Assembly (NCBI GenBank): GCA_028713495.1 | Contig: JAQTOF010000003.1 | Coordinates: 1 to 36,611 of the forward strand | Reading direction: 5' to 3' | DNA: 36,611 nt | Source of the DNA: Candidatus Iainarchaeum sp. | Lineage (GTDB): Archaea; Micrarchaeota; Micrarchaeia; Anstonellales; Bilamarchaeaceae | Part shown: one piece after another, positions 1 through 36,611 of the stretch | Layout: every line of letters starts with the position of its first letter | How positions within the stretch are numbered: position 1 is the stretch's first letter | The notes under the pieces: model-generated | Databases searched by the model: none | Seen by the model: only the letters and a program-made list of their open reading frames with translations | Told to the model about the DNA's origin: nothing | Position numbers and translations under genes: made by a program

Positions 1-2
1 GG

Positions 3-908
3 AAGAAGACCAAAGGGGATATAATCGAGTTCGACAGTCCATGGGGAAGGGGACGGCCGGGCTGGCACATAGAATGCTCTGCGATGGCCAGGAAATACGC
101 AAAAAGGACCTTGGACATCCATGGCGGCGCCAGGGACCTGATATTCCCGCATCATGAGAACGAGATCGCCCAGAGCGAGGCCGCGGACGGCCGGAAGTTC
201 TCCAGATATTGGATGCACGTCGGTTTCCTGACGGTCGGCGGGGAGAAGATGAGCAAATCGCTCGGTAATTTCATCACGCTGAAGCAGGCGCTGACAACGT
301 CAACACCTGCAGCCCTCAGGTTGTTCTATCTCCAGGCCCACTACCGCAGCCCTCTTGACTATGACGAAGAGGTCCTGCAGTCCATGGAAGAGAGCGTGGA
401 ACGCATATTCAACTCCCTCGGATTGATCCGGGAAGCATGCGAGGGGAAAGGCCCTGCCCATACTGACAGTGGATTCAGGGAGAAAACCGACGAGCTGATC
501 TCGCAGTTCCACAAGCACATGGATGACGATTTCAACACGCCCGAAGCGCTTGCATCGCTCTTCAATATCCTCCGCATGACGAATGCCCATGTAAGCGGAA
601 AGACAGACCGCGAACAGCTGGCCAAGGTGAAAGCCGCCGTTGAGGACATGCTCTGGATCCTCGGCCTTGAGGAGAAAGGGAAACCGGCCATCGAAGACAA
701 GAGCGCAGCGCTTTTCGCATTGGTGGAAGAGCTGGGCGGCGCGAAGCCGAAGACCGCTGGCGAAGCGCTCGACGCGCTTATCGCGATGAGGGATGAAGCG
801 AGGAACAAAAAGGATTACAAGGCATCGGACCGCATACGGGCGAGGCTGAAAGAGATCGGAGTCATAATAGAAGACAAGCCCGGCGGCGTCAGGTGGAAGT
901 TGGCCTAA
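3..908 (+). CDS. cysS: Cysteinyl-tRNA synthetase, C-terminal part (5' end outside window)
   Basis: Frame is open from the window edge: [60 protein letters not shown]...[12 protein letters not shown]. These are the Cys[10 protein letters not shown], DIHGGGxDLxFPHHENE and KMSKS signatures. The listed ORF start at 84 is internal. Confidence 0.97.
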
Positions 909-1609
909 TTCTTAGTATAACCCTTCATCACGTCAACGCCATCGCTGACGAATGCCGCTATGTTGCTCCATCCCCAGAGGGCCACTGTCCTGAAGAATCC
1001 TGCTTCCTTGAACCTCCTATCTGACAGTGTAAGGGTGAGCTTGGTGTCATATACTATGCCTTTGGTGGGCGGGCACCTGGCCATGAAATCAGTATCCTCG
1101 CATATCACCGACCGGTATCCGCCGATGCTGAAGAACAGGTCCTTGCGCATGGCGCAGTTGTTGGCAGGTATCCAGAATTTTCCGGTAGCGATGTGGATAA
1201 GATGGTTGGATTGGAGCACGCCTGCCGAGAACGTGTCGTACGCTAGCTTCCACAGTTTTGAATCAGAATGATAGAGGTCAAGGCCACCTACTGCCATCAC
1301 CTTGCTGTCAGAGAAATGTTTCCTTATCCTTGCGTTAAAGTCAGAAGGTAGAGTGGCATCAGCGTCCAGGAATACTAGTATGTCATTGGCAGCTTCCTTT
1401 GCACCTTCTGTCCTGGCAAGCCCCACGCCTTTCTTCGGTCTCAGCAAAACCCTGGCCCCATACTCTTTGGCCACATCTGCTGTCTTATCTTTGCTGTAGG
1501 AATCCACAACTATAACTTCATCACCCGGGACGAGCTGCGGCTTCAGGTCTGATAGAAGGGTCTTAAGATGCACTTCTTCGTTCAAAGTAGGTATAATGAT
1601 ACTGAGCAT
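905..1609 (-). CDS. Family 2 glycosyltransferase (GT-A fold)
   Basis: MLSIIIPTLNEEVHLKTLLSDLKPQ...DEVIVVDSYSKDKTADVAKEYGARVLLRPKKGVGLARTEGAKEAANDILVFLDADATLP, classic GT2 N-terminus with a DxD-like motif. Confidence 0.92.
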   Translation of the reverse strand: MLSIIIPTLNEEVHLKTLLSDLKPQLVPGDEVIVVDSYSKDKTADVAKEYGARVLLRPKKGVGLARTEGAKEAANDILVFLDADATLPSDFNARIRKHFSDSKVMAVGGLDLYHSDSKLWKLAYDTFSAGVLQSNHLIHIATGKFWIPANNCAMRKDLFFSIGGYRSVICEDTDFMARCPPTKGIVYDTKLTLTLSDRRFKEAGFFRTVALWGWSNIAAFVSDGVDVMKGYTKN

Positions 1610-1706
1610 GTTCCCACCATAAATATATCTGCGTGAAGGTTATAAACTGTTTTCAAACCACTACAATTTATTATATACCACTATTTTAAACGTTTCTGAA
1701 CACTGT

Positions 1707-2891
1707 TTGTTTGTGTCAATCACAAAAGAGCAGCTGAAGGCATATTGCGAGCCATTCTTGAAGCGCCGAGAATTCAGCTTCGGCGAACTCAGCCTTGGCA
1801 ATCGCGCTCGTCGTGCCCTCGGAGTAGCCCAGGCATTCGCTGATTCCAAAGGCAATCCCAGGCTTTTGATAAATTCCTTGAAAGGGGCGCCAAAGACCCT
1901 TGCAGAAGGCATCATAAGGGACAGTAAAGCGCCAGAGAAGACGACCACACCGCGAGAATTCTCACAGTGCGTGCAGAAACATCTCGTCGCTCACGGAGTA
2001 TATGCTGAATTCCGCAGACCTGCCAGCGTAGGCCTGATACTAGTCCAGAGGGAAGTGGATGGCTTACCAGTGTATTTCCTGCTCAACGAACCCGATCCAA
2101 AGAGCCATGAACTTGCCTACTGCGGCCGTACGACGTTCGATCCCTTAAACCAGAAGAAGCCCACCTCCCAGATAATATACGTTCCTGCCGCAGCTGCCCG
2201 CCTCGCCGAGATGCTTGACATCTGGCTGCGCGATATCCCGGCTTCGGCTTCCGAGATGCCTCTTGACTTCATGGCCATCCGCCTTTCAGAACCATATCTG
2301 AAGAAATGGTGCATCGGGGTCAAGGATGACATATCAGACCCAAAAGATTCGATCGTGCGCTCAGCGCTTTTCGTGATAGGCATGCGTTGCGGCATAAAAC
2401 GGCTGAGGGATCTCCTTAAGGATAGCGATTCCCCCCAGGATTTCCTTATCCGTGCCCTTAACATCCAGCTCAACTCTGTGGTGGCCCATGAGACCGCCCA
2501 TCTACTGGAACGCAAGGCCAATGGCAGAATCATGATAGACAAGGACGGAAAAGAGCTCATCGCCTATATGCTTGAGGCCAAATACTCTTATCCTGACATC
2601 GCCTTCCTCTCTTTTCTCCACAGATACAAGAACGAGTTGGAGCGCCTGGTGCCGCGTTTCGTGAAAGACATGCGTGAGAATGGTGTCATGGCCATGCTTG
2701 AGAATGAGGATTACCTGAGGGGCTGGGCCTCTGAGCTGCTCGACAGCGATTTCGTGCAACTCACTGGAAAAGTCCCAGAGGAACTCATTGACGTTTCGGC
2801 CCTACAAAGAGTCCAGACCTCGGATTTCGTCAGCCAGAAACATCTGCCCCTGCTCGAAAGAGCGATCTACAATCCTTCGGCTACTGCCTGA
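1707..2891 (+). CDS. Uncharacterised protein with HExxH motif (possible zincin-like)
   Basis: 394-aa ORF with a non-ATG start (TTG 1707 or GTG 1713); contains VVAHETAHLLERKANG. Confidence 0.75.
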   Translation: MFVSITKEQLKAYCEPFLKRREFSFGELSLGNRARRALGVAQAFADSKGNPRLLINSLKGAPKTLAEGIIRDSKAPEKTTTPREFSQCVQKHLVAHGVYAEFRRPASVGLILVQREVDGLPVYFLLNEPDPKSHELAYCGRTTFDPLNQKKPTSQIIYVPAAAARLAEMLDIWLRDIPASASEMPLDFMAIRLSEPYLKKWCIGVKDDISDPKDSIVRSALFVIGMRCGIKRLRDLLKDSDSPQDFLIRALNIQLNSVVAHETAHLLERKANGRIMIDKDGKELIAYMLEAKYSYPDIAFLSFLHRYKNELERLVPRFVKDMRENGVMAMLENEDYLRGWASELLDSDFVQLTGKVPEELIDVSALQRVQTSDFVSQKHLPLLERAIYNPSATA

Positions 2892-3180
2892 AACGATGCA
2901 GCTGCTGAGACATCGCATGGCACTGGCTCTTCAGCTCCTTGAGCTTGTGGATGCTGAAAGTCGCCGACTGCTCCTTCTTTATCCTGCTTACCTGCTCCTC
3001 CCAGAGCTTCAGGTGGAAAGCCTTTCCATGGGCTGAAGCCTCGATGGTCTTGGCTTCCTTCAGGAGGACAGTGCAATCCGTCAGGATGCTCTTGCGCAGT
3101 CCGTCTATCTCAGAGTCTATCAAGACCGCATCCTGCACTTCAGGAGGAATCACCAGCTGCAATGCATCCTTGCCTGCCAT
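2881..3180 (-). CDS. Small charged, probably helical protein of unknown function
   Basis: 99-aa ORF from ATG at 3180 (MAGKDALQLVIPPEVQDAVLIDSEIDGLRKSILTDC...). The longer listed ORF to 3411 would overlap purN. Confidence 0.6.
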   Translation of the reverse strand: MAGKDALQLVIPPEVQDAVLIDSEIDGLRKSILTDCTVLLKEAKTIEASAHGKAFHLKLWEEQVSRIKKEQSATFSIHKLKELKSQCHAMSQQLHRFRQ

Positions 3181-3229
3181 GGGCTGTAATCGCGTATGAT
3201 AATTAAAACATTTCCTGCGCTTTACTATT

Positions 3230-3850
3230 ATGGCCAAGGTCAAAGTCGCTATTCTAGCTTCAGGGAGAGGAAGCAATTTCAAGGCGATCCAGAAGCACAT
3301 AAAGGCAGGCAGGTGCGATGCCGAGATAAAAGTGCTGATAACCAACAATCCTGATGCGCCCGCCATCGCGATAGCAAAAAGCAACAGCATCCCGGTCGAA
3401 ATACTCGACAAGAGCGACTTCCCTGATCGCGAAAAGATGGACGAGCGGATAAAAGAGCTGCTCGACCGCTACGGAATAGATTTGGTGGTGTTAGCAGGCT
3501 ACATGCTTCTCATCAAAGGCACGAAACTGCTCGAATCCTACAAGAACAGGATAATCAACATCCACCCTGCCTTGCTTCCTGCGTTCCCTGGCGCCACTGC
3601 GCAGAAAGATGCGTTCGAGTATGGCGTGAAAGTGTCAGGTGTGACGATACATTTCGTTGACGAGAGCCTTGATGCGGGTCCGATAATCTACCAGGAAGCA
3701 GTGGACATAAGCGGCTGCAGGAGCGCAGAGGAGACCGCAGCCAAAATCCTCAAGACAGAACACAAGGCATATGCCAAAGTGGTGGACTCATTCTCAAAGG
3801 GAAAATACGTTATGGAAGGGAGACGGGCTAGACTAGTTCCGGACAAATAA
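3230..3850 (+). CDS. purN: Phosphoribosylglycinamide formyltransferase
   Basis: KVAILASGRGSNFKAIQKHIKAG...VVLAGYMLLI...RIINIHPALLPAFPGATAQKDAFEYGVKVSGVTIHFVDESLDAGPIIYQEAV, GART formyltransferase signatures. Confidence 0.93.
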   Translation: MAKVKVAILASGRGSNFKAIQKHIKAGRCDAEIKVLITNNPDAPAIAIAKSNSIPVEILDKSDFPDREKMDERIKELLDRYGIDLVVLAGYMLLIKGTKLLESYKNRIINIHPALLPAFPGATAQKDAFEYGVKVSGVTIHFVDESLDAGPIIYQEAVDISGCRSAEETAAKILKTEHKAYAKVVDSFSKGKYVMEGRRARLVPDK

Positions 3851-3862
3851 TAAAATAAAAAG

Positions 3863-3993
3863 CGGGCCCAGAGGGATTTGAACCCTCGGCACACGGATTT
3901 CCACCTTTTAGGAAAAGGCGGAGCCAAAACGGGCTTGCTATCCTTTTCCTTCAGATAAGAGTCCGTCGCTCTACCAAGCTGAGCTATGGGCCC
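3863..3993 (-). tRNA. tRNA-Lys(CTT) with ~57-nt intron at about 37/38
   Basis: GGGCCCA/TGGGCCC acceptor, D-arm GCTC..GAGC, anticodon stem ACGGA/TCCGT with loop CTCTTA^A, T-arm GAGGGTTCAAATCCCTC. Intron about 3899-3955. The bulge-helix-bulge is imperfect by hand. Confidence 0.9.
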
Positions 3994-4032
3994 ACAAAAA
4001 GCATAAGGATTGTCATGAGAAACCAATTTAAA

Positions 4033-5061
4033 TCATGAACCCTTGCCGAGGCTTTGGATAGTATACTCCTGCCCGTCGCTGGATACCCTGATGCTCCCGT
4101 TTACGTAGTTCTCGTAGTATGGTATCCCATATTGCGTCATCAGCCTCTTGAACGGCTCTCTGGAACCTCCGTTGACAGCCGATTCGTCGCTGCTGCCGCT
4201 TATGATGACCACGTCCGGATCGGATTTTATGAGGAATATGCCCATATTGCTCGTCCCAACCCCGACTCCATAATACGGTGCCTGGAGGATATCCACCTTT
4301 ATGTCGTCTGGTTTGGTGTTTATCAGCTGTCCTTGGGCGCCTCCCTGCACATCTGAAGTAAGCAGCAGGGACACATTACGGTCTGCAATGCGCAGTACGA
4401 TAGCATCATTGTTCACGTCATCGAACCTGGCAGTCTTTGGCGGGTTGAGGACAGTGAAGTTCATTCCATTCAAATCCATGCTGAAGCCTTCCTCCACCCT
4501 TTTCACATCCCTTGCTTCGGTCCCCATCCTTTCCATCACTGCTGAGTAGTTGGCATCTCCGAAAGAATCGTCGCTCCACCAGACCTCTTCTATGGTGAAA
4601 GCATCAGCGACCGCATCCATGCCACCATATCTGCGGGGATCCGCAGCAGTGGAGATCAGCACCTCTATGTCGTCGACTGCCTTGGAGCGCAGGAAATCTA
4701 CCACCTTGCCGCTTTTCTCTGCTGAACCTGCATCCACAAGGACGTCCAGGTCGCCTTTCTTGATGAGTATAGCATCGCCCTGCAGGCCAGGTCCTCCGAC
4801 GTCTATGAAATACACGCCGAACATCTGGTCGGGATTATACTCGTACTGCAGACCTTCGGGCGGGGGAGGTGGGGGCGGTGGCTGCTCTTCAGTGGCATTC
4901 CCGCCGGTTGTCTGGTTGGTCTGGTTTCCTATTATTATCGTGACCGGAGGGCCGGTCTGGTTGGTCTCGTTGGTCTTGTTGCCTTCGGGCGGAGTGACCT
5001 CTCCACCACCGAAGCATCCGAAAAGCAGCATGAAAACGATAAGCCCGGCAATGATCCTCAT
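4033..5061 (-). CDS. Lipoprotein with metallo-beta-lactamase-like (ComEC C-terminal-like) domain, degenerate active site
   Basis: Lipobox-like signal MRIIAGLIVFMLLFGCFGG, Thr/Asn/Pro-rich linker, then MFGVYFIDVGGPGLQGDAILIKKGDLDVLVDAGSAEKSGKVVDFLRSKAVDDIEVLISTAADPRRYGG...VSLLLTSDVQGGAQ. Confidence 0.82.
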   Translation of the reverse strand: MRIIAGLIVFMLLFGCFGGGEVTPPEGNKTNETNQTGPPVTIIIGNQTNQTTGGNATEEQPPPPPPPPEGLQYEYNPDQMFGVYFIDVGGPGLQGDAILIKKGDLDVLVDAGSAEKSGKVVDFLRSKAVDDIEVLISTAADPRRYGGMDAVADAFTIEEVWWSDDSFGDANYSAVMERMGTEARDVKRVEEGFSMDLNGMNFTVLNPPKTARFDDVNNDAIVLRIADRNVSLLLTSDVQGGAQGQLINTKPDDIKVDILQAPYYGVGVGTSNMGIFLIKSDPDVVIISGSSDESAVNGGSREPFKRLMTQYGIPYYENYVNGSIRVSSDGQEYTIQSLGKGS

Positions 5062-6542
5062 AGCGCCACCCTTCCTTTCGCCATATCGCTCTTTATCCTG
5101 TCTGCGGCTTCCTGGATTTTAATCCTTTCCTGCTTGCCGTCGTTCCTGTACCTAATCGTCACAGTATCGTCCTTCAGGGTATCATAGTCTATGGTCAATG
5201 CATAGGGAACGCCTATCTCGTCCGCCCTTGCATATCTCCTGCCTATGCTTCCGCTGTCCCTGTAGGTGACATCCAAGCCGCTCTGCCTGAGCAGGGCGGT
5301 CACTCCGCCAGCTTTCGTATCCAGGCCATCCTTTGTCATGAGCGGGAACACGGCCACGTGGTATGGGGCTATGGCAGGAGGGAAGTCGAACCACTCCCAA
5401 TCCTTCTCCTTGGTCGCTTCCCTGAAGCAATGCTCCAGCATGCAGTAGAAAAGCCTGTCCACGCCCATGGACAGCTCGAACACATGCGGCATCACCTTCT
5501 TCTTCTCGGCCTCCACGAACACTCTCAGGTCGCCTCCGCTGTGCTTGGAATGCTGGGAAAGGTCGAAATCCGTGCGGTAGGCATTGCCGATGGTCTCTAT
5601 GGTGCCGAAAGAGGTCTCCACCTCCATATCTACGTTGCCTTTGGAATAGTGCGGCACCTCGGCAGCGTCCAGCACCCTGAGATGCATCCTCTTCTCATCT
5701 ATGCCGACCCTCCGGTAGAACTCCCATTGCTTCACGAGGAAATACGCCATTATCTGGTTGGCGGCGAGCTTCTGGCCAGCTACCTCGTCAGCTGCCATCA
5801 GCTTCCTCTCGCCATTGACCTTCATCATGATCTTCTCGTCTTTCACTGTCGCGAAGCCCTCATAATCCGGGGCAGACGGGTTGAAGAAATATTCCAGCTC
5901 CATCTGGGTGAACTCGCGCATCCTCACAAGGCCCTTCCTGGGCGATATCTCGTTCCTGAAGCTCTTGCCCACCTGGCCGATAGCCAGCGGCAGCTTGGTG
6001 CCATGGTTCCTGAATATTCTGGGGAATGCGGTGAATATGCCCTGAGCGGTCTCAGGCCTTGCATAAGCCGCAGTCCTCTCGCCGCCTATGCCTGTCTGGA
6101 ACATGAGGTTGAACATGAACGCCTTGCCGAACTCGCCCCCGCACTTCGGGCACTTCAGTCCCTTGCCGCTTATCACCGCGTCCAAGCTCTCAAGCTTCCC
6201 ATCCCATTTCTCCCCATGGAGGTCGTAGTGCTTCTCTTCTGCCAGCGTGTCAGCCCGCACCCGCGTCTTGCACTTTATGCATTCCACGACAGGATCAGCG
6301 AAGCTGGACACATGGCCTGAAGCCACCAGAACCGGCTCAGGAGTGATGATGCTGGTCTCCACCTCATGGAACCCTTCGCTCTTGATGAACATCTCGCGCC
6401 AGAGGCCCTCTATCTTGTGCTTGATCAGCACGCCTACGGGCCCGTATTCATAGAATCCGGCCGTGGCGCCGTATGGCTCATTGCTCGGGAAGAAGAAAGA
6501 CCTCTTGAGTGCTAGCTCGAATATCCTGTCATGAAGCTGCAT
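5058..6542 (-). CDS. glyS: Glycyl-tRNA synthetase (archaeal/eukaryal type)
   Basis: MQLHDRIFELALKRSFFFPSNEPYGATAGFYEYGPVGVLIKHKIEGLWREMF...RPETAQGIF...GKSFRNEISPRKGLVRMREFTQMELEYFF. Start taken at ATG 6542, because upstream sequence runs into the divergent gene. Confidence 0.96.
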   Translation of the reverse strand: MQLHDRIFELALKRSFFFPSNEPYGATAGFYEYGPVGVLIKHKIEGLWREMFIKSEGFHEVETSIITPEPVLVASGHVSSFADPVVECIKCKTRVRADTLAEEKHYDLHGEKWDGKLESLDAVISGKGLKCPKCGGEFGKAFMFNLMFQTGIGGERTAAYARPETAQGIFTAFPRIFRNHGTKLPLAIGQVGKSFRNEISPRKGLVRMREFTQMELEYFFNPSAPDYEGFATVKDEKIMMKVNGERKLMAADEVAGQKLAANQIMAYFLVKQWEFYRRVGIDEKRMHLRVLDAAEVPHYSKGNVDMEVETSFGTIETIGNAYRTDFDLSQHSKHSGGDLRVFVEAEKKKVMPHVFELSMGVDRLFYCMLEHCFREATKEKDWEWFDFPPAIAPYHVAVFPLMTKDGLDTKAGGVTALLRQSGLDVTYRDSGSIGRRYARADEIGVPYALTIDYDTLKDDTVTIRYRNDGKQERIKIQEAADRIKSDMAKGRVAL

Positions 6543-6593
6543 GAACTGGCTTTGTATGTGCGGTTTTAAATGATTTAGCGAAGATAAGACGTC

Positions 6594-7031
6594 ATGGACG
6601 AAGGCAGCCTTAACAACGATATCGTTAGCATTCAGCCTGACCTGGCAGGGGCAGTCTTCGCCATAAACCTGGCCTCGGAGATGCTCAACAATGCCAGGGA
6701 GCGCTTCGAGCGGAAGGACTATGCCGGTGCGCTGGAAGAATCGCGCAACTCCATGCGGATGGCCTCGTCGGCCCTTCTTCTGAAGAACGGCCACTTGGCA
6801 GGCAGCCTGGAGGCGACCATCGCATATCTCTCACGTTATTATCCAGGACGGTTTCCTGTCAGGAGCTGGTACAAGGCCGAGACCACGGTGATACGCAAGG
6901 GGGGCGGCCTCTACGGTATGATGGTCGGCGTCCTGGACAAAGCCACACGAGATCTTGAGCAGGAGGCGAACGATGCCATAAACGCAGCAGACAGCCTCTT
7001 GGATGCAGTGAGGAGGGAGATGGAGCAATGA
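6594..7031 (+). CDS. HEPN-like helical protein
   Basis: AINLASEMLNNARERFERKDYAGALEESRNSMRMASSALLLKNGHLAGSLEATIAYL resembles archaeal HEPN proteins. Overlaps the next gene by ATGA. Confidence 0.7.
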   Translation: MDEGSLNNDIVSIQPDLAGAVFAINLASEMLNNARERFERKDYAGALEESRNSMRMASSALLLKNGHLAGSLEATIAYLSRYYPGRFPVRSWYKAETTVIRKGGGLYGMMVGVLDKATRDLEQEANDAINAADSLLDAVRREMEQ

Positions 7032-7675
7032 AAGCCATCCCTGCTACCGTAATCCTCTCGCTTTTGCTTTTCGGCTGCATCTCCATGGGCGAGCAGGCAC
7101 TGAACGAGAGCAATGAGACTCAGCAGAATGTCACCCCACCTGTTATCAACGAAACAAACCAATCCAACCAGACGATTCCGCCGCCAAAGCAATGGGAGCG
7201 CTATGACGCCGGAGAATTCAGCTTTGAATATCCTGGGAACATGGTGACAAGCATCATCCGGGGCAAATTCATGGGTGCCCATGCATCAGAGGGCCTCACC
7301 ACAGAGCGCATGGCGGTTTCCTACATCAATACGTCTGCGACCTATGGGGCCAACAAGGACGGCATATTCAAGGACAACCCGAGCAAGACCGCTGCCGATT
7401 TCCTCATCCAGGATGAGGAGACCGATCCGTTGGGCATACTTGATGATGCCTACTGGACAGGTGAAGTCGCCACATTCACCATAAGCAGGGATGTCTATGC
7501 CGCAGAGGTGCCATTCAAGCTCCGCTCCAGCGCCTCGGCCATCTACAGCGGCTATGCCATAAGCATATATGCGCCTGACCTCTCGCTTCATGTCAAAGTG
7601 CGCATCCTTGCTCTGGACCCTGACCAGGCCGAAAAGATCAGGAACAACTTCATCCTATCATTTTGGCTGCAGTGA
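7028..7675 (+). CDS. Putative lipoprotein
   Basis: MKAIPATVILSLLLFGCISMGEQ lipobox-like signal plus Asn/Thr-rich linker; start overlaps stop of the 6594 ORF. Confidence 0.75.
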   Translation: MKAIPATVILSLLLFGCISMGEQALNESNETQQNVTPPVINETNQSNQTIPPPKQWERYDAGEFSFEYPGNMVTSIIRGKFMGAHASEGLTTERMAVSYINTSATYGANKDGIFKDNPSKTAADFLIQDEETDPLGILDDAYWTGEVATFTISRDVYAAEVPFKLRSSASAIYSGYAISIYAPDLSLHVKVRILALDPDQAEKIRNNFILSFWLQ

Positions 7676-7735
7676 ACAATATTCTTATATTTTAGATTAG
7701 TCGACATCTAAGCAACACTCATACGGGTTTTAGCC

Positions 7736-10465
7736 ATGGAGATAGACAAGAACGCATTGAGGAAGCAGTTCGCAGCAGACTGGGAGAAGCACTACAAGCT
7801 CAACATCCTCCTCGAGCGCGGCTTCAGCAGGCAGAAATGCCACAAATGTGGCCGCATGTTCTGGAGCAGGAAAGAAAGCGAGTTCTGCGGCGACCCTGCC
7901 TGCATCGGTTACCAGTTCATAGGCTCCACTCCTGTCAAGAAGAAGCTCGGCTACATAGACACCTGGAAGAAGATAGAGAAGTATTTCACATCATCCGGCC
8001 ATGGCTACATCAAACCATATCCAACGGTGGCCAGGTGGAGGGACGATCTTTACTTCACCATCGCATCGATCAATGATTTCCAGCCATATGTGGTGAATGG
8101 CGAGCTCGAGCCGCCTGCCAATCCACTCATCGTCCCCCAACCATGCATCAGATTCTCTGACCTCAGCAATGTCGGCGTGAGCGGCAGGCACTACACGAAT
8201 TTCGTCATGATCGGCCAGCATGCCTTCAATACGAAGAAATCCGGCCAGTTCTACTGGAAGGAGGAAGCGATGACCCACGACCTCAACTATCTTGGCGCCA
8301 TCGGGATCCCCGAGGACGAGATAATATTCCAGGAGGATGTCTGGGCAGGCGGAGGCAACTTCGGCCCATGCATAGAGTATTTCGTCCGTGGCCTTGAGCT
8401 CGGCAACTGCGTTTTCATGCAATACGAAACCACCCCCCATGGCCCCAGGGAGCTCAGCACGAAGGTCATAGATATGGGCGCAGGCCTCAGCAGGCTTTCA
8501 TGGATAACCTCAGGCGAGCCCACGAGCTACGAGGTGGTCTTCGGTCCTGTCATAGAGGAGATGAAGCGCGAGGCAGGCATCAAGATGGACAAGGACCTTT
8601 TCCTCAGGTTCGCCAAAATATCAGGCAGCCTCAATGAAGACGAGGTGCCTGACCTTGAGAAAGAGAAGGAGCGCATAGCAGAGATGCTCGGGATAACCAA
8701 GAAGGAGCTGTTCCAGACATTGGAGCCGCTCCAGGCCCTCTATGCCTCTGCAGATCATCTATGCACCTTGCTTTTCACCGTTACCGATGGCATGCTGCCA
8801 AGCAATGCCGGTGGCGGCTACAACCTCAGGATGGTCACCCGCCGCGTGTTCGGCTTCAGCGAGCGCTATGGCTACGACCTGGACTACGCGAAGATAATCC
8901 AGGGCCATGCGGATTTCCTCGAGTATATATTCCCACACCTCCAGAACGGCGTGGATACCACGGTCGCGGTGCTGGAGGAGGAAGAGAAGCGCTACAAGGC
9001 GACCCGCGAGAAGGCCCGCTCAGTCGTCCTCAACCTTGTGAAGAAAGCAAAAGGCGCGAAGGAAGGCGTGAGCAACAAGGACCGCGGAAGCGTGGGCGGA
9101 AAGATAAAGGCAGCCGACCTTTTCACATTATACAAGAGCCAGGGCATACCGCCGGAGGCTGTCCAGGAAGTGGCAGCAGAGAACGACATAGATGTGGAAA
9201 TGCCAGGCAACTTCTACCAGAAGGTCAGGGCAGGCGAAGGTGAGGCCGCCTCACCTGATAAGGGACCAGCCGTGAAAGTCCTGTTTTCTGACATCTCATC
9301 GCTCGATAAGACCGAGCCGCTCTATTACAGCCGCGATGCGAAATTCAAGGCAAAAGTGCTCGGCATAGTCCATGGCAAATATGTCGTTCTGGACCGCACA
9401 GCATTCTATCCAGAAGGCGGAGGCCAGGTGTCAGACACAGGAACGCTTGATGGCGTGAAAGTGAAGCAGGTCACCCGGCAGTCCGGCGTCGTCCTCCATG
9501 AAGCTGAGAACGCATCGCATTTCAAGACCGGAGCCACTGTGGAAGGCATCGTAGATCTGGAGCGCAGGAAGACCATCGTCAGGCACCACACAGCGGCTCA
9601 CATGCTGAATGCCGCCTGCAGGGCCGTTCTCGGCCCGCACATATGGCAGGGCGGCTCTCACAAGGATGAAGAGAAAGCGCACCTGGATGTCACCCACTAC
9701 AAGAAAATAACGCACGAGGAGCTTGCGAAGATCGAGCAGAAGGTCAATGAATACATCATGCGCGACATGCCGATCGCGACCGAAGTGCTGCCCAGGAACC
9801 AGGCAGAAGCAAAATACGGCTTCACGCTCTATCAGGGCGGAGCTGTGCCTGGCAAGGAGATCCGGGTGGTCAGCGTGGGCGACATAGACAGCGAGGCCTG
9901 CGGAGGCACCCACACCATGCTCTCTAGGACAGGGGAGATCGGCTGCTTCAAGATCGTCAGGCGCGAGAGCGTGCAGGATGGCATAGAAAGGATAACATAC
10001 AAGTGCGGTTCTGTCGCCATAGCCTACATGCAGGAAAGGGATAAGCTGCTCAGGGATGCCTGCGATGTTGTCAGCATATCAGAAGGCGAGCTTATCCGGA
10101 CCATGGAGCGATTCTTCAATGAGTGGAAGGCCCAGAGGAAGCAGATCGAGGAGCTTGGCTCATTGCTTGTGAAGGATGAAGCAAGAGGAATAATAGAAGA
10201 TTACAAAGGCAAGCCTGTCATGAGGGTGCTGGATCTTGACGAAGCATCTCTCAAGAAACTTGCGCTCGCTGTGGCTGAGAGCGACAAGGCTGCGGCATGC
10301 GTTATAAACAAATCAGGGAACATCATCTGCGCTGCGGGCAAGAATTCAGGGATCAGCGCGAAAACCCTTCTTGAGAAAGCACTGAAAGAGCTAGGCGGTT
10401 CTGGCGGCGGAAGCGACAGGATTGCGCAAGGGAAAGCGCAGAAAATAGCTGTTGTTCACCTATAG
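7736..10465 (+). CDS. alaS: Alanyl-tRNA synthetase (archaeal type)
   Basis: 909 aa; archaeal N-terminal Zn-finger-like CHKCGRMFWSRKESEFCGDPAC, ...TVARWRDDLYFTIASINDFQPYV, editing domain HHTAAHMLNAA, EACGGTH. Minor gene-internal ORFs ignored. Confidence 0.97.
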   Translation: MEIDKNALRKQFAADWEKHYKLNILLERGFSRQKCHKCGRMFWSRKESEFCGDPACIGYQFIGSTPVKKKLGYIDTWKKIEKYFTSSGHGYIKPYPTVARWRDDLYFTIASINDFQPYVVNGELEPPANPLIVPQPCIRFSDLSNVGVSGRHYTNFVMIGQHAFNTKKSGQFYWKEEAMTHDLNYLGAIGIPEDEIIFQEDVWAGGGNFGPCIEYFVRGLELGNCVFMQYETTPHGPRELSTKVIDMGAGLSRLSWITSGEPTSYEVVFGPVIEEMKREAGIKMDKDLFLRFAKISGSLNEDEVPDLEKEKERIAEMLGITKKELFQTLEPLQALYASADHLCTLLFTVTDGMLPSNAGGGYNLRMVTRRVFGFSERYGYDLDYAKIIQGHADFLEYIFPHLQNGVDTTVAVLEEEEKRYKATREKARSVVLNLVKKAKGAKEGVSNKDRGSVGGKIKAADLFTLYKSQGIPPEAVQEVAAENDIDVEMPGNFYQKVRAGEGEAASPDKGPAVKVLFSDISSLDKTEPLYYSRDAKFKAKVLGIVHGKYVVLDRTAFYPEGGGQVSDTGTLDGVKVKQVTRQSGVVLHEAENASHFKTGATVEGIVDLERRKTIVRHHTAAHMLNAACRAVLGPHIWQGGSHKDEEKAHLDVTHYKKITHEELAKIEQKVNEYIMRDMPIATEVLPRNQAEAKYGFTLYQGGAVPGKEIRVVSVGDIDSEACGGTHTMLSRTGEIGCFKIVRRESVQDGIERITYKCGSVAIAYMQERDKLLRDACDVVSISEGELIRTMERFFNEWKAQRKQIEELGSLLVKDEARGIIEDYKGKPVMRVLDLDEASLKKLALAVAESDKAAACVINKSGNIICAAGKNSGISAKTLLEKALKELGGSGGGSDRIAQGKAQKIAVVHL

Positions 10466-10737
10466 GTGCCTTCAGGAGTGAGCTGTTGTATTCCTTCAGG
10501 AGGCGCTTTCAGGGCTGCGAATTGAGCCTTGAGATTGTTCCATCCGTCCTGTTGGGCTTTCCGATCAGGATTGGCCATGAGCTCATTTAGTCTGTCGATG
10601 AGCCGTGCCTTTCGCAGTACATCTTGAGGATTTTCACTCTTTGATGTGGTCGCTGCCACAAAAGTAGTTGACCTGGTGGTCTCTAACGCTCTCAACTCTT
10701 TCTTGCCACCATTACACGTCTGTACTGCTGCAAACAT
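10456..10737 (-). CDS. Small hypothetical protein
   Basis: ORF from ATG at 10737 (MFAAVQTCNGGKKELRALETT...); T/A-rich TATA-like stretch about 35-40 nt upstream on the minus strand. An alternative TTG start at 10812 overlaps the permease gene. Confidence 0.45.
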   Translation of the reverse strand: MFAAVQTCNGGKKELRALETTRSTTFVAATTSKSENPQDVLRKARLIDRLNELMANPDRKAQQDGWNNLKAQFAALKAPPEGIQQLTPEGTYR

Positions 10738-10801
10738 TCTCTGATCGCCGCTTTTCTTACACAGATAACCATTAAAAAGCTTTTCCTGCCCGGTCCGGCG
10801 T

Positions 10802-11551
10802 CTAACTCTCAATCCTGTTGAACAGCCACGTCGCTAGAAGGACGCTCAGCACGAGGGAGAAACCAAGGATTCCGCCGCTCACTGCTATCGGCATGGTGGA
10901 AGTCCCTGTCAGCAGGTATCTCAACGCCTCCACCACATAAGTCATGGGATTTATGTAGGAAAGCCAGCGTATCGGATCGGGCGCCGTTGTGAGCGGAAAG
11001 AGCGCTCCTGACAGGAAGAACATCGGCATCACCAGGAAGTTCATCACCAGCTGGAACCCCTGCATGTCCTCCATCGTGGATGCGATCGCTATGCCCAGCG
11101 ACACGAACATCACCGACACCATGAACATGAGCGCCACGGCCGGCAGGATATCGACCATCTCTATATGGGCTCCGAGCAGCATGGCTATTCCGAGCATGAG
11201 CAAGCCTTGTATCACCGCGGTGGTCGCTCCGCCCAGAGCCTTGCCTATCACTATGCTGGTCCTTCTCACAGGCGCCACCATGGTCTCTTTCAAAAATCCG
11301 AACTGCCTGTCCATTATCACGATGACTCCTGAGAATATGGAGCCGAAAAGCACAACCATCGCCAGTATTCCTGGCGCCATGAAGTCAAGATAGCTGCCAT
11401 TGGCCACCGTGACCACGCTTCCAAGGCCTGTGCCGATGATAGCAAGGAAGAAGAATGGCATGGCGAGGCTGCCGATTATCCTGCTCTTGGACCTGGAGAA
11501 ACGTATGAGCTCCCTTCTCCAGATATAGTATATGGCCGTGAGCTCGCTCAT
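10802..11551 (-). CDS. ABC-2 type transporter permease
   Basis: Multi-TM protein MSELTAIYYIWRRELIRFSRSKSRIIGSLAMPFFFLAIIGTGLG...FLSGALFPLTTAPDPIRWLSYINPMTYVVEALRYLLTG, typical DrrB/ABC-2. Confidence 0.93.
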   Translation of the reverse strand: MSELTAIYYIWRRELIRFSRSKSRIIGSLAMPFFFLAIIGTGLGSVVTVANGSYLDFMAPGILAMVVLFGSIFSGVIVIMDRQFGFLKETMVAPVRRTSIVIGKALGGATTAVIQGLLMLGIAMLLGAHIEMVDILPAVALMFMVSVMFVSLGIAIASTMEDMQGFQLVMNFLVMPMFFLSGALFPLTTAPDPIRWLSYINPMTYVVEALRYLLTGTSTMPIAVSGGILGFSLVLSVLLATWLFNRIES

Positions 11552-12558
11552 CCTGACCGCCTCCTGGAAGCAACCCTTGCCCTGAGCGACTCATTGGGAG
11601 AGACTTCCTCTTCCCTTATGGTCTTGCCTGTGTAATGAAGGAAAACATCATCCAAGGTAGGTTTGTGCAAGCTGACCGACTCCACAGCTATCCCTTTCTT
11701 CCTGGCGATCTCCATCAGGACCGGTATCCTCTGTTCGCCTTTCGTGACCCGCAAAGTCAGGCTGCCATCATGGCATTTCGCTTCGCCTACCCATGCCAGC
11801 TTTCCGAAAGCTTCCTTGAGCTTGTCTGAACAAGGGGTCTCTATCGAGAGGATGTCGCCGCCAAGCGAATCCTTGAGCGCAGAGCTTTTGTCCAGCGCGA
11901 TTATCTTTCCATGATCTATTATCGCCACCCGGTCGCAAAGCAGGTCGGCTTCGTCCATGTAATGCGTCGTTATGACTATGGTTATGCCACGCTCTTTCTG
12001 CATCTTTTTGATGTAGCTCCAGATATGCTGCCTTGTCTGCGGGTCCAGGCCGATGGTCGGCTCATCCAGGAAAAGCACGTCAGGGCAGTGGAGCAATCCT
12101 CTCGCGATCTCCAGGCGCCTCCTCATCCCTCCTGAGAACGTCTTGACGATATGGTGCAGCCGGTCCTCCAGCTCCACCATCTTTATGACCTCCTTTATCC
12201 TGGCCTCTGCCTCTTTCCTGTCCATATTATACATGGCTCCATGGAGCTCCAGATTCTCGTAGGCGGTCAGCTCCTCATCCAGCGAAGAGTCCTGGAACAC
12301 TATGCCGATGGACTCACGGACCTTATCGGCCTGTTTCTGGACATCGTAGCCATTCACCTTCGCATGGCCTGCCGTGGGTCTTTTCATTGTCACAAGCATG
12401 GAAATGAGCGTGGTCTTACCAGCGCCGTTCGGGCCGAGCAGACCGAATATCTCTCCGTTGCTGATCGTCAATGAGACATTATCCACTGCGGCCAGTGCGC
12501 CGAATCTTTTCGTGAGCCCCTCTACCTCTATCGCATTCACGCCTTCGGTCCGTTGCAT
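11548..12558 (-). CDS. ABC transporter ATP-binding protein (DrrA-like)
   Basis: MQRTEGVNAIEVEGLTKRFGALAAVDNVSLTISNGEIFGLLGPNGAGKTT...FSGGMRRRLEIARGLLHCPDVLFLDEPTIGLD. Start assigned to ATG 12558; 4-nt overlap with the permease gene. Confidence 0.95.
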   Translation of the reverse strand: MQRTEGVNAIEVEGLTKRFGALAAVDNVSLTISNGEIFGLLGPNGAGKTTLISMLVTMKRPTAGHAKVNGYDVQKQADKVRESIGIVFQDSSLDEELTAYENLELHGAMYNMDRKEAEARIKEVIKMVELEDRLHHIVKTFSGGMRRRLEIARGLLHCPDVLFLDEPTIGLDPQTRQHIWSYIKKMQKERGITIVITTHYMDEADLLCDRVAIIDHGKIIALDKSSALKDSLGGDILSIETPCSDKLKEAFGKLAWVGEAKCHDGSLTLRVTKGEQRIPVLMEIARKKGIAVESVSLHKPTLDDVFLHYTGKTIREEEVSPNESLRARVASRRRSG

Positions 12559-12571
12559 AGCCGCCAATTGA

Positions 12572-13300
12572 TCATCTTTTTTGGAGCAACCCGGGCTTTG
12601 CCAGGAACTCGAATGTCTTCGCTTCCCTTTGCAGCTCCAAGAGCAGGTCATCGCATGAGAACCCATATCTGCTGTTGAATTCCTTGGCCGACAGCCTCTC
12701 GTTCTTCTCAACGACATAGTTGCTGTTCTGCCTTATCTCTCCACCCTGCATGTAATAGTAGGCCGCTCCTTGGTTGCTTTCATAATCCCCGTAGAGGGCT
12801 TCGAACCGGTCATAGACCAGGTTTGAGAGCACGAGCACGTCCTCGCCTTTGTTCACGGTGACGTGGCCATAGCCAGGGGGCAGGAGCACGGCATCTCCTT
12901 TCTCTGCATTGACCATGGACACATTGACACTGCCATTCCTGTTCTTCTTCTGGAGTATGAAGACCGCGCTGCCATGGAGCACCTGATAGACCTCTGGATA
13001 TCCAGGGCCGTCCTCGCTGCCCGGATGATAATGCCCGTGCGTCTTGGCGCACTCCTCCCCGAAAGGCTCAGGCGGTATGACCGTTATGTCGAATCTGATG
13101 TCCCCTTCCCTGTACACGTTCCTGTACATGAAATAAGCTTCCTTGTCCCCTCTGGCTTCAGAATAGCTGAGGAGCGTCTTTCTCATCTCGCGCATGGTCC
13201 TCGTGGTGCGCTGATGTCTGTCGCCATCAACGAAAAGATCGTGGCCCACCAGCTCTATCTTGATCGGCCCGTCATAGAGTGTTATGCCCATTCTCGACAA
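12572..13300 (-). CDS. Cupin-type glucose-6-phosphate isomerase
   Basis: FDITVIPPEPFGEECAKTHGHYHPGSEDGPGYPEVYQVLHGSAVFILQKK...GDAVLLPPGYGHVTVN, archaeal cupin PGI motifs. Start 13300 or 13291. Confidence 0.88.
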   Translation of the reverse strand: MSRMGITLYDGPIKIELVGHDLFVDGDRHQRTTRTMREMRKTLLSYSEARGDKEAYFMYRNVYREGDIRFDITVIPPEPFGEECAKTHGHYHPGSEDGPGYPEVYQVLHGSAVFILQKKNRNGSVNVSMVNAEKGDAVLLPPGYGHVTVNKGEDVLVLSNLVYDRFEALYGDYESNQGAAYYYMQGGEIRQNSNYVVEKNERLSAKEFNSRYGFSCDDLLLELQREAKTFEFLAKPGLLQKR

Positions 13301-13700
13301 CCCCCTTCATCCGCCTGAACTCCGCCAGCGTGGCGATCGGTTTCTTGACTTTCAGCTTCTGCTTCTCGAACTTATAAAACAGGAGCTTGAGGAACGTGAG
13401 GAACTCGCTGCTCTTGATGCCTTTCTCGTCAAATCCCTTCTCGAGCTTCTGTATGGTCTTGAATGATGCCATGAAGAACGAGAGCTCTATCGTGTTGTTG
13501 CCGTTCCATTCCTTTATCTCCTCGCACATCAGCATGCGGACGAACCCCAGCTCAGCCCGTAGCCTCTTGGACGCGGCATCATTTCCATTCACGCCGGTTT
13601 TTATCGTGCGCAGGGTATGGGCTAGCGCGTCCCATTCGGTATTCGCGAAGCTATCACTTATGCTGATTGGAGGATTCACGGGGATAGGATAGTATGGCAA
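13272..13700 (-). CDS. Hypothetical helical protein
   Basis: 142-aa ORF overlapping the start of the PGI gene, consistent with co-transcription. Confidence 0.6.
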   Translation of the reverse strand: MPYYPIPVNPPISISDSFANTEWDALAHTLRTIKTGVNGNDAASKRLRAELGFVRMLMCEEIKEWNGNNTIELSFFMASFKTIQKLEKGFDEKGIKSSEFLTFLKLLFYKFEKQKLKVKKPIATLAEFRRMKGVVENGHNTL

Positions 13701-13778
13701 ATCTTATTAATCTGCATGTGCGTGCGGACACAAAAATAGAAATAATCGCCCGAGTGATGCAGCATTGAAAAAAATCCA

Positions 13779-13851
13779 TAGCCCCGAGCGGATTCGAACC
13801 GCTGTCAAGAGATCCAGAGTCTCCTATCCTTGACCGCTAGACGACGGGGCT
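13779..13851 (-). tRNA. tRNA-Gln(CTG)
   Basis: 73 nt; acceptor AGCCCCG/CGGGGCT, anticodon loop CTCTGGA, T-arm AGCGGTTCGAATCCGCT; no intron. Confidence 0.95.
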
Positions 13852-13947
13852 GCTAGAAGTCAAAACACAAGACCTTCTTCCTAAGAAACAAATAAAAAAC
13901 CGGCCTTTACCTCTTCGCTTATATTTCTCTTCCTCCAAGCATATCCC

Positions 13948-15330
13948 ATGAGACGCTTCATACCTTTGATCCTGCTTGTCTTCGCATTCGGATGCGCACA
14001 GAAGCCGCCTGAGCCGCCAGAACAATCCTATTCCACCTATACGGACGGGCTGTTCTCCTTTGACGCTCCTGAGTGGCAGGAGGCGGCCCCAGGACCTGGC
14101 ATGTTCTTCGCAAGAAGCAACGGCACCTGCATGCTTGTCGCAGCCACAAGCCCTATCCCATCCGCCCTGCTCAGGGACGAGCTGAAAAAAAGCTTCGGCG
14201 AGAACCTATCATCCGCAGAAGGTGAGTATCTCGACTACACGTTCGTAATGAGTGGCAACACATACAATGGCAGGAGCCGCGTCATGTACTGCGACTACCA
14301 GACGTATTCGCTCACCATGGCATGCCTCGGCCCTGTGACAGAGACGCGTCCACTCGACTCAGCAGCATGCGCGAAACGCCAGCTAGAGACAAAGCCCAAG
14401 CTCGGCCTCATAGCCAATCCTCCCAATGACGATACGCTTCTCATCGTGCAGACCATAAAGGACGCCAGGCAGAACGGTGTTGATGTCCTCTACTGGTATT
14501 TCTCCTATGACGCTTCGGACGATTGGACGTCCGCGGATTATATCATGGAGCCGCTTTCCTATGAAGGCAGGACCGGCGTTGTGATGGAAGCCATCCATAC
14601 TACTGTACTGGCGCCGTATCCAGAAGGCTTCATGTCTTTAGACTCTCCTGGTTTCAAGGAAGCGTATGCCGAACGTTCAGTCGAGTTCGTCGAGCGCTAC
14701 CATCCGGATTACTATTTCGTGGGCAATGAAGTGGATGTCTATCTGTCTCCGCACCGCGACCAGGTCCCGGCGTTCAAGGAGCTTCTCAGGTACACAAGGG
14801 AAAAAGTGCACGCCGCAAGCCCTTCCACAAAGGTCGGGTTCACAGTGACCTACCATGACGCCCTGCGCAACAATGCCACTGATATAATAGAGACGCTGGC
14901 CGAAGATGCGGACCTGATCGGCTATACCTCCTATGGCTATGGGGAGCCCTTCCGCTTTGATAATGTCTCAGCCGGAGCGGCTTACATAAGGGATATCAGG
15001 AATCTGGTACCAGGCAAGCCCTATGCCATAGTGGAGACCGGTTGGAGCAGTTCCTCCATGCTGGGCTCGAGCGAAGACAAGCAGGCAGAGTTCGCTGGCG
15101 AGTTCTTCTCCTATCTGGGCGAGACCGATGCGGAATTCATCAACTGGTTCGAGCTGCATGACGGCAAGGACTGCACGGCGGCGGCAGAAGGCTTCCTAGT
15201 AGACGCCCCTGAGCTCAAGGAGAATGAGGAGTTCATGGAGATATTCAAGGAATCCCTATGCACGCTCGGCATGAAATACAATGATGACACGCCGAAGAAG
15301 GCATGGGATGTCTGGCTGGAGAATACCTGA
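13948..15330 (+). CDS. Lipoprotein with glycoside-hydrolase-like TIM-barrel domain
   Basis: MRRFIPLILLVFAFGCAQ lipobox. C-terminal half has YFVGNEVDVYLSP...VGFTVTYHD...LIGYTSYGYG...YAIVETGWSSS...WFELHD, a pattern of clan GH-A glycosidases. Confidence 0.7.
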   Translation: MRRFIPLILLVFAFGCAQKPPEPPEQSYSTYTDGLFSFDAPEWQEAAPGPGMFFARSNGTCMLVAATSPIPSALLRDELKKSFGENLSSAEGEYLDYTFVMSGNTYNGRSRVMYCDYQTYSLTMACLGPVTETRPLDSAACAKRQLETKPKLGLIANPPNDDTLLIVQTIKDARQNGVDVLYWYFSYDASDDWTSADYIMEPLSYEGRTGVVMEAIHTTVLAPYPEGFMSLDSPGFKEAYAERSVEFVERYHPDYYFVGNEVDVYLSPHRDQVPAFKELLRYTREKVHAASPSTKVGFTVTYHDALRNNATDIIETLAEDADLIGYTSYGYGEPFRFDNVSAGAAYIRDIRNLVPGKPYAIVETGWSSSSMLGSSEDKQAEFAGEFFSYLGETDAEFINWFELHDGKDCTAAAEGFLVDAPELKENEEFMEIFKESLCTLGMKYNDDTPKKAWDVWLENT

Positions 15331-15371
15331 AGGCGCCTGACTTTTTAATTTATGGCGTCAAAGTGATTCCC

Positions 15372-16604
15372 ATGAAGCTCACACCAAAAGGCATGCGTGA
15401 CATCGGTCCTGAAGATATGTTCGTCAGGGAAGAAGCCATCGAGACGATCCGCAGCATCTTCCGCTCCTATGGCTACAGGCCGCTGGAGACCCCAGCCATG
15501 GAATACCTGGAGACCCTCCGCGCAAAGGCAGGCCAGGAAGTGGACAAGCAGATATTCCTCATTGAAGGCGGCGAATACGGCCTGAGGTTCGATCTCACGG
15601 TCCCGCTCGCCCGCTATGCAGCAGCCACAGACGCTCCAAAACCGTTCAAGCGCTATGCGATAGACGTCGTTTGGCGCAAAGAGGAGCCGCAGCGAGGACG
15701 GTTCCGCGAGTTCTACCAGGCTGATGTGGACATCATCGGCAGCTCTTCCATGCGATCCGAGGCAGAGCTTCTTTCCCTTGCCCGCGATGTCTGCCTGGCA
15801 TTCAGTTTTGACAAACCCAAAATCATGATCAACAACAGGAAGATACTGGAAGGGATAGCGACCGAGCTGGAGCTCGGCAAGGACAAGGAAGAGGTTTTCC
15901 GTGTCCTGGACAAGCTCGATAAGATAGGGCCGGGTGAAGTCGAGAAACTGCTGAAGCAGATCCTCGGCGATAAGAAAGCCGGCAAGCTCCTGGAAATCAT
16001 AAACGCGAAAGGCGACAACAAGAAAAAACTCGCGCTTGCCACGAAATTCAGCGCTGAGGGTGCGAAAGAGCTGGAAGAGATCCTCTCGTTCTGCGATTTT
16101 CCTGTGGAAGTGGATCTTTTCCTTGTCCGCGGCCTTGGCTACTACACGGGTCCGGTCTTCGAGATAAAACTGAGCGAGGGTATCGGCACAGTGATGGCGG
16201 GTGGCAGGTATGACAACCTGCTCGGCGTCTATGGCCAGCCATCCCCTGCTACCGGCATATCTGTGGGCATAGAACGGCTGGTCACACTGCTCAGCGAGAG
16301 GAAAAAAGCCGCAAAGAAGACAGACAGCCTGGTGCTTATCGCATGCATAAAGCCTGAGTTCTACAAGGCCGCGCTATCCATCGCATCAGAATTCAGGAAA
16401 GCGGGCATCGCATGCGAAACGGATTTGAACGACAGGAACATCCGCAAGCAGTTCGACTATGCCAATGCACTGGGAATACCTTTCGTAGCGGTCATAGGCG
16501 AGCGCGAAGCGAAATCCAAATCAGTGACCCTGCGCGACATGGCTTCAGGAAAAGAAGGGGTTCTTCCGATCGGCGCTGCCATAGCGGAAGTGAAGGGTGG
16601 ATGA
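15372..16604 (+). CDS. hisS: Histidyl-tRNA synthetase
   Basis: MKLTPKGMRDIGPEDMFVREEAIETIRSIFRSYGYRPLETPAMEYLETL...LRFDLTVPLARY...GRFREFYQADVDIIG...GLGYYTGPVFEI...AGGRYDNLLG. Start at ATG 15372, not 15303. Confidence 0.97.
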   Translation: MKLTPKGMRDIGPEDMFVREEAIETIRSIFRSYGYRPLETPAMEYLETLRAKAGQEVDKQIFLIEGGEYGLRFDLTVPLARYAAATDAPKPFKRYAIDVVWRKEEPQRGRFREFYQADVDIIGSSSMRSEAELLSLARDVCLAFSFDKPKIMINNRKILEGIATELELGKDKEEVFRVLDKLDKIGPGEVEKLLKQILGDKKAGKLLEIINAKGDNKKKLALATKFSAEGAKELEEILSFCDFPVEVDLFLVRGLGYYTGPVFEIKLSEGIGTVMAGGRYDNLLGVYGQPSPATGISVGIERLVTLLSERKKAAKKTDSLVLIACIKPEFYKAALSIASEFRKAGIACETDLNDRNIRKQFDYANALGIPFVAVIGEREAKSKSVTLRDMASGKEGVLPIGAAIAEVKGG

Positions 16605-17109
16605 TTTGCGCATTCCACTGATACACCTCAAGGACAAGCAGGTCTTCCACAAGAAGGCCGGCTTCCTCAGGATGATCGGCAAGCCCCTTGACCTGGCCAG
16701 GGAATTCAAGACCGCAGGATACGAGCTCGTCCATATCGTGGACCAGGACGCCCTATCCGGCCTCACCAAGAACCTGGATGTCTATGACGGCCTGACCTAT
16801 ATCATCAATGTGCAGGTGGAATGCGCACCTGACGAATCCCTTGTCCACAAGCTCCTCACGCTAAAATGCAGGGTGGTGCTCCCGCCGTCTTTCGTCACAT
16901 CGGCCCTCCATGAGAAAAGGCTGCTGGTGGCGAAGATACCCAAGGACTACGCAGGAGATGCCGAAGGATTCCATGATGTCATCCTTGAAGAAGCGAGCGA
17001 CAGCGAGATAAGGCGTTTCACTGCGTTGGGAAAACGGGTCATCATCTACGATAAGGATGAGAAAAAAGTGAATGAAGCTGTCTGGGGAATAATCACTTCG
17101 TCTTTTTAG
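16597..17109 (+). CDS. HisA-like short (beta/alpha) protein
   Basis: LRIPLIHLKDKQVFHKK...PLDLAREFKTAGYELVHIVDQDALSGLTKNLDVYDGL resembles the HisA N-terminus (IDLKxGxxVRL...DPVExAKxxxExGAExLHVVDLDGA). 170 aa, too short for a full barrel. Start overlaps hisS. Confidence 0.65.
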   Translation: MDDLRIPLIHLKDKQVFHKKAGFLRMIGKPLDLAREFKTAGYELVHIVDQDALSGLTKNLDVYDGLTYIINVQVECAPDESLVHKLLTLKCRVVLPPSFVTSALHEKRLLVAKIPKDYAGDAEGFHDVILEEASDSEIRRFTALGKRVIIYDKDEKKVNEAVWGIITSSF

Positions 17110-17998
17110 CAAGCCTGCTCTTAGCGGCTTCCAGCCTCGCCATTATGTCGCCGCCCTTGAGGAGCTTTTCCTTGGGCGCCTTTTCAGGCTTTGGCGCTTC
17201 CTTATCGGCCTTTGGGAGCTTTGGTCCTGCCAGGGTCTTCAGCTTCTCTGCAGGTTTCTCTTTCTCAACGGCCTTCTCAGGTGGTTTCGGTCTCTCTGGC
17301 GCAGGGCCGGACGCGATCCTGAAACCTGTATTGTCCAATATGACCGGATAGCTCTTGGATGAGTGCGGCACGCCCTTCATCTTTATCACTTCAAGGTAGC
17401 GTACCCGCTCTTTCTTCTGATCATCATACCTGAACGTGAGGTTTATCCAGCCGTCCGTGAAGCTTTCTATGCCGTACTCCGTGCCCGGCATGCCTTCTGC
17501 CATCTTGAGGTCCTCGGACACTATAAGCGTTGTCGTCCCCCATTTCCTCAGGTTCTCTATGAACTTCAGGAATCCCTTCCTCCGCTCGTCATCGCTCTTG
17601 AAGAAAAGCGCGATCGGCATGATGGAGTCTATCACGACTCTTTTCGTTCCGGTGGTGCTGATTATCTCCCCTATCGCACCGGACTGGTTTATTATCTGGT
17701 CCACTTCGTGTATAGGATAGTCAAGCAGCACGAACTTCCTGGCCTTCTCCAATGCTGCGAAGTCCCAGGAATAGCCGTTCATATGGAAAAAGAAATCGCC
17801 CCTGCTCTCTTCTATGGCTATGTAAAGGCCGGGCTCATCGGACTGCATCGCACCGTTGTGGATGAACTGCGCGGCCAGGGTGCTCTTGCCACCTCCGGTC
17901 GGTCCGCTCACGGTGACTATGGAGCCTTCAAGCAGGCCCCCGCCCAACACCTCGTCAAGGCCAGGGATGCCGCTCTTGATGAATTTCCTTTCCATCAT
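17093..17998 (-). CDS. KaiC/RAD55-family ATPase with K/P/E-rich C-terminal tail
   Basis: KSGIPGLDEVLGGGLLEGSIVTVSGPTGGGKSTLAAQFIHNGA, ...RVVIDSIMPIAL; RecA-fold Walker A/B. Confidence 0.92.
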   Translation of the reverse strand: MMERKFIKSGIPGLDEVLGGGLLEGSIVTVSGPTGGGKSTLAAQFIHNGAMQSDEPGLYIAIEESRGDFFFHMNGYSWDFAALEKARKFVLLDYPIHEVDQIINQSGAIGEIISTTGTKRVVIDSIMPIALFFKSDDERRKGFLKFIENLRKWGTTTLIVSEDLKMAEGMPGTEYGIESFTDGWINLTFRYDDQKKERVRYLEVIKMKGVPHSSKSYPVILDNTGFRIASGPAPERPKPPEKAVEKEKPAEKLKTLAGPKLPKADKEAPKPEKAPKEKLLKGGDIMARLEAAKSRLAKKTK

Positions 17999-18486
17999 TT
18001 CTCACCTTTTTTCATTATCTTCTTGCCCATCTCGGCCCTTGTCTTCAGGTTGTCCTGAAGCCTGGCCAGCTCGTCAGGCTTTGAGAGCTTCGTGAGTATG
18101 TACCTCTTGTATTCAGCTGTTATGGCAGACATGGTCCCGAGCAGGGTATGCGCCTCCGCCAGCGGCATCTTTATCTCGTCAGGCCTCAGTATCTCCACTG
18201 TGTACGGGCTGTGGGCCATGCATATGGCAGCCAGGTTGGCGAAATCCTTGGTGAGCACCTTCAATGCTATGGAGCTGGACCAATTCTTGCCCTCCTCCCC
18301 GCCGATAGGCTCGTCTATCTCGCCCACGGCGAAAACCACGCCAGGGCGTTGTATCACGCTGTTTATGAATCCTGTACCCAGCTCCTGCACCAGCTCCTTG
18401 GTCTTGGCATGGATGTCGAAGTAAAGCATGGCGAGCACTCCGCCGTTGGCTATGGTATCCTTTGTGAGCTTCTCCACGTCGTTCAT
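17995..18486 (-). CDS. Conserved hypothetical, co-transcribed with the KaiC-like ATPase
   Basis: 163-aa ORF with ATGA overlap to the KaiC-like gene. Confidence 0.8.
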   Translation of the reverse strand: MNDVEKLTKDTIANGGVLAMLYFDIHAKTKELVQELGTGFINSVIQRPGVVFAVGEIDEPIGGEEGKNWSSSIALKVLTKDFANLAAICMAHSPYTVEILRPDEIKMPLAEAHTLLGTMSAITAEYKRYILTKLSKPDELARLQDNLKTRAEMGKKIMKKGEK

Positions 18487-18540
18487 ATCCCTGATTTACT
18501 CCTTACTGATTTAAAAACTGTAACCAGCAGATAACAACAC

Positions 18541-19410
18541 ATGAACAAACTATTCCTTATCGTCTTGGCTTTCGGGTTTTTCCTGGCAGGCTGCGCATCA
18601 CAGCAGGCTACGCCTCAGTCCCAGCAGCCATCGGCTCCACCCGCGCAATATCTCTGCCCGGACGGAGTGAACGTGGTCGCCAACCTGGCATCATGCCCGC
18701 CATATGACAAGGAGTACGAAGAATGCCTCGACATGAGCGCCACATCAGACTACGGTTCCAGCGACAGGGACGCATGTTTCTACAGCCTCGCCCTCGAAAG
18801 GGAGAACATAAGCCTCTGCAAGAAAGTCACGAGCAGCGATTCGTATTATGACGAATACACCCAGAGCAACTGCGGCGCGCAGCTGGCGCTGGCTTTCAGC
18901 GACCCGACCATGTGCGAGCAGCTCGGCATCATCGGCAAGTACGACTGCTATTCAGAGCTGGCCAGCCAGCTTGAGGATGCATCGATGTGCGACTTCATCA
19001 ATTCCACGCAGAAGAAAGATGATTGTCTCTATGACTATCTCTATGGGAATTCGTATTACATAGAGGACTGGAGCTTCTGCGAGAAATTCTCGGAGCAGTC
19101 CAGCAACAAGGACTACTGCTATTATGAGGCAGCCACCAACACCTATGACGTCACCTACTGCGATAAAATCGAAGGCAAAGGTGGGCTCTACTACGGCTAC
19201 TCCATGTCCGGGTGCTATGCCGCCATAGCGACGATGGAAGAGGACCCTACCATCTGCTCACAACTGGATACGACTCCGCTGAAAGACGAGTGCTACTACG
19301 ACTATGCGACAAGCTACCCATACGACGATAGCGTCTGCAACAGCATCGTGGACAGCAACAAGAAATCCAGCTGCATCCGCTACACTAACGACACATATGA
19401 CTATTATTGA
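18541..19410 (+). CDS. Lipoprotein with repeated Cys modules
   Basis: MNKLFLIVLAFGFFLAGCASQQ lipobox, then repeated C(x)nI...(K)DxCxY/F..A modules. Confidence 0.85.
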   Translation: MNKLFLIVLAFGFFLAGCASQQATPQSQQPSAPPAQYLCPDGVNVVANLASCPPYDKEYEECLDMSATSDYGSSDRDACFYSLALERENISLCKKVTSSDSYYDEYTQSNCGAQLALAFSDPTMCEQLGIIGKYDCYSELASQLEDASMCDFINSTQKKDDCLYDYLYGNSYYIEDWSFCEKFSEQSSNKDYCYYEAATNTYDVTYCDKIEGKGGLYYGYSMSGCYAAIATMEEDPTICSQLDTTPLKDECYYDYATSYPYDDSVCNSIVDSNKKSSCIRYTNDTYDYY

Positions 19411-19477
19411 GGCCCGCTGGCATCCGCCAGCGGAATTTTAAACTCTTACAGCCATTCTTTCCTATGAGGTGCTAATC

Positions 19478-20359
19478 ATGCCATTCCAGAAACCATACCA
19501 GAGGGGCCGTGGGCGGGACCGCTCAGACGATCGCGGCGAGCGCGGCGAGAAGCGGGCTCGGTTCATGAAGAGGTCCAGGGAGACAGTCATGAACGCTCTC
19601 AGGAGCAGGGATATGCTCCTGGCCAGCGTCACAAAATCCATAGACGACCTGGACAAGATAATAAACCTCCTCGGCGAGAGGCTCGAGGACTGGTACGGCA
19701 TCTATCTGCCAGAGCTGAAAGCTGAAGACAAGCTCCAATACTGCAACGCGGCCCTTGTGATCGACAAGGAGAACCTTGATGAGAAAGCGCTCGCATCAGT
19801 GCTCGGCCAGAAGAAAGCCTCCGAGCTCGTAACCGCGCTGCCGGCGAGCCTTGGCGCCAAATTATCACAGAAAGACCATTCGGAATGCCTGTCGCTAGCC
19901 AGGATGATCATATCGATGGAGAAGCTGAGGAAAGACTACGAGGGCTACCAGCAGGAACTGGCCAAAGAGCTCTGCCCGAACATGACCGAAGTGGGCGGTG
20001 CTGACATCGCAGCCAAGCTCGTCTCGCATGTCGGCTCTTTGAACCGGCTCGCGTTCCTTCCGGCCAGCGCGATACAGGTGCTGGGTGCTGAGAAGGCGCT
20101 GTTCAAGCACCTGAAGAATAGGAGGATCCCTCCACCGAAGCACGGCATAATATTCCAGCATGCGAAGATATCGGCATCCCCGAAGGCCGTCCGCGGCAAG
20201 ATTGCCAGGGCCCTGGCCAACAAGCTCTGCCTGGCCGCAAAGGCCGACGCATTCAGCAAGAGGCCCATAGGAGCCGGGCTGAAGAAGGACTTCGAGGATC
20301 GCTATGCGCAGATAATGCAGGAATATGAGCGGGAGAAGACCAAGGCGAAAACCGCATGA
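19478..20359 (+). CDS. Nop5 (Nop56/58-like) C/D RNP core protein
   Basis: Nop domain: LCPNMTEVGGADIAAKLVSHVGSLNRLAFLPASAIQVLGAEKALFKHLKNRRIPPPKHGIIFQHAKISASPKAVRGKIARALANKLCLAAKADAF. Start ATG 19478. Confidence 0.95.
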   Translation: MPFQKPYQRGRGRDRSDDRGERGEKRARFMKRSRETVMNALRSRDMLLASVTKSIDDLDKIINLLGERLEDWYGIYLPELKAEDKLQYCNAALVIDKENLDEKALASVLGQKKASELVTALPASLGAKLSQKDHSECLSLARMIISMEKLRKDYEGYQQELAKELCPNMTEVGGADIAAKLVSHVGSLNRLAFLPASAIQVLGAEKALFKHLKNRRIPPPKHGIIFQHAKISASPKAVRGKIARALANKLCLAAKADAFSKRPIGAGLKKDFEDRYAQIMQEYEREKTKAKTA

Positions 20360-20979
20360 AGCTGCTCGTGTTCTCAGACCTGCACGAGGAGGAGGCAGCG
20401 CTGGAATCGCTCCGGCGCATCGCCCCTGATTTCGACCATGTCCTCATCTGCGGCGATATCTCGCGCTCGGTCTCATTCGCAGAGGATGTGCTCAAGGCAT
20501 TCCCGAAGGCTTTCATAATCCCTGGAAACTGGGACAGCGAACCGGTCAACAAGCTTCTGGCTTCGTCACGGCAATGGGTCCACGGCAAGCGCGTGAAGCT
20601 CGGCACCCACAACATCGTGGGCTTCGGTTATTCTGCCCCGACGCCGTTCGGCACGTTCGGGGAGATGAGTGAGGAGAAGATCCATGATGGCATGGCGAAG
20701 CTGAAGATGGACGGCCGCAGCCTGCTCATGCTGCATTCCCCTCCGAAAGGGCATTTCGACGAGGGCATGCTGGGAAGGCACATCGGCAGCGAGTCCATAC
20801 TCAAAACGATAAAAGACAAGAAGCCGCTGGCCGCGTTCTTCGGCCATGCGCATGAGCATGAAGGCACAGAGGAGTTCGGCCCAACAACATTGGTGAAGCT
20901 GCCGGCAGCCAACAACATGCGCGCCTGCTCTGTGTCGCTAACAGATAAAAAACTAGACGTGGAGTTTATACCATTATGA
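20356..20979 (+). CDS. Calcineurin-like metallophosphoesterase
   Basis: MKLLVFSDLHEEEAALESL...LICGDIS...IPGNWDSEPV...LLMLHSPP...FFGHAHEHEG; metallophosphoesterase motifs. Confidence 0.92.
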   Translation: MKLLVFSDLHEEEAALESLRRIAPDFDHVLICGDISRSVSFAEDVLKAFPKAFIIPGNWDSEPVNKLLASSRQWVHGKRVKLGTHNIVGFGYSAPTPFGTFGEMSEEKIHDGMAKLKMDGRSLLMLHSPPKGHFDEGMLGRHIGSESILKTIKDKKPLAAFFGHAHEHEGTEEFGPTTLVKLPAANNMRACSVSLTDKKLDVEFIPL

Positions 20980-21365
20980 TAAGGATACGGACGGTCGGGC
21001 CATCCGAGATGGACACCGCCAAGGACCTCATACGCGCGGTCTTCCCTGACGCCATGGTGCAGGTCAGCGACGAGGACACGGTGCTCATCGCAGAGGAGGA
21101 CGGCAAGGCAGTCGGCTTCGCCCATATAATCGAGTTTGACGACCGCATATTCCTTCAGGGCATTGGAGTCGATTCATCCATCCGTGGCCAGGGCGTCGGT
21201 ACATTGCTGCTCGAGCAGGTGCTATACATGTTCGAGGACGCCGACAGGCCGATATACCTGAAGGTCAAGGTGATGAATCCTGTCATAGACCTTTATGCGC
21301 GCTATGGTTTCTTCCTGCAGAAATTCGGGGACGCGCACGTGCTTGTCAAAAAGCCCAATAGTTAA
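20976..21365 (+). CDS. GNAT-family N-acetyltransferase
   Basis: IFLQGIGVDSSIRGQGVGTLLLEQVLYMF...NPVIDLYARYGFFLQ; GNAT RGQGVG motif. Confidence 0.9.
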   Translation: MIRIRTVGPSEMDTAKDLIRAVFPDAMVQVSDEDTVLIAEEDGKAVGFAHIIEFDDRIFLQGIGVDSSIRGQGVGTLLLEQVLYMFEDADRPIYLKVKVMNPVIDLYARYGFFLQKFGDAHVLVKKPNS

Positions 21366-21396
21366 ATATTCTGCTACTCAGATGGAGTAAAGTTTC

Positions 21397-21469
21397 GGGG
21401 AGATGAGCTAACCTGGTATGCTGTAAGCTTTGGGAGCTTGTTGTCTGAGTTCAAATCTCAGTCTCCCCA
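21397..21469 (+). tRNA. tRNA-Pro(TGG)
   Basis: 73 nt; acceptor GGGGAGA/TCTCCCC, anticodon loop TTTGGGA, T-arm CTGAGTTCAAATCTCAG; no intron. Confidence 0.93.
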
Positions 21470-21480
21470 TAATAATTCAA

Positions 21481-21912
21481 ATGGTGGGATGGGTGAATAA
21501 ACTTTCTGAAAACATATTGCTTCTCTCTTCCATGATGCTGTATCCTTTTTTGGCAGTGCTGATCTTCTCGGCCACATACTTCATGGGCATGGTGCCGCTT
21601 TCGTTTGATGCCTTCATCCAGCCGTATACCGGAAAGTTCGCTTTGCCCTGCATCGTGCTGACCATCCTTGCCGTGGTTGAATTGCCGGTCTATTACTTCC
21701 TCATATATTCGAGGTACAAGAAAGACCTTGCATACCGGGCCAGTCCAGGGGCCGAAACGGTTGTGCTCTACTTCCCGACCGTGATCGGGGCATTCGGCTT
21801 CGTCATCGGGTTCCTCAACCGCGATCCATGGATCGCGCTGCCGTTCATATCGCTCGGGTTCGCTGTTTCAGCATGTGCTTTCTTTACAACCCGTGGTATC
21901 GAACCCGAGTGA
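21481..21912 (+). CDS. Small integral membrane protein
   Basis: MVGWVNKLSENILLLSSMMLYPFLAVLIFSATYFMG..., about four hydrophobic segments. Start moved to 21481 because the listed start lies inside the tRNA. Confidence 0.7.
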   Translation: MVGWVNKLSENILLLSSMMLYPFLAVLIFSATYFMGMVPLSFDAFIQPYTGKFALPCIVLTILAVVELPVYYFLIYSRYKKDLAYRASPGAETVVLYFPTVIGAFGFVIGFLNRDPWIALPFISLGFAVSACAFFTTRGIEPE

Positions 21913-21925
21913 AATCCACGAATCC

Positions 21926-21933
21926 TTTATATA
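21926..21933 (+). promoter_or_regulatory. TATA box for the helical-repeat gene (leaderless start at 21955)
   Basis: CCTTTATATAC with ATG 21955 about 25 nt downstream of the box centre. Confidence 0.6.
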
Positions 21934-21954
21934 CTTATCGTGGAAAAACACCTC

Positions 21955-23157
21955 ATGGCAACCAGTAACAGACGCGTCAGGTCTCCCAGCCTGGCCTTTA
22001 CACCAGAAGAACCCTTGGAGGCCGAACCCTCTCCCATAGAACGGCCCGATAAGAAGAAGGACAAGAAGAACGACCGGAAAAGAACAGTCCAATTGCTGCT
22101 TAAGCCGGACCGCCACAGTTTCTCCCATCTGGCCAAGATACTCACCAGCGGCGAAAGGGTGGCGATGCTCAACGCGGTGGACCGGCTCAGGGGCCGTTCG
22201 CGCATCCTGGTGGAGCTCGCGTGCTTCTCCAGTTTCCAGTTCGTCAGGCTCGCTGCAGTGGCCAACCTCACCCGCGATATAGAGGAGCTGATAGACGTGG
22301 CCAAATACTGCCACTACGGAGACACGCGCGCATCTGCAGTGGACGAGCTCTCCTGCGAATCCAAGGCGCTGATCGAGGTCGCCTGCTCATCCCTATTCTC
22401 CGATACCCGGGTGGAAGCGGTCACTATCCTGAAAGATCCGCAGGCCCTGGCAGATGTGGCATCCAGATCTCCAAACAAGGACTCCAGGACAGCGGCGCTG
22501 GAACGCATCTCGCAGAACAAACCCGCCCTCAAGAAAGTGGCTGAGGAGACTGCGTACAAAAGCTCCAGGCTCGGGGCCATATCCACCCTTTCTTCTGACC
22601 CGGACTCGCTTTCCTCGCTTGCGCTTTCCAAGAACCCAGAGGTCAATAAACTGGCGGCATCCAAGCTCGCTTCCTTCGTTGAGGAGCTTGATGACCCGGA
22701 GGCCATCGTCCAGGTGGCGAAGCTTTCTTCGAACGAGGATGCCAGATACATCGCGGTCGGCAGGCTCTCAAGGGATCCCTGGTCCCTACGCGTCGTCGTC
22801 ATGGAATCCCAGTACACGGATGCACGTTCAACAGCCATGATGCTGCTCTCCGATATGGTCTCAGACCTGGATGATGCCGACATTCTGGCAGACGTGGCCA
22901 TATCATCGCCATATCCGGACTGCCGTTCCACAGCCATAGACCGCCTTGTCGGCCAGAGCGCAGCCTTGCTTTCCGTGGCGTCGAAATCCAAGTTCAAGGA
23001 TTCCCGCGACCTTGCATTGCAGAAGCTCAAGAACGACGTCGCTACCCTGAAAAGCGTTTCCAGGCTGTCCAAATATTCCGACACCAGGAAGAAGGCGCAC
23101 AGCATGGTCGCCAAGCCCGAAGTATTCGAGGCGGAATTGGGCAGGATACTCGGCTGA
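21955..23157 (+). CDS. HEAT/ARM-like helical repeat protein
   Basis: Repeating ~24-28 aa unit LxxVAxxSxxxDxRxxAxxxL (e.g. LIEVACSSLFSDTRVEAVTIL, LADVASRSPNKDSRTAALERI, LADVAISSPYPDCRSTAIDRL, LLSVASKSKFKDSRDLALQKL). Confidence 0.82.
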   Translation: MATSNRRVRSPSLAFTPEEPLEAEPSPIERPDKKKDKKNDRKRTVQLLLKPDRHSFSHLAKILTSGERVAMLNAVDRLRGRSRILVELACFSSFQFVRLAAVANLTRDIEELIDVAKYCHYGDTRASAVDELSCESKALIEVACSSLFSDTRVEAVTILKDPQALADVASRSPNKDSRTAALERISQNKPALKKVAEETAYKSSRLGAISTLSSDPDSLSSLALSKNPEVNKLAASKLASFVEELDDPEAIVQVAKLSSNEDARYIAVGRLSRDPWSLRVVVMESQYTDARSTAMMLLSDMVSDLDDADILADVAISSPYPDCRSTAIDRLVGQSAALLSVASKSKFKDSRDLALQKLKNDVATLKSVSRLSKYSDTRKKAHSMVAKPEVFEAELGRILG

Positions 23158-23192
23158 TTATTTTTTAAACTCTTTTATATAATTTATACCAC

Positions 23193-23855
23193 ATGTATAA
23201 AGATAGCGGCAGTCCAGGTCCTTGCAAAAGCGATCCAGCTCTCATGAGGCTTAGCGACCCAGCCACGAGGCGCAGCGACCCTAATATCGCCAGGCGTACC
23301 AGTACATGGCATCCTGCATTAGACGGGCTCACAGCCGGGATGGACGATATCAAATCGAATCTCATCAGCAGCAACCCTCCTGATCGCGCGACAGCTGCCT
23401 GGGATGCACGAATCGTTGCAGAGCGGGGCGAAGACATCTCCTCTATACTGTCCCATCTTTCTCTTGCCTTTCGTAAGGATAACGGGTCGTCAACCAGACA
23501 ACACGTCATTGATGCGGTGATGTTCCATACCAGAGCCGGTCGGGACCCGAGTTCTGCGATGTCCGTGGTGTCCTCCTGCCTGCAGAGCGAAAACCTGCAG
23601 CTGAGGCACAGCGCCATAATGGCCCTTGCATATTACGCTGATCATGATGGCGACATAGCCCTGTATGTGAAGCTCCTGGTAAGCCGGCTTTCTGATATGG
23701 CGCAGATCAATCGTGATGCCGCTGTGCATGCCCTGAGCTCATATGCGGCCCAAGGCAAACCACAGGCCCACGAGGTCTTCAAGCAGGTTGACAACCTGGC
23801 GGCAGAAGGCGCGCAGGAACTCAGACAGACGTGCCTGGAGTCGCTGAGGAGCTAG
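23193..23855 (+). CDS. HEAT-repeat-like helical protein
   Basis: LSLAFRKDNGSSTRQHVIDAVMFHTRAG...LQSENLQLRHSAIMALAYYADHDGD...QINRDAAVHALSSYAAQGKPQ; TATA-like tttatataa just upstream. Confidence 0.7.
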   Translation: MYKDSGSPGPCKSDPALMRLSDPATRRSDPNIARRTSTWHPALDGLTAGMDDIKSNLISSNPPDRATAAWDARIVAERGEDISSILSHLSLAFRKDNGSSTRQHVIDAVMFHTRAGRDPSSAMSVVSSCLQSENLQLRHSAIMALAYYADHDGDIALYVKLLVSRLSDMAQINRDAAVHALSSYAAQGKPQAHEVFKQVDNLAAEGAQELRQTCLESLRS

Positions 23856-23860
23856 GAAAA

Positions 23861-24445
23861 TCAGTATGGGTATTCCCCCTGCCTGATGAGCCCCTTCTCG
23901 GCCAGGTCGGGAAGCCGCTGCCGCAGGTCGTTCAGGAACCTTTCGAACGTTTTGGCATACATCTTCGCGAAGCCGAGATTGGCGCATTTGGACGGCTCTG
24001 TGCCGTAGAAAATGCTAACAACCGGGCCCTTGCCGCGGCGCAATTCGTAGCCGGGATGGTATGTTATCATCTTTATCTCATTGAACGGTATGAATTCGCT
24101 GCTGCCGAAACGGCGCTTCGTGGTTATTCCATTTTCATCCATGACGTACTCGGAGTAGTTGGTTATGAACGAGCGCAGGAGCCATGCGCCTGCGCCGATC
24201 GCGAGGAGCAGGAAGACGAACAAACTGCCGAAGCAGACATAGAGCGACCATTCCGGGTGGCCCATGCCTGCCAGGTACGGCTGGCTCGCTGCCATCAGCA
24301 ACACACTGACCATGAAGGCGCCCATGATAAGGAATCCGGTTCCGGCCAGGCTGTACAGTATGCCTCCGCCCAAACCAGCGATGTGGCTTGCGGTGTATCT
24401 GGTTTCGGCCGTGCCTTGGTCCGCGGCGCTCTCTGTTCCGTCCAT
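23861..24445 (-). CDS. Membrane protein with PH-like (bPH) domain
   Basis: Two TM segments followed by YVMDENGITTKRRFGSSEFIPFNEIKMITYHPGYELRRGKGPVVSIFYGTE, bPH2-like. Confidence 0.7.
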   Translation of the reverse strand: MDGTESAADQGTAETRYTASHIAGLGGGILYSLAGTGFLIMGAFMVSVLLMAASQPYLAGMGHPEWSLYVCFGSLFVFLLLAIGAGAWLLRSFITNYSEYVMDENGITTKRRFGSSEFIPFNEIKMITYHPGYELRRGKGPVVSIFYGTEPSKCANLGFAKMYAKTFERFLNDLRQRLPDLAEKGLIRQGEYPY

Positions 24446-24593
24446 GCGGTGATTGCAGCTGTGGCGTTTATATTAATTATCTAAGATGTAAAGCCGAATG
24501 ATCCAAAGCCCCGATGAACGGACTAAATTACCCAAGCTAGTGAGGGGCGGCGGGGACTGGTCTTATCTTTAATGGAGATAAAAATTAGAAAAA

Positions 24594-24713
24594 AGCCCCC
24601 GGAGGGAATTGAACCCCCGACCTACTCCTTTCCCGACCCCCGCAAAGGGAGGTTAAAAAGGAACCGTAGGTCCCTTTTACGAGAGAGTCGCTCTACCGCT
24701 GAGCTACGGAGGC
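24594..24713 (-). tRNA. tRNA-Thr(CGT) with ~48-nt intron at 37/38
   Basis: Acceptor GCCTCCG/CGGGGGC, anticodon stem ACTCT/GGAGT, loop CTCGTA^A. The central BHB helix CTCG/CGGG (one T.G) fits. Intron about 24630-24677. Confidence 0.9.
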
Positions 24714-24750
24714 GATTCATCGAAAACGCCGAATCGCTTTGAATAATATA

Positions 24751-24862
24751 TGCGGTCGCCGGGATTTGAACCCGGGTTATAGGCTTGGAAGGCATACTCT
24801 CGTCAGATATGTTCTCCATACCTAAAGACAATCTAAGTCCTACCAGGCTAGACTACAACCGC
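24751..24862 (-). tRNA. tRNA-Gly(TCC) with 39-nt noncanonical intron at 29/30
   Basis: Acceptor GCGGTTG/CGACCGC. Exon1 24862-24833, intron 24832-24794, exon2 24793-24751. Joining gives stem TAGGC/GCCTA and loop CTTCCAA; mature 73 nt. Confidence 0.93.
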
Positions 24863-24916
24863 ATGACTATAACTAGGTTTTAGCGGAAATGGTTATAAAT
24901 CCTCTAAGTGGCGCGC

Positions 24917-26263
24917 CTAACCCAATGCATGCTTCAGTTCATTGACCAGGTCTTCCGCATCTTCAGCGCCAACACAAAGGCGGACGAGGTTGCTCGGTAT
25001 CCTCGCCTTCTTCCGTCCTTCCTCGCCTTGCTGCTGGTGGGTGCTTATGGCCGGGATCACGGCCACTGATTTTATGCGGCCGAGATCGGTCGCGCCGAAG
25101 ACGAATCTCATCCTATCCAGCACTTTCCTGGCAGCATCATGCCCGCCCTTCACTTCGAATGATAGCAGATGACCGTATCTGTTCACATCTGTATCCGCGA
25201 GTCTCATATATCTCTTAGCGATCTCATGCTGGGAATGCGAAGCCAGGCCTGGATAGTTGACATGTTCTACGCCAGGGTGGCTCTCCAGAAATTCCGCCAC
25301 CTTCATGGAGTTCTCGCTCAGCACATTCATGGTGCTGGGGAGCACACGCAGGCAATCGAGAGCGCGTGATGCATTATCAGGGCTGATGCACGCCCGGGAG
25401 TCGCGGAGAGGCCAGAGCTTCACCCATCCTGCGAAATCCTGCTTCGCTTCATCGGATAGGATATTGGAAACGATATTCTCCTTGCTCACGAGCACACCGC
25501 CGACAGCACGGCCGCTCCAGGTCATGGATTTCGTCACTGAATGAACTACGATGTCAGAACCATGCGCCAACGGCCGGCAAAGCGCAGGCGTTGAAAGCGT
25601 CGCATCTGTTATGAGCGGCGCGCCCTGCGCATGGGCGAGCTCTGCTACCTTCGCGATATCGAACAGGGCTATGCCAGGGTTTGAAGGTATCTCCCCATAG
25701 GCGAAGCAGGTGTCGCCATCTATCTTGCTCTTCCACTCATCGATGTCGCCCGGGTTCTCCACCCATCTGACTTCGATGCCACGTTCTTTCGCGAACCGCT
25801 CTGAGAACAGCTGGAACGTGCCGCCATAGACCTGTGCCATGGAAACGATGTTCTTCTTGCCTTTTTTCTCTTCTGTTAGGAACGGTTCTGCTGCGGCCTT
25901 GATCGCTGCCATGCCTGAAGAGGTGCAGCATGCCGTGGTCTTGAACTTCGTGCCATATGCTTCGAGCATGGCCAGCATCAGTTCCAGGTATCCGATGGTC
26001 GGATTGGCGATGCGCGAATAAGCCCAGGACGGGATCTTGTAAGCAAGCGCGGCTTCCAGGTAGTCCGAATCCTGGAACGCCTGGGATGTTGAAGTGTAGA
26101 CCGGTTCTATCACTGCGCCTTGGTTGTTCCTTATCGCCTCTTCCTTGGTATAAGCCCCATGGACGCAGATCGTGGCGAACTTGCAGGAGCGCATCTGTTC
26201 GATCTCCTTTTCCCATAATCGCTGCTTGGCTTTGACGTTCCGGACTACATCATCAAGTGACAT
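24917..26263 (-). CDS. PLP-dependent trans-sulfuration enzyme (Cys/Met metabolism family)
   Basis: FATICVHGAYTKEEAIRNNQGAVIEPVYTSTSQAF...YSRIANPTIGYLE...CCTSSGMAAIKAA...GSDIVVHSVTKSMTWSGRAVGG. Start ATG 26263. Confidence 0.88.
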   Translation of the reverse strand: MSLDDVVRNVKAKQRLWEKEIEQMRSCKFATICVHGAYTKEEAIRNNQGAVIEPVYTSTSQAFQDSDYLEAALAYKIPSWAYSRIANPTIGYLELMLAMLEAYGTKFKTTACCTSSGMAAIKAAAEPFLTEEKKGKKNIVSMAQVYGGTFQLFSERFAKERGIEVRWVENPGDIDEWKSKIDGDTCFAYGEIPSNPGIALFDIAKVAELAHAQGAPLITDATLSTPALCRPLAHGSDIVVHSVTKSMTWSGRAVGGVLVSKENIVSNILSDEAKQDFAGWVKLWPLRDSRACISPDNASRALDCLRVLPSTMNVLSENSMKVAEFLESHPGVEHVNYPGLASHSQHEIAKRYMRLADTDVNRYGHLLSFEVKGGHDAARKVLDRMRFVFGATDLGRIKSVAVIPAISTHQQQGEEGRKKARIPSNLVRLCVGAEDAEDLVNELKHALG

Positions 26264-26312
26264 ATGCGCCTCAACCTCTCGATTCACTAGTTCTCTTATT
26301 GTTTTTATAATC

Positions 26313-26801
26313 TCATAGCCTGCGGACGAGTTCCACGTGATTGTCATGGAACCCCCATTTACTATAGACCTGTCCGGCTTGCCTGTTGCATGCCCTGTAC
26401 GCGATCGCGGCATATCGCATCCTTTTCTTCCTGAACCAGCCAAGGGCAGCTTTCAGGAACGCATTGCCGATTCCCCTCTTACGATGCGTCTTGGCTACAA
26501 AGATGTCGCTTAGGTAACCGTACTTTTTTACCTTGAATAATCGTACATTGGATTTGATGTTGTTCAGCGAATAGCCGATTATCTTCCCGTCCTCTTCTGC
26601 CACGAGCAGGAGCCCGTTCCTCGAGCGCATATTCTTCCTGGCCCACAGCCGCCATCTCCTCTCGGCATCAGGCGCGAGCTCCACCATGTCCCTTTCCGCG
26701 GTTTTTTTCTTTGCGAGGCTGCGATGGTGCGCCATCAGTCCCTTCCATAAAACAACGATTGAATCGAGATCCGCAAGGTTAGCTTTCCTTATGGTGTACA
26801 T
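26313..26801 (-). CDS. GNAT-family N-acetyltransferase
   Basis: MYTIRKANLADLDSIVVLWKGLMAHH...GYLSDIFVAKTHRKRGIGNAFLKAALGWFRKK. Confidence 0.9.
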   Translation of the reverse strand: MYTIRKANLADLDSIVVLWKGLMAHHRSLAKKKTAERDMVELAPDAERRWRLWARKNMRSRNGLLLVAEEDGKIIGYSLNNIKSNVRLFKVKKYGYLSDIFVAKTHRKRGIGNAFLKAALGWFRKKRMRYAAIAYRACNRQAGQVYSKWGFHDNHVELVRRL

Positions 26802-26803
26802 CT

Positions 26804-27454
26804 TCAGAACACCGAAGCCAGCTCCCTGAGGAAAGCCTTTGGGTCTTTCGCTTTCACGAAAGCGCTAGCAAGCAGGACGCCCTCGGAGCCCAGCTCCATT
26901 GCCTTCTTCACGTCTTCCTTGTTGCTGACCCCGGCTCCGCACAAGACCTTTATCTTTTGATTCACTTCTTTGACAGCCTTCACAGAGTTTATGACTATCT
27001 CTGGCTTTGACTTGGACACGCTCACCCCGCTCCCTATCAGCTCTGGCGGCTCCACGGCGATATAAGTCGGCATGTAAGCCGCGATTTCCACAGCCTCCTT
27101 TGTGCTTGCAGCACATACTAAGCTCTCAAGACCATGCATGTGCAAGCTGTCCACAGTCGCCTTTATCTTCTTATGAGCCACTTTTTTCTCGGAATGGTTG
27201 ATCAGTGAGCCCTTCACCTTGAGCGATTTCAGCATCTCAGCAGATATGGAACCGGTGTACGCTCCTGCTGGCTCTGGGTCCGCATGCTGTGCGAATATGC
27301 CAGAGAACCGCTCTGCTGACTGGTGGAGGTAGGGGGCAGGCGTCGCGACAACTATGCGTAGGCCGGTCTCATCCACGACTTCCTTTGCCACGTCAACGAA
27401 AAGCAGTGGTTTCGCTATGGTAAGGTCATATGTCTTAAGGTTGAGGACAATCAT
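26804..27454 (-). CDS. tpiA: Triosephosphate isomerase (archaeal type)
   Basis: MIVLNLKTYD...AQHADPEPAGAYTGSISAEMLKSLKVKGSLINHSEKK...AVEPPELIGSGVSVSKSKPEIV...VLCGAGVSNKEDVKKAMELGSEGVLLASAFVKAKDP. Confidence 0.95.
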   Translation of the reverse strand: MIVLNLKTYDLTIAKPLLFVDVAKEVVDETGLRIVVATPAPYLHQSAERFSGIFAQHADPEPAGAYTGSISAEMLKSLKVKGSLINHSEKKVAHKKIKATVDSLHMHGLESLVCAASTKEAVEIAAYMPTYIAVEPPELIGSGVSVSKSKPEIVINSVKAVKEVNQKIKVLCGAGVSNKEDVKKAMELGSEGVLLASAFVKAKDPKAFLRELASVF

Positions 27455-27511
27455 GAAGGTCTATGGGACGATAACTTTTATTATCATGCTCATTGCCGGA
27501 AGAAAGAAAAT

Positions 27512-27629
27512 CGCCGACGGCAGGATTTGAACCTGCAATCCCAGAGGGATCGGTTGTCTCGAGAATCCGGTTCGAGATTCGTCAATCACGATGGATTTCC
27601 GACGCACTACCGGATTATGCGACGTCGGC
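27512..27629 (-). tRNA. Class II tRNA, Ser-like (probable CGA), interrupted; anticodon arm not cleanly resolved
   Basis: 118 nt; acceptor GCCGACG/CGTCGGC with G73, D-arm GCAT..GTGC, long variable arm ATCCC-TCT-GGGAT, T-arm GCAGGTTCAAATCCTGC, putative loop CTCGAGA; about 34 nt extra in the anticodon-arm region. Confidence 0.8.
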
Positions 27630-28295
27630 ATTAAGCCTTCGGAGTTTTTCTTTGTGATTAAGACCAATCCTTTTTAAAAAAGCCAGCCGTCCTGTCGTAA
27701 TTACCAAATGATAGTTAATATTCCAATTTGGATTTTTCCTTTTATAGACGTACTCTTTGGATTCTATGCCGAATTTTCTAAGCATTTCTCTTACTTGACC
27801 CAAACCGTTTCTATTTACACATTGAACGCAAATCCGTCGCCGGCCTATATATGCTTCTGCATCGAAAAACGCCATAATCCATTCTTTCGAATACAATCTA
27901 CTTCGCATCACCCATCTAGGGACGCGCCATTCGGTACTTGAAAATGGTCCATCTTTGAATAGGTCCTTAGCTGCTATTGTTGAAGTTATCGCCACTCTGT
28001 AGTGATTCTTGAGTTTTTTTATGTGGGGCTTTTGACCGTATACAGAATAAAATGCATCAACGAATGGTGGAATCAGGGATTGATGGTCTGGATAAAAGCG
28101 AATCTCATAGTGCATCTTCCCATTATTTCGTTCAGGACGTTGCGAAACACTACCATCCCCGCAAAGATACCCATGAACTCTCGCCTTCAAGTCTCGGGTT
28201 AATCTAGCGTATTTAGCAATATGCTTCTTTTCAGTGTCATGAATCCGCTTCCAGCGTATTTTTACTTTAGCGCGATTGAGTTCACTTAAATCCAC
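27615..28295 (-). CDS. LAGLIDADG homing endonuclease
   Basis: Two LAGLIDADG-like helices: ARVHGYLCGDGSVS and WIMAFFDAEAYIG. GTG start 28295; TATA-like TTTATAAG about 25 nt upstream; stop codon inside the tRNA D-arm. Confidence 0.88.
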   Translation of the reverse strand: MDLSELNRAKVKIRWKRIHDTEKKHIAKYARLTRDLKARVHGYLCGDGSVSQRPERNNGKMHYEIRFYPDHQSLIPPFVDAFYSVYGQKPHIKKLKNHYRVAITSTIAAKDLFKDGPFSSTEWRVPRWVMRSRLYSKEWIMAFFDAEAYIGRRRICVQCVNRNGLGQVREMLRKFGIESKEYVYKRKNPNWNINYHLVITTGRLAFLKRIGLNHKEKLRRLNADVA

Positions 28296-28356
28296 AGCAA
28301 AATCATATTTTCTTCACTTATAAACTATGCTGGGGTTCATTTCCGCAGCAATCATT

Positions 28357-28935
28357 TCACTCCGAGAACTCCTCTGCCTCGTAGGTGTAGAACTGGATGC
28401 CTTTCGTCCGTTTCCATTCATCAGGCAACAATCCTGCCTTCATGCAGAGGTGCGACAGGAATTCCTCCTTTTTCGTCAATTGCTCCCAGACCACAGGAAG
28501 GAAAGTCGCCCGTGCATAGCCGCTCTGGATGATCAGGCCATGCTTGTGCGGCACCAGCTTCTTCAGCAAATCATCAGCGTCCTTCACAAGGAGCGGTTTG
28601 GGCGCTGAAAGAACTGACATGGAGAACTTCACCTTAGGGAGCTCCTCCTTGGTCACTGGATAGAACCTTGGATCATTGAACGCGGCTCCAAGGGCATTGT
28701 CTATCACGTCAAAGACAAGCGGCCTATGCGCCTCCAGGGTGCCGATGCATCCCTTCAGCTCCTTGCCTATATACAGCGTGACGAAGCACGCGCCGTTCTC
28801 GGTCAGGCTTTTGTGCGGCACATCCTCTGGCTTCAGTTCCAGCGTACTTCCGGTTTCAAGGTATTGTGCGACTGTCTTCCTTGCCAGTCCAAGCAGGTAT
28901 TTCTTCTCTTTTGCGTTCAGTCCCATTGGTCCCAT
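28357..28935 (-). CDS. AMMECR1-domain protein (AmmeMemoRadiSam system protein A)
   Basis: GACFVTLYIGKELKGCIGTLEAHRPLVFDVIDNALGAAFNDPRFYPVTKEELPKVKFSMSVLS; AMMECR1 LRGCIGT-like motif. Confidence 0.93.
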   Translation of the reverse strand: MGPMGLNAKEKKYLLGLARKTVAQYLETGSTLELKPEDVPHKSLTENGACFVTLYIGKELKGCIGTLEAHRPLVFDVIDNALGAAFNDPRFYPVTKEELPKVKFSMSVLSAPKPLLVKDADDLLKKLVPHKHGLIIQSGYARATFLPVVWEQLTKKEEFLSHLCMKAGLLPDEWKRTKGIQFYTYEAEEFSE

Positions 28936-28936
28936 C

Positions 28937-29716
28937 TCATTTGCTGTAAAATGCGTAGCATCCGTAGCCGACGACCTGGTCCTTCGGGCCTGCGGTATCT
29001 CCTGAGTTCCTGTAATCCAGGAGCTTGCCTTTCCATTTCTTCTTTTTCGCTATGTGCATGAGCGTGAGTATGGCTGTCTTGCCGCATGCATCCCCTTCTC
29101 TTTCGAAACGCGCGATATCAAGGGCAGGCACCGATTCGTTCGCTATCGCATCTATCTTCCTCGCAGTGTCATAGCTTTTGTAATGGCTGAGATCCGAGCT
29201 CGCGATGATGAATGTGTCCTTATCCATCCTCTCCATCACAGCATCCGCCAGCTCTTCAGGGTCCACTTCTCCACACAGCAATGGCCATACCTCGAATTTT
29301 TCACCAAGAATCGCCTGCAAAAACGGGAGCTGGACCTCAAGGCAGTGCTCAGGGCCGTGGGCTGTGGGGAACACACTTATCGGTCCGCCGGTGGCGCTCT
29401 TCACCTTCACCCTGCCGAGCGGTGTATCCCAGAACTGGAACCCGGATTCGCATGCGCCCGGGAACATGGCATAGTGGGATGGCCCCAGGATGGCTATCTC
29501 TTTCGGTTTCTGTTTCGCGAGAAGCTTGTATCCATATGCTGCGATGGGTCCGGAATAGACGTAGCCGGCATGCGGCACTACCATCCCCCTGATCCTCCCT
29601 TCCAGCTTCACTTCCTTGGCAGCAGACAGGTATTCCTCTATCGTGGCCTTAAGCTCTGCTTCATCCCCTGGATAGAACGCCCCTGCCACGGCAGGAGGTC
29701 GTATCATCGGTTCCAT
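28937..29716 (-). CDS. MEMO1-family protein (AmmeMemoRadiSam system protein B)
   Basis: IRPPAVAGAFYPGDEAELKATIEEYL...GMVVPHAGYVYSGPIAAYGYKLL...AILGPSHYAMFPGACESGFQFWDTPLG...FIIASSDLSHY. Confidence 0.95.
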   Translation of the reverse strand: MEPMIRPPAVAGAFYPGDEAELKATIEEYLSAAKEVKLEGRIRGMVVPHAGYVYSGPIAAYGYKLLAKQKPKEIAILGPSHYAMFPGACESGFQFWDTPLGRVKVKSATGGPISVFPTAHGPEHCLEVQLPFLQAILGEKFEVWPLLCGEVDPEELADAVMERMDKDTFIIASSDLSHYKSYDTARKIDAIANESVPALDIARFEREGDACGKTAILTLMHIAKKKKWKGKLLDYRNSGDTAGPKDQVVGYGCYAFYSK

Positions 29717-30772
29717 CTACTTCCAAACCCCTTTTATCCCGGCACCGCAATATCCGCACTTTCCGTCTTTCATCTTGTTCTCCATGACACTGAACCCTAT
29801 CCGCCTCACCAGCTCCTTGCCGCACTTGGGGCAGATGGTGGTCTCGTAATCAGAATATGACATAGAGACATTGCCGCAATAGACGTGCTTGATGCCAGCC
29901 ATCTTGCCTATCTCCCTTGCCTTTATCAGCGTCTCAGGGGGTGTCGGCTCCTTGTCCAATAATTTATATTCAGGATGGAATGCCGTGACATGCCAAGGCA
30001 TATCAGGATCCACGCTTGCCAGCCATTTAGCCTCTGCCTTCAGCTCATCTAGGTTGTCGTTCCAGTCCGGTATGAGGAGCGTCGTCACTTCCACCCAGAT
30101 GCCGAGCTTTTTCGCATACACTATGGATTCCTTGACGGGTTCGAAATCAGGCACCTTGCACAATTCTATGTAGAATCTCTTGTTGTAAGCCTTCAGGTCT
30201 ATGTTCGCCGCGTCTATATTGCCTTTCAGTGCATCCCAGCATTCCTTGGACTCATAGCCGTTGGTGACATACACTCCTTTGAGGCCCTTCTTCCTGGCCA
30301 GCTTCATGACATCCAAGGCGTATTCAGTGAATATGGTCGGCTCATTGTATGTGAAAGAGATGGATTTGCATCCGCTCGCCAGTGCCTGCTCCACTATCCT
30401 CTCAGGAGGCCATTCCTCGCATCTGTCTATCAGGCTCTGGAAGTACTTCCTCCATCCCTTCGGGTCCTTCATCCTCGCTTCCTGGGGCGCCTGGCTGATA
30501 TCCCAGTTCTGGCAGAATGTGCATGCGAAATTGCATCCGAAAGTCCCTATGGAGAAGCTCCTGCTCCCAGGCAGGAAATGGAAAAGCGGCTTCTTCTCTA
30601 TGGGGTCTACCCACACGGCGCAGGGCTTGCCATAGACGCTTACCTTCAGCTTGCCTTTCTCGTTGACGCGGACGCCGCAGAATCCGGCCTGGCCTTCTGG
30701 TATCTTGCAGTATCTGTTGCACGCCAGGCACTGCAGCAGCTTCCCGGCCTTCTTGGCGAGCATCTTGGCCAT
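29717..30772 (-). CDS. amrS: AmmeMemoRadiSam system radical SAM enzyme
   Basis: SFSIGTFGCNFACTFCQNWDISQ (CxxxCxxC), CNRYCKIPEGQAGFCGVR; paired zinc-ribbon-like Cys motifs at the C-terminus (CPKCGKEL...CGYCGAG). Confidence 0.93.
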   Translation of the reverse strand: MAKMLAKKAGKLLQCLACNRYCKIPEGQAGFCGVRVNEKGKLKVSVYGKPCAVWVDPIEKKPLFHFLPGSRSFSIGTFGCNFACTFCQNWDISQAPQEARMKDPKGWRKYFQSLIDRCEEWPPERIVEQALASGCKSISFTYNEPTIFTEYALDVMKLARKKGLKGVYVTNGYESKECWDALKGNIDAANIDLKAYNKRFYIELCKVPDFEPVKESIVYAKKLGIWVEVTTLLIPDWNDNLDELKAEAKWLASVDPDMPWHVTAFHPEYKLLDKEPTPPETLIKAREIGKMAGIKHVYCGNVSMSYSDYETTICPKCGKELVRRIGFSVMENKMKDGKCGYCGAGIKGVWK

Positions 30773-30900
30773 GGCATCCTATCTCATAACATGCTTAAAT
30801 CCTTTGGGGGAAACACCGCTTCTGCCGTCAGGATGCCTATTTAAAATTCTAACTGCTCATACTAATTTTCTCTTCAATCTAATTTGACAGGTGATAATCT

Positions 30901-31416
30901 ATGGGTATCAGACCAGGAAGGGCAATCAGGGATGCTGACAAGGTCGCATGGACCAGGTTCTCCAAGAGCAAGCCCAGGAAATCGTTCATAAAATCTATGC
31001 CGCACGCCGACCTGCACCAGTACCGCATGGGCGTGATGAAGCCGGATTTCGACTGCGTGATGACGCTCAGGAGCGAGGAGGCGGTGATCCTCAGGGACAA
31101 TGCAATCGAGAGCGCCAGGCAGAGCTCCAACAAGCACCTGGAGAAGACTGCCCCGGGTGCCTACTATCTCATGGTGAGGGTGTACCCGCACCACATAATC
31201 CGCGAGAACAAGATGATCGCGGGCGCAGGCGCAGACCGTCTGCAGAAGGGCATGAGGCAGGCGTTCGGCAGGCCCATGGACAGGGCAGCCCGGCTTGGCG
31301 TAGGCACACCGCTCTTCACGGTGTACGGCTACAAGGCCAACGCAGAGCATCTGAAACTGGCCCTTATCCGCGCCAAGCGCAAGCTCTCAGGCAAGTACCG
31401 CATCGTCGCTAAATGA
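30901..31416 (+). CDS. rpl10e: Ribosomal protein L10e (uL16 family)
   Basis: MGIRPGRAIRDADKVAWTRFSKSKPRKSFIKSMPHADLHQYRMG...YYLMVRVYPHHIIRENKMIAGAGADRLQKGMRQAFGRPMDRAARL. Confidence 0.95.
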   Translation: MGIRPGRAIRDADKVAWTRFSKSKPRKSFIKSMPHADLHQYRMGVMKPDFDCVMTLRSEEAVILRDNAIESARQSSNKHLEKTAPGAYYLMVRVYPHHIIRENKMIAGAGADRLQKGMRQAFGRPMDRAARLGVGTPLFTVYGYKANAEHLKLALIRAKRKLSGKYRIVAK

Positions 31417-31516
31417 TGCGTCTTTTTATCCTCTTATCCGTTTATTTTTGTGTTCGCTTGTGGTCATATATTTATAAACTTATCCTTGCATAATTACATC
31501 GGGAGGGGTGAGGTAT

Positions 31517-33490
31517 TTGTCCCACGATAAAATCACTGTTGACGAACCGCTAATCAGCACAGACGTAGATAGCCTTATCAGGACGCTCGCCGAGAGGCGC
31601 AAGGTCGCACTGAACGAGCTTAAGCAGATCTGCAGGATAGACAAGAAGACGCTCGAGAAGTGGATCGCTGTCCTTGAGGATGAAGGCTATATCTCCATAG
31701 AGTACGGCCTCGGAGGCACCTATGTCCTCTGGAAAGGCACTGATGAGGAACCCGAGCAGAAGTATGCCTCGCCTATCAGCCCGCCTGTGGAGCCGTCCGC
31801 ACCTGAACCTGATTTGGACGATGTGAGGGGATCAGAGTCCAAAGAAACAGAGGAGGCAAAATCCGAACCTGCCGCAGAAGCGGCGCACAAGGAGGAAGCA
31901 GAAGATTTCGCAGTGGAACTCCCATTGGATGATACCGAGCCAGAGGAGCTGCTCAGCCAGTACCTCGACAGGAAGAAAAGGAGCCCGTCTTCCAAGAGCG
32001 AGAGCCTGAAATCCAATATACTCACGAACCTTGAAGATAAAGAAGAGTCCAAGGAAGCTGAAACAGCTTCAGGGCATTCAGAAGAACCGATACTTCCTTT
32101 CGCTGACGAAGAGGATGGAAAAACATACAATTCCGACGACGAAAGCGAAAACGACTACGACAAGCGCGATAGCACCGATAAAAGCGAACGCAGGAGCGGA
32201 CGTGATAGCGGTGATGACAAAACGGACGAGCGCGACGAAAGCGACCACGCGAGCGGACGTGATGATGAAGCGAGCGATGAACGCAGTGATGATGTTGATG
32301 AAGACGCTTCCGGACGCGGGAAAGACGAATTGGTAGCCCCGCGTGCGACCGCAGCCGACATCCGCGACCTCATGGGAACCTATGTCCAGGAGATAAACCG
32401 CGAGAAAGCCAAGATAGAGGAGCTCAAGAAGGAGAAGGATGCCCTCTACCGTGACAAGTTCGCCAGCATGGACGGAAGGATGCAGGCAGACATGGTCCTG
32501 CTCATGGAGAAGATATTGGAGAAGCAGGGCAAGCTCACAGAGCTCAAGGAGCGCGTACTCGAGCTCCCTGACAAGGTGGAAGAGCTCGGCAAGCTCCAGG
32601 AGCAGATGGGTGCCCTCAAGGCAGAAGGCAGGGATGCTCTTCTCAGGACAAAGGAGAAGGCCGCTGAATATCTTTCTCATATCGAAGAGGCCAAGGCAGA
32701 TGTCAAGGACAAGGTGGCCGAGGCCGATGAGATCATAAAAGAGCAGAACGCACGGTTGAAGGAGCTTGAGAAGACCCACACCGCGCTTGATTCCCGTTCG
32801 TCCAAGCTCACGGCATCCTTGAAATCCGTGCAGTCCCAGGTGGACGAGCTAAGCAAGGCCATGGGATCGCTCAATGAGGACATGCAGAATGTCGAGCAGA
32901 TGAAATCCGAGGCTTCTGCTGCAGCCGATGCGATAAAAGAGATCGTCGCTGCGCGCGGTGCTGAACTGGAATCCCTTGAGCAGGAGCTCGAGGGCGTCGC
33001 CAGGGTCGAGCACTGGGTGCAGGAATACATACGTGATTACGAGCAGAAGATAGATGAAGTGGAACGCTACGTATCCACAAGCGATGAGGAACTAGCAGAG
33101 CTCAAGGAAGCGTCAGAGGCCCTCTATATGAAGAGGTACCTGGGCGAGCTTGAGAAGATGGCAGACACCTATGATGACGAGCTCCAGGATGCGGTCTCGA
33201 AGGAGGAGGGCATCGAGCAGAAGATGGCCGATTCCAAGTCGAGGATAACCAAGCTCGTGAACGAGAGCCAGCAGATGGCCAGGAAGCTCAGGGGAGACCT
33301 GAAGGATTCCGCTGATTACGATTCCTTGGTCGCCAAGATCAAGGAGAAGACCGCCAAGGCTAAGACTACCTTCGAGGAGAAGAAGGATGAGAGAGCCAAG
33401 CTGGTCGATGATTCAAGGAAGACCAGGAAGACCAAGAGCTCTGGCAAGACCAAGCTCAGGGCGATTCCGAAGAAGAAAAAGCGGAAATGA
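31517..33490 (+). CDS. wHTH-acidic-linker-coiled-coil protein (SMC/kinetochore-like architecture), start uncertain
   Basis: N-terminal winged-helix-like segment (RTLAERRKVALNELKQICRIDKKTLEKWIAVLEDEGYISIEYGL), acidic D/E/S/R low-complexity linker, then about 350 aa heptad-rich coiled coil. SD-like GGAGGGGTGAGG precedes TTG 31517; GTG 31508 also possible. Confidence 0.85.
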   Translation: MSHDKITVDEPLISTDVDSLIRTLAERRKVALNELKQICRIDKKTLEKWIAVLEDEGYISIEYGLGGTYVLWKGTDEEPEQKYASPISPPVEPSAPEPDLDDVRGSESKETEEAKSEPAAEAAHKEEAEDFAVELPLDDTEPEELLSQYLDRKKRSPSSKSESLKSNILTNLEDKEESKEAETASGHSEEPILPFADEEDGKTYNSDDESENDYDKRDSTDKSERRSGRDSGDDKTDERDESDHASGRDDEASDERSDDVDEDASGRGKDELVAPRATAADIRDLMGTYVQEINREKAKIEELKKEKDALYRDKFASMDGRMQADMVLLMEKILEKQGKLTELKERVLELPDKVEELGKLQEQMGALKAEGRDALLRTKEKAAEYLSHIEEAKADVKDKVAEADEIIKEQNARLKELEKTHTALDSRSSKLTASLKSVQSQVDELSKAMGSLNEDMQNVEQMKSEASAAADAIKEIVAARGAELESLEQELEGVARVEHWVQEYIRDYEQKIDEVERYVSTSDEELAELKEASEALYMKRYLGELEKMADTYDDELQDAVSKEEGIEQKMADSKSRITKLVNESQQMARKLRGDLKDSADYDSLVAKIKEKTAKAKTTFEEKKDERAKLVDDSRKTRKTKSSGKTKLRAIPKKKKRK

Positions 33491-33511
33491 TTCTTTTTTG
33501 GGTTGATTTAA

Positions 33512-34036
33512 ATGAATCTCCAACATACCAAACCGAGAACCCCGGTAGAGAGGACAAAGACCGCCGCAAAGGTGTTCGCGACAGCTGCCTTGCTTACGGG
33601 CACTCTTTTCGGATGCGATGCGGAGAAATCCAAGACGATAGATGCCCCGCTACCATCTCCTATGGAGAATGTCCAGAACAAGGCGCTCGCTGTCAAATGC
33701 GCTCCATGCCAGGACTGCACAGTTCCAGAAGGCGCGTCATTGCTCAAGGAAGGCTCCATCATCGGGACAACTAAACAGGTCCCGAGCGTCTTGGTGCTGA
33801 GGGGCATAGACCAGTCCACTGTGGAAGCCCGCTACGAATCAATCACAGCCAATATACCGCACGGCGAGACGCAGAACTTCTCGGTCGGCCCAGGAGTGCT
33901 ATGCACTGTCACTGTCTCAGGGAAGGAGATCTATGACGTCTTCAAACCAGGCGCTTTCCTGACCGCGCCCGGCTGGGTATCCCTATCCTCGAAAAGAACC
34001 AAGCTATACGGGCTATACGTCGAATCCCAGAAATGA
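33512..34036 (+). CDS. Small putative lipoprotein, paralog 1
   Basis: AAKVFATAALLTGTLFGCDAEK lipobox-like; VKCAPCQDCTVPEGASLLKEGSII; VSGKEIYDVFKPGAFLTAPGWVS. Confidence 0.75.
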   Translation: MNLQHTKPRTPVERTKTAAKVFATAALLTGTLFGCDAEKSKTIDAPLPSPMENVQNKALAVKCAPCQDCTVPEGASLLKEGSIIGTTKQVPSVLVLRGIDQSTVEARYESITANIPHGETQNFSVGPGVLCTVTVSGKEIYDVFKPGAFLTAPGWVSLSSKRTKLYGLYVESQK

Positions 34037-34052
34037 TTTTCAGAGGCATGCG

Positions 34053-34508
34053 ATGAAACTCAGGTACCAAGAACCGGGGATGCAATCCGCATCTAACATG
34101 CCTAAGCGCCCCAGCGCCATCCGTGCATTCGCATCAGCAACGGTTCTGGTCAGCGGACTCATCTTAGGATGCGACCGACCTGCATCCAAGGACATCGAAG
34201 TGAAATGCTCCCCATGCCCGAAATGTGCAGTGCCGGGTGATGCTACTATCCTGGAAAAAGGCTCGACCATAAGAGCCCCTGGCTTAGTGAGCGTCGCCCT
34301 CATAGCGAACGAGGATGGCAGCATAAGCGCGTTCATTTCCGGCAGCGTCGGCCAGTATGCATTCCTAAGCGACTACACAGAGTTTGACGTGGCACGAGGC
34401 GACCTCTGCAAAATCAGCGTCTCAGGAAAAGAGGGTTATGAGCTCTACAAGCCAAGCGCTTTCGTGACAGAGCCGATCTTTGTATCATCTAAAACAAGCA
34501 GACTATAA
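34053..34508 (+). CDS. Small putative lipoprotein, paralog 2
   Basis: FASATVLVSGLILGCDRPA lipobox-like; VKCSPCPKCAVPGDATILEKGSTI; VSGKEGYELYKPSAFVTEPIFVS. Confidence 0.75.
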   Translation: MKLRYQEPGMQSASNMPKRPSAIRAFASATVLVSGLILGCDRPASKDIEVKCSPCPKCAVPGDATILEKGSTIRAPGLVSVALIANEDGSISAFISGSVGQYAFLSDYTEFDVARGDLCKISVSGKEGYELYKPSAFVTEPIFVSSKTSRL

Positions 34509-35066
34509 CTTACTCTGGTTCTTCTTCTCCATCCTGCTCCTGGCATCATCTACTATAGCCAACCAGGAATCGCCAATCTTCATGAAGTAGTTCCCGAACG
34601 TTTTGCTCAACGAGATCCTCATCGGCCTGAATTTCCTCTTGCTCTCTATGGCCACGACCGTGTCCCTTTCCACTTTTATCAGGCCCACACGTTTCAATCT
34701 GGGCAGCACCCGGTTGTAGAACGTCGCCTTCGATATCCCATTGCTTTTCACAAAAGCGGCGGTCTCATCCCCTGTCACCTGCGTCTTCTCATAAAGCATA
34801 TTCATGAAACCCAGGGCTATCTCATAGTATTTCGGCTGATATTTCTTGGAGAATATGAAATTCACCAGCTCCTCAACATTCCAAAGGTTCCTGGTTATGG
34901 TCTCGTTCTTGTCCTGGAAGGAACGCAGCTCAGGTGAGTCATGCCTTGGAAGATAAATGGATTCTGATGAAGGCACACCGCGTGACGCTATCTGCTTGGT
35001 TTCCTGTGGCGCTGTTTCTTCCTTGTTCTCTTCTACCTCGAGAGGATCTGTTTCTGGTTCACTCAT
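34503..35066 (-). CDS. Winged-helix DNA-binding protein
   Basis: VTGDETAAFVKSNGISKATFYNRVLPRLKRVGLIKVERDTVVAIESKRKFRPMRISLSKTFGNYF, wHTH-like; acidic N-terminal tail. Confidence 0.7.
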   Translation of the reverse strand: MSEPETDPLEVEENKEETAPQETKQIASRGVPSSESIYLPRHDSPELRSFQDKNETITRNLWNVEELVNFIFSKKYQPKYYEIALGFMNMLYEKTQVTGDETAAFVKSNGISKATFYNRVLPRLKRVGLIKVERDTVVAIESKRKFRPMRISLSKTFGNYFMKIGDSWLAIVDDARSRMEKKNQSKL

Positions 35067-35164
35067 ATGATGTGATAAGTAGACAAAGAATAAATAGGTT
35101 GCTTCAGTCTCCTAAGGGAAGCCTAGCGGCTGACGCAGCCTTAATTGACATCTGTCTGCGCCAA

Positions 35165-35482
35165 TCAACCGAACATGTTACCGATGCTAGCGACGCCTTC
35201 AGCAACGCTCTCCTCTTCTTTTTGTATCTTCTCTATGACTCTTTTCTCCACTGCGGAAGAAGCGGGCTTGGCGACATCCTTCAGCTTCACATCGGCCTTC
35301 TTGATGAAATCCTCAGGGGCAGAGATGTAGATGTACGCTTTCGTCTTGTCCTCGTCCAGCACGACGCCATCCTTCATCTTGTAGCCGATTCTGGCGAAGC
35401 TGTCTGCGGCATAAGGGTCTGTCTCGAGTATCTTCTCGACCTCTTTCTTCTTGGCTGAATCGCATTCGTATACGCGGTACAT
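35165..35482 (-). CDS. Conserved hypothetical small protein
   Basis: MYRVYECDSAKKKEVEKILETDPYAADSFARIGYKMKDGVVLDEDKTKAYIYISAPEDFIKKA. Start ATG 35482, overlapping the upstream stop (ATGA). Confidence 0.75.
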   Translation of the reverse strand: MYRVYECDSAKKKEVEKILETDPYAADSFARIGYKMKDGVVLDEDKTKAYIYISAPEDFIKKADVKLKDVAKPASSAVEKRVIEKIQKEEESVAEGVASIGNMFG

Positions 35483-36222
35483 CAGTCTTCCTCCTTTTGT
35501 ATCTTCACCGTTTCCTCTATCATGTTTATCATGGCGGTATAGACCACTGGATAGGCGAAGAATATTGTCGCAAACTGCAGGAATGGTACGAAGTTCACCA
35601 GCCACACCACTGAGAACACGATGTATTGGCCTACGAAGTATATGTGCCTCCTCCGCAGGAAGTCAAATGCGTGCTTCAGCGATGCATAGAAATCCGTTCC
35701 GAATGCGCCTGCGGTCAGGAAAGCAGGCGTGAAAAGCATGTGGATGATGAACGTTATGAACAGCAGATACGCCCCCAGCAGCAGGTCCATATAGGCGACC
35801 GTGCTAAGGAAGTACACATAAATGGCGATCACAGGGCCTGCCAGCAGGACCCATATCAGCTCGCGCAGGAGCTGGATTGCGAACATCGTCGGTGCCTTGT
35901 CGATGGCATAAGCATAGAACGTAGTCAGCGTGGTCTTTTCCTTCCAGAACGCGGAGTGGTACGCGCCTGCAAGGGCCGCATTAAGGCCATTTAGCAGCAG
36001 CACGAGCAGCAGCACCACGACCGCTCCGAGGGCCATGGTCGGGATGGACTGCGGATCCACTGGCTGGTTGAACACCGACATAGCTATGAAGTAAATAACC
36101 ACCAGGCCGATGCATGCCAATAATGTCGCGATGAACATGAATATGTACATCAGCGAGGCCCATACGAACATGAATGGGTTCTTGGAATACGCATTGAAGG
36201 ATTTCTTCAGGCTCACTATCAA
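35482..36222 (-). CDS. Polytopic membrane protein
   Basis: 246 aa with about six hydrophobic segments: MIVSLKKSFNAYSKNPFMFVWASLMYIFMFIATLLACIGLVVIYF... Confidence 0.82.
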   Translation of the reverse strand: MIVSLKKSFNAYSKNPFMFVWASLMYIFMFIATLLACIGLVVIYFIAMSVFNQPVDPQSIPTMALGAVVVLLLVLLLNGLNAALAGAYHSAFWKEKTTLTTFYAYAIDKAPTMFAIQLLRELIWVLLAGPVIAIYVYFLSTVAYMDLLLGAYLLFITFIIHMLFTPAFLTAGAFGTDFYASLKHAFDFLRRRHIYFVGQYIVFSVVWLVNFVPFLQFATIFFAYPVVYTAMINMIEETVKIQKEED

Positions 36223-36306
36223 AATTTCACCCGCACTCGTTTATGGTATCTCTAACAAAGAGAAATTATTTAAAGCGCGCTCCCGTTCTCTTATCGAGGC
36301 GGTCCT

Positions 36307-36611
36307 ATGGCAAATGTCCCTCGCTGCATGAGCACACAACATCCTGATAATATAGCCACCCCGTTCTTCTCTGATTCCGATGTCCTGGCAGGGGAGGCAG
36401 AGGTGAAAGAAGCCTTCTTCGTGTTCTCCCAGCTCGGCTGCCAGGAGCAGATGTGGGACAGTGAAGGCAAGGAGGCTGACAGCCGGGTTGTGGAGAAGCT
36501 GCTGTCGCGCCACCATGATTTCTTCACCAAAAGGCCGCTGGGAAAAGATTTCCGGCTCACCTATCGTGTCCCGAATCCGTCAGTGGAGACCGGGCAGGGA
36601 AAGATACTTCT
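36307..36611 (+). CDS. ppcA: Archaeal-type phosphoenolpyruvate carboxylase, N-terminal part (runs off window)
   Basis: Not in the ORF track. Translation from ATG 36307: [102 protein letters not shown]. Matches archaeal PEPC N-terminus ([11 protein letters not shown], EQMWDxEGKE, RVPNP). Confidence 0.93.

Follow-up and report, generated by a model that had tools for sequence, protein, structure and literature searches.

A noncanonical BHB intron at position 29/30 of a tRNA-Gly(UCC) gene in a Micrarchaeota genome

The window analysed here, 36,611 nucleotides in length, is contig C3 of a Micrarchaeota genome (G000), a metagenome assembly of 1.02 Mb in 78 contigs which is 90% complete. A preliminary description proposed that positions 24751..24862 encode a tRNA-Gly(TCC) interrupted by a 39-nt intron at 29/30, within the anticodon stem. 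Is this a genuine tRNA gene, does the host have the enzymes that would splice it, and does the same intron occur in related species?

The tRNA-Gly(UCC) gene and its intron

The gene was sought with a purpose-written splicing search, in which every possible intron is removed and the resulting cloverleaf and BHB motif are scored. One solution stands out: it places a 39-nt intron behind position 29 and has a score of 83, compared to 48 for the next-best. The 112-nt precursor (24751..24862, minus strand, as are all the features of this gene) consists of exon 1 (24833..24862, 30 nt, positions 1-29), the intron (24794..24832) and exon 2 (24751..24793, 43 nt, positions 30-73), which carries the UCC anticodon. 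The spliced product is a standard 73-nt cloverleaf with the anticodon loop CTTCCAA and every stem paired, and the predicted exon-exon junction is ...GGACTTAG joined to GCCTTCCAA.... The strongest evidence, independent of the search, comes from four congeners (G001, G002, G009 and G015): their orthologues have introns at other positions, yet the exons match this mature sequence at all 73 nt. The position of the intron and the excision product that had been proposed are therefore both upheld. A candidate TATA-like box, TTTATAA (24893..24899), read from the sequence, is situated 31-37 nt upstream of the mature 5' end.

The motif at the junctions is a strict hBHBh'. Helix h pairs AGG with CCT; the 5' bulge AG^A (24832..24834) and the 3' bulge AT^G (24793..24795), each with a predicted cut after the second nucleotide, are on either side of a central helix in which ACTT (24835..24838) pairs with GAGT (24796-24799), and helix h' pairs TTGTC (24827..24831) with GACGA (24800-24804). 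The bulges, the 4-bp centre and the flanking helices are thus as first described, but the word "perfect" slightly overstates the case, since the central helix and h' each contain one G-U wobble. The combination of a 4-bp centre and a 5-bp h' at fixed junctions is found in 0.05% of shuffled introns. The junction cannot slide, because the first A of the intron differs from the first G of exon 2 and its last T from the last G of exon 1.

The 7-bp hairpin noticed at the apex of the intron (AGGTATG-GAGAA-CATATCT, 24805..24823) is also real: the MFE of the intron is −12.7 kcal/mol, compared to −5.1 ± 1.9 kcal/mol for shuffled sequences. ViennaRNA prefers another fold of the whole precursor by about 10 kcal/mol, but the probability that it assigns to the central helix is close to zero in all eight of the canonical introns of G000 that were examined as well, so that this prediction carries no information on the BHB.

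Could a real intron be spliced at a slightly different site, or through a relaxed motif? Enzymes of the epsilon2 type, to which that of the host belongs (see below), accept relaxed motifs (PMC6379350, PMC12397907). However, any other junction breaks either the 73/73 match to the orthologues or the anticodon stem, and no other solution approaches the score of the preferred one, which makes this possibility extremely unlikely.

Many BHB-like pairings arise randomly in short sequences, and a chance fold has to be weighed together with an artefact of assembly. The splicing search recovers two intronless tRNAs, two tRNAs with canonical introns and tRNA-Gly(UCC) in the real window, but gives 0 matches in 60 dinucleotide shuffles of the whole window (2.2 Mb). 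A homologous insertion is present at this site in an independent assembly, that of G022, and in G002 the tRNA-Gly gene is followed by tRNA-Thr(CGU), as in G000. Chance or artefact is therefore scarcely credible.

Those features of an archaeal BHB tRNA intron that can be read from sequence are present: the geometry of bulges and helices, a standard tRNA after predicted excision, and an EndA and a ligase in the host. Positions 24751-24862 are a tRNA-Gly(UCC) gene with a BHB intron. It is missed by ARAGORN and by Rfam at its gathering threshold, which suggests that the tRNA sets of Micrarchaeota are probably under-annotated. No second UCC gene is present among the tRNA matches of G000, from a search that misses intron-split genes. 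The cognate codon GGA accounts for 88 of the 6,459 codons in the long ORFs of the window.

Splicing enzymes and other tRNA introns of the host

The cutting of BHB motifs by EndA and the joining of exons by RtcB are established biochemistry. G000 encodes an EndA of the three-unit epsilon2 type (L001), which aligns end to end with ARMAN-2 EndA (PDB 4fz2, E=2.5e-131). Its single chain of about 390 aa is organized as alphaN-alpha-betaC, with N-terminal, catalytic and degenerate C-terminal matches. The catalytic residues Tyr236, His251 and Lys282 are kept, as are Tyr160 and Lys161 of the ARMAN-specific loop, and these five residues are invariant in 30 of 30 aligned family members. The closest named relatives are from Micrarchaeota metagenome genomes, the nearest (Sv348) being 94% identical. 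G000 also encodes an RtcB ligase (E=2.6e-164).

The preliminary description had predicted a broad-specificity splicing endonuclease from the position of the intron, and the EndA type identified elsewhere in the genome bears this out, with catalytic triad and ARMAN loop residues intact. The reasoning was weaker than stated, however: it is relaxed hBH/HBh' motifs that distinctively call for a broad-specificity enzyme, according to a review of the EndA types (PMC6379350). Since the motif here is a strict hBHBh', the 29/30 intron did not by itself demand such an enzyme.

The following path is proposed on the basis of the known EndA and RtcB biochemistry and of the presence of both genes in G000. 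Nucleotides 21-27 of exon 1, which cover the 3' strand of the D-stem and the first part of the anticodon stem, would pair with GAGT of the intron and CCT of exon 2 to form the BHB. An epsilon2 EndA homodimer would cut both bulges after the second nucleotide, RtcB would ligate the exons, and formation of the D-stem and of the anticodon stem would follow. Since the BHB competes with the D-stem for nucleotides 21-27 of exon 1, splicing would have to precede the final folding of the D-arm. We infer transcription, the two cuts, ligation and charging from sequence.

Of the tRNA loci that Rfam detects in G000, eight are clearly interrupted by one intron, at 37/38: Lys(UUU), Lys(CUU), Ile(GAU), Tyr(GUA), Thr(CGU), Arg(UCU), Leu(CAA) and Arg(UCG). 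A ninth, in Pro(CGG) of L031, was identified by visual inspection of the sequence; an intron of Leu(GAG) in the raw output is a scoring artefact of the long variable arm. The Lys(CUU) gene (3863-3993, minus strand), which has a 57-nt canonical intron, is missed by ARAGORN. The other noncanonical case of the genome, tRNA-Ser(CGA) (27512-27629, minus strand), is also in the window and has a 21-nt intron at 30/31 (27578-27598) and a 15-nt intron at 37/38 (27556-27570). Its second motif forms only once the first intron is removed.

The 37/38 intron of tRNA-Thr(CGU) (24594-24713, minus strand) contains a hairpin element, AAAAGGRACC..GGTTCCTTTTTAACCTCC, which is single-copy in G000, where no further copy was found. 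In the sister genomes G013, G014 and G004 the element is found at several further sites, which appear to lie outside tRNA genes.

G000 has a second EndA-like gene, which encodes a stand-alone protein of 165 aa (L002:1459-1956, minus strand, contig C37); it matches PF01974 above the cut-off, and 1a79 by profile (E=3.9e-21). This paralogue is found in 34 of 37 family genomes, G000 included, at the search cut-off used, and is patchy elsewhere in the order and the phylum. In G000, the catalytic histidine by which an active alpha subunit is recognized is replaced by lysine. In an alignment counted by eye, 32 of the 33 copies have Lys or Arg at the site of M. jannaschii EndA His125, and the remaining one has Val; the residue at the Tyr position is variable (His in the genus of G000) and the Lys is mostly kept. 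At the three loci examined, in two other genera of the family, the paralogue is situated about 0.5 kb from the epsilon2 gene, and the gene between them has a HELLH metallopeptidase-like motif. The paralogue is unlikely to act as a conventional stand-alone nuclease; as a hypothesis only, it might be an accessory splicing factor, a role for which this conserved, His-less protein is a testable candidate.

Different introns in the same tRNA of related species

The gene was followed by DNA searches in 59 relatives and splicing of the matches. An intron of 54-55 nt is present at 37/38 in the tRNA-Gly(UCC) of G002, G009 and G015, and G012 also has an intron at this position. The gene is interrupted twice in G001, at 15/16 and 59/60, and once in G004, at 59/60. 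The intron of G007 is in the D-loop; 15/16 is its natural reading, with an automatic score split between two positions. The gene is intronless in G003, G005, G006, G010, G011 and G016, and was not found in G013, the closest relative, whose assembly is 81% complete. Congeneric species thus have introns at four positions of this tRNA (15/16, 29/30, 37/38 and 59/60).

Outside the genus, G022, from the same family, has a 20-nt intron at 29/30 which reads T-CCGTC-TTT-GACGG-GAGT-AC; its counterpart in G000 is A-TTGTC-TTT-[19-nt hairpin]-GACGA-GAGT-AT. The central helix is the same, the apical hairpin is missing from the shorter intron, and in h', where the pairing is compensated (CCGTC/GACGG), one pair differs in both nucleotides and another in a single nucleotide. 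A wider search for the 29/30 pattern in 43 family genomes matched G022 only; its gap limit was one base short of the intron of G000 itself, so that it covers shorter introns. No copy of the 29/30 intron was detected outside tRNA-Gly. In a single-gene tree of EndA, G000 and G013 group with the species that have the 37/38 intron, and G022 is in another branch, with modest support. This placement implies that the 29/30 intron either is ancient and has been replaced or lost on several occasions, or arose twice.

These comparisons also bear on whether the gene is a decaying pseudogene whose insert is neutral debris, GGA being read by another tRNA-Gly(UCC) outside the assembly. A second copy could hide, given that the assembly is only 90% complete and that the tRNA search misses intron-split genes. 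Against this, the exons match those of four congeners at 73 of 73 nt with every stem pairing, the BHB is strict, and the site is retained in a second genus, where the pairing is compensated; decay is very unlikely. The gene is almost certainly a functional tRNA-Gly(UCC), in which a noncanonical BHB intron at 29/30 would be cut out by the epsilon2 EndA and the exons would be joined by RtcB. One may speculate further that the epsilon2 EndA and the His-less paralogue form a two-protein splicing system, in which the paralogue would bind or remodel the BHB or intron RNA, and which would tolerate a very fast turnover of introns at 15/16, 29/30, 37/38 and 59/60 of an unchanged tRNA-Gly; we consider this proposal rather doubtful.

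Several other features were seen at these loci. The tRNA-Gly(UCC) of G022 also has a T-loop intron, with a poor motif. In G009 (L068, 1536-1710), parts of the 3' half of tRNA-Gly(UCC) and of its intron end recur downstream of the gene, the copies being separated by a unit containing AAAGTTTCATCAAA. G012 (L088) has a second tRNA-Gly, with anticodon CCC and apparently three introns (D-loop, 37/38 and T-loop), read by eye. The AAAGTTTSATCAAA motif present near the introns of some relatives was considered as a box C/D element, but this reading was dropped.

Comparison with known systems

A single 29/30 intron is ordinary for archaea with a broad-specificity EndA and is a known kind of thing: 673 noncanonical BHB tRNA introns have been counted in 217 archaeal genomes (PMC8450103). 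The intron of tRNA-Gly(UCC) resembles those of Thermoproteales, Thaumarchaeota and others in having a BHB at the junction, with 3-nt bulges and a 4-bp centre, outside 37/38. It differs from them in its host lineage, the Micrarchaeota, for which no survey of tRNA introns was found in the literature searched.

ARMAN-1 and ARMAN-2 belong to the same phylum and have the same three-unit epsilon2 EndA with the ARMAN-specific loop; tRNAs with multiple introns have been reported there (PMC4033280). The EndA of G000 has, however, clearly diverged from that of ARMAN-2, and its genome contains the second EndA-like gene, none being mentioned for ARMAN-2 in the accessible part of the source.

The tRNA-Thr of Caldiarchaeum (PMC3293823) offers a similar heterogeneity, the number of introns in one tRNA gene differing between close relatives, but here no mobile element is seen at the locus. 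Related species are also known to have rapidly acquired introns at many different tRNA positions. In that case similar introns occur in different tRNAs, whereas here one unchanged tRNA body has different introns at four sites in congeners. The five congeneric genomes, with one mature tRNA-Gly(UCC) identical over 73 of 73 nt and varied intron sites, provide a clean natural series in which to follow how introns are gained, lost or moved.
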